Positions 1 through 64,000 of a stretch of 64,000 nucleotides of DNA are shown in pieces. This DNA is from Acidobacteriota bacterium (lineage in GTDB: Bacteria; Acidobacteriota; Terriglobia; 2-12-FULL-54-10), in NCBI GenBank assembly GCA_016191085.1, contig JACPPJ010000005.1:1-64000 (forward strand). The letters run 5' to 3'. Position 1 is the first letter of the stretch. Each line of letters starts with the position of its first letter. The notes below the pieces were generated by a model that saw only the letters and a program-made list of their open reading frames with translations, searched no databases and was not told the DNA's origin. The position numbers were made by a program, and so were the translations under genes.

Positions 1-6
1 ACCGCG

Positions 7-53
7 GCGAATTGGCTGGCTTGCTCTCCCCCCCAGCAAGCCAGCCAATTCGC
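7..53. terminator. Perfect 19-bp inverted repeat with 9-nt C-rich loop, possible terminator or attenuator
   Basis: GCGAATTGGCTGGCTTGCT (7-25) / AGCAAGCCAGCCAATTCGC (35-53), followed by a pyrimidine-rich stretch ttctcctcttct. Confidence 0.5.
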
Positions 54-350
54 TTCTCCTCTTCTGACTAACACACTTCAACTCCACAGGGGGGATACGA
101 AGTGCATAGGCTATACCATACTCAGCCACGAATTGCTTTTTCGGCGAAACGATGTTAAATTAGCGGGTTTTGAGTGACTCGCAAGGCTGGCTTCTGTGTT
201 TGTCCCAAGGATCTGTCCTTGCACTGCCGGCTTTTTCGTAGACCAACAGGGCCGTGGAGTACGTGCACCCTCTCGGTGAACTAGCTCAGGGACGGAGCAG
301 ATCACGAATCTCCGCAGTTCTCAAATTCTATTCCATAGGAATCATCATCT

Positions 351-1763
<1,413 letters not shown>

Positions 1764-1776
1764 CCTTCGTTCTTTT

Positions 1777-1827
1777 CTGCCACGCGGCATAGTCCGCACA
1801 AACGCAGGGGGACAAACCGCGTGGCAG
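1777..1827. terminator. Nested hairpin between icd and mdh
   Basis: Outer 11-bp stem CTGCCACGCGG (1777-1787)/CCGCGTGGCAG (1817-1827) with an inner GTCC/GGAC pair; no strong T-run. Confidence 0.4.
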
Positions 1828-1886
1828 TCCTTCTTGTATTCCAACCATTTGCGCCTCGATCCTGAGGCGCTCAAAAGGGGATTTCC

Positions 1887-2813
1887 ATGCGCAAGAAAAT
1901 AACCGTTGTAGGTTCGGGCAATGTGGGCGCCTCTGTGGCGTTGCGGCTCGCCGACCGCGAATTGGCCGACGTGGTCATGATAGATATTCTGGAGGGAATT
2001 CCTCAGGGCAAGGGCTTGGACATTCTGCAGGCTGGACCAGTGATGCGGTCGGATGTGCAGGTTTCGGGCACCAACGACTACAAAGACACCGCCAATTCTG
2101 ACATCGTGGTCGTGACTGCGGGCTTCCCGCGGCAGCCCGGCATGAGCCGCGACGATCTGCTTATGAAGAACTATGAAGTAATCAAGGGAACCACTGAAAA
2201 GATCGTGCAGTACTCCCCGAACTGCATTCTGGTCATGGTCACCAATCCGCTTGATGCCATGTGCCAGGTGGCGCTGCGGGTGAGCAAGTTCGCCAAGCAC
2301 CGCGTCATCGGGATGGCTGGCGTTTTGGATTCGGCCCGCTTCCGTACCTTCATTGCCCAAGAACTGAACGTGTCGGTAGAGAACGTGCAAGCGTTCGTGC
2401 TGGGCGGCCATGGCGACACCATGGTGCCGCTGGTTCGTTACTCCAACGTCGCCGGCATCCCGCTCACCGAGTTAATGGATTCGGCCACCATAGCGCGGAT
2501 CGTGCAACGCACCCGCGACGGAGGCGCCGAGATCGTTAAGTACCTGAAAGCGGGCAGCGCGTTCTATGCGCCGTCAGCAGCCGTTTTGGAAATGGTGGAC
2601 GCGATTCTCAAGGACAAGAAGAAAATCTTGCCCTGCGCTGCCTATCTGGAAGGCGAGTACGGCATTAAGGGCTTGTTCGTGGGCGTGCCCGTAAAGTTGG
2701 GCGCCAAAGGCATCGAGCAGATCCTTGAGGTAAAGGTCACTCCGGAAGAGCAGGCCGCCATGTTGAAGAGCGCCGAAGCAGTCCGCGAGCTTGTGGATGT
2801 AATCAAGGTGTAG
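1887..2813 (+). CDS. mdh: Malate dehydrogenase
   Basis: 308 aa; [60 protein letters not shown]. Confidence 0.97.
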
Positions 2814-2833
2814 CCGGTTAAGAAAAACAAATG

Positions 2834-4237
2834 CTACAGGGCGACTAATCTCTGCAAAGCCGAGCCGTCCTGTAGCCTTCCCGAATGCTCCCATGCCTGA
2901 TCTGGCGATGCATTGAAGTTTTCTGCTCGATCCGCTGAATACTTTCCAGGCGCTTCAGCTTGGCAATTCCCAAACGATTGCGCCAGCTCGGCCAGCATGC
3001 GTGCGAAGCCGTTCCTGATTTCGCTGATCAGTTCCTCTGAAGTAGCCGCCAGTTTGGCTTCCGCCTCAAACAACAGGTTTCCGTGAGTGGCGTTGATCCC
3101 TTGTACTAGATCGCTGGCGTGTTTGCCGAATACGTCTTTGGCTGTTTCGGCGAGTTGAGCCTCCAGTTGATGCGCCGTAACTTCGATTTGCTGCGAAACT
3201 CTTTGCTCTAGTTCTGTTACTTCTCGCAGCAAAGCTGATTCGCGATTCGCCAACGTCGAGGCAAGGGAATCGAATTCGCGCGACAGCGTATCGCGTGCGC
3301 TTTCCACGGCGGCTGACGCTGCTTGTTCTGCCTCGTGCCTGCAGCGGTGAACGATCTCCTCTTCGATCGGCGGCATCTGCTGCACAATGCGCTGCGTCAG
3401 TTCTGTCAAAGAGACCGATACAACCTCTTCCGCTTCCTGCTGCACCGATCGCCTGTGCTGCTCACCTGCAACAGCAATTCGCTGCAATTCCTCGTCGGCA
3501 ATAGCTCTACTTCGCTCCATAATCTCTCCGATGCGCTCCTGCACGGCGCGGTCGGATTCGCTCTCAATTCTGCTCCGGAGCGCTGAAGCAATTACATCAT
3601 TGATGGCGTCTTTGAGCCGTTGATCGGGCGCGGTGGACTGTGTGGTAGCACAGGCGGATTCTGGCGTAAGTAAGTTTTCTTGAGTATTCATGACTTCCTC
3701 AGCTTCCACGTGGGGTATTGAAACGTAATCGGGCGGATGTGGCGGGCCGGTCGTTACATCCGAACCCGGATTGAACTGGTCGAGAATCTCCGCGGACACG
3801 AGATTAGCAGCAGGCGCGCTCTCCGTTGCAGTTGAAGCTTCGTCCAAATGTAGTGGCCCGGGAACCCGACTGCGGCACTCCCAGTGCGACAACTCCTGAG
3901 GCTCATCCTGTGTCGGGAAGTGAATTTGCCACAGATTGCACAGTTCACGCAGCGCGACGGCGAACTCAAATTTCCCGGTCCCGTCCGGCTGGTTGTTTCC
4001 CCAAACCACCACCGCGGTCGCAGATCTGCCGTTGGCGGCATTCTTAACGAGCACCTCAATATTGGGCTCGAGCGGCCGTGTGGCCTCGCAGCGCGCGCCG
4101 TGACGATTCACAATGAGCGTCCAGGCGCCTACCACTTCTTCGTTTCCATTCTCCGAGCGAAAGTTGATTTGCACCGGAATGCGAATGGCCACTCGCGTGG
4201 TCCGGCGCGTGCGAATGCTGAAATCACGTTCGTTCAT
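2834..4237 (-). CDS. PilZ-like N-terminal domain protein with long C-terminal coiled coil
   Basis: N-term RRTTRVAIRIPVQINFRS...RHGARCEATRPL; C-term Glu/Ala-rich coiled coil. Confidence 0.6.
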   Translation of the reverse strand: MNERDFSIRTRRTTRVAIRIPVQINFRSENGNEEVVGAWTLIVNRHGARCEATRPLEPNIEVLVKNAANGRSATAVVVWGNNQPDGTGKFEFAVALRELCNLWQIHFPTQDEPQELSHWECRSRVPGPLHLDEASTATESAPAANLVSAEILDQFNPGSDVTTGPPHPPDYVSIPHVEAEEVMNTQENLLTPESACATTQSTAPDQRLKDAINDVIASALRSRIESESDRAVQERIGEIMERSRAIADEELQRIAVAGEQHRRSVQQEAEEVVSVSLTELTQRIVQQMPPIEEEIVHRCRHEAEQAASAAVESARDTLSREFDSLASTLANRESALLREVTELEQRVSQQIEVTAHQLEAQLAETAKDVFGKHASDLVQGINATHGNLLFEAEAKLAATSEELISEIRNGFARMLAELAQSFGNCQAEAPGKYSADRAENFNASPDQAWEHSGRLQDGSALQRLVAL

Positions 4238-4379
4238 GGTTGTCTCCTGCCAGCGTTCATCGGACGCAATAGGAGATTTAGCAAGTGATTATTGATGGGA
4301 AGGATCGCACCCGGGCCATGTGCTAAAAGGGTTACGTGGTCGGGACAGGGGTTTACGGATGAATACGGAGCGGATTGGA

Positions 4380-5045
4380 TCAGGCTACTTGAGCGCGCCA
4401 CAGCGCCAGCCCGTGATCCTGCAACAGCAGGGTCACGCCGGAGAATCCGGCATTTTCGAGGGCCTGACGTTGCTCGTCAATGGTCATGTAGAGTTCGTTG
4501 TCTGTCTGGCCGCCCTCTCCAGCGAAGTGGTCGCACATCAGGAAAAGGCCTCCCTTGTGTAGCAGCTTGCGTACTCGGGCGTACAGAGAAGGCACCCGCG
4601 ATTTGTGCCGAACCTCGTGGACCGACTGCATGGAGATGACGGCATCGAATGTGGGCATGCCGAGGTTCCAGTCCGGCAATTTAAAGTTGGTCTCCACGAA
4701 ACGTACGCCGCCGGACAGGGACCCTAGGCGTTGACGGGCAAGTTCATGCATGGCTGGAGAATAATCCAGCGCCGTGTAAACGGCGTGCGGCAGCACTTCC
4801 AGAATGCGCTGCGCCAGAAAGCCTGGGCCGGAGCCCAGTTCCAGAACGGATAGCTCCTCGGCTCCGGTGCTGGCCAGCTCCCGCGCGAAGGTTCGGAAGA
4901 ATTCCTCGCGCCATGGCTTCTTCGACTCCGCTTCTTCGGTCCAGGCGCGAGCCTCTGCAGGGTTTTGAAAATCAACGTTGCCGGGAATGTCGGTGGGTTT
5001 GTTTCCTGCCATACGTGCAAGTTTATGGATGAATGGCCGCTCCAT
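4380..5045 (-). CDS. Class I SAM-dependent methyltransferase
   Basis: LSVLELGSGPGFLAQRILE, YTALDYSPAMHELARQRL, DAVISMQSVHEVRHK. Confidence 0.85.
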   Translation of the reverse strand: MERPFIHKLARMAGNKPTDIPGNVDFQNPAEARAWTEEAESKKPWREEFFRTFARELASTGAEELSVLELGSGPGFLAQRILEVLPHAVYTALDYSPAMHELARQRLGSLSGGVRFVETNFKLPDWNLGMPTFDAVISMQSVHEVRHKSRVPSLYARVRKLLHKGGLFLMCDHFAGEGGQTDNELYMTIDEQRQALENAGFSGVTLLLQDHGLALWRAQVA

Positions 5046-5102
5046 AGCTGTAGCGGCTCTGATTCTAGCTTCTAGCTTGTAGCTTCTGCCTCTGAGTTGA
5101 GT

Positions 5103-5795
5103 TCACTGCTTCCCCGCTTGTATTTTGCCCAGGATCTGCACTGCGCGCTCTTTGGCAATATTGGCCACGCTACGGTTGTTCCGAATCTTTTCCAGTATCG
5201 GCACCAGTTGGCCGGTCCCGAGCAGGCGATTTTGGTCGACGGCCATTTCGACCTGAAGCAACTCTTTCATAATACCAAGCCGGTCGAACCGGACTAGATT
5301 CTCCAAGCGGATCAGGTGCTGTTCGGTCGACGAAATCCTCTCAAAGATAGCAGTAAGCGCCAGTGCCTCTGGTAACTCAGTGTGATTGAAAACGGATTCG
5401 TGACGTTCACCGCCTGTTTGGTACGACAGTGTCTTCTTGCCCATGTTGGCGACGCGGCGATGCGATTCCACATTGCCGCCTTTGAACCAGTTGAGCTTTT
5501 CGGCAAGACGGAATATCTCCGATGCGGTATCGGCCGAAATAGAGAACTCGAGCGGCGCATTGTCATCAGGAGCAGTGCGGTAAACGGTTCTTCCGTCTTC
5601 GCCCACCGTGATGGAATAGTAATCGGGCTGGCTGTTGGGAAATTCTTTGGTGAATGTTATCCGAGCGCCGTCGTCCGCCGCCGTGAAAACAAAACCTTTT
5701 ACCGCAGAGATTACAGAGAACGCAGAGAGAAATAAAATAATCAAAACTCTGTGCTCTCTGCGATCTCTGCGGTGAATTTGTTTATTTTGCTTCAT
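5103..5795 (-). CDS. Hypothetical exported protein whose N-terminus is encoded by a palindromic repeat
   Basis: Intact 230 aa ORF; hydrophobic N-term VLIILFLSAFSVISAVKGFVFTA overlaps repeat 5701-5774. Confidence 0.6.
   Translation of the reverse strand: MKQNKQIHRRDRREHRVLIILFLSAFSVISAVKGFVFTAADDGARITFTKEFPNSQPDYYSITVGEDGRTVYRTAPDDNAPLEFSISADTASEIFRLAEKLNWFKGGNVESHRRVANMGKKTLSYQTGGERHESVFNHTELPEALALTAIFERISSTEQHLIRLENLVRFDRLGIMKELLQVEMAVDQNRLLGTGQLVPILEKIRNNRSVANIAKERAVQILGKIQAGKQ
5701..5774. repeat. CAGAG-family palindromic repeat, copy C1
   Basis: ACCGCAGAGATTACAGAGAACGCAGAGAG ... CTCTGTGCTCTCTGCGATCTCTGCGGTGA inverted arms. Confidence 0.85.
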
Positions 5796-6331
5796 GCGTT
5801 CGGCAGGGATATATGTTGTTGACCTCGGGTGCCTCGCTGAGTTGGAGCCAGTTTCGCGAGCAACTGAGCGCGATTGGCATGGCAGACGGCGACAGCTAAA
5901 GCATCGGCAGCGTCTTCCGGAGGCAACTCCTTCAATGACAGCAGAGCCTTCACCATCTGCTGCACTTGCGATTTTTCAGCGCGGCCGTAGCCAACGACGC
6001 TCGATTTAATCTCGAGCGGTGAGTACTCGTGGACAGCCAAACCCGCATCGGCGGCGGCGAGCAGCACAACGCCTTTCACTTGACCCAGCTTGATCAAACT
6101 CTTCACGTTGACGGAGTAGAAAATCTCCTCTACCGCCATGACGTCTGGAGAATGTGTCTGGATTAGATTGCGAAGGGTATCCGCGATCTGCTTGAGGCGC
6201 TCCGGGAAGGGAAAGCGCGCTACCGTGGTGACGATTCCCGAATCCACTACCTGAAACGCGCGCCCGTCGGAATCAATGATTCCGTATCCAGTAGCATTCG
6301 ATCCACAGTCAATACCGAGGACTCGAGTCAT
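5792..6331 (-). CDS. ruvC: Holliday junction resolvase RuvC
   Basis: [54 protein letters not shown]. Confidence 0.95.
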
Positions 6332-7080
6332 GCGTTGGCTACTTGTTCCAGCTCGCGTTGATCAATGTCGAAGTTCGAGTAGACGTGCTGCACGTCTTCG
6401 TGGTCTTCCAGCGCTTCCATCAAGCGGATCATCTGCTGCGCTTCTTTGCCTTCCAGCTTGATATAGTTCTGCGGCAGCATGGTGACTTCCGAGGCGGCAA
6501 CCTCGATTTTGGCGGTCTTCAATGCCTCCAGCACAGATTCGAAGTTTTCCGGCAGAGAGATGATTTCCCACTGCTCGCCGTCGTCTCGCAAATCTTCCGC
6601 GCTGGTATCCAGAACAATGTTCATGAGCTGATCTTCGCTGGCTGCGCTCTTGGGCACCGCAATGGAGCCGCGCTTGCGGAACATCCACGAGACCGAGCCC
6701 GACTCGCCCAGATTTCCACCGTTTTTGGAGAACGCGTGGCGAATCTCGGAGACGGTGCGGTTTCGATTGTCGGTAGCCACTTCTACGATCAGGGCGACCC
6801 CTTTGGGGCCGTAGCCTTCAAACGAGATCTCGTCGTATGTCACGCCGGGCAGCTCGCCGGTGCCGCGCTGGATAGCGCGCTTGATGTTATCCGCCGGCAT
6901 ATTCTCGGCCTTGGCGGCGTTCACAGCGCCGCGAAGGCGAGGATTGGATTCAAGATCGCCTCCGCCGTGGCGGGCCGCCACCGTGATTTCCTTGATCAGA
7001 CGGGTGAAGATCTTCCCTCTTTTGGCGTCTGTTGCTGCCTTTTTGTGCTTGATGGTAGCCCATTTAGAATGGCCTGACAT
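6328..7080 (-). CDS. YebC/TACO1-family protein
   Basis: [37 protein letters not shown]; overlaps ruvC start. Confidence 0.96.
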
Positions 7081-7301
7081 AGAATCCTCTCACCAGGTAG
7101 GGTGGGCTTCGTTCCGGATAGCCGGTACTGAGGGTCTTAGGAATTGCCGGCGGATTGAGTTTCCCGGAACCCCAGTCGAAATCCTAGCATACGCCCTCTA
7201 GGGAAACAAGTTGCAGGCTGTCCGGCAGGCTGGGTTGCACGCTTGAGGCGCGTGTCGGGCGGGTTCAATCTTGGAAGTCTAGCTATCGGGAGGAGCCGAC
7301 G

Positions 7302-8348
7302 TTAAACGCCCGTGTGAAATTTCGGTGTAGGTTCCGCGAAATCTCCGAAGACTGAGAGCAGTGATTGGATGACGGGGTGGGTCTTGGATTCCAGGTCTGC
7401 TCCACGCAGCCTGGTTTTGCCGTTGGCCACGCTTTCCGGAAGCACGAAATGATTCATCCACGCCATCAAGTCTGCGGTCACTCCGGGGAATAGTCCGTGA
7501 AAACGCGCCAGGACGCTGGCAGGCACGCTGAGCGTGATCTCAGCCTGGCGGGCTTTTACGGCCCGCACGATCGTTCTTGCCGCGCGTTCCGCGTTGATGG
7601 AGAAAATCGGCAGCGCGGCACCCAAGCTGAACCACGCATACTCGGCTTCCTGCTTTCCTTTGAAGAAAGCATTGACGTGCGAGCCAGTGCGCATCAACCC
7701 TGGCACGACTGTAGTGACTGCTATACCGTCCTTCGCGAGCTCTGCGCGCAATCCTTCCGACAACCCCACGCAAGCGAATTTCGCACAGCCGTATGGGATC
7801 AGGTGGGGAACGCTGACCCTGCCTCCAATCGAAGTGATGTTGGCGATGCGTCCCGCCTGCCGCCGTTGCATGCCGGGAAGCACCGCCATGGTCGGCCAGA
7901 GCGTGCCCCAGAACATAGTGTTCATCGCTGTTTCGAAGTCCTCACGGGTCATGGTCTGAATGGGCCCGACCACAATCACGCCGGCGTTGTTGACCAGAAT
8001 GTCGATGTGCCCCAGCCGCCCCTCGGCGGCGCGGATCATATTATCAACCTGCTCCTGCCTGGAAATGTCGCATTCGAAGGCGTAAACTTCCGCATCTTCC
8101 TGCTGCAATAACCGCGTGGCCCGGTCGAGTTCTCCCACGTCACGCGCGCAAATCGCCAACCGGCACCCTTGATGAGCAAGCTCCCTGGCCAGCATGAATC
8201 CCAGTCCTCGGGAGCCTCCCGTGATCAACGCCGCTTGGCCTCGGATGTCTTCATCCTTACCCGGCCATGACACGCTGGATGCTGCCAGCGCCGCTCCCAA
8301 GCCGCCCGCCACCATCAATGCAGTTTTCACGGGTCCGGATAAAGGCAT
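7302..8348 (-). CDS. Short-chain dehydrogenase/reductase
   Basis: ALITGGSRGLGFMLARELA, VNNAGVIVVGP, NITSIGGRVSVPHLIPYGCAKFA. Confidence 0.9.
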   Translation of the reverse strand: MPLSGPVKTALMVAGGLGAALAASSVSWPGKDEDIRGQAALITGGSRGLGFMLARELAHQGCRLAICARDVGELDRATRLLQQEDAEVYAFECDISRQEQVDNMIRAAEGRLGHIDILVNNAGVIVVGPIQTMTREDFETAMNTMFWGTLWPTMAVLPGMQRRQAGRIANITSIGGRVSVPHLIPYGCAKFACVGLSEGLRAELAKDGIAVTTVVPGLMRTGSHVNAFFKGKQEAEYAWFSLGAALPIFSINAERAARTIVRAVKARQAEITLSVPASVLARFHGLFPGVTADLMAWMNHFVLPESVANGKTRLRGADLESKTHPVIQSLLSVFGDFAEPTPKFHTGV

Positions 8349-8379
8349 ATTGACCTCCGTAGTCGGCTACGTGCAACGT

Positions 8380-9576
8380 TCACGCTACCGCAGTGTTGTA
8401 CACCGGTGCGGTCCAGGGGTCCAGAACCACTTTCATACACTCATCCCGCTTCTGCTGGAACATACGATATGCCTGAGGAGCTTCCTCCAGCGTCAGTCGA
8501 TGGGAGATGACGAACGACGGATCAATCTCACCCCGCTCGATTCGCTCCAGCAGTGGGCGCATATATTTGTGGACCAAAGTCTGGCCCATTTTGAATGTGA
8601 GTCCCTTGCCAAACGCTGCGCCGATGGGGAACTTGTCAATGAATCCGGTGTAAACACCCGGTATAGAAACGGTGCCGCCCTTGCGGCATGCCTGGATGGC
8701 CTGCCGCAGCGCCATGGGCCTGTCGGTCTCAAGGTGCAGTGTCTGCTTGGCATGGTCATACATGGCAACCAGATCGGTGCCATGCGCCTCCATACCGACG
8801 GCATCAATGCAGGCGTCGGGGCCACGACCGCCGGTGAGTTCTCTTAACATATCTAACGCATCTACCTCTTCATAGTTGAGCGGCTGCGCTCCTTGCTGTT
8901 GCGCCAAGCGCAGGCGCGATGGGAAGCGGTCCAGCGCGATGACGCGCTCGGCGCCCAACATGAACGCGCTCTTGATGGCGAACTGCCCAACCGGCCCGCA
9001 GCCCCACACAGCGATCACATCGCCGTTCTTTATATTACAGTTCTCAGCCGCCATGTAGCCGGTAGGCAAAATATCGCTTAGGAACAACGCCTGTTCATCA
9101 GTCAACGAATCGGGAACTTTCAGCGGACCCACATCGGAGAAAGGGACCCGGACATATTGCGCCTGCCCGCCGGCATATCCGCCGAATAAGTGCGAGTAGC
9201 CGAAAAGACCGCCGGCGCTATAGCCATACATTTTTTCCACAATCCAGGCGTTGGGGTTGGAATTATCGCATGCCGGCCAGAGCCCCTGCTGGCAGTAGTA
9301 GCAGTTGCCGCACGAAATTGCGAACGGCACTACCACACGGTCTCCCACCCGCAAGCCGTTGGATTTGCCGACTTCCACCACTTCGCCCATGAACTCGTGT
9401 CCCAGGATGTCGCCGTGCTTCATGCCGGGAATGTAGCCGCCATAAAGGTGAAGGTCCGAACCGCAGATGGCGGCGCGGGTTACTTTTACAATGGCATCGC
9501 GCGGGTTAAGAATCGCCGGATCGGACACGGTCTCCACTCTCACGTCCTCGGTTCCGTACCAGCAAGCAGCCTTCAT
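8380..9576 (-). CDS. Zinc-dependent alcohol/glutathione-independent formaldehyde dehydrogenase-like
   Basis: [67 protein letters not shown]; start refined from the longer ORF. Confidence 0.9.
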
Positions 9577-9639
9577 GTTCGCTTCCTTTCTGATTGTGAC
9601 GTCCACCACGAGGCGGCATGGAATCACGGCGATTCATCT

Positions 9640-10449
9640 CTATGCCGCTTCTTCAGTTCCTGGCATGCGGGTCCGCGCCTCTCGAGCTTCCCGCTCACGA
9701 ACTTGCCAACCGCGGCTGGACTCGACCATGCTCGGCCCCACGGGTTGGCCCTCTGTTGTGGGAATCTCACCGGTTTCCATCATCTGCTTGAAATGCCGCA
9801 GGTCTTCACGGATCTGCTGCTCGGGTTCTTCTCCGAATAGCTTCGCAAACAGCGCCGTAAGGATGCCGCCTGGAGGCAGGTATTGCATTTCTACTTTGAC
9901 CTCCGTGCCGCGTCCACCAGGCGCGGGGCGGAAATATACGGAACCTGCCGTCGCCACTTCGGAGCCGGGGAGGGATCGCCATCCGATCATTTGGTTGGGC
10001 ACGTCGGCGGTAATCTCGGCGTCCCATTCGATGCGGCTGCCGCCGGGACCTCGGGCGATCCAATGAGAATGAGTGGCATCCGTGATCCGCACTGCCAGCA
10101 CATGGTCCATAAACGTGGGCAGGTTCTCGAATTGCCGCCAGAACTGATATAGTTCCGCAGCTGGCTTATTGATTGTGATGGCATGGTCAACACGAATACC
10201 CTGTCGGTAAATCAGCGGCGTTCGCTCGTTTTTGCGCGGAACCGAACTGACGCCGAGAAGCTGGTACAGATACGAGCGCCCGGTTGTGCCGCGATATAAC
10301 AGGTCTGCGCCGGCGAAGGCTAAAACCGCGCCCATTGTGGACCTGTGCCTCAGTCCCCGTGCCAGCAGCACCCCGCCTGCCGCCACTGAAACCATGCGCT
10401 CGATCGGCCCTACATTCACTGCACCACTGTTGCGGATGAAAGTTTCCAT
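9640..10449 (-). CDS. SRPBCC (cyclase/dehydrase-like) protein with N-terminal DUF2892-like membrane segment
   Basis: NVGPIERMVSVAAGGVLLARGL; ITINKPAAELYQFWRQFENLPTFMDHV. Confidence 0.75.
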   Translation of the reverse strand: METFIRNSGAVNVGPIERMVSVAAGGVLLARGLRHRSTMGAVLAFAGADLLYRGTTGRSYLYQLLGVSSVPRKNERTPLIYRQGIRVDHAITINKPAAELYQFWRQFENLPTFMDHVLAVRITDATHSHWIARGPGGSRIEWDAEITADVPNQMIGWRSLPGSEVATAGSVYFRPAPGGRGTEVKVEMQYLPPGGILTALFAKLFGEEPEQQIREDLRHFKQMMETGEIPTTEGQPVGPSMVESSRGWQVREREAREARTRMPGTEEAA

Positions 10450-10536
10450 GGATACACTCCTCTCACTCTCTGTGCAGGGACACTCGCAACAACCCATTAG
10501 ATTCACAATAACCGATGATTGGGTTCTAGGAAACCA

Positions 10537-12156
10537 TCAGTGCAATTGGCGGATATGAGGTGAAGTGACAGAGAGTTTCGCTACTCGCCGTCTTACGTCT
10601 TTCCCCCAGCCTCCCCCGCCGGGTGTCTCGATTCGTAAAACAGCACCGGCCGGGGCGGTGAAATTTGCCTTCGACGATAAGGCGATCGTCCGTTTTCCGA
10701 ATAATAGTTCGTTCTTCCCCAGCTTACCGGGCTTGCCTCCGGCGAGGCCATACGGCGGAAATCTGCGGCGGTCCGAGAGAATGGTTCCACGGACAGGCGT
10801 CAGAAATTCCAGTTCGCGAACAATGCCGTCGCCGCCTTTGTACTTTCCGGCGCCATGCGAGCCGTGCCGCAGCGAATAGCGGCGCACGCGCACCGGTAGA
10901 GCGGATTCCAGCGCCTCTACTGGCGTGTTCAGTGAATTCGTCATGTGAGTGTGAACGCCGCTGAGCCCGTCGGCGCTGGGACGCGCGCCCATGCCACCTG
11001 CGACCGTTTCGTAGTAAGCGAAAGGCGCACCGGTGCGAGGGTCCACGCCTCCGAATGAGATGTTATTCATAGTACCGCAGCTTGCCGCGGGAATGCGATG
11101 CGGCAGCGCGCGAGCTAACGCGAGCAGGAGTACGTCCACGATTCGCTGCGACGTTTCCACGTTGCCGCCCGCCACCGCGGCAGGCGGCCGCGCGTTTACG
11201 ATGCTGCCTTCGGGGGCGATTACCTCGATCGGCTGCATCAGCCCCGCGCAGGCGGGAACGTCCTCCTGCAGCAGGCATCGGAAGACGTAGAACACCGCCG
11301 ATTGCGTGATGGCGAGCACCGCGTTCACGTTGCCGCGGCACGATGGCGCCGAGCCGGTGAAGTCCACGCGCGCCCGGTCCCTGGAGATGCGAATCTCCAC
11401 GGCAATTCGAATCGGCCTGTCATCAAAGCCGTCGTTATCGAGAAAGTCTTCCGCTCTGTAGACACCATCGGGCATCGCCGCGATCTCCGCCTGCATCAGG
11501 CGAGCGGAATAAGCCTGCAGCGCATCGAGATAGAAACGCGTTTTCGTTTCGCCATATTTTTCCGCAATCTCGGTAAGGCGGCGCTCGCCGAGGCGGCAGG
11601 CAGCGATCTGTGCCGTGAGGTCGCCTTCGCGCTCGCGCGGCGTGCGGGCATTCGCCAGCAGCAGCGTCATAGCGTCTCGTTGAATGACTCCGCCGCGCGT
11701 CAGGTAAATGGGGGGAATTCGCAACCCTTCTTGATAGATCTCTTCCGTCAACCCCATCGAGGCGGGCTGCGCGCCGCCGACGTCGGAGTGGTGTGCACGA
11801 TTCGCGACATAGAACATCGCCCCGGTGCCGTGTATCACCACCGGCGTCACCATAGTAATATCCGGCAGGTGCGTGCCGCCGGCATAGGGATCGTTGAGCA
11901 TGGCGATGTCGCCCTCGCCGAGCTCCAGCGCGCTCATCACGGAGGCCACCGAGATTGGCATGGAGCCCAAATGTACTGGCATGTGGTCGCCCATCGCGAC
12001 GACGCGCCCCTCGCCATCAAATACCGCGCAGGAATAATCACGGCGCTCTTTTATGTTTGGCGAAAAACTGGAGCGCCGCAGCGACGCCCCCATCTCCTCT
12101 GCAACGGAGTGGAACATGTTCTTAAATATTTCCAGTTCGGTCGCATCAACGCGCAT
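10537..12156 (-). CDS. Hydantoinase B/oxoprolinase family protein
   Basis: FHSVAEEMGASLRRSSFSPNIKERRDYSCAVFD, GDIAMLNDPYAGGTHLPDI; C-term FTAPAGAVLRIETPGGGGWG. Confidence 0.95.
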   Translation of the reverse strand: MRVDATELEIFKNMFHSVAEEMGASLRRSSFSPNIKERRDYSCAVFDGEGRVVAMGDHMPVHLGSMPISVASVMSALELGEGDIAMLNDPYAGGTHLPDITMVTPVVIHGTGAMFYVANRAHHSDVGGAQPASMGLTEEIYQEGLRIPPIYLTRGGVIQRDAMTLLLANARTPREREGDLTAQIAACRLGERRLTEIAEKYGETKTRFYLDALQAYSARLMQAEIAAMPDGVYRAEDFLDNDGFDDRPIRIAVEIRISRDRARVDFTGSAPSCRGNVNAVLAITQSAVFYVFRCLLQEDVPACAGLMQPIEVIAPEGSIVNARPPAAVAGGNVETSQRIVDVLLLALARALPHRIPAASCGTMNNISFGGVDPRTGAPFAYYETVAGGMGARPSADGLSGVHTHMTNSLNTPVEALESALPVRVRRYSLRHGSHGAGKYKGGDGIVRELEFLTPVRGTILSDRRRFPPYGLAGGKPGKLGKNELLFGKRTIALSSKANFTAPAGAVLRIETPGGGGWGKDVRRRVAKLSVTSPHIRQLH

Positions 12157-14230
12157 GGCGGGTGATCACCAGATTCTGAAATTCATCCACTCGACAACGG
12201 AACCCCGGCGGGAGAGCCGTTGTGGAGCTATACTCCACGACGATTGCAGGGCCATTAAGGTTCATACCGGGTCGCAGGCGAGCGCGGTCATAAAAGCGAG
12301 TGGTGTGTGTTGAACCGTTGAACCAAACCGGCTTTTCGCAGATGATGGCGGCGGTTGCGACCGCACGCCCCAATGGTTCGGGTTGCAGCGGAGGCTTCGG
12401 TGTTGGGACGGTCAGGCGAACGCGGATGCTGACGATCTCCATCGGCCTCTGCGGGGCAGAGTATCCGTAAGCTCGCTCATGTTCCTTGTGGAACTGTGGC
12501 AAAAATTCAGGCGTGAACGGGACACGCAATTCGTAACTCTGCCCTGAATACCTCAGATCAATCGCACGTTCAATGTTGACGCGTTTATTCGGGATGCCAT
12601 CCTTGCGCAGCTCTGTTATGCCCGCATGTTCTAGCTGCTGAAACCGGCGATTCAAATCAGCAGCCAATCGTTTGGCCTCACGCGAGCCGTTGTTTGCCGC
12701 TTGCGGAGGTACGGCCAGCAGCACGGATTGCGAGACGTCCCGCACTGAATCGGAGATTAAAATCCCGAGCGCGGAGAACGCGCCCGGATTCGGAGGTACG
12801 ACGACCTGCGCCAGCACGAGGGAGGCGGCTAGTTCAGCAGCGTGCAGCCCGCCTCCTCCACCGAAACAGATCAGCGCGAAATCACGCGGATCATACCCGC
12901 GCTCCACAGAAATGACCCGCAGCGCTTTCTCCATTGTTGCGTTCGAAACAGCGACAATGCCCTGCGCGAGCTGCATTGGATCTTTATAGCTGGCGTGCTT
13001 GCGAGAGTATTCTCGCAAAAATCGCTCGAAGGCTTGTATAGCCGCCCCACGCGAAAGCTGAAACGCTCCGCCGAGAAAGTGATCGGGATCGAGCCGTCCG
13101 AGCAGCAAATTGGCGTCTGTGACGGTGGGCTGGTCGCCGCCTTTGCCATAGCAGATGGGACCGGGAACAGCGCCGGCACTCTCAGGGCCCACTCGCAACG
13201 CGCCGCCGGCGTCCAGCCGCGCCAGCGATCCGCCTCCTGCGCCAACTGAATGTATGTCGAGCACCGGCACGGCAACGGGAACTCCTGCCAAGGTTGTTTC
13301 GTTGGTGGTTCGAGCTGGGCCGTCGAGCAGGCAAACATCGGTGGATGTCCCGCCCATATCAAAGCTGATGGCGCGCCGAATGCCCAACGTGTCGGCGAGC
13401 CAGCGGGCAGCTACGACGCCGCCCGCTGGGCCGGATAAGATGGTGCGCACGGGTTCGCTCGCCGCTCGATCCGCCGTCGTGATCCCGCCGCTCGACTGCA
13501 TGATGAACAGCCGCGTTGCGCAGGTCCGGCCTTTGTAGCCGCCCCGGCCAACCCCAAGGGTTGGCTGCGCCGCGACCTGCTGTTCCAGTCGCGTGAGGTA
13601 TCGGCCCATAGCGGGAGCGAGGAAGGAGTTGATTGCCACCGTGGAGAGCCGTTCGTACTCACGAAATTCGGGAAGAATTTCATGCGAGACGGATACCGGT
13701 AGGCCCAACCGCCGGAGCGCAGCCGCGACCAGACGTTCATTTTCCGGGTTCACGAAGGAAAATAGAAAGCACAGCGCGACCGCGTCAGCGTTCGAGCTTC
13801 GCACCTGTTGCCGCAGCCGCTCAATCTCGCGCTTACCCGGTCGCAACAGAATCGTGCCGTCCGCCGCCGTCCGTTCGCGCACGCCAAATCTCAACTCGCG
13901 GGCAATCATCGGCGCGGGACGTTGGACGTTGAGGTTGTAAAGCTGAGGCCGGTTCTGACGGCCAATTTCGATGAGGTCTTCGAAGCCTTGGGTCGTTACG
14001 AGCGCGACGCGCACCCCTCGACGTTCCAACAGGTTATTGGTGGCGACGGTTGTGCCGTGGATTACGTCCTCGATGTAACGGCTACGCGCCAGTTCGCGGA
14101 GACCCCGAACGATGTGACGGGCGGGGTCATCGGGGCTTGAAAATACTTTCAGAACTCGAAATCCGGAGCCATCGGCGACAATGCAGTCGGTGAACGTGCC
14201 TCCAGTGTCCACGCCTATACGCATCAGCAA
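12146..14230 (-). CDS. Hydantoinase A/oxoprolinase family protein
   Basis: MRIGVDTGGTFTDCIV, HGTTVATNNLLERRGVRVALVTTQGFEDLIEIGRQ, SFDMGGTSTDVCL. Confidence 0.95.
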   Translation of the reverse strand: MLMRIGVDTGGTFTDCIVADGSGFRVLKVFSSPDDPARHIVRGLRELARSRYIEDVIHGTTVATNNLLERRGVRVALVTTQGFEDLIEIGRQNRPQLYNLNVQRPAPMIARELRFGVRERTAADGTILLRPGKREIERLRQQVRSSNADAVALCFLFSFVNPENERLVAAALRRLGLPVSVSHEILPEFREYERLSTVAINSFLAPAMGRYLTRLEQQVAAQPTLGVGRGGYKGRTCATRLFIMQSSGGITTADRAASEPVRTILSGPAGGVVAARWLADTLGIRRAISFDMGGTSTDVCLLDGPARTTNETTLAGVPVAVPVLDIHSVGAGGGSLARLDAGGALRVGPESAGAVPGPICYGKGGDQPTVTDANLLLGRLDPDHFLGGAFQLSRGAAIQAFERFLREYSRKHASYKDPMQLAQGIVAVSNATMEKALRVISVERGYDPRDFALICFGGGGGLHAAELAASLVLAQVVVPPNPGAFSALGILISDSVRDVSQSVLLAVPPQAANNGSREAKRLAADLNRRFQQLEHAGITELRKDGIPNKRVNIERAIDLRYSGQSYELRVPFTPEFLPQFHKEHERAYGYSAPQRPMEIVSIRVRLTVPTPKPPLQPEPLGRAVATAAIICEKPVWFNGSTHTTRFYDRARLRPGMNLNGPAIVVEYSSTTALPPGFRCRVDEFQNLVITRHAR

Positions 14231-14231
14231 T

Positions 14232-14307
14232 CCAGGTGTTGGGTGTTAGGTGTTGGGTTTCGGGTGCCGGTTTTGACCTGACACCTCACACCCGGCACCC
14301 GACACCT
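14232..14307. repeat. GGTGTTAGGTGTTGGG-family imperfect palindrome, copy A1
   Basis: caggtgttgggtgttaggtgttgggtttcgggtgccgg ... cctgacacctcacacccggcacccgacacc. Confidence 0.75.
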
Positions 14308-14310
14308 TCT

Positions 14311-14541
14311 TCACGCTTGCATGCCCTCGGTAATCCATTGTTTAAAGAGCGCGATCCGCTCGTTGGGCCATGGCCCGTCGCAGGGCATGGTTCCATCTTC
14401 CAGGCGGCTGAGAATTAGCTTCGCCTTGGCCTTGACGTGCGCGTACGACGACAGGTCAATTCCTATTGACATCATGGTCTCGACATCCGGATCATCGCGA
14501 AAAAGCGGACGAATGTCAGTGGCAAAACTCAGCGGCATCAC
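14311..14541 (-). CDS. Small conserved-looking hypothetical protein
   Basis: 76 aa ORF, ATG start, immediately upstream of hyuA on the same strand; FATDIRPLFRDDPDVETMM. Confidence 0.55.
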   Translation of the reverse strand: MMPLSFATDIRPLFRDDPDVETMMSIGIDLSSYAHVKAKAKLILSRLEDGTMPCDGPWPNERIALFKQWITEGMQA

Positions 14542-14574
14542 ACACCTCCGGCGGCAACATACAACGCGCCGTGA

Positions 14575-16575
14575 TTATACCCGAGTGTCTTGCGGGCACG
14601 GTTCTGTCCTTGGCAATAGTAAGCTCTCACTGAACCTCTGCTGCGCGTCCAGCCATTGCCGACGCACTTGAAAGCCGGAGTTACAGGCCATCCTGGCGAT
14701 CTCAGGTATCGAATATTTGTAAGAGTTCTCGGTGTGAATCGCTTCGTCGCGCCGGAACGAAACGGAGATGCCGAGGCGATCGATGGAGACTCGCTGCGCT
14801 CGCTTGCTGACCAGATACATCTCGACGCGCCCGGCGTCCTCGTTGTACACGGCACGGTGACGAAAATTTACCGGGTCAAAATGGCCGCCGAGTTCATCGT
14901 TGATCCGCTTCAACAGGTTCAAATTGAACTGGGCAGTAATCCCGGCCGAATCGTCGTACGCTCTTTCGAGCGCGCCGCGATCCTTGCGAAGATCGATTCC
15001 AAGCAGCAACGCATCGCGTGAGTTCATCACAGCGCGTATCTTGCTGAGAAACTCAGCCGCCTCGTCCCTGGTCAGATTGCCGATATTCGAGCCGAGCCAG
15101 AGGATCAGCTTGGCGCGGTGGTTCTGTTTGGCAAACTCACGTAAACACTCTTGATACTCGCCTGCAACAGCCGTGATCTCCAGCCCCGGGCACGCTCTTA
15201 GCAATGCTCGCGAGCTTTCCTCCAGGACAGCGCGCGAAATGTCCATGGGAACATACCGCAGGCGCTTGTGCCGCTGCAGAACCGCGGCGATTAGAAAGCG
15301 CGTCTTGGCGGCGTTGCCGCTGCCCAGTTCGGCAATCGTTACGTCAGCCGGAAGCCGACGGGCAATTTCGGTCGCGTGCCGCTGAATGATCTCGCGCTCG
15401 GCTCGCATGAGATAGTACTCGGGTAAATCGCAGATAGCTTCGAACAGTTTCGACCCCTCAGCGTTGTAAAAAAACCTGCACGCCAGAAACTTTGGCCGAC
15501 TGCGCAGACCCGCCTTAACGGAACCGGCGAAATCGGCGTCAAGCGAGCCGATGCTGCGATCCACAAGCTGGAAACGGCCGGTGGTGATTGCGGACGTGCT
15601 ATGCCGTTGACGCGGAGGCGCGGCATCATACAACTCCTTTATCAATGCGCGCCAGCTCCGAAGTTCGCGCGCTGGCGTGAATAGCGGGCGTAGACGGACG
15701 CACCACGCCTGGAGGCGCCGCAAGAATTCGGCGTCGCCCTCTGCTCGCTGCATCAGCTCCAGCAAAGCGCGCGTGCTGTCGACGGGGAAGTATCCCGGGT
15801 ATTCGCGTCCGAGGATGCCCACCGAGCCGGAGATCTTCGATGCCAGTACAGGAACTCCCATGGCGATTGCTTCGGAAACGACGTTGGCGCCGCCTTCCAT
15901 CTTCGAGCTGAGCACTACAGCCCGACAGCGAGCCATGAGCCGCAGCATCTTGGTTTGCGGCAAATCACCGAGCCAGCGATAGCGCGAATTCACGTGTTCT
16001 TCGGCGCGCGCTCGCAACTCCATTTGTTTGGTCAGGGCGCCCCCTGCGTGTACTACATGAATGCGGGAGGACGCCGGCAACAGGCGCGCTGCCAACGCTG
16101 CGCGAAACGGATCTTTCACCGCCCTCAGGTGCCCGAAGACGCCGATCTGAAAATCTCGTTTTAGCGGGCTCGTGTGCAGGTGAAACTTTTCTACAGATTG
16201 AAAAATTACGCGAGCCTTGCCGCGCAAGTGTTGCGGCAACTCATCGATCCCCAGCGGCTGGAGGACAATCAGTCTTGATGCGAGTTCAAGCGACTGCTGG
16301 GCCGCCTTGCTGGTCTTGATGTCCTTGTAAAGATCCGTTCCGGTGAGCGCCACTATCAGAGGCAAATCCGGGTGGCGTTGTCGGAAGCGCCTGATGGATG
16401 CCGCGCTCCGTCTTGCGTGCAGCGCAATCAGAAGGTCGCACGGTTCTCCCAAGTATTCCTGCTTCACCGTGACGCGATGCCCTAGCTGCCGCAGCAGTTT
16501 ACTCCACCGGTCGGCGGTAATCCGGTTCCCTTTGCGCGAATGTGATGGGGCGGGAGTAACGAGGAGGATGTTCAT
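14575..16575 (-). CDS. Fusion: SenB-like glycosyltransferase (selenosugar synthase family) plus EgtD-like histidine N-alpha-methyltransferase
   Basis: N-term MNILLVTPAPSHSRKGNRITADRW, LIALHARRSAASIRRF, LIVALTGTDLYKDI, SRLIVLQPLG; C-term RFFYNAEGSKLFEAICDLPEYYLMRAEREI, IAELGSGNAAKTRFLI, LILWLGSNIGNLTRDEAAEFL. Confidence 0.85.
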   Translation of the reverse strand: MNILLVTPAPSHSRKGNRITADRWSKLLRQLGHRVTVKQEYLGEPCDLLIALHARRSAASIRRFRQRHPDLPLIVALTGTDLYKDIKTSKAAQQSLELASRLIVLQPLGIDELPQHLRGKARVIFQSVEKFHLHTSPLKRDFQIGVFGHLRAVKDPFRAALAARLLPASSRIHVVHAGGALTKQMELRARAEEHVNSRYRWLGDLPQTKMLRLMARCRAVVLSSKMEGGANVVSEAIAMGVPVLASKISGSVGILGREYPGYFPVDSTRALLELMQRAEGDAEFLRRLQAWCVRLRPLFTPARELRSWRALIKELYDAAPPRQRHSTSAITTGRFQLVDRSIGSLDADFAGSVKAGLRSRPKFLACRFFYNAEGSKLFEAICDLPEYYLMRAEREIIQRHATEIARRLPADVTIAELGSGNAAKTRFLIAAVLQRHKRLRYVPMDISRAVLEESSRALLRACPGLEITAVAGEYQECLREFAKQNHRAKLILWLGSNIGNLTRDEAAEFLSKIRAVMNSRDALLLGIDLRKDRGALERAYDDSAGITAQFNLNLLKRINDELGGHFDPVNFRHRAVYNEDAGRVEMYLVSKRAQRVSIDRLGISVSFRRDEAIHTENSYKYSIPEIARMACNSGFQVRRQWLDAQQRFSESLLLPRTEPCPQDTRV

Positions 16576-16650
16576 TTAAGTGTCAGCTATTAGCAGTCAG
16601 CGCTTAGCGTCAGACCTCAGCGCTGACCGCTGATCGCCAAAAGCTGATTG
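16566..16650. repeat. Imperfect low-complexity repeat of the GCTGATAGC/TCAGCGCTGACC type
   Basis: taagtgtcagctattagcagtcagcgcttagcgtcagacctcagcgctgaccgctgatcg. Confidence 0.5.
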
Positions 16651-18006
16651 CTATTCCAGTGGTCTGCAGGTGCGAAATCCGGCCCAGACGTCGCGCCGGT
16701 CCGGCATATAAAAATTTCGATAGGTGTTATGAATGAATCGCGAGCGCGTCGCCCAGCAGCCGCCGCGCAGGACCTTGTGCGTGTCGAACCAGGGCTCGGA
16801 ATATTCCTGGTAGGGATCCGGCACAAACCCAGGGTAGGGGACAAACGGAGTGGCCGTCCATTCCCACACGTTGCCGATCATCTGGCGGCAGCCGAAAATC
16901 GTGTCGCCTTTCGGAAACGCGGAGACATCCACAACGCCCCTTGCGATCCAGTCGAGATTGGCCTCGCCCGCTGCGGCGGTGCGTTCGCCCCAGGGATAGC
17001 GGCGTTTGTTGCGCGAGAGATTCACTGCGTCACGCTCAGGTACACCTGCGGCAGCGGCTTCCCATTCCGATTCGGAGGGCAAGCGGCGCTTAGCCCAGCG
17101 GCAATACGCGTCGGCCTCATACCAGTTGACGTGGATCATCGCCATGTTGGGTTCAATCGGCGTTAGTTGATCAAACGAGCGGCGGAACCACCTGCCAGGC
17201 GAGCATTCATCCCAATACAGCGGATGCGACGCGCCACTCTGCTGCCGCCATAACCAGCCCTCTGGAGACCACAGATCCTCGCGGTTATAGCCGCCGTCCT
17301 CGACGAATGCAAGGAACTCTCCCTGCGTGACGGCGGTGCGGGAGATCGCGAACGGCCGCAGTTGCACCGGGTGAGTCCACTTTTCGTTGTCGAATACAAA
17401 CGGCTCCTGCAGAGAAGCGCCCAGCAAAAACTCTCCGCCGGGAATTTCGACATCGCCGGAGATGCGGGTTGGATCGGGAGCAATGACCGCATCGTCAGCG
17501 CGGGGCACAGCGATGCGTGGAGCCGCATACCCGAGCGTCTGCCGTGTGTACGTGAAGGCCTCGTTATGCATGTCGCCGTGGAACACGGAGTACATGACGT
17601 GATAAAGAAACTCAGGAGCCGGATGAGGTTTCGACAGCTTGTCCAGCACGCGGTCGCGCACCTGCGTCATGTACCGCAGCGTCTCCTCACGCGTGGGAAG
17701 CGGCAGGTCCCAACGCGTGTCGTGGGGAATGGCGATGGAGTCGTATAACGAGTCGGCGTCGCCACGGATCGGTTTTTCGCGACAGGCGTGGCGAAGGACC
17801 CATTTTTCCGTGAACCAGGCCGTGTGCCCGATCTCCCACAGCAGTGGATTCACAATCGCCAGGCGCGGCCCCATCAACTGTTCGTCATTCAGATCGGCCA
17901 CTAGCTCCAGCGTGCGGTCCAGGACGTCTCGCACCCAGGCAGCGAGTTCGCACACGTCAGGCGGATGGAAACCCGGCAAGTTGGTAATGGCGGAGTTAGT
18001 TGTCAT
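16651..18006 (-). CDS. EgtB/SenA-like non-heme iron sulfoxide/selenoxide synthase (DinB plus FGE-sulfatase domains)
   Basis: DinB motif GHTAWFTEKW and HGDMHNEAFTYTRQ; FGE motifs ISRTAVTQGEFLAFVEDGGY, RLPSESEWEAAAAG, GNVWEWTATPF; C-term DTHKVLRGGCWATRSRFIHNTYRNFYMPDRRDVWAGFRTC. Confidence 0.88.
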   Translation of the reverse strand: MTTNSAITNLPGFHPPDVCELAAWVRDVLDRTLELVADLNDEQLMGPRLAIVNPLLWEIGHTAWFTEKWVLRHACREKPIRGDADSLYDSIAIPHDTRWDLPLPTREETLRYMTQVRDRVLDKLSKPHPAPEFLYHVMYSVFHGDMHNEAFTYTRQTLGYAAPRIAVPRADDAVIAPDPTRISGDVEIPGGEFLLGASLQEPFVFDNEKWTHPVQLRPFAISRTAVTQGEFLAFVEDGGYNREDLWSPEGWLWRQQSGASHPLYWDECSPGRWFRRSFDQLTPIEPNMAMIHVNWYEADAYCRWAKRRLPSESEWEAAAAGVPERDAVNLSRNKRRYPWGERTAAAGEANLDWIARGVVDVSAFPKGDTIFGCRQMIGNVWEWTATPFVPYPGFVPDPYQEYSEPWFDTHKVLRGGCWATRSRFIHNTYRNFYMPDRRDVWAGFRTCRPLE

Positions 18007-19757
18007 CGGATTGCAATTGATACTTCGTTGCTTTGCATATCCGCAAATTTCATGCGAACGGGTATTGCGTCACCTGGACGCATCCCCGATGGTACCCGGA
18101 TGTTAACCTGGTTTAAACCTATGAAACCGGGAGCGCTTCCGACGAACAGAATTTCAGCCGGAATACCACCCACAGTAAACTCGGCCGTAAAAAAAGAAAC
18201 GCCTCTGTTCGTCAGCACTAAAATGATCGCGGTGCCGATGAGTTGGCCACCAGGGCTGATGCCGGTCATCAGGGGACCTACTTGAATATCGGTGCTGGCT
18301 GAGATGTCCGGACCTAGCCCGGTGCAATATATCTCAATGGCTTCACCCGGTGTAGCCGGGTTTGCAGCGGAAACCAAGCCGCCGCCAACGTGTAGGATTG
18401 CCCCTTGTCCTTTACCGTCCTGCGAAACTGCAAATATTCCCGGACTAGCTATTTTCAGAGACGCCAGCGGCTGAGTAATACTCTCGCTACCTGCCTCACG
18501 TACAGAAATGGTGGCAGGAGCCGTAGTGCCGAGGGGCACCTGAAAATTGATCTGATTAGCGCTGACGAAGAACAGCGGCGCGGCGACTCCATTCACCAGC
18601 ACCGACGTAGCGTTCATCTGGGTTGGCAGCGGAAGCCGGGCGGCGGTCTGTGCTGCGGGAGCGAGGTTCATACCGAACAACGTTGCGATGCTCCCCGGCG
18701 CAACACCTGGCTGGAAGCTGGCCGCATTCACGACGCCATCGGCATCGATCGACGGCGGCGCGGAGGGCGGCAAATAGAAGGCCTCGTGCGCATCCGCGAA
18801 AAACGCGCCCGCTCGCGGGCCGCCGGATGGCACGAAGATCCGGTTGCCGTCCATCGTCGCGCCATAAATTCCATGCCGCGGAGTCGGCATAGGAGCCAGC
18901 GCGCTCCAGGTGTTTGTGGCGGGATCATACTCCTCGTTTTGCGAAAACGTTCCTTCCGCCGTGCCGCTCGCTCCCTCGCCTCCGAAGACCTGAATCCGCC
19001 CGCCGATTGTGCCAGAACCCAAGCCGCCGCGAGCTGTGGGTATCGGCGCGCGTTGGCTCCAGCGGCCCAGCATAGGATCGTACTCTTCGTTCACGTTCAA
19101 ATCGCGATCGCGGCGGCCCGCGATAGTGTAGAACTTCCCGTTTACAGCCTGTGCCGTCAAATGGTCGCGGGCTGTAGGCATGGCGGGCAGAGTGGTCCAG
19201 GAATTCGTCAGCGGATCGAAGGCCTCGAACGTATTCACGCTACCGCCGGCAGCGATCCCTCCAGCGACATAGATGCGTCCGGCCAGTGCCGCGACTCCGG
19301 ATGCTCCGCGCGGTGTCGGCATGCTTGCGCGCTCGGTCCATTCGTTTGTTCCGGGATCGTACTCAAACGTCCGGCCCGTGACGAAGCTGCTGCCGATGCG
19401 AATGCCGCCAAGAAAATAAAATTTGCCGTTCAATGCCGCTACGTTCGCATGATCTACGCCTCCGTCGACGGGCAGGGGCGCTCCTTCAGTCCATGTATCG
19501 GTGAAGGAATCGTATATAAAGAGGCGATTGGTCGAGCCGGTGGGAAGCAGGCCTCCAACTACATAGACCTTCAGCCCGATTGCCGCCGCCGCAACCTCCG
19601 TTGCTTCCACAGGGAAAGGGGCGCGCCGCTCCCACACGCCGGATTGGGCAGCGAGCAATGAGGGAATCGCGTAAGCCGCAATGATCAGCAGCGATCGTAC
19701 TCTCGATTCAGAGCACGCATTCTTCAGGAGCCGGGAGTCAATGGCCGGGAGTCGCAA
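18003..19757 (-). CDS. Secreted kelch-repeat protein with Solibacter-type C-terminal domain
   Basis: Repeated VYVVGG/FYFLGG/IYVAGG kelch blades; C-term VVNAASFQPGVAPGSIATLFGMNL...VNGVAAPLFFVSANQINFQVP; ATGA overlap with the EgtB/SenA start. Confidence 0.85.
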   Translation of the reverse strand: MRLPAIDSRLLKNACSESRVRSLLIIAAYAIPSLLAAQSGVWERRAPFPVEATEVAAAAIGLKVYVVGGLLPTGSTNRLFIYDSFTDTWTEGAPLPVDGGVDHANVAALNGKFYFLGGIRIGSSFVTGRTFEYDPGTNEWTERASMPTPRGASGVAALAGRIYVAGGIAAGGSVNTFEAFDPLTNSWTTLPAMPTARDHLTAQAVNGKFYTIAGRRDRDLNVNEEYDPMLGRWSQRAPIPTARGGLGSGTIGGRIQVFGGEGASGTAEGTFSQNEEYDPATNTWSALAPMPTPRHGIYGATMDGNRIFVPSGGPRAGAFFADAHEAFYLPPSAPPSIDADGVVNAASFQPGVAPGSIATLFGMNLAPAAQTAARLPLPTQMNATSVLVNGVAAPLFFVSANQINFQVPLGTTAPATISVREAGSESITQPLASLKIASPGIFAVSQDGKGQGAILHVGGGLVSAANPATPGEAIEIYCTGLGPDISASTDIQVGPLMTGISPGGQLIGTAIILVLTNRGVSFFTAEFTVGGIPAEILFVGSAPGFIGLNQVNIRVPSGMRPGDAIPVRMKFADMQSNEVSIAIR

Positions 19758-19827
19758 TTCTGCCCCTCCGCCATGAAATGAAGATCACCATCAGTGTAAA
19801 GCAAAACCGGGATATGGACGTCGATAA

Positions 19828-21345
19828 CTATTCTGGCCTGAGTCTCAGACCTCTGGGAGTGAAAGATCGCTCAGCGAGTTCGAACGCGCCCTGGACCAGC
19901 AGAGCGAGGATTGCCGCTGGAACGGCGCCCTGCAGGATCAGGCCCGTATCGTCGAGGCGTATGCCTGTGAGTATCGGCTGACCGTACCCACCTGCCCCGA
20001 TCAGCGCGCCTAGCGTCGCAGTTCCGACGTTGATCACGGCCGAAGTTTTGATACCGGCCAGGATAGACCGAGACGCGATCGGCAGTTCAATCAATCGTAG
20101 CCGCGGGCCTTCCGGTAGTCCCAGAGCCGCGGCGGATTCGCGTACTGATGGAGCAATATCGCGAAGCCCCGTATAGGTATTCCGCACGATGGGCAGCAGA
20201 CTATAGAGGAACAGCGCCACAATTGCCGGAGGCCCGCCAATACCGAGCAACGGGATCATGAACACCAGCAGAGCCAGCGATGGAATGGTTTGAATGACAC
20301 CTGTGAGCGCAAGAATGACTTGCCCAGCACGCCGGAACTTGTTCGCGAAAATTCCGAGGGGAATCGATACCACGATCGCAGCCGTCAGCGAGACCGCCAC
20401 AAGCAGTAAGTGTTCCTTCGTGCGTTGGAGGATCATCTCGACCGTACTCGCATCGCGCGTGTCGTTGTGAAGACCCAAGCTCCCCGCCAGGAACTCGGAC
20501 GCGATGCGCTCTTCCGGCACCTTGTCGAGCTTGGCGCGCGCGTTCATCTCGATCATCGCCTGCTCGGAGATGCGGCCTTCGAGTTGCAGGATTGCGCGGA
20601 TCGCGTCGGGCGCTCGCTTCGACGCATCGTCACGGTAGAGCAGCACTGCGTCATATTGAGGGAAGTAGCCGAGGTCGTCTCGCAGGACGCGCAATTTGCG
20701 GTACTGGATCTCCGCATCGGTTGAGTAAAGATCCGTCGCGTGTATTGCGCCGCTCTCCAGGGCTCTGTAGGCGAGTTCGTGATCCATGCCCCGCGCATTT
20801 CTCTGCGGGAGTGCGTAGCGAGCGCGGAGGCCCGGCCAGCCATCGCCGCGGTCCATGAACTCATTGCTGAAGCCGAAATTCAGTTCAGGATGCCGGCGGA
20901 GGTCGGAGATAGTCTCGATGCTGAGTTGCATGGCGACTTCTTCTTTCATCCCGATTGCATAGGTGTCGTTGAAGCCGAGTGAGCGGCTCATGCGGACGCC
21001 GCGCTCTTCGAGCGCGCTGCGAATCGCCTCTTCGTTGTTTTTCCCGGAGGCTGATAACTGCGGCAGAATCTCCTGCGTGATCGTGCCGGTGTATTCGGGG
21101 TATAGATCAATCTCGCCTCGCTGCAAAGCGTTCCACAACACTTGGGTGCCGCCGAGTTCTCTCCGTTCGCGGACCTCTGCGCCCGCGTTCTTGGCGAGAA
21201 TAGCGACCATGTCACCCAGAATGACGGACTCGGTGAACGCCTTGGAGCCGATAGTGAGCGAAGGTCCAGCAGCATGGACCAGGCAAGCAGGAACGAAGCC
21301 GATGCTAACTGTCCAAATGAGCAAAGCGTGCACGCGCTTGTTCAT
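19828..21345 (-). CDS. Glycine betaine/osmoprotectant ABC transporter, fused substrate-binding and permease
   Basis: LTIGSKAFTESVILGDMVAILAKNAG, YPEYTGTI; C-term permease IPLGIFANKFRRAGQVILALTGVIQTIPSLALLVFMIPLLGIG. Confidence 0.92.
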   Translation of the reverse strand: MNKRVHALLIWTVSIGFVPACLVHAAGPSLTIGSKAFTESVILGDMVAILAKNAGAEVRERRELGGTQVLWNALQRGEIDLYPEYTGTITQEILPQLSASGKNNEEAIRSALEERGVRMSRSLGFNDTYAIGMKEEVAMQLSIETISDLRRHPELNFGFSNEFMDRGDGWPGLRARYALPQRNARGMDHELAYRALESGAIHATDLYSTDAEIQYRKLRVLRDDLGYFPQYDAVLLYRDDASKRAPDAIRAILQLEGRISEQAMIEMNARAKLDKVPEERIASEFLAGSLGLHNDTRDASTVEMILQRTKEHLLLVAVSLTAAIVVSIPLGIFANKFRRAGQVILALTGVIQTIPSLALLVFMIPLLGIGGPPAIVALFLYSLLPIVRNTYTGLRDIAPSVRESAAALGLPEGPRLRLIELPIASRSILAGIKTSAVINVGTATLGALIGAGGYGQPILTGIRLDDTGLILQGAVPAAILALLVQGAFELAERSFTPRGLRLRPE

Positions 21346-22094
21346 GCCAGCGTTCCTCGCAGCGTCTCGAGCGGGCTACGCTGTGCGTTAATGAATTGCG
21401 TGACGAATGGCTCGGCTGGAGCATGCACGAAATCATGCAGCGTCCCCTGCTGCACAATGCGGCCATCGCGAAGCAGCACGATAACATCCCCGAAATAACC
21501 CGCCTCGCCAATGTCATGCGTCACGAGCACCACGGTCTTATGCAGAGTTTGGAATATGCGCCGGAGATCAGTTTGCAATTCGCAGCGGATCATCGGATCG
21601 AGTGCGCCAAGCGGCTCGTCGAGCAGGATCACGCTGGGGTCGAGCATCAGGGCACGCATAATGGCGACGCGCTGCTTCTGCCCGCCGGAAAGCTGTGCCG
21701 GAAACCGTTGCAGCGCATCGGCCGGAAACTGCGTCAACGCTGCCAGTTCAGTCAATCGATCTGTGATTCGAGTTGCGCTCCATCCGAGATAGCGCGCCAT
21801 CAGGACGACGTTTTCGCGGGCCGTCAGGTGAGGAAACAACCCTCCATCCTGTATCACGTACCCCATGCGCCTGCGTAGCGTAAGAATAGTCTCGGGCGTG
21901 ACCAGTGTGCCGTCTGCGGAGACGCTGCCCGAGTCAGGCCAGATCAGGCCGATCATCATGCGCAGCAGCGTGGACTTACCGCAACCGCTGGGGCCGATGA
22001 GGACTGTTGTTCTTCCGGGTTCCGCGGTGAGGCTGATGTCCCGCAAGGCAGGAACGTTGCCGAAGCTCTTCGTGACGCCACTCAGTTGCAGCAT
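21342..22094 (-). CDS. Osmoprotectant ABC transporter ATP-binding protein
   Basis: Walker A IGPSGCGKSTLL, signature LSGGQKQRVAIMRAL, Walker B VILLDEPLGALD. Confidence 0.95.
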   Translation of the reverse strand: MLQLSGVTKSFGNVPALRDISLTAEPGRTTVLIGPSGCGKSTLLRMMIGLIWPDSGSVSADGTLVTPETILTLRRRMGYVIQDGGLFPHLTARENVVLMARYLGWSATRITDRLTELAALTQFPADALQRFPAQLSGGQKQRVAIMRALMLDPSVILLDEPLGALDPMIRCELQTDLRRIFQTLHKTVVLVTHDIGEAGYFGDVIVLLRDGRIVQQGTLHDFVHAPAEPFVTQFINAQRSPLETLRGTLA

Positions 22095-22150
22095 TCACGA
22101 GCATTGTAACTGGCAAATACCAATTCGAATCTCGTTTTGGCCGAATTTCT

Positions 22151-22492
22151 TCAGTGGACCTTGTGCTTGCTTTCGCGTATGGCGACGCCCATCGCCTGTC
22201 CAAGAATAGTTGCGCCGCTGAAGACCCTTCCTTCCACTGTCACGCGGGTGCCGCTGGACGGGACGCCGCGGTTACTAATCACGTATATTCTTCCCGTGCC
22301 GTCATCCACTTCGTACCCGCCGGTGGAAAGAACGCCGACGGAGTTCACAACGGTTCCCCGGACGGCAACGTTCTTGCTCTGGTAACGCGACGGGTCTGCC
22401 TTGATTCGAGCGATGGTCGTCGCTGCGCAGCCCGCCAAGAATAGCGGTGCAGCCAGCAGCGGCAACAGAAGAAATTTGGGGTGGCGTATCAT
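22151..22492 (-). CDS. Small lipoprotein with OB-fold-like domain
   Basis: MIRHPKFLLLPLLAAPLFLAGCAATT lipobox; VAVRGTVVNSVG...YEVDDGTGRIYVISNRGVPSSGTRVTVEGRV. Confidence 0.7.
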   Translation of the reverse strand: MIRHPKFLLLPLLAAPLFLAGCAATTIARIKADPSRYQSKNVAVRGTVVNSVGVLSTGGYEVDDGTGRIYVISNRGVPSSGTRVTVEGRVFSGATILGQAMGVAIRESKHKVH

Positions 22493-22698
22493 GGTTCCTC
22501 CTTCAGGCTTTCTGAGGGGCTGTCCCACTGGGCCGGACGCCCCACCTGCACGGAGCGTACAAACATTACAAACATTTAGATGCGCCGCGATGCCACACTG
22601 GTTTGCCTGGACCGAGTGTTTAACTGCGCTTGGTTCTGAATAAGCGCCGTTGCATAATAGGTCTCCAGCCATTAGAAAGAGTGCCCGAGCTGTCAAGA

Positions 22699-25335
22699 AT
22701 GTCTGAACCTTCCACGCCGCTGATGCGGCAGTACACTGCGATTAAGGAGAAGTACCCGCAGGCGTTATTGTTTTTCCGGCTGGGCGACTTCTATGAAATG
22801 TTCTTCGAAGACGCCGTGCTCGCCTCTCGCGAGCTGCAGATCACTCTGACTTCGCGCAACAAGGAAAAGGGCGTGGCGGTGCCGATGTGCGGAGTGCCCT
22901 ACCACGCTGCGGATGGCTACATCGCGCGGCTCATTCGCAAAGGCTACAAAGTAGCAGTCTGCGAGCAAATGGAGGACCCGCGCCTGGCGAAAAAACTGGT
23001 CCGGCGCGAGGTTACCCGCGTGGTGACTCCGGGCACGGCTTCGGACGCGCAGCTTCTCTCGCCGCGTGAAAACAACTTCCTGGTAGCGGCCTGCCGCTCT
23101 GGAGACTGCATCGGGGTCGCGTGCGTAGATGTCTCGACAGGCGAGTTTCGCTGCACCGAGATGAGCGGCGCCGATTGCGAATCGAAATTTTCTGAAGAGG
23201 TCAGCCATTTGGGGGCCCGCGAGCTCCTCTCGCCTGCGGCGCATCCGATGTGGACTTCCGCAAATGGCCGGTTGATGCCTGCGGACGGCGCTCCGGCAGG
23301 CGGGTTTGCCAGAACAGAGCTCGACGATTGGGTCTTCGGGTACGACTACGCCTTTCGCCTGCTGAGAGAACACTTCAGAGTGCATTCGCTCGACGGCTTT
23401 GGGCTGGAGGGCAGACAACAGGCAGTCTGTGCCGCAGGCGCTCTGCTGCATTACTTGAAAGAGACGCAGCAAGGAACGTTGACGCACCTTGACCGCATTG
23501 CGTTCTATGAGCGACAGCAGTGGATGGTGCTCGATTCTGTGACGGTTCGCAATCTCGAACTGATTGAACCGCTGTTTCAGGGAGACGCGCAGGCAACGTT
23601 GCTGGCCGTGCTCGACCGCACCGCGACGGGTATGGGTGCTCGTCTGCTTAAGTCATGGATGCTGCGGCCGTCGCTGGACCGCACCGTCATAGACGCACGT
23701 CTGGAGTCGGTAGACGAGTTGCGGCGCGAATCCATCACACGCAGCCGCATAGCGAAAGAAGCCGCATCGGTACATGATCTGGAACGCCTGCTGAGCCGTG
23801 TTACATTGGGGTCGGCCACTCCGCGCGACCTTGCTGGCCTGCGTAATTCACTTGAGAGGTTACCAGCGATCCGTGCCTTGGTCGGTTCATTGCAATCACA
23901 ACTTTGGCGCGAGCTTTGGGACCGGCTGGACGAGCTGGCCGATGTCCATGACTTACTCGCGAAAGCGCTGGTCGAAGCGCCGCCGTTGAACTTGAGCGAC
24001 GGCGGCGCCATACGCGAGAGCTATCATGCGGAGCTGGATGAACTGCGGACGCTTAGCCACAGCGGTAAACAGACCATCGCGCAAATGGAGGTGCGCGAGC
24101 GGGCCGACACCGGCATCGCGTCGCTTAAGATCAAGTTCAACGACATCTTTGGTTATTACATTGAAGTGTCGAAGTCCAATCTGCCGCTTGCCCCCAGCCG
24201 GTATGAGCGCAAACAGACGCTCGTGAATGCCGAGCGCTTCACCACGCCGGAACTCAAGGAGTACGAGAGCAAGGTGCTGACGGCCGAGGAGCGGATGCTG
24301 GCGATCGAGCAGAGCCTGTTTCTGGAGCTTCGCGCGGCGGTAGGCGAGCAGGCCTCCCGAATACGGCAGACGGCGGCGGCCATCGCTGAAATCGACGTGC
24401 TCACGAACTTTGCCGCCCTGGCTGCGGAGTACAACTATTGCAGGCCACGTTTCACTGACAACGGCGAGTACGAGATTCGCTCCGGGCGTCATCCGGTTCT
24501 GGAGCGGCTCAGCGAATCGGGGCAGGGAGACCGCTTCGTTCCAAACGATCTTTACATGGACGGGAACTCGGAGCGGATTCTGATCATCACGGGGCCCAAC
24601 ATGGGAGGTAAGAGCACCTACCTGCGGCAGGCGGCGCTGATTGCGATCATGGCGCAGATGGGCAGCTTTGTGCCTGCTGAAAGCGCGCGTCTGCCGATCT
24701 TCGACCGCATCTTCACCCGCATCGGCGCCAGCGACAGCCTTGCCCGGGGCCGGTCCACGTTTATGGTCGAGATGACCGAGACGGCCGTGATCCTGAACTC
24801 CGTCAGCCCGCGCAGCCTGGTCATTCTGGACGAAGTCGGACGCGGCACGTCAACGTTCGATGGACTCGCCATTGCGTGGTCGGTGGTTGAGTATCTCTAC
24901 AGGCAGACGCAAGCGAAGGCGCTCTTTGCCACGCATTATCACGAATTGACCGAACTAGCCGATCACCTCTCCGGCGTGAAGAACCGTCATGTGGCTGTGA
25001 AAGAAGCGGGCAGTGATATTGTGTTCCTCCGCCGCGTCGAAAGCGGCCCGGCGGACCGCAGCTATGGTATTGAAGTTGCCCGTCTGGCCGGTCTGCCGCA
25101 ACAAGTAATTGAGCGGGCGCGGGAGGTGCTGACGTATCATGAACAGAGCGAGCACCGCCTGACCGACCGCCTCAGTCCGGCCGAGGCGGCGCCCGCAGCC
25201 TTCCAGTTCACGTTATTCACGCCGGCGAACGACGCAATCGCTCAGCGGATCGCGCAGGTGAACCTTGATGATTTGAAACCCATTGAGGCGCTTAACTTGT
25301 TGGCAGAGCTGAAGAAGCAGATCGAGCGAAGCTGA
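22699..25335 (+). CDS. mutS: DNA mismatch repair protein MutS
   Basis: TPLMRQYTAIKEKYPQALLFFRLGDFYEMFFEDA, ITGPNMGGKSTYLRQ, LVILDEVGRGTSTFDGLAIAWSVVEYL, FATHYHELTEL. Confidence 0.98.
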   Translation: MSEPSTPLMRQYTAIKEKYPQALLFFRLGDFYEMFFEDAVLASRELQITLTSRNKEKGVAVPMCGVPYHAADGYIARLIRKGYKVAVCEQMEDPRLAKKLVRREVTRVVTPGTASDAQLLSPRENNFLVAACRSGDCIGVACVDVSTGEFRCTEMSGADCESKFSEEVSHLGARELLSPAAHPMWTSANGRLMPADGAPAGGFARTELDDWVFGYDYAFRLLREHFRVHSLDGFGLEGRQQAVCAAGALLHYLKETQQGTLTHLDRIAFYERQQWMVLDSVTVRNLELIEPLFQGDAQATLLAVLDRTATGMGARLLKSWMLRPSLDRTVIDARLESVDELRRESITRSRIAKEAASVHDLERLLSRVTLGSATPRDLAGLRNSLERLPAIRALVGSLQSQLWRELWDRLDELADVHDLLAKALVEAPPLNLSDGGAIRESYHAELDELRTLSHSGKQTIAQMEVRERADTGIASLKIKFNDIFGYYIEVSKSNLPLAPSRYERKQTLVNAERFTTPELKEYESKVLTAEERMLAIEQSLFLELRAAVGEQASRIRQTAAAIAEIDVLTNFAALAAEYNYCRPRFTDNGEYEIRSGRHPVLERLSESGQGDRFVPNDLYMDGNSERILIITGPNMGGKSTYLRQAALIAIMAQMGSFVPAESARLPIFDRIFTRIGASDSLARGRSTFMVEMTETAVILNSVSPRSLVILDEVGRGTSTFDGLAIAWSVVEYLYRQTQAKALFATHYHELTELADHLSGVKNRHVAVKEAGSDIVFLRRVESGPADRSYGIEVARLAGLPQQVIERAREVLTYHEQSEHRLTDRLSPAEAAPAAFQFTLFTPANDAIAQRIAQVNLDDLKPIEALNLLAELKKQIERS

Positions 25336-25441
25336 TTGGATGCAACCCTTAAAGGTATAGAGCATCTAAGTTAGCGAATGACTAAAGATGTGTAAGCACG
25401 GTTGACGCGCAGGTTAGACCAGAAACGAAAGGACTTAAAAA

Positions 25442-26137
25442 ATGTTCTTTGATCCTCTCTATTTCATCGTGCTCGCGCCCGGCCTGCTGTTGTCGTTGTG
25501 GGCCAGCTTTCGGGTGAAGAGTGCTTTTAAGAAGTACTCACAGGTGCGCTCCGCTCGCGGTCTCAGCGGCGCGGAGGCTGCTGAGGAAATGCTGCGATAT
25601 GCCGGGATCCACGATGTGAAAGTCTTGCCGACGCACGGCATGCTCTCCGACCATTACAATCCGCTCAACAAAACTTTGAATTTATCGGAAAGCGTGTACG
25701 CATCGCGCTCGATTGCTGCTGTGGGCGTGGCGACTCACGAAGCAGGACATGCCATCCAGCATGCGACGCACTACGGTCCATTGTGGCTTCGCTCGGCGCT
25801 GGTACCGACGGCGAATATCGGCTCGGGTCTCGGTTATATCGTAATGGTGATGGGCCTGATGTTCTCTTCCGCCAATATGGTGCTGACAGGCGCGCTGCTG
25901 TTCTCGGCTGTGCTGCTCTTCCAGATCATCACGCTGCCGGTAGAGTTCAACGCCTCCAACCGCGCCAAGCAGTTAGTCGTCGAGCAAGGCATCATTACTG
26001 CCCAGGAACGCGAAGGCGTGGACCGGGTGCTCAACGCCGCGGCGTTGACCTATGTGGCCGCCGCGATCAGCACGCTCCTGACTCTGCTTTACTTCTTGAT
26101 GCGGGCTGGCCTGCTCGGCGGACGTAGAAGCGATTAA
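25442..26137 (+). CDS. Neutral zinc metallopeptidase (YugP-like membrane protein)
   Basis: GVATHEAGHAIQHA zinc motif; GMLSDHYNPLNKTLNLSE. Confidence 0.92.
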   Translation: MFFDPLYFIVLAPGLLLSLWASFRVKSAFKKYSQVRSARGLSGAEAAEEMLRYAGIHDVKVLPTHGMLSDHYNPLNKTLNLSESVYASRSIAAVGVATHEAGHAIQHATHYGPLWLRSALVPTANIGSGLGYIVMVMGLMFSSANMVLTGALLFSAVLLFQIITLPVEFNASNRAKQLVVEQGIITAQEREGVDRVLNAAALTYVAAAISTLLTLLYFLMRAGLLGGRRSD

Positions 26138-26179
26138 CGGCAGTGACGAGTGATGAGCGACTAGCAAAGACGTAAGTCA

Positions 26180-27700
26180 TCACTCAACATTGCGTTTGGA
26201 CATCCCCCTCCACAAATAAAACACCGGGACTCCTAGAAGCACGATGATCAGGCCGGGCCAGGTGTAGCCCGGCTTGTGAATCAGGATTTCCACCTCGATA
26301 AACCCGACGACCGCGATATAGATCAACGGCAGCCATGGGTATCCCCACGACCGGTGAGGACGCTGGATGTCCGGCCGTTTGTGCCGCAACACAAAAAGCG
26401 CTCCCAGCGTGAGGATGTAGAACAACAGCGACGCGAACATGATGTAGTCGAGCAGTTGGCTGTAGGTGCCGCTCAATGTGAGCAGGCATGACCAAATCCC
26501 CATGACGACGAGCGCAGCCGCGGGCGTGTGGTAGCGCGGGTGAACGCGCGCGACCCGCGAGAAAAACAAGCGGTGCCGGGCCATCGCGTAGACCACACGC
26601 GCGCCGCCGAGGATTAGCCCGTTGTTGCACCCAAATGTAGAGATCATAATGGCTAACGCCATCAACCAAAGCCCCGCGCCGCCAAAAATCATCTGTGCTG
26701 CGGCGGTACCGACGCGATCTTCCATCGCATATTGAATCCCCCGGCCCATGATGCTCGTCGCGTCGGGAGATCCTTCCAGCGGCAGCACGCTGAGGTAAAC
26801 GAAGTTTGTCGCTATGTAAAGCACCGAGACGATACCAACGCCCAAGACGAGCGAGAGCGGCAGATTGCGGCGAGGATTGCGTACCTCTTCGCCTGTGAAC
26901 GTAGGCGTGTACCAGGCATCATAGGCGAAGAGCGGCCCGACCATGGCCACGCCCAACATCGTCCAGGTACTAAATCCCCAATCAGCGTTCTGCCAAAAGT
27001 TGCTGAAATTGGCGTGAATCGCAGCCGGATTGCTTCCGATCGCCAATCCCAGCAGCGCCAGCCCCAGAAGCGCAGCCGTCTTCGCAATGGTGAAGATGTT
27101 CTGCACCCAGGCCCCGGCGCGAACTCCGAAGCAATTCACGAACGTAAGTAGGGCGATGGAAAGGATGGCCACGAACTGTTGGGTCGAGATGGTCAATGGA
27201 ACACGGCTGAGTGTGAATGGTAGCGACACAGTTCCCAGATTCACAAGAAAGTTCGTCGAGCTAACCCACGGCGCCATTACGCCCACGAATTTTGCGAAAG
27301 CGACGCCGACAGCGGCTATGGTTCCGGTCTGGATCACTAAGAAAAAGGCCCACCCGAAAAGAAAACCATAGAGCGGCCCGAACGCCTCGCGGAGGTAGAC
27401 ATATTGTCCGCCGGATTGAGGCATTGCCGCCGCAAGCTCGCCGTAACTGTGCGCGCAGATCAGCGTCACCAGCCCCGCTATGACCCAGGTGAGAATCAGC
27501 AAACCGGGAGATGCGACCTGCCGCGCCACATCCGCGGAGACGAGGAAAATGCCCGAGCCGATCATCGAGCCGATCACGAGCGTGGTGGCGTCGAGCAGAC
27601 CCAGGCCACGCACCAAACCGGCAGAATGGCCGGTGGACTTGAGCGCAGCGACGGCGGATTTCCGTGACATGTTATGACCCGCAGGTTGTGGTGAATTCAT
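26180..27700 (-). CDS. APC-family amino acid permease
   Basis: GLLDATTLVIGSMIGSGIFLVSADVAR and multiple TM segments; start refined to MNSPQPAGHN. Confidence 0.9.
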   Translation of the reverse strand: MNSPQPAGHNMSRKSAVAALKSTGHSAGLVRGLGLLDATTLVIGSMIGSGIFLVSADVARQVASPGLLILTWVIAGLVTLICAHSYGELAAAMPQSGGQYVYLREAFGPLYGFLFGWAFFLVIQTGTIAAVGVAFAKFVGVMAPWVSSTNFLVNLGTVSLPFTLSRVPLTISTQQFVAILSIALLTFVNCFGVRAGAWVQNIFTIAKTAALLGLALLGLAIGSNPAAIHANFSNFWQNADWGFSTWTMLGVAMVGPLFAYDAWYTPTFTGEEVRNPRRNLPLSLVLGVGIVSVLYIATNFVYLSVLPLEGSPDATSIMGRGIQYAMEDRVGTAAAQMIFGGAGLWLMALAIMISTFGCNNGLILGGARVVYAMARHRLFFSRVARVHPRYHTPAAALVVMGIWSCLLTLSGTYSQLLDYIMFASLLFYILTLGALFVLRHKRPDIQRPHRSWGYPWLPLIYIAVVGFIEVEILIHKPGYTWPGLIIVLLGVPVFYLWRGMSKRNVE

Positions 27701-27758
27701 TATACGGTAAGGGCGACCCGGCGGATCGCCGTTACTTGGATAACACACCGTGACTAGC

Positions 27759-28694
27759 TCACGTGAGTAGCGCAGATACAATCTGTGCCGCCTGGTCTTG
27801 AATCCTGCTATCGTTACCGAATCCGGCGAGCCAAGTCACATCAGACTCTTTGCGAAACCAGGTGAGCTGCCGCTTCGCGTACTGGCGCGTCTTGGCCTGT
27901 GCCGTGGTGACGGCCTCCTCCAGGCTTATACTGCCTTGCAAATACAACAGCGCTTCACGATAGCCGAGCGATGCGAGCGGGGGAGCCGTCTTTGGTAGTC
28001 CGCGCTCAAGGTGCTGCTGAACCTCTTCTGTGATGCCGTGCTCGAACATCCAACGCGTACGCTCGTTGATAGTGCGATAGAGTTCCTCGCGTGGCGGGTT
28101 CAGGCCCAGCTTGCACACGCGATAGCCGCGCAGCGCTTGCCGCCCCAATTGGAACATCTCCGAGATGGGCCGCCGTGCTTGCAGGCACACTTCAATGGCG
28201 CGGATCACCTTGGGTGTGTCGTTTGGATGCATCGTCGCTGCCGCGACAGGGTCGATCCGCGTCAAGATTCGATGCAAATACCCGCGGCCTTTCTGTTCCT
28301 CACGTGCTTGGAGCCGCTCGCGCAGGTTCGGGTTCCGTGTTGGGCCTGGAAATAGGCCATGAATGAGCGCGCGTAAATAGAACCCGGTGCCCCCTACGAC
28401 AACTGGTACTTTGCCGCGCGAAGTGATGGCCGAGATGATGTCCTTGGCAACGCGCGCATATTCTCCGGCGGCGAACTTCTCCTCCGGGCCCAAGACATCA
28501 ATCAGGTGATGCGGAATCCCTTGCCTCTCCGCTTCGGGCGTTTTCCCGGTACCGATGTCGAAGCCGCGATACATCTGGAGTGAATCGCAGTTAACGATCT
28601 CTCCGTTGAATCGCTGCGCCAAGTGAATCGCCAAACAGGATTTCCCGCTGGCCGTTGGACCAACAATGGCGAGCAGAGTGGGCTCAATTGTCAT
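27759..28694 (-). CDS. miaA: tRNA dimethylallyltransferase
   Basis: LLAIVGPTASGKSCLAIHLAQRFNGEIVNCDSLQMYRGFDIGTGKTPEAER; ATGA overlap with the upstream micro-ORF. Confidence 0.97.
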   Translation of the reverse strand: MTIEPTLLAIVGPTASGKSCLAIHLAQRFNGEIVNCDSLQMYRGFDIGTGKTPEAERQGIPHHLIDVLGPEEKFAAGEYARVAKDIISAITSRGKVPVVVGGTGFYLRALIHGLFPGPTRNPNLRERLQAREEQKGRGYLHRILTRIDPVAAATMHPNDTPKVIRAIEVCLQARRPISEMFQLGRQALRGYRVCKLGLNPPREELYRTINERTRWMFEHGITEEVQQHLERGLPKTAPPLASLGYREALLYLQGSISLEEAVTTAQAKTRQYAKRQLTWFRKESDVTWLAGFGNDSRIQDQAAQIVSALLT

Positions 28695-28795
28695 CGAAGG
28701 AGGAAGGCCATGCGCAGGTATTTCCACCAGAGCAGCAGGAACAGCAGCAGCAGTAACAGGATGGTTCCGAGAAGTTGCTGGCGTGAAATGCCCAT
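28691..28795 (-). CDS. 34-aa predicted membrane microprotein
   Basis: Hand translation MGISRQQLLGTILLLLLLFLLLWWKYLRMAFLLR*; stop overlaps miaA start (ATGA), start lies 6 nt after the stop of the TonB-C gene. Confidence 0.55.
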   Translation of the reverse strand: MGISRQQLLGTILLLLLLFLLLWWKYLRMAFLLR

Positions 28796-28801
28796 CGGAT
28801 G

Positions 28802-29815
28802 TCAGTACTCAACGCGCATGTTGTAGAGGTAGATGAAACGGAGACGGATGTCCTGTCCAGGAAATTCCGGCGGCAGCGGTGGGAACGGGTTCGATAATCG
28901 GATGCTGGACAACGCGGCGGCATCCATCGACTCGGTTCCTGAACTGGAGGTCAGCACCAGGTCGGGCACGCCCCCGTTGCGGAGAATGGAAAATTGCAGC
29001 ACCACGCGGCCCTGCCTGCCCAGACGGGCGATCTCCGGAATGACCGTGTACCAGTTGCGCCGCACCACCGACAGTACCCGCATGAGGTACGGGTTGAAGT
29101 CCACGCCCATGGTGTCGGAAAGAATCTGCGGTCCGGGGATGTTCAGGTTCGGGTCTTGTGGGCCGAGATCCGGGTATGCGCCGCCGAAGGTCTGCCCGCC
29201 TCCGGTAGCGTGGTCTTTGGCAAGCCCCCGCAGTATGGAGTCAGTGCCGCGGCTGGGTGGAGTGATGGCAGGAAGGTTTAACTGCGCCTGCGACGGACTC
29301 GGTTCAGCGCGGGGCACCGGTTCGAGCGTGGGCCGCGGCTTCGGCACTTCTTTGGCCCTCTCGCGAGCGTCCGGAACTCCAGGCGGAGGCGCGTCACGAG
29401 CAATGCGAGTTTCATCCGGCCTAGGAGCATTTGAGGGCGGCGCGGGCGGAGCCTGCGATGGCGCCGGAGAAGGCGGCGGTGTGGGAGGCCGGTAGTTTAG
29501 GGGCCTCTCCGATCCGCGCTGAGCTTTCCGGTTGGCATCGGACAAAGTGTCTGTCTTGGGCGCGGTCTTGAGTTTCGGCAAGTCCGGCGGCTGGTACAGC
29601 ATCGTCACGTCGCGAGGCCGCACTGGCATTGCCGCGAGCTCCTGATCGCGTCCACGGAATAGGTCGGGTTGCGTGACGATTACCAGAACTAAGACAAGGT
29701 GCAGGATTACGGAAGCGAGGAAAGTTTCGCGGCGCCGGTTGGTGATGCGCTCCTCCTGCAGGTCAAGCAGGAGACTCGATTCCCAATCCTTGATCTCGTC
29801 GGGCGGCCGGTTCAT
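28802..29815 (-). CDS. TonB C-terminal domain protein (energy-transducer TonB-like)
   Basis: N-term TM, Pro-rich linker PPTPPPSPAPSQAPPAPPSNAPRP, C-term LQFSILRNGGVPDLVLTSSSGTESMDAAALSSIRLSNPFPPLP. Confidence 0.85.
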   Translation of the reverse strand: MNRPPDEIKDWESSLLLDLQEERITNRRRETFLASVILHLVLVLVIVTQPDLFRGRDQELAAMPVRPRDVTMLYQPPDLPKLKTAPKTDTLSDANRKAQRGSERPLNYRPPTPPPSPAPSQAPPAPPSNAPRPDETRIARDAPPPGVPDARERAKEVPKPRPTLEPVPRAEPSPSQAQLNLPAITPPSRGTDSILRGLAKDHATGGGQTFGGAYPDLGPQDPNLNIPGPQILSDTMGVDFNPYLMRVLSVVRRNWYTVIPEIARLGRQGRVVLQFSILRNGGVPDLVLTSSSGTESMDAAALSSIRLSNPFPPLPPEFPGQDIRLRFIYLYNMRVEY

Positions 29816-30840
29816 GACAGTTCTTCTGGCCGCGGAATGGCATGTGCAATTTCGTCTGTGCGCCGGGATTGCCAGGCCAAGAGTTCGGCATGGCCCTTTA
29901 GCCGTTCCGAGTGACGCGTGATTTCGCCGAGAATTTGATGCGCCAGCATCAGGGCGCGTTGCCCTTCTTTTCCGCCGACCACGGGTATATTACGCTGCTG
30001 CACGTTTGTCAGAAAGTCCCTCAACTGCAACCTCAGGGGCTCTTCGTGTGCGATCTCCAGCCGCCGATATGAAAGTGAGGGGCGCCCTGTGGACAGATCC
30101 ACGCTGGTGACCGCCGCCTCTTGACGGGCGTAATCCACCGACACGTATTCGTGCGGCTGGAACCAGCGCAACTTCCTGATAGTTTCGGTGCTCACGCGGC
30201 TGGCCGTGAAATTTGCTACACATCCATTTTGAAAGCATATTCGAACATTAGCAATATCAATGTTTCGGCTCAGGACCGGCAGGCCGACCCCGCGAATCTC
30301 TTCGGGGGAAGAATCTACCAGCGACAGCACAATATCCAGGTCGTGGATCATCAAGTCCAGTACGACATCCACTTCTAGGCTCCGCGGCGAAAACACGCTC
30401 ATGCGGTGTACTTCAAAGAACAGAGGGCGGGAAACGATCTTGCGCGCGGCCTGGACGGCGGGATTGAACCTCTCCAGATGACCAACCTGCAGTACCCTGC
30501 CGGTGCTGCCAGAGCACGCCAGCAAGGCTTCGGCTTCGGCAACCGTACGGGCCATCGGCTTTTCGATCAGAACGTCAATGCCGGCTCGCATGAGCTGCTG
30601 GCCGAATTCTGCGTGCAGTGGAGTGGGAACTGCGACACTTGCCGCGTCCACTTCGCCTAACAAATCCTCCAGCCGTGCGAATGCTTTGCAGTGGTATTCG
30701 GCCGCAACCTCGGCGACGTGTGCCGACTCCAGGTCGTACACCCCGACCAATTGCGCCTGTGGCATTTCGCTATAGACGCGGGCGTGTTGGCGCCCGAAGC
30801 GACCGACTCCTACGACTGCGACTTTGGTGGGTTCAGTCAT
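29812..30840 (-). CDS. Gfo/Idh/MocA family oxidoreductase
   Basis: VAVVGVGRFGRQHARVYSEMPQAQLVGVYD, EKPMARTVAEAEALL. Confidence 0.92.
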   Translation of the reverse strand: MTEPTKVAVVGVGRFGRQHARVYSEMPQAQLVGVYDLESAHVAEVAAEYHCKAFARLEDLLGEVDAASVAVPTPLHAEFGQQLMRAGIDVLIEKPMARTVAEAEALLACSGSTGRVLQVGHLERFNPAVQAARKIVSRPLFFEVHRMSVFSPRSLEVDVVLDLMIHDLDIVLSLVDSSPEEIRGVGLPVLSRNIDIANVRICFQNGCVANFTASRVSTETIRKLRWFQPHEYVSVDYARQEAAVTSVDLSTGRPSLSYRRLEIAHEEPLRLQLRDFLTNVQQRNIPVVGGKEGQRALMLAHQILGEITRHSERLKGHAELLAWQSRRTDEIAHAIPRPEELS

Positions 30841-30865
30841 GGCGCTCCGAAATGTCCAACGGATT

Positions 30866-31652
30866 TCAATGCAAACTCTCTACCAAAATGAGCTTTTGGT
30901 AATATTGATCATATTCGGCTCTTACGACCTCCAGCTCAGGGGTGCGTTTTCGCGCCCATTCTCGAATTCTCTTACGGTGATCTTCTGCCATATCCTTGCC
31001 TAGTATTATTCGGGTCAATAGCCGCGGATCGAAATTTTTCGGCGGCGGACTATTCTTCAAGAAGAGAATGCGTGCTTCTTCTTCATTCCGCCAATCAGCG
31101 GTCTTGCAAAAGAAAAAATGCTCGTTCTTCTGCTCTTGATCCGTTATATCGAGTGTAACCGGCCCATCAATGTAGTTCACTTCACGTGCAAACGCAAAAA
31201 GATCTTCGTTAGCAAATTCCAAACAATAGCCTCTGTGGTCATCGGCGTACTTTGCCCACATGCTCAGGTTATTCCAACGCTTAGAAAGCGAATAGATGCG
31301 ATGACCATCGACGTGACGGTGGAAGAGCTCTGTCATTGTGCGTGACAAGTCGTCCTTCCCGAACAGTTTGGACGTCCTCTCTAATTTCTGCTTCCGCCCG
31401 CCGATAATCTTCGGCTGACAAACCGTTATTTTGGGACCTAAAAGCCTTGTACACAAAGCAGACAAAGTCCTCCGCAGAAGAGGCTATGAGTCTTGGCCTT
31501 GAGTCGGCTGGATCATTTAGCTGGGTTAGCGTTGGGAAATAGAGCTCGTTCTTCAAAATAATAGATTCCAACCATTCGAGGCGCTCGGCACTGGCGACAT
31601 TCGAATATTTGTAAAGATGAGAAACGGTAGGTCTGCTGGGACTCTCAACCAT
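30866..31652 (-). pseudogene. DUF2971-like protein, apparently frameshifted
   Basis: Frame of ORF 31281-31652: HLYKYSNVAS...ELYFPTLTQLNDPADSRP...EIREDVQ. Offset frame of ORF 30866-31465: KLFGKDDLSRTMTELFHRHVDGHRIYSLSKRWNNLSMWAKYADDHRGYCLEFAN. Confidence 0.65.
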
Positions 31653-31676
31653 TTGGGATTCTTTTTGGCCGCTCCC

Positions 31677-32510
31677 TCACGGTCGCAGCTCGGTTGCCAC
31701 ACCGACAATAACGATGCCTGCCGCGTCGGCTTGGCGCAGCATCTCTTCGCGCTCGAACAACAAGGTCTTGCCCGCATCCACGCTGAGCGCGGTAGCTCCC
31801 GATTGTTGCATGACCCTAATCGTGGACAAGCCTACCACCGGTACGTCAAAACGCATGTCTTGCTTGAGCTTTGCGACTTTCACAACCGTGAGTGATTTCC
31901 CGTTGGCGATTTGGGCGGCGCGGGTGATGGCAGCGTCGGTGCCTTCCATCGCTTCGACGGCGACGCAGGCCTTGTCCGCGATCACCACTGTCTGGCCGAT
32001 ATCCCAGCGCGTCAGATCGCGCGCGATCTGCTTGCCGTATGCGATGTTCTCCATTTCAGCGTCTGTAGGCCGCCGCCGCGTCAACACGCCTTCGGGCGCG
32101 AGCAACGGTCGCAGGAACATCGTTGAATCTTCCAGGAAAATGCCTTCCTGCTCCAGTACCTTTGCCACGCCGCCGATCAGGGAGTCCGTATTTTTCTGCG
32201 GCAGTGAAAGCAGTACCTGCAGCAGCTTCCAGTCGGGCCGGATGGAGGAAAAGATTTTATTGTGCTTCACCTGGCCGGCCATTACGGCCCGTGTAACTCC
32301 TTCCTTCTTGAATATCTGAATCAGCCGTGACAGCTCGCCGAGTCCCAGCCAATACAAGTGCCGGGAACGCGACTCCAGTTCGGCGGAGGCCTCCTCACGA
32401 ATGGCGGCGACAACCATCTCGATTCCTCGCGAGCGTGCTGCGTCCAGGACTAGAAGAGGGAACTGACCGTTACCGGCAATCAGTCCATAACGAGGAGTGG
32501 CGGCCATCAC
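31677..32510 (-). CDS. lpxI: UDP-2,3-diacylglucosamine pyrophosphatase LpxI
   Basis: YGLIAGNGQFPLLVLDAARSRGIEMVVAAIREEA; GQVKHNKIFSSIRPDW; EGTDAAITRAAQI. Confidence 0.93.
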   Translation of the reverse strand: MMAATPRYGLIAGNGQFPLLVLDAARSRGIEMVVAAIREEASAELESRSRHLYWLGLGELSRLIQIFKKEGVTRAVMAGQVKHNKIFSSIRPDWKLLQVLLSLPQKNTDSLIGGVAKVLEQEGIFLEDSTMFLRPLLAPEGVLTRRRPTDAEMENIAYGKQIARDLTRWDIGQTVVIADKACVAVEAMEGTDAAITRAAQIANGKSLTVVKVAKLKQDMRFDVPVVGLSTIRVMQQSGATALSVDAGKTLLFEREEMLRQADAAGIVIVGVATELRP

Positions 32511-33301
32511 TTAATGACCCCGCGCTTGGAGGTTTCGATGAAGCTCAACAAGTGCTCCAAATCCTCGGATGTGCCGGCCTCTTCCCGAATCTTTTCGAGA
32601 GCCTGCGCCGTATTCAGCTTGGCGGAGCAGAGGAGGCGAAAGGCGTGGTTCAGTTTTTCGCGCCGCTCGGAACTGAAGCCGCGGCGCTTCAGGCCTTCAG
32701 AATTGATCCCGTAAGCGCGGCATTCTCGCTCCGTCGCTGTTCTGGAGAACGGCAGCACGTCCTTAGCGACTGTGCTATAGGCGCCGATAATGCTGTGCCG
32801 CCCGACACGGCAGAACTGATGTATCCCCGTAAACGCGCCGATCACAGCGAAATCTTCGATGATGACATGCCCCGCCAACGTAGTGCCGTTTGCGAGAATG
32901 GTGTGATCGCCGATGATGCAGTCGTGCGCGATGTGCGTATACGCCATCAGGAGATTCTGATTGCCGATCCGCGTGATGCCTCCGCCACCCTGCGTCCCTC
33001 GATGCACGGTAACGAATTCCCGGAACGTGTTGTTTGCGCCAATGATGGTTTCTGAGCGCTCGCCGTGAAATTTCAGATCCTGCGGAATGGCGCCCACTGC
33101 GGCATATGAGAAGAACTTGTTGCCTGGACCGGCGCGCAGAGGGCCGTCAATGTGAACATGGCCGATCAGCTCGCAACCGTCTCCGATCTCAACCTCCTCA
33201 CCGAGAATGCAATATGGTCCGATCCTCACGTCAGCTCCCAGCTTTGCGCCCGGGTGGATAACTGCGGTGGGATGCAGGAGCGCCGTGCTGACTCCGCTCA
33301 T
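32507..33301 (-). CDS. lpxA: UDP-N-acetylglucosamine acyltransferase
   Basis: HPTAVIHPGAKLGADVRIGPYCILGEEVEIGDGC; TVHRGTQGGGGITRIGNQNLLMAYTHIAHDCIIGD. Confidence 0.97.
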   Translation of the reverse strand: MSGVSTALLHPTAVIHPGAKLGADVRIGPYCILGEEVEIGDGCELIGHVHIDGPLRAGPGNKFFSYAAVGAIPQDLKFHGERSETIIGANNTFREFVTVHRGTQGGGGITRIGNQNLLMAYTHIAHDCIIGDHTILANGTTLAGHVIIEDFAVIGAFTGIHQFCRVGRHSIIGAYSTVAKDVLPFSRTATERECRAYGINSEGLKRRGFSSERREKLNHAFRLLCSAKLNTAQALEKIREEAGTSEDLEHLLSFIETSKRGVIK

Positions 33302-33879
33302 TGGAATCTCTCCGCTATCTTGCACATCATGACGGCTTCGGCGGCGAGTTGGCCGTCGACAAAGGCCTCGCCTTTCATGCGACAGTATGCTTGCCGCCGG
33401 GATATGATCTCCACCTGCATCCGGATCTGATCGCCGGGGACGATGGGCCGCCTGAACTTGGCGTTCTCGATCGACGCGAAAAAGACCAGGCGTTCGCCGC
33501 CATCCGGTATGTCTCGCATGATCAGGACACCGCCTGTTTGCGCCATGGCTTCCACAATCAAGACCCCCGGCATCACAGGAAACCTCGGGAAGTGCCCGGC
33601 AAAGAATGGCTCGCCAATGGTGACGTTCTTGATGCCCACAATGCGTTTGTCCGGTTCGAGCTCCAGGATGCGGTCCACGAGAAGAAAGGGCGGCCGGTGC
33701 GGCAAGATTTTCTGAATTTCGTTGATGTCCAGGGTCATGGCACTCCCATCTGCCGGAGCAGGCGGCAGGGCGCCCAAGCCGATCGTGCGATCGCTTGGTG
33801 CGACCGGCAGTTCCACCGCGGCTGATGGCGCAGACTTACTGCCCCGCGGGACTTCGCCAAATTTGCTACTTTGCTCCAT
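33298..33879 (-). CDS. fabZ: 3-hydroxyacyl-ACP dehydratase
   Basis: IQKILPHRPPFLLVDRI, GHFPRFPVMPGVLIVEAMAQTGG. Confidence 0.96.
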   Translation of the reverse strand: MEQSSKFGEVPRGSKSAPSAAVELPVAPSDRTIGLGALPPAPADGSAMTLDINEIQKILPHRPPFLLVDRILELEPDKRIVGIKNVTIGEPFFAGHFPRFPVMPGVLIVEAMAQTGGVLIMRDIPDGGERLVFFASIENAKFRRPIVPGDQIRMQVEIISRRQAYCRMKGEAFVDGQLAAEAVMMCKIAERFQ

Positions 33880-33940
33880 GAATTCGATTGATTATAGTCG
33901 AAGTCTGCAAATGGCACGAAGAAAGCGAGGATTCAGGAGT

Positions 33941-34030
33941 GGTAGCCACGGCGAACGTATTTTTCGCCGCAGGCTTTTGCGTGGACTGGGCACGAACCCA
34001 CGACGAGGAAAAGCGCTCCACGGCTCGCCG
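33941..34030. repeat. GGTAGCCACGGCGA-family imperfect palindromic repeat, copy F1
   Basis: ggtagccacggcgaacgtatttttcgccg ... cccacgacgaggaaaagcgctccacggctcgccg; related to F2 at 59711-59803. Confidence 0.65.
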
Positions 34031-34081
34031 GGACAGGTCTTCACGGCTATCTTACGATTCATCTATCATCGGTAGGTTTGA

Positions 34082-35233
34082 ATGGATTCACTGTTACACT
34101 TTTTGAGTCAGCGCAAAAATCAGATGCTCGCGATGCTCCGCAGCTTCGTTGAAACAGAATCGCCCAGCACGGACAAATCTGCCGTCGATCGCTTCAGCCT
34201 GCTGGTAGCTCGCGCATGCCGCGAAGGAGGCGCCCAGGTACGCTGGTATGAATCACGCGAGACCGGAAACCACCTTCGCGCCGCATTCACTTTCCCGGGT
34301 GGACGGCGAAGCGGGCAGATATTGCTGCTGGGACATATGGACACGGTGTGGCCGCTAGGGACACTCGAGCGCATGCCTGTTCGCATCAGCCGAGGACGAG
34401 CGTACGGACCCGGCATTTTTGATATGAAAGCCGGAATCGTCTGCGGCCTGTTTGCGCTGCAGGCGCTGCGTGAGTTGCGGGTTTCAATAAGAAAGCATGT
34501 AGTATTGCTTCTCACCGCGGACGAAGAAATTGGCAGCCGCTCGTCTCGTCCCTGGATCGAAAAAGAGGCGCGACGGAGCGACTGCGCGCTGGTCCTGGAA
34601 CCTGCACACGAACTCAAAGGTGCGCTCAAGACGGCTAGAAAGGGAGTCGGCGATTTCGAAATCCGCGTTGAGGGCCGCTCAGCGCATGCCGGGTTGGAGC
34701 CAGAGAAAGGCGCCAGCGCCGTCATGGAACTCTGCCGCCAAATCCTGTGTCTGGAGATGTTGGCCAACAGCAGGAAACGAATCACGATGAACGCCGGTAT
34801 TATCTCCGGTGGGACGCGGTCGAACGTGATTCCTGCCGAAGCCATAGCTCACGTGGACGTTCGGGTCGGTCGAGCCAGCGATATGCAACGAGTAGCACGC
34901 AAGCTGTATTCGTTAAAGCCGTTTGACAGGCGCACGAAGCTGATCGTCACGGGAGCGTTTAACCGCCCTCCGCTCGAGCGCACTGCCGACGTTGCGCGGC
35001 TATTTGAGTGCGCGCAGCAGATCGGTGATTCGTTAGGAATCACATTGGAGGAGGCGGCAGTGGGCGGTGGGTCGGACGGCAATTTTACCGCGGGAGTAGG
35101 AACTCCTACTTTGGACGGCCTCGGAGCGGTCGGTGAAGGAGCGCACGCGGCGAACGAAAACATAGTGATCCGAGAGCTGCCGCGTCGCGCTGCACTTCTG
35201 GCGCACTTGATCGCCCAGGTCGGTAACGAATAA
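34082..35233 (+). CDS. M20 family metallopeptidase (carboxypeptidase G2-like)
   Basis: LLLGHMDTVWPLGTL, GPGIFDMKAGIVCGLFAL, LLTADEEIGSRSSR, RSAHAGLEPEKGASAVMEL. Confidence 0.93.
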   Translation: MDSLLHFLSQRKNQMLAMLRSFVETESPSTDKSAVDRFSLLVARACREGGAQVRWYESRETGNHLRAAFTFPGGRRSGQILLLGHMDTVWPLGTLERMPVRISRGRAYGPGIFDMKAGIVCGLFALQALRELRVSIRKHVVLLLTADEEIGSRSSRPWIEKEARRSDCALVLEPAHELKGALKTARKGVGDFEIRVEGRSAHAGLEPEKGASAVMELCRQILCLEMLANSRKRITMNAGIISGGTRSNVIPAEAIAHVDVRVGRASDMQRVARKLYSLKPFDRRTKLIVTGAFNRPPLERTADVARLFECAQQIGDSLGITLEEAAVGGGSDGNFTAGVGTPTLDGLGAVGEGAHAANENIVIRELPRRAALLAHLIAQVGNE

Positions 35234-35272
35234 ATTTCACTATGAAGTTCAATCACCAGGAAGGTTCCACTC

Positions 35273-36484
35273 GTGCATAAGCGCAACAATAAGATTGAAG
35301 TGCCGCGAGGGTTCATGTTCGCCGCCGGCGCCGCCGGATTGCGGACGCATGGAGAGGGTCCCGATGTTGGGTTCATCCGCTCAGAGGCTCCGGCGAAAGT
35401 AGCTGCTTTGTTCACTTCCAACCTCGTTAAGGCTGCGCCCGTTATGCTCTCGCAAGAGCACTTGCGAAAATCTAAGTACATTGCACAGGCGATCGTCGTC
35501 AACGCCGGCAACGCGAATTGTGCCACGGGCGAACAAGGCATGCAGACAGCGGCTGAATGCGCGTCGAAAGCGGCCGAGCTGCTTGGTATACCTGCCGAGC
35601 AAGTTCTGCTCGCATCTACCGGAGTGATCGGCGTGCCAATGCAGGCGCAGAGCATCACGACGATGTTGCCGAAGCTGATGGCGAGACTTAAGCCTGGAGG
35701 CTACGCGGCCGTATCTAAAGCGATATTGACAACAGATACGCGTCCGAAGCTCGCGGCAGCAACCATTTCCCTATCAGGCCGTCAGGTCCGGATTTTGGGC
35801 ATGTGCAAGGGCGCGGGCATGATTAACCCGTGCCTCGCGACCATGCTCGCCTTTATTTTTACCGACGCCGCAGTGGACGGCCAATTTCTTCGCGAGATTA
35901 CTCCCAGAATCGGAGACCTTAGCTTCAATCGCATCTCGGTTGATGGAGATACATCGACGAACGATACTGTATTTGTAATGGCGAACGGGCTCGCGGCTAA
36001 TAAGCCAATCAGTGGGAAGAGTGCAGAGGCAGAAAAGCTCGTTCAGGCGCTCACCGAGGTGGCGAGAGAGTTGGCGATCAAGATTGTAATGGATGGCGAG
36101 GGCGCGAGAAAATTGATCGAGATTCGAGTGGAGAAAGCGGCGTCGGAGGCAGAGGCTTCTGCCATCGCGCGCTCAATAGGAAGCTCGGCGCTCGTGAAGA
36201 CCGCTGTGGCGGGAGCCGATCCGAACTGGGGTCGCATTCTGTCCGCTGCCGGCAACGCAGGTGTCGAACTCCGGCCGGAGCTGACTGATATTTATCTGGA
36301 CGGGGTGCTGGTTTGTCGCAAGGGCGGTGCGGCAGAGTTTAACGAATCGGCACTGCAACGGAAATTGCGGGGCAGGGAAGTCGTAATTCGCATATTGCTA
36401 CGAGCTGGGACCGCCCAGTCCACGTTCTGGACCTGCGATCTCACCGAAGAATACATCCGAATCAACGCGAGCTATCGGACGTAG
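35273..36484 (+). CDS. argJ: Bifunctional glutamate N-acetyltransferase/amino-acid acetyltransferase
   Basis: NAGNANCATGEQGMQTA, LLASTGVIGVPM, ICGM-like LGMCKGAGMINPCLATMLAFIFTDA, VAGADPNWGRILSAAGNAGV; GTG start. Confidence 0.95.
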   Translation: MHKRNNKIEVPRGFMFAAGAAGLRTHGEGPDVGFIRSEAPAKVAALFTSNLVKAAPVMLSQEHLRKSKYIAQAIVVNAGNANCATGEQGMQTAAECASKAAELLGIPAEQVLLASTGVIGVPMQAQSITTMLPKLMARLKPGGYAAVSKAILTTDTRPKLAAATISLSGRQVRILGMCKGAGMINPCLATMLAFIFTDAAVDGQFLREITPRIGDLSFNRISVDGDTSTNDTVFVMANGLAANKPISGKSAEAEKLVQALTEVARELAIKIVMDGEGARKLIEIRVEKAASEAEASAIARSIGSSALVKTAVAGADPNWGRILSAAGNAGVELRPELTDIYLDGVLVCRKGGAAEFNESALQRKLRGREVVIRILLRAGTAQSTFWTCDLTEEYIRINASYRT

Positions 36485-36752
36485 CTGGTCGTTCGCAGTG
36501 TAGACCCGCTTGGAGGCGGAGTGCCTGACTTCTCTGTGAGAACTCGCCGGACAGAGCTGTTGGATACGGCGCGTACCTGAACGGGATGTGCGCGCCAGTC
36601 TCTCATTGCGCTGTACTGCAACCTTCAAATCAATGCAACCATCCGACTGCATGGCGGGATTACTGTCGTCCACCAATAGTCAGCGAGAAAATCGTTTTGT
36701 CCATACCGTCCATCGGAATCGTGGCAGTCGGAGCCAAGCGACAATTCAGAGA

Positions 36753-36824
36753 CTAAATGGGATATTGCACAAAAGCAGACGCGCCAACCAGTAAAATAGA
36801 GATAAACAACAGAAACATCTTCAT
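36753..36824 (-). CDS. 23-aa signal-peptide-like micro-ORF
   Basis: MKMFLLFISILLVGASAFVQYPI*; ATGA overlap with the stop of the upstream fiber gene. Confidence 0.35.
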   Translation of the reverse strand: MKMFLLFISILLVGASAFVQYPI

Positions 36825-38401
36825 TGCAGGACCTCCAGGATCAGGTGCCGCAAAGTGAAGTCGTGATTCCCGTTGGAGCAGGGAGTGGTGCAGCCCACTA
36901 CCACCTTCACGTTTGTGGCGGCGGTAGTATCAATAGTGGCGGCGGTCAGGGCTGGAGGAGCAACGCCAGCAAACCCATAAAACCCGGGCGTAGTTCCCAC
37001 AATCTCCTGCGCGTTGGTGGCACCATTCGCTACAATGTTCAGCCCGAATGTCGCCTGCGACGCGTTATTCGTCCCGCCCCATGACACAAGGGTTCCGCCA
37101 GTACAGGTATTTGTGCCGGGCGAACTCCCGGACCAGCAAACTTTAACAGTTTTGGTGTCTGTTCCAGTCGCAATCCCTACAAGGGTAAGCCGCAGCCCTC
37201 CGCCCACCGGGATGACTCCGGCCCCAATAGCCACGCTGCCCCCGGTAATGTCGTTATCCCCGGTTGAAAGTACGGTTGCAGCTTGCCCATTCGCTTTCGC
37301 CAGCAGGTAAGAAGCGGGCTGCATTGTCGGCGCGCCGCTGGATATTTGACTGACGAACTTTCGATCCGCTCCGGTGTTGAGAGTCACCCCGCCGAGCGTA
37401 GTTGAATTGGTGCGATATTGTGCGGCGTTGTCCGATCCGCCCGGGGAGTCGCCGCCGCTGGCCGCATTCCCCGTTGTACTGACCATCTGTGCATTAGTGC
37501 CGTCGTAAACAACCTCAACCCACTGTCCCGCCCGGATGTCGTTGTCGGCCAAATCCGCACCGGGGCTATCGGAAGTAAACTTCTTGATAGTCAGCGCACC
37601 CTTGGAGTTGAAGTTGATGGACGCTGCCCCAGTGTTCGCCGTATTCGCCTTGAAACGGTAGTGAGTGCCAGTCACGTAGCTGGCAATAGCGGGGGATAGG
37701 TTGCAGGCATAGGTATCATTCGCCCCCGCGTCCGCGCAGAACAGCGGAGCCTCCAAGGTAGTCGCGGTGCTGGAGGTAGTGAGTGCCTCCGTGGGCAACC
37801 GCGCGGCATCCAGCGTCCCGCTGGCGATGTTCGAGGCGTTGGTGGTATCAGTGGAGCAGGATGCGGTAGCGTTGCTAAGGCTGCTGCAACTGGGCTGCGC
37901 CTTGGAAATAACGCCAGCTGGAGAAATGGAAGTAAGGAAGTTATTCGCTGTACCGGCATCGGGAACGACCGTAACGGCAATCGTACCCGCGTCATTCTTT
38001 GATTTGAGTATTTTGTCACTTGAGTCACTCCACACGGATGTTTTCCCCGCTGAAGGTGTCCCAGGAGCGACGGCGTTTGTCAGGGCATTCCCTACTGTTA
38101 CGTCGAAAGCGTTCAGTACCTGAGAGGCGCTGTAGTCACCGCTGTTTGCAGTAACTGCGCCAGTTCTGCCAAATACGGAGTTGACGCTGCCTCCTCCACC
38201 GCCACCTGTTTGCTGCTCCCAGATGTCGGTAGCAACGCAGATATATTCCCGTTGTCCCGCAGCGGCGTCGGTCTTGACGAAGTGATCTCCCTCAGTGCAG
38301 TTTGCAGGCAGGGAGGTGCCGGAATTTACACGCACGTTCTGCGCCAGCAGCATTGAAGTAAAGACAAGGAACACAAATAACCAACAAGCGGTCTTTTGCA
38401 T
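36821..38401 (-). CDS. Tail-fiber-like protein with N-terminal signal peptide
   Basis: MQKTACWLFVFLVFTSMLLAQ; SVNSVFGRTGAVTANSGDYSASQV fiber motif. Confidence 0.7.
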   Translation of the reverse strand: MQKTACWLFVFLVFTSMLLAQNVRVNSGTSLPANCTEGDHFVKTDAAAGQREYICVATDIWEQQTGGGGGGSVNSVFGRTGAVTANSGDYSASQVLNAFDVTVGNALTNAVAPGTPSAGKTSVWSDSSDKILKSKNDAGTIAVTVVPDAGTANNFLTSISPAGVISKAQPSCSSLSNATASCSTDTTNASNIASGTLDAARLPTEALTTSSTATTLEAPLFCADAGANDTYACNLSPAIASYVTGTHYRFKANTANTGAASINFNSKGALTIKKFTSDSPGADLADNDIRAGQWVEVVYDGTNAQMVSTTGNAASGGDSPGGSDNAAQYRTNSTTLGGVTLNTGADRKFVSQISSGAPTMQPASYLLAKANGQAATVLSTGDNDITGGSVAIGAGVIPVGGGLRLTLVGIATGTDTKTVKVCWSGSSPGTNTCTGGTLVSWGGTNNASQATFGLNIVANGATNAQEIVGTTPGFYGFAGVAPPALTAATIDTTAATNVKVVVGCTTPCSNGNHDFTLRHLILEVLQ

Positions 38402-38499
38402 AACACCTTCTCCCGTAAGAGCGCATTACAATGCGGCGCTCGGGCTGTCACTTTTCGTGCCCCGAGCAGTTGCTCAGAGCCTCAGTTATGGCTGTATGT

Positions 38500-41400
38500 T
38501 TATTCGTTGATGGCTCGGGAGGTCTCGTACCAATTGCTCCCGTCATAGAGCGCGGTCAATACATCACATTTGTTGGCAGTTGTGGTGAGTCGGAACGATC
38601 CACCGGAGAGTTTTAAGTTACTCGGCCAAGTCATCGTACGATGACCATCGCCATCCTGGCATAGCAAAAGCGTGATTTGCTCCCCCGCTTGTGGGTTGGA
38701 AATGGAAGAGCTCGTCACGTCGGCGGTTAGCGTAATCTTAAACGAATTCCCCAGACTCGCATCGAAGGTGGGCGTGGCGCTGAAGGCAACCGTGGTGAGC
38801 GCACTGCGAATTGGCCCGGCCACATCCACGCCGCGACCGGAAAACATACCGCTAGAATTTATTCGGGCGACTTCCTGACCGGTCTCGTTGCCAAAACTGG
38901 CACCGCTGCTTTGCAATCTCAGCCTTTCCGCCTCGCCTGTGAGAAAACTCCAATAGGGGTTTCCGGCGTTAGCGGAGTATACTGCTGCACTCTCGTTACC
39001 CGTAGCTGTCGGAGCCGCAATACGAAAAGTGGTTTTTGACCAACCGGGGACACCTATCCAAGCATTCGGGTAATTAGAACCATCCTTCTGCTTGAACCGC
39101 AGTATGGCATCGGAATCGTTATCTGAATTGACCAGCAACTGCCCGTTGTAAATTTCGGCCTTCTGGCCTGGGTTATTCGTGCCAATGCCTACATTCCCAC
39201 TAACGTAGAGACCGCCCCCCGGCGGTGTACTGAATTCTCCAACGGACATGCCCCCCAGCGCATACGTGGCGCCCCATAAACGACTGTCATTCTGGCCCAG
39301 GATCTGTAGATTGGTGACGTTGTTTGGATTGTCCACCCATCGGGACTGCGCCGATCCGGAGTCGGCGTAGTTCGCCACTCCAAAGTTAATCAACTTTAGC
39401 CCCTGCACCATCCCAGATGACGGGACCCCAATGGCCTGCGCCGTGGGGGTGCTCCCTGTATCTTCTACCCCACCGCCGATGAAGGTGAAAAGGGGCGCTT
39501 GGTTTGACCCCGCCCCTGCCCCCTTTTCGAAATAAATGGCGTTCACATCCGTCGGAGCCGCCCCCAACGCATCGCTGTGAAAATCCCAAAAGTTGAAGTT
39601 GTTGAGCGTGACCCCACTGCCGTTGTTGTCAATTACAAACCGGAGCGCGTTTCGCCCGAAGCCGCGCACATTCACGGTCTTCAGAGTTACTTCATTGATG
39701 AATATACCGGTCAAGGCCGTGGGTAACTCAAAGTGAATGGCATCCCGGATGGTCCCGGCAGGGGAAGAATTCAAATATGTGCGGATATTCTCAAGGGTTA
39801 AATTCTCCGTCCATTCACTATTGGCGGACGGTTCCACATGGATTCCATCGCGGGCGAAGTCAGTAACTTGCACATCTTTGATTACGATGTGATCGCCGCC
39901 GTTGATGCGAATGGCGTCACGGCCCGCCTTGCTCATCGAGATTTCCAGCTTCTCTACCGCCGTCCATTTGAGAACATTGTCTACTGTTAAGGTCAAGCCA
40001 TCCGTGTTGTCATCCAGGCCCGAGAAGGTCAAGGTAGTTGCGCCCGTGCCGCTGCCCCGAATGGCGCTACCCGAAGGCAAGGTCCAGGCCGCCGTAGAGG
40101 TCAGCGACACTCCGCCGAGAAGCAATTGAACGGGTTTTGTAACGCCGTCAAAGGGATTCACAGAGGAAGTCTGATTACCCTCCAGCCCACGAGCGTCTAC
40201 CGTCCCGCCGGTAGATGGCAAATCCGCAATCGCCGCCGCGATCTTGGCTCCCGCATCGGCCCCCGCAAACTGGCTGGCGTAACGCGCGCCGTTGACGTTC
40301 GGCGCGGTGACGGCATCTCCGAACTCCACCTTGCCAGCGCCGGTCTTGATGGCCCAGTTGTTCGTAGCGGTGGTCTGATCTTCTATCTTGACTCCGTACG
40401 CGTTCACCATGGTGCCCGCGTCTTTGGATGGGGTGGAGACCCACAGGCCGTAGGCGTTGTTGACAGTACCGCCTGATTGGGTCAGCACCGTGCTCATCGC
40501 CATGAGATCGTTCACGGTGCCCGCGCCGATCATATCGGCCTCAACGGTCAGCGGAAATATGCTCTGGGCGCCCGAATCGTTGTAACCAAGCGCCTGCACC
40601 ACCAGCCCGCGAGGGTTTGGAGGACCGCTGCTGTTGCCGGATTCCGTATAGAAGACCCCGGCTGAGTTGCTGTAGATATCATCCCAAGTTACTGCGCCCG
40701 TCCCCATCTGGTTGATCTGGGTGAAGAGGCCGGGCGCCCACGTCCAGTCCGCGCCAGCCAGTCCCGTGCGAGGGCCCAGCCACATGGATTTACCTGCAGC
40801 ATCCCAGTAAAGATTCTGGTTATCCTGCGAGAGCAACCCACCAGATCCCGCAAACGGTATGGACCCTTCGGTGAAGCTGGAGAAGGTGGGGGCTTTGCTC
40901 AAGAACAGGGAGCCGCCCGCATCGAAATAGCCCTGATTTGTTGGCGTGCTGGAGTTGTCGAAAATGTCAAAAAGGTGGGAATTATTGCCGCTCCTACCTT
41001 TGATCTGGAGAGGTACGCCCGTCGAAGCAGGGGCAGTAATAGGCTGCGTGGTGGTAGGCTCTTGTACGACCGCTGTGCCGACAACCTGATTGGGAGATAC
41101 TGTTACGCCGCCGCCCCCCGGGGCTGCCGTCACTCGCACTTGCGCCAGCGTGACTGCAGTCTGTGAACCTGGAACGATCCAGGTCTCTTCCGCCCAAACG
41201 CCGCCGGATTGGTAATATTTTACCTTGTAAGATGTCCCGCCAGGATTTCCTCCGACGTTGGGCACAAGTGCAACAACGAGCGCGCCATTCGTCAATGTTA
41301 TGGTTTTGGTTCCGCCGAACACCGCTTTGTTATCTGCGGTGACAAAGGACGGCCATGAAACGACCACGGAACCGGAGGCGAGCGAGCCATCGGAGCGGTA

Positions 41401-41631
41401 CACGGTATCCTGAACCGTTGTCGTCGCCGGTTGCTGGGCGCGCAAAGCAGTGACCAGTGGCAACTGCCAAGTGACAAGCACAAACAGCAGCAAGTACGGA
41501 GCGGCGAATCGCGAGCGGAGATCGAACGCACCGCTCGCAACTGGCTCGATGTTCGCTACTCTCCACTTACCACTCGGCACTCGCTTTGCTCTGCCTTCAG
41601 CCTTTTGACTTCTGACTTCTACTTTGTTCAT
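38500..41631 (-). CDS. Large tail fiber/spike-like protein (beta-helix-like central region)
   Basis: DARGLEGNQTSS..., IRINGGDHIVIKDVQVTDFARDGIHVEP, VYVSGNVGIGTNNP-type segment; start placed at MNKVEVRSQ by ATGA overlap with the upstream gene. Confidence 0.7.
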   Translation of the reverse strand: MNKVEVRSQKAEGRAKRVPSGKWRVANIEPVASGAFDLRSRFAAPYLLLFVLVTWQLPLVTALRAQQPATTTVQDTVYRSDGSLASGSVVVSWPSFVTADNKAVFGGTKTITLTNGALVVALVPNVGGNPGGTSYKVKYYQSGGVWAEETWIVPGSQTAVTLAQVRVTAAPGGGGVTVSPNQVVGTAVVQEPTTTQPITAPASTGVPLQIKGRSGNNSHLFDIFDNSSTPTNQGYFDAGGSLFLSKAPTFSSFTEGSIPFAGSGGLLSQDNQNLYWDAAGKSMWLGPRTGLAGADWTWAPGLFTQINQMGTGAVTWDDIYSNSAGVFYTESGNSSGPPNPRGLVVQALGYNDSGAQSIFPLTVEADMIGAGTVNDLMAMSTVLTQSGGTVNNAYGLWVSTPSKDAGTMVNAYGVKIEDQTTATNNWAIKTGAGKVEFGDAVTAPNVNGARYASQFAGADAGAKIAAAIADLPSTGGTVDARGLEGNQTSSVNPFDGVTKPVQLLLGGVSLTSTAAWTLPSGSAIRGSGTGATTLTFSGLDDNTDGLTLTVDNVLKWTAVEKLEISMSKAGRDAIRINGGDHIVIKDVQVTDFARDGIHVEPSANSEWTENLTLENIRTYLNSSPAGTIRDAIHFELPTALTGIFINEVTLKTVNVRGFGRNALRFVIDNNGSGVTLNNFNFWDFHSDALGAAPTDVNAIYFEKGAGAGSNQAPLFTFIGGGVEDTGSTPTAQAIGVPSSGMVQGLKLINFGVANYADSGSAQSRWVDNPNNVTNLQILGQNDSRLWGATYALGGMSVGEFSTPPGGGLYVSGNVGIGTNNPGQKAEIYNGQLLVNSDNDSDAILRFKQKDGSNYPNAWIGVPGWSKTTFRIAAPTATGNESAAVYSANAGNPYWSFLTGEAERLRLQSSGASFGNETGQEVARINSSGMFSGRGVDVAGPIRSALTTVAFSATPTFDASLGNSFKITLTADVTSSSISNPQAGEQITLLLCQDGDGHRTMTWPSNLKLSGGSFRLTTTANKCDVLTALYDGSNWYETSRAINE

Positions 41632-43823
41632 CGTCTCAGCACCACCTTGGATTCGCTGAACTGTAATTGCTCGATCAACGGACATTTTGTGCCGGCGAGC
41701 GCCATACACGCGAACCCGGAAATGTTTGTGTAGAGGTATTGGTACCGCTTGGAAAACACCACGCCGCCGACCTGCTGACCTCCCAGCACCAAGAAATACT
41801 GGCCGCCTTTGATGAACTCCTTTGCCAGGGTGTAAAGGCCGGGATTGGTCGGATCTGTGAACTGGTTTTGGCCGAGGACGTAAAAGGCGGAGAAAATTCG
41901 CTCGGGTTCCGCGTACGCAGGCACGGTGAAACCGCCCTCCGAGTTGGCATACGCCTCAATTACTGTGAGCCCCTCGCGAAGAAAGCTGGCCGGCTGAAAA
42001 AAGCGCGAATGTCTTTGAGCGAAAACCGTATACCCAGTCGTCTGCGGATACAACGTCGCGTTCGGCACACCAGGCGGATCGCCGTCTATGGAAATGTACC
42101 AATGCGCATTCGCAGCACTCCAGAAGCTGGACGGAAAGCGCCGGATTATACGCGCAGCGACAGCCGCGTAATCTGGCTCGCGCGTCATGAGCCACAGCGC
42201 AATCAGTCCAAGGACGTCGTCGCTCTGGTCAGCCGCGAACCTCGACTTGAGCAGTTGCCAACCGCCACCAACAAAATGCTGCCACGATGAGTACAAAAAG
42301 CCCGAGCCGCCGTCATAGTTATTTCGCAGCAGGCCGTCAATGCCTTTCTTGAACGTGGGCAGCAGCGCGTCTTTGGTGGCATCGTCGCCTGACAGCTTCC
42401 AGTACCACCACAGCACAAAAGAGGGCAAGCATTGGATCGCGTCCACCCACTTAATCTCGTCCATGCCATAAAGATCATATGGCGCGATCGCTGGGATATA
42501 CGTCGGCGGCGGGGACGGATTCACCTGATACCCAATGTTCCACGCGCCATCGCTGAATGGATCGCCGGGGGCACTCGTCTGCATGGAAGCAAACCAGGCC
42601 AGGAAATCTTTCACGGCGGCCAAATAACTCGCGTCCTCCAGCGCTTCGTAGGCGGCCAGCAGGCCCATGCAAGCATAGAGCGAGTTGGAATCGAAATTAA
42701 TGCGATTCGAATCCCAGGCATCGACGAAAGCGCCATCTCCTCGAATCGCTGCAACCTCTCTGAGGTAGTCCGCCATAAGCGTCAGCGCTGCCTTGTCGGT
42801 TCGGGAGAAGTAGACGACTGAGGATTGGAAATAGAATAGCAACCCGCTGGAGTTCGCATTCCTTATGCCGGTATTACGCAGCTCGATGGCATACTGCCCA
42901 GGCGCATCGCCGAACGCCGTGTCCAGGATGTCTACCTCAATCGGGTTCAGGCCGGGGCTGGCGTAAAGGTCAATGTCTCGCCGGTATGTGCCGTTCACGT
43001 AGACGGCAATAATCGCCGCATCATCACGCATCTGGAACCGCACCGAGATTTTGCCGCCGCTATCGAGCTGCGGGTAGATAAAGACGCTTCCGCCGCCGTT
43101 GCTATTGAAGGCGTAGCCCTCGGTACTTGACCAGTCGCCGATGAAATCATTGGTGGAGTCCTCCAGCGTTCCTGCCGGGCCGCGGTACAGGTACTGACCG
43201 CCCGTCTCGATCGCATGCTCTACCACCGAGATCCCATTGAAATACACGAAAACGGCGGCTCCGATGGCGGCGGTGATGCTCAACGTGTGCGCGCCGCCTG
43301 CTACGTCTGTCTTCAGCAGGACTTCGGCCAGCATCGCATTCACGGCATGCATGCTGAAGCTGCCGAGCGGTTCGCCGTCCAGTGTTGCGCCGATGGAACC
43401 GGAGTCGCTGGTCTTCTGCGTTCGGAAGTAGAGATCATGCTGCCCGGCCGTATAGGTGAGCGTCACCGAATTCCCGCTCGCGCGTGTGTACAGCAGGAGT
43501 CCCGACCAAAGCCAAGGTGTCCGAATGGATGCGTCGACGGCAGGCAACGCAAGCTCCGAATACGTGAAGTAGTCTCCGCTACCATCGGAGCCAACGGCGG
43601 TGACTGACACCTGGCCCACACCCGCAATTTCCAGCAGCGTGCTGAATTGGATCCCACCGATTGCCTCCGGGTAAACTTTTGTCCCGATTGGTTGTGGTGG
43701 AATCGGCGGGTTTGCATTGGGGTCACCGCCATCAAAAATGGTTGTAGCGAAGATGACGGTAGTATTCACGCCATAGCCTAAAACCAAGCTGGGATGATTA
43801 TCGGGATAGATCGTCTTAGGCAT
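41628..43823 (-). CDS. Phage tail-associated protein with predicted alpha/alpha-toroid glycosidase-like C-terminal half
   Basis: Carbohydrate-binding-like N-half; C-half SLYACMGLLAAYEALEDASYLAAVKDFLAWFASMQ...GLIALWLMTREPDYAAVAARI; start refined to MPKTIYPDN. Confidence 0.55.
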   Translation of the reverse strand: MPKTIYPDNHPSLVLGYGVNTTVIFATTIFDGGDPNANPPIPPQPIGTKVYPEAIGGIQFSTLLEIAGVGQVSVTAVGSDGSGDYFTYSELALPAVDASIRTPWLWSGLLLYTRASGNSVTLTYTAGQHDLYFRTQKTSDSGSIGATLDGEPLGSFSMHAVNAMLAEVLLKTDVAGGAHTLSITAAIGAAVFVYFNGISVVEHAIETGGQYLYRGPAGTLEDSTNDFIGDWSSTEGYAFNSNGGGSVFIYPQLDSGGKISVRFQMRDDAAIIAVYVNGTYRRDIDLYASPGLNPIEVDILDTAFGDAPGQYAIELRNTGIRNANSSGLLFYFQSSVVYFSRTDKAALTLMADYLREVAAIRGDGAFVDAWDSNRINFDSNSLYACMGLLAAYEALEDASYLAAVKDFLAWFASMQTSAPGDPFSDGAWNIGYQVNPSPPPTYIPAIAPYDLYGMDEIKWVDAIQCLPSFVLWWYWKLSGDDATKDALLPTFKKGIDGLLRNNYDGGSGFLYSSWQHFVGGGWQLLKSRFAADQSDDVLGLIALWLMTREPDYAAVAARIIRRFPSSFWSAANAHWYISIDGDPPGVPNATLYPQTTGYTVFAQRHSRFFQPASFLREGLTVIEAYANSEGGFTVPAYAEPERIFSAFYVLGQNQFTDPTNPGLYTLAKEFIKGGQYFLVLGGQQVGGVVFSKRYQYLYTNISGFACMALAGTKCPLIEQLQFSESKVVLRR

Positions 43824-43908
43824 GTTAATTCCGGTGAGTAGTGACTCGCGAGTAGCGAGCGCAGAAGGCGAGTAGCAAGTGATTCCGCACTTGCGGCTCA
43901 CACCCGCT

Positions 43909-46179
43909 TCAAAACAGCACCTTCACAGTCAGGTCCGAGCCCGGGTCGTCAGAGCCGACCTGAAGTACGTTAATTGACAGCCGTCTGCCGCCCACGTTTC
44001 CCTGCTGCGCCCCGTAGAGAATTGTGCCGCTGTTCACCAGCAGGCCAGATACAGGCTGCGCCGGGATAACGCCGACGGGCCCAAAATCCACATCATCAAT
44101 TTGCAATTGCAGTTGGACATCTGCGCCGACCGGCCCGCTCTCCATCAGCGCATACACGGCCTGAATGCTGACGCCCGGCGGCAGAATCAACGGCATCGCC
44201 AAATCCGAGCCCACGGCCAGTGGGCCTGGAATTTGAACCATTCCAACCCCGCCGTTATTGGCGCGCAGGCCCGGCAGGTTGCCCCAGACCTCCGCCTCCG
44301 GCGTAACAGCAAGCATGTTCTGCTCCACCGTTACAGAACCACCCGGCCCGGTCATCGTTAGCGAGGCATGTAGGATGCGCGAATTGCCAACCCGGAATTT
44401 CTTGCTATAACCATCATCAATGCTGCTAAGCGTCTTGGCAGCTTCTCCCGTGGAGTGCGCCAGAGAATAGCCCGGCGGCAGGACGAAATGCTCGACTACT
44501 TCTGACAACCGGTAGACCACCGCCCCAGTCATTGCCGCTTGCACTTCGGAGATCTTCTGTCCCCTAGCAATCTCCCAGACGTCCGCGGCCGGTTGAGCAC
44601 CTCTGGCGCCAGGACCTGTGATCTGGAGAATCTCGGTGCCGACATTGACGTAATCGCCGACCAGAAAGCCAACAGAGGAAGCGACATCGAGATGAGTTTC
44701 GTCGTTGGTGAGATCCACAGCCACCGTGGTGGTCCTACGGTGAATTTCGTCATCGCAAAGCAGCGTCAGGTCGCCGCTGCGATAATCAGCCCCGTCGGGA
44801 ATCGCAAATTGCGCCACGACTTCCCCTGTCACGGAGAGCCATAGCTTCCAGTTCGGTGGTTTGGGAGGAACTGCCGCGCGGCTGAGAATGGTAGCACCTT
44901 GCAGGTTTTGCGCCGGACCGGCCGTGTCGGGGTAAGTGGCATCACGATAAATTTGCAGCAAGAAATCGCGCGTTTCGTCGGGGTTGTCACTGCACTCCAG
45001 AACTTCGAATGTCTCAAAATGCGCTGCTGGCGAATCAGCGGCACTTGACCAGGGCGAGGCGTCATGCATGACGCGCACAATATCACCGGGCATCACTGCC
45101 AGGCTCGCTTGTGTCGCCCGCAACCGGCAATAGAGGTTGTTGTCAATAGCACGCGTCAAGAGATAACTGCCGATGCGCTCGGCTTGGTGCTGAGGCATGT
45201 TGCCGAGATCAACTGCGGCCGCAATGCCTCGCCCGGTGCGCGTCTGCTGCGGTTCGTGATTCAGCAACTTGGTCATGAACGACAAACCATTGTCAGGGTC
45301 GCGGAATCCCAGTTCCAGGCGATTGACCGTGGCGCGCGTGTCCAGCCATTGCACCGAAAACGAATCGTCAACAATGTTGTCCATAGTGAGGTCGAACAGT
45401 GCAGTGCGTGGCTGGTCAATGCGTAACTTTATGGTTCCCTCGGAATCCCGCAGCATGCCTCGGCAGGTGACTAGGATTGCGTTGAGAGCTTGGTCGAAAT
45501 CCACCTCGCGCGTGAAGGCAATGTGCGATACGAATCGCGGGTTCCCTCCGTTGGAAGAGATTGTCTCATCGCAATATGCCGCCGCTCCGGCGAACGATTC
45601 CCAGTCAATGCGCCAATCGGGCAAGCCGCGCACTTGCGTGAGCAGATCGGCTATTTGCCATGCAGGATTTTCCGAATACACGTACGCTGTCTGGACGCCC
45701 TGCGCATTGAAGATTCGCACCTTGCGCGTGCGGAACACGCCCTGGAAGCTGAGGCCGGGACCTGGCGCGAATACGTCTTGAGGGATCTTCAGGCTGATAT
45801 AGCAGGTGCGTGAAAACGTCAGCCCCTGCACCCCAGGGGGAGTGAGCGAATCAGCCATTTGGTCGCCGTCATCCTCGAATGGATAAAGAGAGCCGACTCC
45901 TTCCGGGTTCAGTGTCCCGTCGCTGGAAAGTTCTCCAGCGCGTCCCTTATGGAACTGGTAATTCTCCGGCGTGCTTACGTCCATTAGCCGGCCGTCAACC
46001 CAGAGCTCTTCAATAGCATCCCATTCGCCTTCGCCGAGCGCGATGAAGGCGATGGTGTATTCCGGGTCCGTCTGATCCATTAGGATCACGTTCCCAGCGA
46101 CTAGGTGTTTCCCGTAGGCCAGCACAATCGGCCGCCCCAAAGATGCGGTCAAGACATCCGTGTTTTGAGTGCTAGGCAT
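43909..46179 (-). CDS. Phage tail hub/baseplate protein (GTA TipJ-like / phage-tail_3-like)
   Basis: GRPIVLAYGKHLVAGNVILMDQTDPEYTIAFIALGEGEWDAIEELWVDG; long multi-domain protein after the DUF2163-like gene; start refined to MPSTQNTDV. Confidence 0.7.
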   Translation of the reverse strand: MPSTQNTDVLTASLGRPIVLAYGKHLVAGNVILMDQTDPEYTIAFIALGEGEWDAIEELWVDGRLMDVSTPENYQFHKGRAGELSSDGTLNPEGVGSLYPFEDDGDQMADSLTPPGVQGLTFSRTCYISLKIPQDVFAPGPGLSFQGVFRTRKVRIFNAQGVQTAYVYSENPAWQIADLLTQVRGLPDWRIDWESFAGAAAYCDETISSNGGNPRFVSHIAFTREVDFDQALNAILVTCRGMLRDSEGTIKLRIDQPRTALFDLTMDNIVDDSFSVQWLDTRATVNRLELGFRDPDNGLSFMTKLLNHEPQQTRTGRGIAAAVDLGNMPQHQAERIGSYLLTRAIDNNLYCRLRATQASLAVMPGDIVRVMHDASPWSSAADSPAAHFETFEVLECSDNPDETRDFLLQIYRDATYPDTAGPAQNLQGATILSRAAVPPKPPNWKLWLSVTGEVVAQFAIPDGADYRSGDLTLLCDDEIHRRTTTVAVDLTNDETHLDVASSVGFLVGDYVNVGTEILQITGPGARGAQPAADVWEIARGQKISEVQAAMTGAVVYRLSEVVEHFVLPPGYSLAHSTGEAAKTLSSIDDGYSKKFRVGNSRILHASLTMTGPGGSVTVEQNMLAVTPEAEVWGNLPGLRANNGGVGMVQIPGPLAVGSDLAMPLILPPGVSIQAVYALMESGPVGADVQLQLQIDDVDFGPVGVIPAQPVSGLLVNSGTILYGAQQGNVGGRRLSINVLQVGSDDPGSDLTVKVLF

Positions 46180-46187
46180 GGCATGTA

Positions 46188-46285
46188 TCAGGTGTAAGGT
46201 GCCAGGTTTCAGGTAGCGCGTGCCAGGGTTGGCGTCGTGGGTGTCCGGGGCCTTGGGACCTGACACCCGGGATCTGACACCTCAC
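46188..46285. repeat. GGTGTCAGGTG-family repeat, copy A2
   Basis: caggtgtaaggtgccaggtttcaggta ... gggacctgacacccgggatctgacacctcac. Confidence 0.6.
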
Positions 46286-46983
46286 AGCTCCTCCCACGGG
46301 CGGATCAATTGTCCTAATCTCCTGGCGGGTGTCAGAGAATCCGGGAGTTGACCCTCGACTGCCAGCGTCAGATCACGGGAGATATGAATGAAGCCCGAGA
46401 AGCGATGCTGGCGTCCGCGTGCCTGGCAGGAAAGAAAGTCTTTCGGGCAAGTAGAAAACGGACTGCCCGTTGTGGGGTCTTCGGGATCTGTACCGGGTAC
46501 GTATCCGCAGTTATTGTCTTTGAAGGTCCACACGCATGCCGCCGAGCATTTGCGAACCGGCACCTCCGTGGCAATTGGGTCGAGGTCTCCCGATAGAGTT
46601 AAATGAGCGCTCCGATCGTTGACGCGGATCTCAGACACGCGTCCAACGAATAGTGTCAGGGCTTCATTGCAATTGAGAAACAAACGCTGTAGCGTCGCTT
46701 CACTGCCCTGAATGGCGTCGCGCTCCTGCTGCAGCATCTTGGCCGCGTCGAGCGTGATGTTCTGCAACCGAACGGTTACGGGCTCCACCTGCAGTTTTTG
46801 CGTATACCGAACTGGCGAGGCGACAGTCAGCCACGGTTCATACCAGTTGTCCTGGAACGAAACCTTGTCTTCGGCAAAGCGGTACGCATTCTGGCCAACT
46901 TGAAATGACAGCAAGTGGCAGACAGAAGTTTTGCTCTTCGCGATTGCGTTTTGAATGGCGGGACTAAGCGTTCTCATATCCAC
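46282..46983 (-). CDS. DUF2163/phage BR0599-like tail protein
   Basis: LLSFQVGQNAYRFAEDKVSF, VPVRKCSAACVWTFKDNNCGY cysteine motif. Confidence 0.75.
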   Translation of the reverse strand: MDMRTLSPAIQNAIAKSKTSVCHLLSFQVGQNAYRFAEDKVSFQDNWYEPWLTVASPVRYTQKLQVEPVTVRLQNITLDAAKMLQQERDAIQGSEATLQRLFLNCNEALTLFVGRVSEIRVNDRSAHLTLSGDLDPIATEVPVRKCSAACVWTFKDNNCGYVPGTDPEDPTTGSPFSTCPKDFLSCQARGRQHRFSGFIHISRDLTLAVEGQLPDSLTPARRLGQLIRPWEEL

Positions 46984-47043
46984 CGATTTCGCCGGTTAAA
47001 CAGATTGCACAGATGGTTCTTTTGAAAATCTGCAATCTGCCGA

Positions 47044-47640
47044 TCAAGTCAAATAATCCAAACTGACGGGCCCGCCTCCCACGATGCGTACCCGGTGCAA
47101 CGCGAGCACCACGTCCGTCTTTGGATTTTCACCACCCGTCAAAGCCTCGTCCAAGTAGATCTGACCAAACGAGCCGTTCACGCGGTAACCGTACCCGGGG
47201 TAGACGAACAGCTTGCCGTTGGCTCCCATATCCGTCGCCTGCGCCACGGGAACGGTGCCGAACGGGTTCGCGGTTGCGAATGAAGGATACACAGCCATGG
47301 CGACACCGACGGCTTCAATCAATTCCAGCCGCATGTTTATTTGCTCGTGACCGACCTCTTCGTATATCGGCTCGGAGTTGAAATAAACCGAGTAGCTACG
47401 TGCGGCCGTCTTGTCTTCGAATGTGAAAAAATCGGTCATCATTTGCAGCCGAAACTGCTCGATCTCATCCCAGTCCGCTTTGCTGCGGCGACTGAATACC
47501 AGATCGAAGATGCGACGTGGAGCAGCTTTCTGGCGGAAATATTCACGTGCGCTCTCAACGCGTCCGCGAAGAACGTTTGATTCCTTGCTTCGCGTCACCG
47601 TGTAATCCGGGTCTACCGGAAAGGAATCAGTAGTTGCCAT
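47044..47640 (-). CDS. DUF2460-like tail protein (distal tail)
   Basis: Position upstream of the DUF2163-like gene; FDLVFSRRSKADWDEIEQFRLQMMTDFFTFEDKTAARSYSVYF. Confidence 0.6.
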   Translation of the reverse strand: MATTDSFPVDPDYTVTRSKESNVLRGRVESAREYFRQKAAPRRIFDLVFSRRSKADWDEIEQFRLQMMTDFFTFEDKTAARSYSVYFNSEPIYEEVGHEQINMRLELIEAVGVAMAVYPSFATANPFGTVPVAQATDMGANGKLFVYPGYGYRVNGSFGQIYLDEALTGGENPKTDVVLALHRVRIVGGGPVSLDYLT

Positions 47641-47644
47641 TCGC

Positions 47645-48925
47645 TTATCCTCTTAATGCGCGGCTGGCAGGGCCTCCGCGTCTCAGCACGACGAGCAACC
47701 CTTCATCGAGTGCTTGCGGATTGCTCTTCAAGAAATTCGCCAGCGTGGATGCGCTGGCAGGTTCGATGGAAATGCTCGATGCCGCGGTAGCCGTTCCCAC
47801 AGTTCCGGAATTCAGGCCTTGCAGTACGGTGGTACCGATGCGATCCACGGCTTGCCGCGTCATGACAAATTCGCCTGCATGGACAAGGGCGAGCATGCCC
47901 GTTGCCGACGAGGCGCCCGCGCTTCCGACGTAGCCGCCTGAGGCGAACTCGGGAACGGGGAGCATACTCAGAACTTGCCGACGGCGATTGCGCTCGTCTT
48001 CCGTCTGGCCGATAGCGTTGACAATCTGATCGAAGTAGGGCCGCTGCGTGGCCGCCGATTGCCTGCGGACCCACTTGCTCTCCATTTGCTGCCAGATCTT
48101 GTAAGCCTGATCGATTGAGGTCGCGTAATCACGCCGGAACGCGTAGTAGTCATCCAGAATCTGGCGCAACTGCGCGAAGCCTTGATTTGCTATGTCAGCA
48201 TCATGCCTCTTGTTCTTTCCGTCGCCGCCGCTCAGCAAGCCCACGATTCCGCCGATAGCCGCCCCGACCGCCGTGCCGATTCCGGGCATAATGCTGGTGC
48301 CGATCATCGCGCCACCGGCCATACCGCCCAGCGCGCTCACAGCGCGATTTGAGTTGCCTACAGTCAGGGAACCGACCGTGAAGCCTGCCATGGCGAGTCC
48401 GGTGCCGGAGAGTGGTCCGATGCCGTGGCTGAAGACGTCGCCCAGTGCGCGCCCGGATCTTCCGCCGGTAGGTAAGCCGAGCGTGGAAGCCAGGCTCGGC
48501 GCCCGATTGCTATAAATCATCCCGGGATTGCTTACTGCAATCCCGTCCCGGCCGCCGGTGGCGTTCCCGACAGCGGCGCCAAACAGCGCAAGCAGCTCCT
48601 GCCGCGCAGCCCGAAACACCTGCTGGGCGGTTTTGGCTTCGCGTGTCAAACTCTTCTGGCGGTCTTCTATTTGCTTGAGAACGGATGCATGTTTCGTGCC
48701 GGCGGCGCTGCCCTGGTTGATCTCCTGAGTGAGGCCCGCTTGCGTTCGCGTGAGGTTGCTCAACCCGGCCATGCCAGTTTTGGACATCTCAGTCATCGCC
48801 GATTGCGTCCGGGCGAATCCGGCCGTGGCCGACTGGTTGAATGCGTCCAGCGCGGAGTGGGCGCGCGCGACGCCGCTCAGGTCTTCATCCACGCTCAGTT
48901 GAACTCTGACTTTGTGTGTCGCCAT
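47645..48925 (-). CDS. Tape measure protein (short)
   Basis: Gly-rich hydrophobic segment GGAMIGTSIMPGIGTAVGAAIGGIVGLL; C-term FASGGYVGSAGASSATGMLALVHAGEFVMTRQAVDRIG; start refined to MATHKVRVQ. Confidence 0.75.
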   Translation of the reverse strand: MATHKVRVQLSVDEDLSGVARAHSALDAFNQSATAGFARTQSAMTEMSKTGMAGLSNLTRTQAGLTQEINQGSAAGTKHASVLKQIEDRQKSLTREAKTAQQVFRAARQELLALFGAAVGNATGGRDGIAVSNPGMIYSNRAPSLASTLGLPTGGRSGRALGDVFSHGIGPLSGTGLAMAGFTVGSLTVGNSNRAVSALGGMAGGAMIGTSIMPGIGTAVGAAIGGIVGLLSGGDGKNKRHDADIANQGFAQLRQILDDYYAFRRDYATSIDQAYKIWQQMESKWVRRQSAATQRPYFDQIVNAIGQTEDERNRRRQVLSMLPVPEFASGGYVGSAGASSATGMLALVHAGEFVMTRQAVDRIGTTVLQGLNSGTVGTATAASSISIEPASASTLANFLKSNPQALDEGLLVVLRRGGPASRALRG

Positions 48926-48969
48926 TGTATTCCCTGGTGTCCTGCCACCTAACACCTGACGCCTGTCAC

Positions 48970-49419
48970 CTACTTGAACTCCGTACCGCACCCGCCGCAG
49001 AAGCTGGCGCCGCGAGCGTTCACCGACTGGCAATGCGGGCAGGAGCTGTGCGACGCCCAGAATTTCTCGCGCTCGTACCGGAACAGTGCCAAGCCGCGTG
49101 CCTCCTCCGCCGTGAGGTCATCGAGCGTGAACTGCACTCCCGCCGCGATGCGGTCCAGCCATCCGAGATGTGAGATCCACAACTCGAACGCATGCGGAAT
49201 TCTGCCGTTGCCGATGAAATCCAGCCGTACAGGATTTATCGCCGCCTGCTGCCGCAGCGCGCGCCGGCGCGCCGCAAGGGGAGATTCAGCTTGTCTGGTG
49301 GCGCTTTCGATAAACGCCGGAATAAACCGTGACAGCGCCGCCAGATCCCGTGATGCTTCGATGAAATGCATATCTAGACCAGCAAATAGTCGAGAGCCAG
49401 CCAGCGAATGGAGAGCCAC
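48970..49419 (-). CDS. Small tail-module protein with C-terminal zinc ribbon
   Basis: C-term CPHCQSVNARGASFCGGCGTEFK; located between tail chaperone-like gene and tape measure. Confidence 0.6.
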   Translation of the reverse strand: MALHSLAGSRLFAGLDMHFIEASRDLAALSRFIPAFIESATRQAESPLAARRRALRQQAAINPVRLDFIGNGRIPHAFELWISHLGWLDRIAAGVQFTLDDLTAEEARGLALFRYEREKFWASHSSCPHCQSVNARGASFCGGCGTEFK

Positions 49420-49422
49420 TCG

Positions 49423-50205
49423 CTAGTCGCTACTCGCCACTCGCTCTTCTTCCGCTTCCGAGTCTTCGAAATTAAACAGTGCGGCGACCGCGGTTTGCTT
49501 ATGTAACGCGTCCATCCACTTCACGGCATCCTCGCGGGTTGCCGCCTGACCGCTAACCGAGTAGCCACGGACGCCGGTGACCAACTCATCGTAAAACCTC
49601 ACCATCTCCCGCAAGCGCGATGGCAGCAGCGATTTTTCGGTCCTGCTTCCTCGAACGTAAAGCGCCGTGGAGACGACGCGGCTGAACTCCTTCTGCTGCC
49701 GGACAGTTGGCCTCCGCAGCGTATGCACCAGGCCGGTATATTCCTTCCCGCCACGGCCCGCTTCGAGGTGCACTTCTACCTCCGCGGGATCGAAGTGGTA
49801 CACCTCCGTTTCGTCACCTGCGGTTGGGAAGACCTGCGCCAGAAGCTGGATGGCGGCCATTTTATGCAGCACGGGTATCTGCTCGCGCCAGCTCTCCGGA
49901 AACGCGTCGCGAAGCTCCTTACTGTTCGCTGTCTCCTGTTCCCGACTTCCTACACAGTAGCCTTCAACCCGAACGATGATGCGGTCCCAGATAGCTTCAG
50001 CGGCTTCGGCGCGCTCCTGATCGAATCGAGTGTGCGCACCCACCACCTCCACGGAACGATTCAACTTCGTCTCGTACTCCAGCCAGTCGGCAAACTGCGG
50101 CGGGCGAAACTGGTGCACCACGCGGAATTTTCTCCCGCCTTCCCGGAACGTGATGGGCGTCGCGATCTCCGCCGGTTTCAGATCAAATGTATTAGCATTT
50201 TCCAT
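49423..50205 (-). CDS. Tail assembly chaperone-like protein
   Basis: Position between tail tube and tape measure; 260 aa intact ORF. Confidence 0.5.
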   Translation of the reverse strand: MENANTFDLKPAEIATPITFREGGRKFRVVHQFRPPQFADWLEYETKLNRSVEVVGAHTRFDQERAEAAEAIWDRIIVRVEGYCVGSREQETANSKELRDAFPESWREQIPVLHKMAAIQLLAQVFPTAGDETEVYHFDPAEVEVHLEAGRGGKEYTGLVHTLRRPTVRQQKEFSRVVSTALYVRGSRTEKSLLPSRLREMVRFYDELVTGVRGYSVSGQAATREDAVKWMDALHKQTAVAALFNFEDSEAEEERVASSD

Positions 50206-50242
50206 TCTGACCTCTGACTCCTGACGAACTAGCGGCTCGATT

Positions 50243-50308
50243 GTAAGGGCACGGTTTTAACCGTGCCGAACAAGGTACGTGTGCCAGGCGGTTTTAACCG
50301 CTGAGGTT
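50243..50308. repeat. GGGCACGGTTTTAACCGTGCC-family palindromic repeat, copy E1 (short)
   Basis: taagggcacggttttaaccgtgccg ... caggcggttttaaccgctgagg. Confidence 0.75.
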
Positions 50309-50336
50309 CACAAGTCCCGCTCCTGACTGCTGGCTT

Positions 50337-51401
50337 CTACGACTGCAGATACGCAGGCACGGTGTTGGTGACGGTGATTTGAAGAGGTTCGTTGGGCGTG
50401 CCGCCGGCGTCTTTGTAGATGTCCGTCTCGCCAGCCGACACTTTGTATACCAACAGGTCGCCATTGGCTGCCGCAATCGGCATGGCAGTGATGCGAACGG
50501 CCGGAAACTTGATCTCGCAGTCGTGCATCTCCGGCTGTCCGTTCAATATGCGGTCTCCGGTGAATTTGAAGCTGACCTCTAGCAGCGATCCGTTGACGAA
50601 GTCATCCAGCAGGTCGGTGCTGCTCGAATCGACGAGTATCTGAGCCTCGAACGTGGCGCGACGCGCCCCGGCCCACATACGTGCAGCGTACATACCTCCG
50701 CCGGGCGTATAGCCGTTTTGCACGTCGAGGTTTTGCGTGACGCGAACGGTGAAATCCAGCACGCGCTGCGAAAGATCCAGCGGCGCGCCTTGCGGGCCGA
50801 TCAGAACAGCGAGCCCGCCCATATCGAACACCGAGACGGGTGTGAGCGCGGGTGGCTGCATGGCGCCGTTAGTGGTCTTGCCGCTACCGACAAGGTTGAT
50901 CTGCAACTGCGCCACCTCGCGTCGGCTACCCGTTATGATGAAGTCGGCTACCGCAAGCGACTCCAGCCGCCGCTCGAATGACGGCTGCGCTCCCAGTTGC
51001 TCGTAGATCGTCGTCACCGGAACCTGCTTTCCGGCCGATGCGTCGAAAAATGTGATGACGTGACGGTAGGCAGTGGGATTGTTCGCCGCATTCGGCTGCG
51101 TCGTCACAACGTTCCCCATGCCGAACGCCGCCGCCCAGCCTGCCATTAACGAGCTCAGGTCCACGGTTCGCGCCAGGCGTAGCTCGCGCGTTAACTCGCG
51201 AAACGCAGTAGGGAACTCATGTCCCTTGCCGTACTGGTTGTCGTCGGAGTACGACGTGCGGCTGAGTTCCGCCACGTCGGCTCCGATCATGGCGACCTGC
51301 TGCGTAAGATTTATGTCGGCGACCAGCGTTGAGTAACTGGCCTGCTTTTTGTTCGAGAATGCCCATCGAACGTCGTGCATTCGTTGAGGCGAGAAGGGCA
51401 T
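50337..51401 (-). CDS. Phage tail tube-like protein
   Basis: 354 aa; SYSDDNQYGKGHEFPTAFRELTRELRLARTVDLSS; position in tail module. Confidence 0.6.
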   Translation of the reverse strand: MPFSPQRMHDVRWAFSNKKQASYSTLVADINLTQQVAMIGADVAELSRTSYSDDNQYGKGHEFPTAFRELTRELRLARTVDLSSLMAGWAAAFGMGNVVTTQPNAANNPTAYRHVITFFDASAGKQVPVTTIYEQLGAQPSFERRLESLAVADFIITGSRREVAQLQINLVGSGKTTNGAMQPPALTPVSVFDMGGLAVLIGPQGAPLDLSQRVLDFTVRVTQNLDVQNGYTPGGGMYAARMWAGARRATFEAQILVDSSSTDLLDDFVNGSLLEVSFKFTGDRILNGQPEMHDCEIKFPAVRITAMPIAAANGDLLVYKVSAGETDIYKDAGGTPNEPLQITVTNTVPAYLQS

Positions 51402-51416
51402 GAATACCTCCAGGAG

Positions 51417-51492
51417 TGGTCAGAGGTGAGTGGTGAGTGGCGAGTGGGCAGTATTCCTTGCTCACCATTCGCCGCTCGCTGTTCACTAGCGG
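51417..51492. repeat. GAGTGGCGAGTGG-family repeat
   Basis: ggtcagaggtgagtggtgagtggcgagtgggcag ... ctcaccattcgccgctcgctgttcactagc. Confidence 0.7.
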
Positions 51493-51493
51493 T

Positions 51494-51952
51494 TTATCCG
51501 CCTTGCATTACTTCCTCTGCTGTTACGGTCAATTTGGCGTGCCAGCAAAGCACGGTACGAAAAAACATAACGCTGTTGAACTGCTGCACCTGGACCGGTG
51601 TTGAAAGCCACCCGGCGTCGCTCGGCAGTTTGCGATTGTTGTGAAGGGCCGAACGCACGGCTTCCGCCATCTCCTGGTGCAGTCTCTCGGAATCGGCGGC
51701 TGAAGCGACCGCGCGATAGCCTTCGATGGTGATGGTGTGCCGGTCCCGCACATTTTTGTCGCCGGCGCCGAGATCGTGCGCCGCAGTGGATTCACGCGTA
51801 ACGATCCAGCAGTGCAGCACGCCGCCGGAGACGTAGGTGTCCAGGCGCTCGCGCTCCGAGGCCGCGTACCGGGAATAGTCCAGCACTTTCCCGATGCCCT
51901 GCACCTGTTCGAGCAAGCTCACGATGGAATCGACGACGTTGCTGAGCGCCAC
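51494..51952 (-). CDS. Phage tail completion/minor structural protein
   Basis: 152 aa; position between head and tail tube genes. Confidence 0.5.
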   Translation of the reverse strand: MALSNVVDSIVSLLEQVQGIGKVLDYSRYAASERERLDTYVSGGVLHCWIVTRESTAAHDLGAGDKNVRDRHTITIEGYRAVASAADSERLHQEMAEAVRSALHNNRKLPSDAGWLSTPVQVQQFNSVMFFRTVLCWHAKLTVTAEEVMQGG

Positions 51953-52057
51953 GGCTGATCTCCTTCGCTGTTATACGAGCGTTCAGCCTTCAGCCAAAAC
52001 ACAACTAGTTGGCGGTTGCTGTTTGCTGAAAGCCGAGTGCTGAGTGCTGATGGCTCT

Positions 52058-52264
52058 TTATCTCCGGCTGCTTTCGATTGCCGTTTTGATTTCGCTCGCT
52101 CTTCGGTTCACGATCCGCCGAATCTCGGCTGTGATCCCGGCGAAGGCATCGCCGTTGCGCGCGCTCGAAGCCAAAACGGTGGCCGGTTCCGCTGTTGGTC
52201 GCGCCGGTGGATGCCACTGATACTCATCGCCGTGCTCGGGTCTGGTGTGAAACAAGGTTGTCAT
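52058..52264 (-). CDS. Small phage protein
   Basis: 68 aa intact ORF MTTLFHTRPEHGDEYQWHPP in the head-tail connector region. Confidence 0.45.
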   Translation of the reverse strand: MTTLFHTRPEHGDEYQWHPPARPTAEPATVLASSARNGDAFAGITAEIRRIVNRRASEIKTAIESSRR

Positions 52265-52276
52265 GGTGGTTTGGAC

Positions 52277-52410
52277 CGGAAGGGCACGGCTTCAGCCGTG
52301 CCGATAGGGTGCAATTTTCATTGGGCTTTAGCCCCTGAGGTAATTGCGTCCCTCAGCGGCTAAAGCCGAACCACTACCGTGCTTTGTGGCACGGCTGAAG
52401 CCGTGCCCTG
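52277..52410. repeat. Composite hairpin repeat, copy E2
   Basis: agggcacggcttcagccgtgcc ... gggctttagcccctgagg ... cctcagcggctaaagcc ... ggcacggctgaagccgtgccct. Confidence 0.9.
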
Positions 52411-52475
52411 ACCGCGGGGCGAGCAAGCGTTCAGCTAATACTCGTGATACCTGATCGCTGATTAGCTACTCGCTA

Positions 52476-53162
52476 TCAATGTGTGATCCGTCGTCCGCCG
52501 GACTCGCTATTGATTCGCCACTCCGCGACGGAACTTGCGGCGGGCTGCTCTTCGGCCCTGTCAATGCCGAAGGCCGCCTCGAAGGCGGTCTCGAGTGCGC
52601 GGGCGAGCGCGCGGTACTCGGCGGCTTTGCCGCGGTAGTCCACGGCGTCGGCGCCGAGCGCGGCATCGCCAAGCTGGTTGTAAAGCGCGTGGAGACGCCA
52701 CGCGGCGAGCGCGGCGGCCAGGTTGACGGCCCCATAGAAATCCGCGTCGGGAAAATCCGACGCATCCTCGGCGTGGGGCGCAGTGTAGCGGACGCGCACG
52801 ATTTTCCCGGTGCCCGGGACGATTGTGGTCAGCCGCAACTGCGGTACCCCGTTCGCCCCCCAATAGACCTGCCACTCGTCTTTTTCGAGGATGGCGGGAT
52901 CGCGATCCCCGGCTGGATATTCGACTTCGCTGATAACGGAGAAGTTCTGTGACCAGCCAGGAAAGTTCTCGCTGTCGATCTCCCATTGGTAAGACAGGCC
53001 GTTGCCGGTAAGTTCGGCTACCTTGCGCAACGGCCGGGTCACCGAATAACGGCCGGCCAGCGCCTCGCGGATGCAGCCGTCAATGGCTGCGCTCGATAAC
53101 TTGCCCGCCGCGTCCTGAATCCGCTCCGCCACGCCTTGTTGGAAATCCGCAAAAGTTTTCAT
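52476..53162 (-). CDS. Phage head-tail connector/adaptor-like protein
   Basis: 228 aa directly downstream of the capsid gene. Confidence 0.5.
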   Translation of the reverse strand: MKTFADFQQGVAERIQDAAGKLSSAAIDGCIREALAGRYSVTRPLRKVAELTGNGLSYQWEIDSENFPGWSQNFSVISEVEYPAGDRDPAILEKDEWQVYWGANGVPQLRLTTIVPGTGKIVRVRYTAPHAEDASDFPDADFYGAVNLAAALAAWRLHALYNQLGDAALGADAVDYRGKAAEYRALARALETAFEAAFGIDRAEEQPAASSVAEWRINSESGGRRITH

Positions 53163-53203
53163 AGGTGTTGGGTGCTGGGTGTTAGGTGTTGGGTGTTAGT
53201 TGG

Positions 53204-53356
53204 GTAGCGCAGAGTTCGCGTTTGTCGAACTCTGCGGCTTTTCTCGCGCGGACCAGTCCGCGCCAAGGCCTCATCAGCGGATCCCGAACAGCGCCGGGCA
53301 TTGTGCTTTGGAAGCACCAGCCGCAGAGTTCGAAACGCACGAACTCTGCGCTACCT
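53204..53356. repeat. 153-bp inverted-repeat element (H)
   Basis: GGTAGCGCAGAGTTCGCGTTTGTCGAACTCTGCGGC at the left; GCCGCAGAGTTCGAAACGCACGAACTCTGCGCTACC at the right. Confidence 0.85.
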
Positions 53357-53373
53357 GAATGCGGCTTTGCTCG

Positions 53374-55557
53374 TTACGTCACCACTTGCTTGTAAGCGCC
53401 GCGGTAGTCCACCGCCGTCACTTCGTACTCATGGCGGACCTTGTACTGAATGCGGTCGCTGGTGAACGCCTTGCCCGCCACCTGGTTGTCGGCCAGCAGC
53501 AGCTCGGGCTCGGCCTTGCCTTGCAGGAAGCCGATCTCGAACGTTTGCAGCTCGTCCGGGTTGGCGAAGACGTACCAGTCGTTCGCGTCCGTCAGAAGCG
53601 GCGTGACCACCACCCGCTCGTTGTTGTTGCCGAACATGTGCTGCACTTTGTTGGGCGTGAAGTTGCTGTCCACGTACTGGCGAGTGTTGGTGATCTTGGC
53701 CACGCCTTCCAGCTCGCTGGGCACCACCAGGATCGAGGGCCCGATTCCCAGTCGTTTGCCCGAGTCCTTTTCCGTCTGATTGCGCATGGCCGAACGGACG
53801 GCATCCAGCGCGTCTGCACTGAGCGCGCTATTGCCCAGGTTGTTGTGAGTAGCGTGGAAGAAGGCGACGGCGTCGTAGATGGCTGCGTTATTCACCAGCA
53901 GGTTGTAGACGCGCTGCGCCATGGTGCGCCGCGCCGCGCGGCCGAGGCGCGCCGCGATCTTGCCGACCAGGCCGATGTCGTCGTTGATGATGGTCTTGCG
54001 CGTCACGGTGATCAGGCCGCCGAACTGCACCGCCGCGATGGTCACCTTCTCATCGGTGGGGGCGGCGATCTCCGGCCAATCGTCGTCTTCCGGATCTACG
54101 GCCGTGAGGTCGCCCAGGTCTCCCACGCGCACGATCTCATGCGTGCGGAAGTCCTTCAGCGCGATCCGATGCGGCTCCCGCGACGGAATCAACAGGTCCA
54201 GGCCGTAGTCCACTTCGCGGTAGTCCTGGATGAGGCGGCGGTAAAGCGTATTGCCGAGCGCGTTGGCGAATCCGGTAGAGTTCCACTCTTCCGTGATGCG
54301 TCCGGCGGGCGGCTCCCATTGCAGGCTGCGGTCGCCGGTCATGGCGATGTAGGCTTCCTGGATGCCCAGGAAGCTGGGCGCCGCAGCGTCGTAGTCGCGG
54401 CCGTCGGGACCTTGGCGCAGCCCGAACAGCTTGTCCAGCGCGACCTGGAAGCGGTCCTGCGGTTCCTGCGTGACGGCCACCCGCCCGCTCAGACCGGTGG
54501 CTCCCGGCAGCACGGCGGCATAGGCCTCGCGCACGCTGGCGATCTGCCGATCCAGTTCCTCGCCCGTGGGCGCCTGCCCTTCAAAATGTTCCCGGACCAG
54601 CCTGGCCAACGGTTCGGGCAGTCTCGACTCCGCCAGCTTGTTGTTCACGAGCAGCCGCGCTTCGGCGATCCTTTGCTTGTGCTGCGCTGCTTCCAACTGG
54701 CCCTTGAGTGCGGTGATCTCTTCGCGAATCGGTTGTAGGCTTTGCGCCACCCCGGTGCCGGAGCGGTTCTCTGTCGTGTACTCCATTTGGTCTCCTTTTG
54801 TGTCGGTAGGTGTTAGGTGTTGGGTGTTAGGTGTCAGGTGGGTGTTGGTTTTCAAATCCGACACCCCACACCCGGCACCTGACGCCTGAAATCGTTTCCG
54901 TGATTCAGCTAATGCGGATTCCATGTCTACGCTTCCGATGGCGCGCACCACTCGTCCGCCGGCGGCAGGGAACATCACCAGGTCCACGGATCGCGGAGTG
55001 CCCGGAATGATGCGCTGCGGCTCGAGCACTTCGCGGCCCTCGCGGACCGCGCGCTTGAGCCCGACTATGGCGTTGATGGACAGTCCCATCGGCATCTCCG
55101 CTTCGTGCGCGGCGAGTAGTTTTTCGCGAATCCAGTTTTCACTTTTCAGTAAGTGCAATTCGCCCTGTAAAACAGGAAAAGCATTCACCGCAGAGGCCGC
55201 AGAGGGCACAGAGTTTTCAAAGTTAGAATCTCTGTGTTCTCTGTGATCTCTGTGGTGAGTTTCTTCCGATCGCACGTTCCGGAATGCGCCCACCACGTTG
55301 CGAATGCTACCCGAGGGCGTGGCCTGATGATCGGCATAACAGGGGCAGCCCTGAAAGTCCGCGGCCGCCTCCCGAATGAACTCCGGCGTGTAATAGGTAT
55401 TTCCGTTCAGCGACAGCCCGGGCTTGAGCATCTCGGCTTGCCAGATCCAGCCGTCCTTCACTGAAGCTTCAGACGGCAGGCCGACTGAGGCCGCTTCGCT
55501 CAGGAGTTCGACAGCATCAAACTTGTCGAAGCTGATTTGTTCCGTGCGCATGGTCAT
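53374..55557 (-). CDS. Prohead protease / major capsid protein read-through ORF (capsid part 53374-54786)
   Basis: N-term LKPGLSLNGNTYYTPEFIREAAADFQGCPCYADHQ and PMGLSINAIVGLKRAV (protease-like); C-term FHATHNNLGNSALSADALDAVRSAMRNQTEKDSGKRLGIGPSILVVPSELEGVA (capsid); internal AAAAGGAGACCAAATG start at 54786. Confidence 0.85.
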   Translation of the reverse strand: MTMRTEQISFDKFDAVELLSEAASVGLPSEASVKDGWIWQAEMLKPGLSLNGNTYYTPEFIREAAADFQGCPCYADHQATPSGSIRNVVGAFRNVRSEETHHRDHREHRDSNFENSVPSAASAVNAFPVLQGELHLLKSENWIREKLLAAHEAEMPMGLSINAIVGLKRAVREGREVLEPQRIIPGTPRSVDLVMFPAAGGRVVRAIGSVDMESALAESRKRFQASGAGCGVSDLKTNTHLTPNTQHLTPTDTKGDQMEYTTENRSGTGVAQSLQPIREEITALKGQLEAAQHKQRIAEARLLVNNKLAESRLPEPLARLVREHFEGQAPTGEELDRQIASVREAYAAVLPGATGLSGRVAVTQEPQDRFQVALDKLFGLRQGPDGRDYDAAAPSFLGIQEAYIAMTGDRSLQWEPPAGRITEEWNSTGFANALGNTLYRRLIQDYREVDYGLDLLIPSREPHRIALKDFRTHEIVRVGDLGDLTAVDPEDDDWPEIAAPTDEKVTIAAVQFGGLITVTRKTIINDDIGLVGKIAARLGRAARRTMAQRVYNLLVNNAAIYDAVAFFHATHNNLGNSALSADALDAVRSAMRNQTEKDSGKRLGIGPSILVVPSELEGVAKITNTRQYVDSNFTPNKVQHMFGNNNERVVVTPLLTDANDWYVFANPDELQTFEIGFLQGKAEPELLLADNQVAGKAFTSDRIQYKVRHEYEVTAVDYRGAYKQVVT
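54805..54890. repeat. GGTGTTAGGTGTTGGG-family repeat, copy A5, inside the protease-capsid ORF
   Basis: ggtaggtgttaggtgttgggtgttaggtgtcaggtgggtgttgg ... ccgacaccccacacccggcacctgacgcctg. Confidence 0.85.
55186..55259. repeat. CAGAG-family palindromic repeat, copy C2, inside the prohead protease coding region
   Basis: caccgcagaggccgcagagggcacagag ... tctctgtgttctctgtgatctctgtggtgag. Confidence 0.9.
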
Positions 55558-55588
55558 TTCTCCTGGGGTGTTCATGCTTGGTGGCCGC

Positions 55589-57052
55589 TCATGACTGCCG
55601 CGGCTCTGATTTTTCGGCTCCCGCTTTCGCCAGAATCTCGAAGGGATCACATTGCACGCCGAGATGAGACAGCATGGCCGTCAAGACCTGCGTCATGGTT
55701 GCGGTATCCACCGCTCCGGCGCTTTGGAATGAAGTGAGCGCATCGGCTGCGGACTTCAGCGCCGAAGCTGCTTTCTCCTGGTCGCGAACACTCAACTGCG
55801 GCACGACCACCTGAAAGCTCTTGTCAATCCGAGAGGGCAGCACGCCGGCGGCGATCCGCCGATCAACCACGAAATCGAGCAATTGTTCCAGCATGTTCCG
55901 CACCAGCCGCTGGCGCGAAGTCAGCATTTTGAGCGTCGGTTCGCCCTGCACCAGCGCGGTGGCGCGGTTGGTGGAAGCGCCGTCAGCGAACCAATGTTCC
56001 GGGAACCCCGCTCCGCCCAGGTTCATGTTCTTGATGAGGCGCACTCCTTCGCTGCGGTCGGCGGCCTGGACCGGCGGCGCGACGGCTTGCCAGGCGACTT
56101 TCTCGTTGTGCGCGCGAATGGAGTTGGGGCGCGGCGGCGTGCCGTTATCCTTTAGCCACTGCTGAATCTGCTCGCCGGTCATGCCGCTGAGCGTGACGTC
56201 CCAGATGAACCGCGACAGCGAATCCATCTGGGTCATCAACGCGAAGAGCATCTGGTCATAGCCGTCCAGCCAGTCGGCCAGCGCGAACAGATCGGAGATA
56301 CCGCGATGCGCCGCGCGCGCCTTGTTGATTGCCCAGTAGAAGCACTCGCCTTTCAGTTGACCGTATGTCTGAGATGACGGGTCCTCGTCAAAAGCTACCA
56401 CGCTGAGCCGCCGCGGCTCGGTTTCGCCCGAGTCCATTTTCAGTTGCACGGTCACAGGCATTGTGACGGCGCGCCCGGGCAGGCCGTCGAGCGTGGCGTA
56501 TTCCACGGCGTCAATCCAGTAGGGGTCTATGTATCCGAGGCGCACTTTGCCGTTGATGGGATTGGTGGCGCAGTACCAGATCTGTTCTCCGAAGATCGCC
56601 ATTTCGCGGACAAACGACTCCAGGTTCATGTCCATGTTGTTGGCGGGGTCGTACCAGAAATCGTCAAGCACCCGCTGCACGGCTGGATCGCTAGCGTGAA
56701 TCTGGACGCCTTCACCGATCACGAAATCTTTGGTCAACTCCACGATCCGGCGCGCCAGCGGGTTCGTGACGTAAAGGTAATAGCTGACGCGCTGCATGTT
56801 CCACTGCATGGGAGGTTGCAGGTCGCGCCAGGCGTTCGACGCCTGGGAGATGCGCCGGAAGCCGCCGTCGTTCCGGCCGGCCGGGAAGGCGCCGCCGTGG
56901 AAAATCAGCGGCGAGGCCGCCTCGAGCAGGCGTGTACTCGGCGTCCCTGGCGCCTGCAACCCGGCGCCTGAAACCTGCATTTTCGCTTCGCTCAGATTCA
57001 GTAACGTTAGCATCGCGCCTCCACTCGCAGACTGTGTGAGTTCGAATCTCAC
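55589..57052 (-). CDS. Phage portal protein
   Basis: YYLYVTNPLARRIVELTKDFVIGEGVQIH, LESFVREMAIFGEQIWYCATNP, MNLGGAGFPEHWFADGASTNRATALVQGEPTLKML. Confidence 0.82.
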   Translation of the reverse strand: MRFELTQSASGGAMLTLLNLSEAKMQVSGAGLQAPGTPSTRLLEAASPLIFHGGAFPAGRNDGGFRRISQASNAWRDLQPPMQWNMQRVSYYLYVTNPLARRIVELTKDFVIGEGVQIHASDPAVQRVLDDFWYDPANNMDMNLESFVREMAIFGEQIWYCATNPINGKVRLGYIDPYWIDAVEYATLDGLPGRAVTMPVTVQLKMDSGETEPRRLSVVAFDEDPSSQTYGQLKGECFYWAINKARAAHRGISDLFALADWLDGYDQMLFALMTQMDSLSRFIWDVTLSGMTGEQIQQWLKDNGTPPRPNSIRAHNEKVAWQAVAPPVQAADRSEGVRLIKNMNLGGAGFPEHWFADGASTNRATALVQGEPTLKMLTSRQRLVRNMLEQLLDFVVDRRIAAGVLPSRIDKSFQVVVPQLSVRDQEKAASALKSAADALTSFQSAGAVDTATMTQVLTAMLSHLGVQCDPFEILAKAGAEKSEPRQS

Positions 57053-58632
57053 GCGAACATCGCCTCATCCTCAAAATTGTTGTCTCGATCCCAAATACTT
57101 TCCCGCCAATCTTGCTTCTCCCTCGTCGATATTCCCTGGCGGCTGAAATCAATTCCCACGCACACCGCCTCTGCGCGATCGCTGGCAGCGTGATCCGCGA
57201 GGGCCTTGGCCCAATAGATGTCCGCGTGTCCGGCGTCGGTGCGCTCAGCGTCGAACCGCAAACTGCCCGTCGCAGTAACCGCGCGCTTAACAGCGGCGAA
57301 GTCACGTTCGATCTCCGGCGCGTTCTCGGGAATCTTGTCCAAGCCGTTTTCCATGCGGCGGCGGACGCGCAAAGAAAGCTCTTCTTTGATGCCGTTGGTG
57401 AAGGTGATTCCTTCCACCTTGCTTCCAAACCGTTCCTGAAGCCGCTCCACCAGCGCCATGCCGATGCCGGTCTGATCAATCGAGGCGCGTCGCACGCGCG
57501 CGTCGCCGATCAGCTCCGACAATATTTCGAATTGCCGCTCAAACGCGGTGCGCTCCAGCGTGATGACCCCGCGGCAGATGGCGGCCTCGCCCACGCGCTC
57601 GTCTATCCAGATAGCGGTGCGGTCGCGCTTGCGGCCAATGTCCGCGCCGAGGAACAGTTGCGACTGGTGAATGGCGAGTTGCGAGTGGCCGGACAGTTCA
57701 TCTCCACTCCCCACTCGCCACTCGCTGCTCGCTAATGGCGACCGCGCGGCGGCGATCAACTCCAGCGGGATCCACATCTCCGCAGCCGATAGAAATTCGC
57801 AACAGAACTCCTGCTTCCAGGTTTCTTCGTCGCCGGCGAGCTGGCGCAGTTCGTCCATATCAACGGGCACACCAATGGCGCGAAGCTGCGGCGCAGCGGT
57901 GTGGATGTCCACCCAGTGGGGCGACCACAGCGAAGAGTTCACCACAGAGCACACAGAGGCCGCAGAGCAAGCAGGAGAGTCAGAAGCACAGGACAACGAT
58001 GTCTTGCCTCCAATTTCTCTGTGTTCTCCGTGACCTCTGTGGTGAGTCATGTTCACCAACCCGCACTCGCGGGCCAACTCGAAAAACTTCCCGGTCTGGT
58101 AATGCGGCGTCGAGACCACCACCAGGCGATGTCCGCGCGTCACTGCGGCGGAGGCGCCCTTCCACAACTCGGACGAATCGCGGTGGAACCCGAATTCATC
58201 CAGAAAGACATTGCCTCCGAAACCGCGCGCCGCGTCGGGATGCGAGCTCATGGCGGTGATCTCGGAGCCGTTGGGAAGTTCGATCACGAATTGGTTGACG
58301 CGCATGCCTTCGAAAAACAGCTCCGTCGGTCGGTCCGCGATTTCGCTGCAACCAGACGTAATGCGCATGGCGGCGAAATGATTTCTGATCTCCTTGAGAG
58401 CCTCTCGCGCGGTGTCTTGCGTGCGCGAGATGACTAGCCACCGCGTGCGGCGCTCAATCGCGTCGAGCGCGATTTCCAGCGTGGTGGCGAACGTAAACCC
58501 GATGCGCCGGGATTTGACCGCGATCTTGAATCGCGACTTGTCTGCGATCCAGCGTTCCTGGTAAGCGCAGAGGGGGATCACTCCTGCGGAAGTTCGCCGT
58601 TTCGATTTGGGTTTCGCGGTAGGCATATTCAA
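57049..58632 (-). CDS. Phage terminase large subunit (Mu gp28-like) with two repeat-encoded inserts
   Basis: YQERWIADKSRFKIAVKSRRIGFT (ATPase), VFLDEFGFH, STPHYQTGKFFELA, nuclease start LGADIGRKRDRTAIW. Confidence 0.88.
   Translation of the reverse strand: MNMPTAKPKSKRRTSAGVIPLCAYQERWIADKSRFKIAVKSRRIGFTFATTLEIALDAIERRTRWLVISRTQDTAREALKEIRNHFAAMRITSGCSEIADRPTELFFEGMRVNQFVIELPNGSEITAMSSHPDAARGFGGNVFLDEFGFHRDSSELWKGASAAVTRGHRLVVVSTPHYQTGKFFELARECGLVNMTHHRGHGEHREIGGKTSLSCASDSPACSAASVCSVVNSSLWSPHWVDIHTAAPQLRAIGVPVDMDELRQLAGDEETWKQEFCCEFLSAAEMWIPLELIAAARSPLASSEWRVGSGDELSGHSQLAIHQSQLFLGADIGRKRDRTAIWIDERVGEAAICRGVITLERTAFERQFEILSELIGDARVRRASIDQTGIGMALVERLQERFGSKVEGITFTNGIKEELSLRVRRRMENGLDKIPENAPEIERDFAAVKRAVTATGSLRFDAERTDAGHADIYWAKALADHAASDRAEAVCVGIDFSRQGISTREKQDWRESIWDRDNNFEDEAMFA
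57664..57737. repeat. GAGTGGCGAGTGG-family repeat inside the terminase, in frame
   Basis: ctggtgaatggcgagttgcgagtggccgg ... ctccactccccactcgccactcgctgctcgctaatgg. Confidence 0.85.
57940..58045. repeat. CAGAG-family palindromic repeat, copy C3, inside the terminase, in frame
   Basis: caccacagagcacacagaggccgcagag ... tctctgtgttctccgtgacctctgtggtga. Confidence 0.88.
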
Positions 58633-58658
58633 CTCAAAATTCCGAATTCGTTCTTCTT

Positions 58659-58687
58659 CCTCTGGGTCCTCTGTGGTCTCTGTGGTT
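58659..58687. repeat. CAGAG-family half-element, C4
   Basis: cctctgggtcctctgtggtctctgtggtta just upstream of terminase. Confidence 0.6.
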
Positions 58688-59339
58688 ACTTCTTTTCGTC
58701 ACAAATACCGTAGATTTCGCGGATGCGCTGCACTTCCTTGCCCGTGAGGGATCCGCCGCGCCGCGCTTTTTGCTCCAGCCGTTGGATGGTCGCTCGTGCT
58801 TTCTTGCGGTCCAGGCGCAGCTTGGATTCGGAGACTCTTACCCGCCGCTCCGCCAACTGCACCTGCTTCCTGCGAAGTACCAACTCGGACCGGCGGCGCT
58901 CGGCGGCTTCCAAGACCAGCGGGTCGATGTCATTCACCAGTTGGTCCCTCTTAGCTTTGAAGGCTTCCTGAAGGGCGGCATGCAGGAAATCGGAGATTTC
59001 GTCGCCCTCCGCCAGGAGCCGCTGCGCCAGGCAATGGGTACGATCGCGGGCGTCCCGCTCGGCCTGCACCGTGGCAGCGTACTGTTTGGCAAACTTCTCA
59101 ATCTCGACTGGGGCGATCTTTTCGTGAGTTAGAAGATTAATGCTGCGCGTGATGGAAGCCGGCAAAACGTGACGATCCAGCGCCATCATGGCGTGCATCT
59201 TGGCCTTCTCGCTCAGCTCGTCGAAGGAGATGTAGGCCTGCTGGGGCGATCCAGGAAGAGCCTTGGGAGCTTGAAGAGACAGAGAACTCGTCGTCTGCTT
59301 CCTCCGCTTCGTCTGCTTACTTTCTGTCGTATGCTTCAT
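58686..59339 (-). CDS. Mu gp27/DUF3486-like small terminase-type protein
   Basis: Helical 217 aa protein directly upstream of terminase; FDELSEKAKMHAMMALDRHVLPASITRSINLLTHE. Confidence 0.6.
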   Translation of the reverse strand: MKHTTESKQTKRRKQTTSSLSLQAPKALPGSPQQAYISFDELSEKAKMHAMMALDRHVLPASITRSINLLTHEKIAPVEIEKFAKQYAATVQAERDARDRTHCLAQRLLAEGDEISDFLHAALQEAFKAKRDQLVNDIDPLVLEAAERRRSELVLRRKQVQLAERRVRVSESKLRLDRKKARATIQRLEQKARRGGSLTGKEVQRIREIYGICDEKK

Positions 59340-59360
59340 ACCGCACCCAGCACCTGGCGC

Positions 59361-59678
59361 CTAAAACCTGACCCCCGGATCGGTGAGTTTTCTGTCAAAC
59401 AGGAGAATGCCGCGGGCCGTCAGCGCGGCGGCTATGATGCGGTCCTTGGATTCCCGCTCATCGAAGAACCGCTCGCAGCGCGCGTAGCGGGACTCTTCCA
59501 GATAGCTGAGGTATTCCTCCAGGTCATGCTGCGACAGAGGAATGTTGCGGTCGCGCAGAGCGAGTTGCAGATGGCGGAAGGTTATCAGATGCGGATAGTC
59601 CTGCCTCAGCACCCACACGATTTCTCCGCGGCGAATGTCGTGGATCAACGACTGTGCTTCGCGGCTATTTCCGGCCAT
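59361..59678 (-). CDS. Small Mu-like phage protein (VpaChn25_0724-like)
   Basis: 105 aa; VLRQDYPHLITFRHLQLALRDRNIPLSQHDLEEYLSYLEESRYA...ALTARGILLFDRKLTDPGVRF. Confidence 0.55.
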   Translation of the reverse strand: MAGNSREAQSLIHDIRRGEIVWVLRQDYPHLITFRHLQLALRDRNIPLSQHDLEEYLSYLEESRYARCERFFDERESKDRIIAAALTARGILLFDRKLTDPGVRF

Positions 59679-59710
59679 CGTGCAATTCCTCCTTGGAAAT
59701 CAGTGACAAG

Positions 59711-59803
59711 AGGTAGCCACGGCGAGCGTTTTTCTCGCCGTGGGTTTGTCATTCGCAGGCGACGTAAAAGACCACGACGAAAAAGCGTTCGTCGTGGCTA
59801 CCC
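59711..59803. repeat. GGTAGCCACGGCGA-family palindromic repeat, copy F2
   Basis: aggtagccacggcgagcgtttttctcgccgtgg ... ccacgacgaaaaagcgttcgtcgtggctacc. Confidence 0.85.
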
Positions 59804-60226
59804 GGTCTTAAACTGCTGTATCTGCATCTGCAGCTCCGCGACGGTGCTGCGCAACTGCTCCAGCTTGTCGGAGTTCACCTGCATGGCCAGCACCAGGTCG
59901 TGGTTGCTCCCGTCATTGTGCTCCACAGCGTCGGCGAGCTTTTGCAGAGCGGTCGCCGTCGCGTGTTGAGCCTCAATCAGCGGCGGCGCATACGTGTGCA
60001 CCAGCCATAAGAAGCCGACCATCATCAGCAGCCCCGGCCCCCAGCCCAGCAGGGGAGCGAGAGCGTCCTTGTACTCCTGCAAGGCTCCCGACCGGGCCAG
60101 CTCTACCATCAGCACGATCGCGGAGGTGCCCACGATGGCTCCCGTCGCAGGTGTGACACCTTTTTTCGCCGCTGTTGCGCCCGCGGGTGGCGTTTGCATC
60201 GTTGACGTGTCGGTTGGTTTGGGCAT
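59798..60226 (-). CDS. Small membrane protein with C-terminal coiled coil, holin candidate
   Basis: VGTSAIVLMVELARSGAL and GPGLLMMVGFLWLVHTY hydrophobic stretches; adjacent to SleB hydrolase. Confidence 0.5.
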   Translation of the reverse strand: MPKPTDTSTMQTPPAGATAAKKGVTPATGAIVGTSAIVLMVELARSGALQEYKDALAPLLGWGPGLLMMVGFLWLVHTYAPPLIEAQHATATALQKLADAVEHNDGSNHDLVLAMQVNSDKLEQLRSTVAELQMQIQQFKTG

Positions 60227-60316
60227 AAGAAGAACTTAGGAGGCAGGAGTCAGAAGTTCGAAATTAGATATTTTTCACAATTGGGGATAGACCTGTGTGT
60301 CAAAACGTCGGATTTG

Positions 60317-60450
60317 CGGAAGGGCATGACTTCAGTCATGCCGAAAAAAGGCACTAACGCTACGGCTTTAGCCGCTGAGGGCTTGAACCGCAGGGCCTAA
60401 AGGTCCTGCTAGTCTGCCAGTGGCGGCACGGCTGAAGCCGTGCCCTTACG
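60317..60450. repeat. Composite hairpin repeat, copy E3
   Basis: cggaagggcatgacttcagtcatgcc ... ggctttagccgctgagg ... ggcacggctgaagccgtgccctta. Confidence 0.85.
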
Positions 60451-60483
60451 AATCCTTCTCGCTAGCTCACCAATGGCTCTTGG

Positions 60484-60663
60484 CTATTCGCTATTGGCTT
60501 TCTTTGCCTGTTCCAGCGCCATCTCGGGCGTAACCGTGATGCGCAGACTGTTCCAGTCAATCGGTTCTTTGTCGCTGGCGGCGCGTATGGCCGCCAGCAC
60601 TGCCGAGACCGCCAGCACGATCCCTTCTTCGATCAATCTTAGTTCCCGTTCAGTCAGGGCCAT
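60484..60663 (-). CDS. 59-aa ORF missing from the supplied ORF track
   Basis: Hand translation MALTERELRLIEEGIVLAVSAVLAAIRAASDKEPIDWNSLRITVTPEMALEQAKKANSE*. Confidence 0.5.
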   Translation of the reverse strand: MALTERELRLIEEGIVLAVSAVLAAIRAASDKEPIDWNSLRITVTPEMALEQAKKANSE

Positions 60664-60680
60664 GAGAACTCCAGTCAGAG

Positions 60681-60764
60681 CTTTCAGCGATCAGCTTTTA
60701 GCCGATAGCTGATAGCTGATAGGTGATAGCTTATAGGCGATGGCTGATAGCTGAGGGCTGGTTG
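60681..60764. repeat. AGCTGATAGCTGATAGC-family tandem-like repeat
   Basis: tttcagcgatcagcttttagccgatagctgatagctgataggtgatagcttataggcgatggctgatagctgag; encodes the C-term SYQPSPISYHLSAISYRLKADR. Confidence 0.7.
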
Positions 60765-62276
60765 CTGCGTGAAGCTCGCCACCAGAGCGTTGATCTCCCG
60801 GATCAAGCGAGGCAGCACGTCGAGCGTGGCTTGCAGACGCGCCGAGTTGGACTGCGATTTCGCCTGGCTCCAGAGAGCGAAGGCGTCCACCGCCGCGTTA
60901 TGGGCCGCGATGAAACGATGACCCTCCACCTCGAAACGGGTCCACTGCTCGTCAGTTATCAGCCCGTGAACAGCAGCTTCCGCGACGCGCTGCTGCGTAA
61001 TCTCATATTCGGCCTGCGTCACGGCCAGCACCCGGTAAGCATTGCGCTCGAAATCGCTGCAAGCGGTGGTCAGAATCACCAAGCCCAGCAGAGCAAGGAC
61101 AGGCGATGACGGCATGGACTCTGTTGCGATTCGGCGTAAGGGCATGGCGCAGACCCAGCAGTGCAGAGCGGCTTTAGCCGCTGAGGTCCAGCGGCGCACC
61201 TCAGGGGCTAAAGCCCTACTGATCTGGCCGGCTTTCGGCATGGCTGAAGCCATGCCCTTACACCGCTCCGACAAGATTATGAATTCGCCTGTGCGACGCC
61301 ATTTTCCAATCCTGGCCAGCAGGAGGGAGAGCCCCCTGCTCCTGTCGTACCGGCGGTACGTTCCCGGGCCGCTAATTTGGGCGCACGAGGATTTTGGAGC
61401 AGGGTGGCTCACAAGAGGGGACAATCCCAAGCGGCCATGGGGCCGCTCGGGATTATCATTAGGCCGGGGTGGTTGAGGTCCCGGAGCCGGGGAGTCTCCG
61501 CCGAACGTGTGTGCGGCGGAGGGCGTGGCGGGGGGCGGGGAACCGGAGAGTTCGGCTCGCGTGAGTTTCTGCGGCCTAGCCGCGGCTAGGTTAGGCGCGG
61601 GCGCCGTGCCGCTTGGGGTAAGAACACGCGTCGTCGGCGAGTTAGCATTCCCGGTGGGGCGCGGCAAATAGAGCCGGTAGAAATTCAGCGGGCCGATCTT
61701 CACGGTTTTTTTGGCGGGAGAGGCCCATGCGGGCGGGTGGATCGAATCGTCAAAATAATGGTCGCTGTTCATGGTCAGCGTATCGGCGCAGTTTTTCTCG
61801 GCCACAGCCGCCTCGGCGCAGCGCACGCATCGCTCCCAAACCTGAGGGGCTTCGTGCTCCAGCGGATGCAGCAGCTTGGCGTAATTGCGATCAAAAGGGT
61901 TGAGGGAAGAGAACTGCCGCGGCTGCAAAATCACCGCCCGCAGGTTCTCCTCGAATGAGTCGCCCTTGCGGCTGCCGAAAACGGCGCGTGGGTGCATGGC
62001 GCGATTGAGAATCACCTGCGCGATCGCGCGGCGGGCCAGGTCGCTTTCTCCGCGCGCCTCGCCGAAGATGCACATGGCCAGCAGCAGAAGAGTGTCTTGC
62101 TCGGAGACCGGCCGGGCGGGATCGGGCAGATCAACAGGTGTTCGGGTGAGCATGCGGCGGTCCTTTTCGTGGCGAGTTTGGCGGCCGGCATGGCGTGCCG
62201 CTACAGAGTGTTTCGTGAGTCCGGGAGAGCGACCGTCATCGTCGCTTCGCTGCTCGCTTTGTGTCCGCTCTGTCAT
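60684..62276 (-). CDS. Read-through ORF: SleB-type cell wall hydrolase (5' part) and small lipoprotein (internal start at 61115)
   Basis: LLLAMCIFGEARGESDLARRAIAQVILNRAMHPRAVFG (SleB); internal MPSSPVLALLGLVILTTACSDFERNAYRVLAVTQAEYEITQQRV lipobox; repeat E4 bridges the two. Confidence 0.75.
   Translation of the reverse strand: MTERTQSEQRSDDDGRSPGLTKHSVAARHAGRQTRHEKDRRMLTRTPVDLPDPARPVSEQDTLLLLAMCIFGEARGESDLARRAIAQVILNRAMHPRAVFGSRKGDSFEENLRAVILQPRQFSSLNPFDRNYAKLLHPLEHEAPQVWERCVRCAEAAVAEKNCADTLTMNSDHYFDDSIHPPAWASPAKKTVKIGPLNFYRLYLPRPTGNANSPTTRVLTPSGTAPAPNLAAARPQKLTRAELSGSPPPATPSAAHTFGGDSPAPGPQPPRPNDNPERPHGRLGLSPLVSHPAPKSSCAQISGPGTYRRYDRSRGLSLLLARIGKWRRTGEFIILSERCKGMASAMPKAGQISRALAPEVRRWTSAAKAALHCWVCAMPLRRIATESMPSSPVLALLGLVILTTACSDFERNAYRVLAVTQAEYEITQQRVAEAAVHGLITDEQWTRFEVEGHRFIAAHNAAVDAFALWSQAKSQSNSARLQATLDVLPRLIREINALVASFTQQPALSYQPSPISYHLSAISYRLKADR
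61137..61262. repeat. Composite hairpin repeat, copy E4, in frame within the SleB/lipoprotein ORF
   Basis: taagggcatggcgcag ... cggctttagccgctgagg ... cctcaggggctaaagccc ... ggcatggctgaagccatgccctta. Confidence 0.85.
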
Positions 62277-62320
62277 CGCAAGCTGAGTTTGGCGCCCCCG
62301 AAAATCGAGCGCAAGAAAAC

Positions 62321-62531
62321 AATTCCGAGAATTCCGCTAATCCCGAAACTCCCGCATGAAGCGAATCAACCGAGGCTTCCACATACACCGACTAAACCGC
62401 TTAAACCGGGCAAACTGCCGCAAACGAGAATCCCGCATAACCGGCGGCAGTCTCGATTCCCGTGAAAACCGCGCACTGCTTAAACCGCGAATTCCGTACA
62501 AACGGACAATCCCGCGTAAACTGAGGGTTCC
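62321..62531. repeat. Degenerate 9-bp tandem array (about 23 units, + strand consensus close to GNNAANNCC)
   Basis: Manual parsing: gagaattcc gctaatccc gaaactccc gcatgaagc gaatcaacc gaggcttcc acatacacc gactaaacc gcttaaacc ...; one 7-nt unit, otherwise constant register. Confidence 0.75.
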
Positions 62532-62619
62532 GAATTGAAGTGGATTGGGAGTAACTAGTCTGGTGAAAAACGTGGCAATCAAGTTGCCGCTGTCGCGGAA
62601 ATCGAGCAGAGATGTTAGT

Positions 62620-63705
62620 ATGATTCAAAATATGCGCAGCTATCGTGGGCATCGACTATTCATTGCCGCCAGTTGTGGGGTCGCTTTTGTTGCTGCTGTG
62701 TGGGCGCAGGAGGCCCGCTGGAGCAATCTGAATAGGCAACTCTTCGAATACTACTCTGCCGGCCGTTACGCCGAAGGCGTATCGATTGCTACGGAGGCGC
62801 TGAAGGTCGCCGAAGCGAGCTACGGCCCCAATCACGTGAACGTCGCCACCAGTTTAAACAATGTTGCTGAGATATACCGCGCGATGGGACGCTATTCCGA
62901 TGCGCTGCCTCTGTATCAGCGGGCGCTGCTGATAGCTCAGGCTACCGCTGGCGCCGAGAATGCGTTAGTTGCGGTTGCGCTGAGCAATATGGGCGAGCTA
63001 TACAGGGTGCAACGAGACTGGGCGCGAGCTGAGCCGATGTACCGACAAGCGCTGGCCATGCGCGAAAAGATCTCCGGCCCAGACTCGCCGGATGTGGCGC
63101 AGACACTCAACAACCTGGCACTGTCGTACGCGTCGCAAGACAAGGCCGATGACGCGGAGCCGCTCTATCAGCGCGCCTTGCAGATCTACCGCGATTGGTT
63201 CGGCGAGGATCATCCGCTTACCGCCGGCTGCACCAGCAACCTTGCCGACCTGTACAGGAATCAGCGCAAGTTCGCGCGGGCGTTGCCGCTCTACGAGAGA
63301 GCAATCGCCATCAAAGAGAGGAACGGCGGTCCCGAGAATCCCGCCATTGCAGCCGACCTGAACAATGAAGCGCTACTTTACGCAGCATGGCGAAAACCTA
63401 AAGAAGCGGAGGTACTGTGGCAGCGCGCGCTCGCCATTAAGGAGAGAGCCTACGGCATGCAGAGCCCAACATTGATTGTGACGCTTGAAAACCTGGGAGG
63501 TTTTTACGCGGACCAGAAGCGCTATCGCGAAGCCGCGCCTTTATTCGAACGCGCTTTGCGGATCAGCGAAAAAATGCTGGGAGCCGACGCGGCGGGACTG
63601 GCGGAACCGCTCGGAAACCTCGCCGCGACGTATAGGAAGATCGGCCAGGAGAGCGAGGCCGAGAAACTCGAAACGCGCGCCCGGAATATTTCGTCACGCC
63701 GCTGA
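62620..63705 (+). CDS. Secreted tetratricopeptide-repeat protein
   Basis: Signal peptide LFIAASCGVAFVAAVWAQ; repeated YxxALPLYQRAL and NNLAxxYxxQ TPR motifs; longer ORF starts at 62545. Confidence 0.88.
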   Translation: MIQNMRSYRGHRLFIAASCGVAFVAAVWAQEARWSNLNRQLFEYYSAGRYAEGVSIATEALKVAEASYGPNHVNVATSLNNVAEIYRAMGRYSDALPLYQRALLIAQATAGAENALVAVALSNMGELYRVQRDWARAEPMYRQALAMREKISGPDSPDVAQTLNNLALSYASQDKADDAEPLYQRALQIYRDWFGEDHPLTAGCTSNLADLYRNQRKFARALPLYERAIAIKERNGGPENPAIAADLNNEALLYAAWRKPKEAEVLWQRALAIKERAYGMQSPTLIVTLENLGGFYADQKRYREAAPLFERALRISEKMLGADAAGLAEPLGNLAATYRKIGQESEAEKLETRARNISSRR

Positions 63706-63740
63706 TGTGCTAACGCTCGGTAAACCGGACGCGCGGCTCG

Positions 63741-64000
63741 CTAGTTGAAATCAAAGTGCTCGACGTGCAGCATGGGATCGTTGCGAATGATTACCGGTCT
63801 GCCGGTCATCTCTTCGATCTCCTGTAGTATGGTGTTGTCCCGCATCTTTAGCGCTCTACCCACTTCCGGATTTACTCGCAATGTGATCTGCTTCCGTTCG
63901 ATCTGCGGCGCGATTTTTCTGGCTTCAGACAAGATTTCATTACAGACCGTTACGATAGACTTCACCAACCCCGAGCCGGAACAGTAGGAGCATGGCTGGC
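63741..64000 (-). CDS. Ribonuclease G/E C-terminal part, truncated by the window end
   Basis: Hand-extended QPCSYCSGSGLVKSIVTVCNEILSEARK (zinc-link CxxCxGxG) plus EIEEMTGRPVIIRNDPMLHVEHFDFN. Confidence 0.75.
   Translation of the reverse strand, partial: QPCSYCSGSGLVKSIVTVCNEILSEARKIAPQIERKQITLRVNPEVGRALKMRDNTILQEIEEMTGRPVIIRNDPMLHVEHFDFN

Follow-up and report, generated by a model that had tools for sequence, protein, structure and literature searches.

A putative selenoneine operon from the Acidobacteriota in which the genes for SenB and EgtD are joined into one

Few dedicated pathways incorporate selenium into small molecules. The selenoneine pathway is among them, and its sen enzymes have so far been studied mainly from beta-proteobacteria. 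Fusions involving EgtD are familiar from fungi, where Egt1 is an EgtD joined to an EgtB-type synthase. The S. pombe pathway has been described (PMC4020840). In V. paradoxus SenB, residues important by mutagenesis are known, and the enzyme has a donor triad (N20, T23 and E231), an Se-P cleaving lysine (K158) and an acceptor pocket for selenophosphate (H58, R61, T83, T85 and R155), with E239 as a further residue of interest (PMC10891094, PMC10702425). A natural SenB-EgtD fusion is not mentioned in the literature that we searched, a scope outside which lie the founding paper on sen (Nature 2022), the one on ovoselenol (Nat Chem 2024) and their supplements.

We analyzed a 64,000-nucleotide stretch of an Acidobacteriota contig (the window), in which senB and egtD occupy one gene. 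It lies at 14575..16575 on the minus strand and is a single open frame of 666 codons from an ATG, encoding a 666-aa protein with SenB followed by EgtD and an equivalog match above cut-off for each. Residues 3-313 (15637..16569, minus strand), a predicted Se-glycosyltransferase or selenosugar synthase, match the curated NCBIfam equivalog HMM for SenB, TIGR04348, with 402.9 bits (E 7.6e-121; cut-off 300 bits). The EgtD domain, a predicted histidine N-alpha-methyltransferase making hercynine, spans residues 350-653 (14617..15528, minus strand), and residues 350-649 match TIGR03438 with 354 bits (E 6.1e-106; cut-off 290.9 bits); Pfam Methyltransf_33 also matches the protein (E 2e-108). Between the domains lies a linker of about residues 314-349 (15529..15636, minus strand), predicted to be disordered from its low pLDDT. 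Sequence matches in the PDB include SenB structures at E ~1e-57 and EgtD structures at E ~1e-60. An AF2 model of the whole fusion had a mean pLDDT of 77.5, with most of the SenB part above 90 and residues 320-387 below 50, and the EgtD domain modelled alone had a mean of 91. The SenB part of the model matches the solved SenB 8jjn (E 7e-31, TM-score 0.92 by target length) and the EgtD part of the same chain matches the solved EgtD 4pim (E 2e-26, TM-score 0.75). For both domain identities, the strength of the matches is far beyond chance. The original prediction, made from the letters of the DNA, had called the N-terminal part SenB-type and the C-terminal part EgtD-like; the HMM search that it proposed bears out both, and the motifs that it quoted are all found in the frame.

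The residues expected to carry out the chemistry are largely in place. By alignment, N17, T20, H53, R56, T78, T80, Q126, R151, K154, E227 and E235 of the fusion correspond to N20, T23, H58, R61, T83, T85, Q131, R155, K158, E231 and E239 of V. paradoxus SenB, and the donor triad, the Se-P cleaving lysine, the selenophosphate pocket and the equivalent of E239 are all kept. Four residues of V. paradoxus SenB are replaced in the fusion (N17, R22, T214 and H235), of which N17 and R22 are sugar/base contacts. In the EgtD part, Y370, Y387, N500, Y540, M586, E616 and S618 correspond to Y39, Y56, N166, Y206, M252, E282 and S284 of M. smegmatis EgtD. Apart from M252, these are the His-binding residues of that enzyme, and the full set of mycobacterial histidine-pocket residues is present in the fusion.

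Immediately upstream on the same strand (16651..18006) there is a senA homologue, which the original prediction did not mention. It encodes a putative selenoneine synthase of 451 aa with DinB_2 and FGE-sulfatase domains, scores 505 bits with the SenA model NF041186 (cut-off 420 bits) but 337.9 bits with the EgtB model, below the cut-off of 360 bits, and is placed among the SenAs of sen loci. Its position agrees with the predicted pathway logic, in which SenA would join the selenosugar from SenB to the hercynine from EgtD, and gives that prediction its strongest support. Elsewhere in the genome neither EgtD nor an EgtB-type protein matches over the family cut-off, so SenA is the only visible use of hercynine and selenoneine its only visible fate. 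The 75-bp gap between senA and the fusion gene (window 16576-16650) is made of short repeated words, for example CAGCGGTCAGCGCTGA and GCTGACTGCTAATAGCTGAC.

We read the locus as a compact selenoneine operon, senA followed by senB-egtD, with one gene now encoding both of the enzymes that supply SenA with its substrates; we give this reading a probability of about 80%. The SenB domain would convert selenophosphate and a UDP-sugar to a selenosugar, the EgtD domain would trimethylate histidine with SAM to give hercynine, and the separate SenA would combine selenosugar, hercynine and O2 into a selenoxide that collapses to selenoneine. Because SenB and EgtD are on parallel branches that meet at SenA and neither uses the product of the other, the fusion leaves no route for channelling between them, and the long linker with its low pLDDT in the model counts against a rigid joint active site. 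The likely benefit would be a fixed 1:1 supply of the two substrates of SenA, possibly with co-localisation near SenA.

The selenophosphate would presumably come from a SelD encoded outside the assembled contigs. A profile search found no SelD or SenC over cut-off in this 88%-complete assembly. The genome has tRNA-Sec (71.5 bits), and SelD and SelB are present in all four of the same-family genomes tested; the most economical reading is that SelD lies in the missing part of the assembly. The top SelD candidate in the genome was rejected as a ThiL-like kinase beside a TenA-like gene, and two weaker matches are probably PurL/PurM, going by the size and location of their ORFs.

A survey of fusion architectures, also suggested in the original prediction, found that the fusion recurs in other genomes. 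In the class to which the window belongs, SenB occurs in 33 of 399 genomes, and just two of the 33 have a frame of fused length: the window and a genome of the same family (G397). Across the phylum, SenB was over cut-off in 30 of 396 genomes, and in the loci examined it was joined to EgtD in the window only. The G397 locus has the order senA, senB-egtD, hyuA, hyuB and is syntenic with the window from a betaine importer through hyuB. The fusion there (L124/L137) has one in-frame TGA in its SenB part, at the position of R172, an arginine codon in the window; this was probably a change from CGA to TGA, either a sequencing error or decay. Outside the phylum, intact fusions occur in Neomarinimicrobiota (DTUJ01000250.1, L065; 653 aa, senA directly upstream) and in Planctomycetota (G1213; 676-aa frame). 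A further fusion from outside the phylum (L224 in G973) is interrupted in its EgtD part by a TGA or frame break, near query residues 63-73, and has senA downstream, not upstream.

In several relatives senB and egtD touch or overlap, some of them through an ATGA overlap, and the unfused overlapping genes of L067, L069 and the same-family genome G399 show the precursor state. The fused proteins are not clustered on the EgtD tree, and their distribution takes five changes, at least two of which are forced by well-supported (starred) branches. This scatter makes repeated joining or splitting of neighbouring genes likely. The SenB tree has no decisive branching on the origin of the fusion, and an alignment that placed SenB-only and EgtD-only proteins together against the fusion appeared misaligned and was set aside. 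Judging from these gene arrangements, the fusion arose when neighbouring senB and egtD genes that overlapped were joined, probably more than once. It is a case of repeated joining of operon genes, not of new chemistry, and the architecture is real but rare.

Other products of the locus have to be weighed against selenoneine. The operon might make a 5-seleno-histidine product such as ovoselenol, with an OvsA in place of SenA and another role for EgtD, and the SenA-like protein does find its best sequence match in the PDB in OvsA (328 bits vs 241 for SenA). OvsA also passes the NF041186 cut-off (438.6 vs 420), so the score was not taken as sufficient proof of SenA and active-site residues were used instead; annotations based on NF041186 may mix SenA with OvsA. 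At the three positions where the OvsA entries 8u41 (M/Q/A) and 8ux5 (Y/N/F, presumably an engineered variant) differ, the window enzyme has Y/N/F, as does V. paradoxus SenA, and not the M/Q/A of 8u41. Y/N/F is the active-site pattern of the hercynine-using SenA and M/Q/A that of the histidine-using OvsA, and the window enzyme is of the SenA type. Its NF041186 score is also higher than that of OvsA, and EgtD is physically joined to SenB, implying hercynine; we consider ovoselenol very improbable. An operon for ergothioneine only, with an ordinary glycosyltransferase in place of SenB and an EgtB in place of SenA, would draw on the GT4-type fold and on the homology between SenA and EgtB. Against it, the SenB domain is over its equivalog cut-off with K154, N17, T20 and E227 conserved, the SenA homologue passes its own model and not that of EgtB, and tRNA-Sec is found in the genome and SelD in its relatives, which leaves this explanation hardly credible.

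The frame itself has a competing explanation. Within the divergent linker, where the start of a free egtD would be expected, there is a strong AAAGGAG ribosome-binding site (15634-15640) followed by ATGATG, whose first base is at 15629 (together 15629..15640, minus strand), and this start is not in the frame of EgtD. The signal may be left over from a time when the genes were separate, or it may betray a one-base error. In the latter case an indel, from sequencing, assembly or recent mutation, would have joined two overlapping genes, with egtD truly starting at the ATG at 15629 and senB ending shortly beyond. The reading from this start in frame +1, MMPRLRVNGIARPQSPP, resembles MRRSPSPERF, the start of the free EgtD in L069, and G399 in the same family has separate overlapping genes. 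However, the frame is open from end to end, the linker is too divergent for inferring an indel, and the fusions of G397, which is in frame at its junction in the same family, of Neomarinimicrobiota and of Planctomycetota have no out-of-frame start signal of this kind, so the case for the architecture does not depend on this genome. An indel here is unlikely in our judgement, and the fused frame is probably genuine.

While comparing SenB proteins, we noted in-frame TGA codons at two places. Among 135 distinct SenBs, codon 4 is TGA in four, which come from at least three lineages (L035 in G011; L037/L073 in G052, Acidobacteria SKYB104; L070 in Tectomicrobia; and L086), never TAA or TAG, and 13 others have Cys (TGC or TGT) there; one example reads MRI, then TGA, then IVTPAPP. 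In all four of the genomes there are tRNA-Sec and SelB, together with a SelD match that is either truncated or interrupted by a TGA. TGA also occurs at residue 130-131 in L236 (G1238), L237 (G1146) and L082 (Latescibacteria), in the linker between the NTD and CTD just after a conserved QS (QSAPD, QSAPA and QSCT, each followed by TGA), and a Zixiibacteriota SenB (L083) has Cys at 131; this is a possible second Sec site. The senBs with TGA at codon 4 have hairpins with a G-containing apical loop ~20 nt downstream. Hairpins 3' of the senB TGA codons agree in broad terms with the published model of the bacterial SECIS, but shuffled sequences are just as stable, and a search with the ordinary Rfam families for a SECIS element there gave no match. 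These features are consistent with some SenBs being candidate selenoproteins in selenocysteine-decoding genomes; position 4 is otherwise variable in SenB, which argues for caution.

Directly downstream of the fusion, on the same strand, is a hyuA/hyuB-like pair: a gene of the hydantoinase/oxoprolinase/caprolactamase alpha family (12146..14230; NF050156, 471 bits, below the cut-off of 1000) and a hyuB-like subunit (10537..12156; NF050157, 265 bits, below cut-off). The pair is syntenic in G397 (63% and 77% identity), and among the other sen loci there is only one distant HyuA match (L070). Upstream of senA, again on the minus strand, is a betaine-type ABC importer with a substrate-binding domain fused N-terminally to its permease (19828..21345; best PDB match EgtUC, E 6e-42) and a ProV-like ATPase (21342..22094; 212.7 bits, below the subfamily cut-off); both are syntenic in G397 at 70% identity each, and importer-like genes also neighbour the sen genes of L060 (G185) and L118. 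EgtU is marked by G244, F293 and Y337 of SpEgtU (PMC9732360). The window importer aligns with F, Y and F at these positions, as does the betaine binder AfProX. We rejected an EgtU role in ergothioneine or selenoneine uptake, since the markers are absent even though EgtUC is the closest solved substrate-binding domain, and call it a betaine-type importer that is associated with the sen locus, a candidate but not a proven member of the pathway. In G397, the region between importer and senA (L137:10348-12851) holds OsmC-like, Rv1680-like SBP and MetE-like genes; the OsmC-like gene weakly matches an OsmC-related (seleno)protein model and the Rv1680-like SBP matches a putative selenate SBP below cut-off.

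The position of the fusion beside senA and its recurrence across phyla indicate that in these organisms EgtD is an integral and dedicated part of this pathway, not borrowed from ergothioneine synthesis. A bolder idea, which we regard as improbable, is that SenB-EgtD is a scaffold on which SenA docks and receives both substrates without their release, among them the selenol sugar, which is labile and toxic; if true, the repeated fusion in separate phyla would reflect selection for a metabolon. The fusion offers a natural test of substrate co-production versus a physical complex, and senA with senB-egtD could serve as a ready two-gene cassette for selenoneine production.

The locus shares with senABC of V. 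paradoxus (PMC10891094, PMC10702425) homologous SenA and SenB with the same catalytic residues and the same inferred chemistry, and differs from it in that SenB is joined to EgtD, no senC adjoins, and senB follows senA on the same strand. The senA-senB-egtD operons of other Acidobacteriota and Planctomycetota (L067, L069, L080 and L090) have the same gene order, overlapping or touching, but keep senB and egtD as separate genes. An engineered SenB-SenC fusion (PMC11929427) likewise places SenB in a two-enzyme protein, although that fusion is artificial and joins SenB to its selenophosphate supplier. Fungal Egt1 resembles the fusion in that it, too, belongs to a histidine-betaine pathway and combines EgtD with a second enzyme. 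In Egt1, however, the partner of EgtD acts on the product of EgtD, so that channelling is possible, whereas in the SenB-EgtD protein the partner belongs to the parallel branch.
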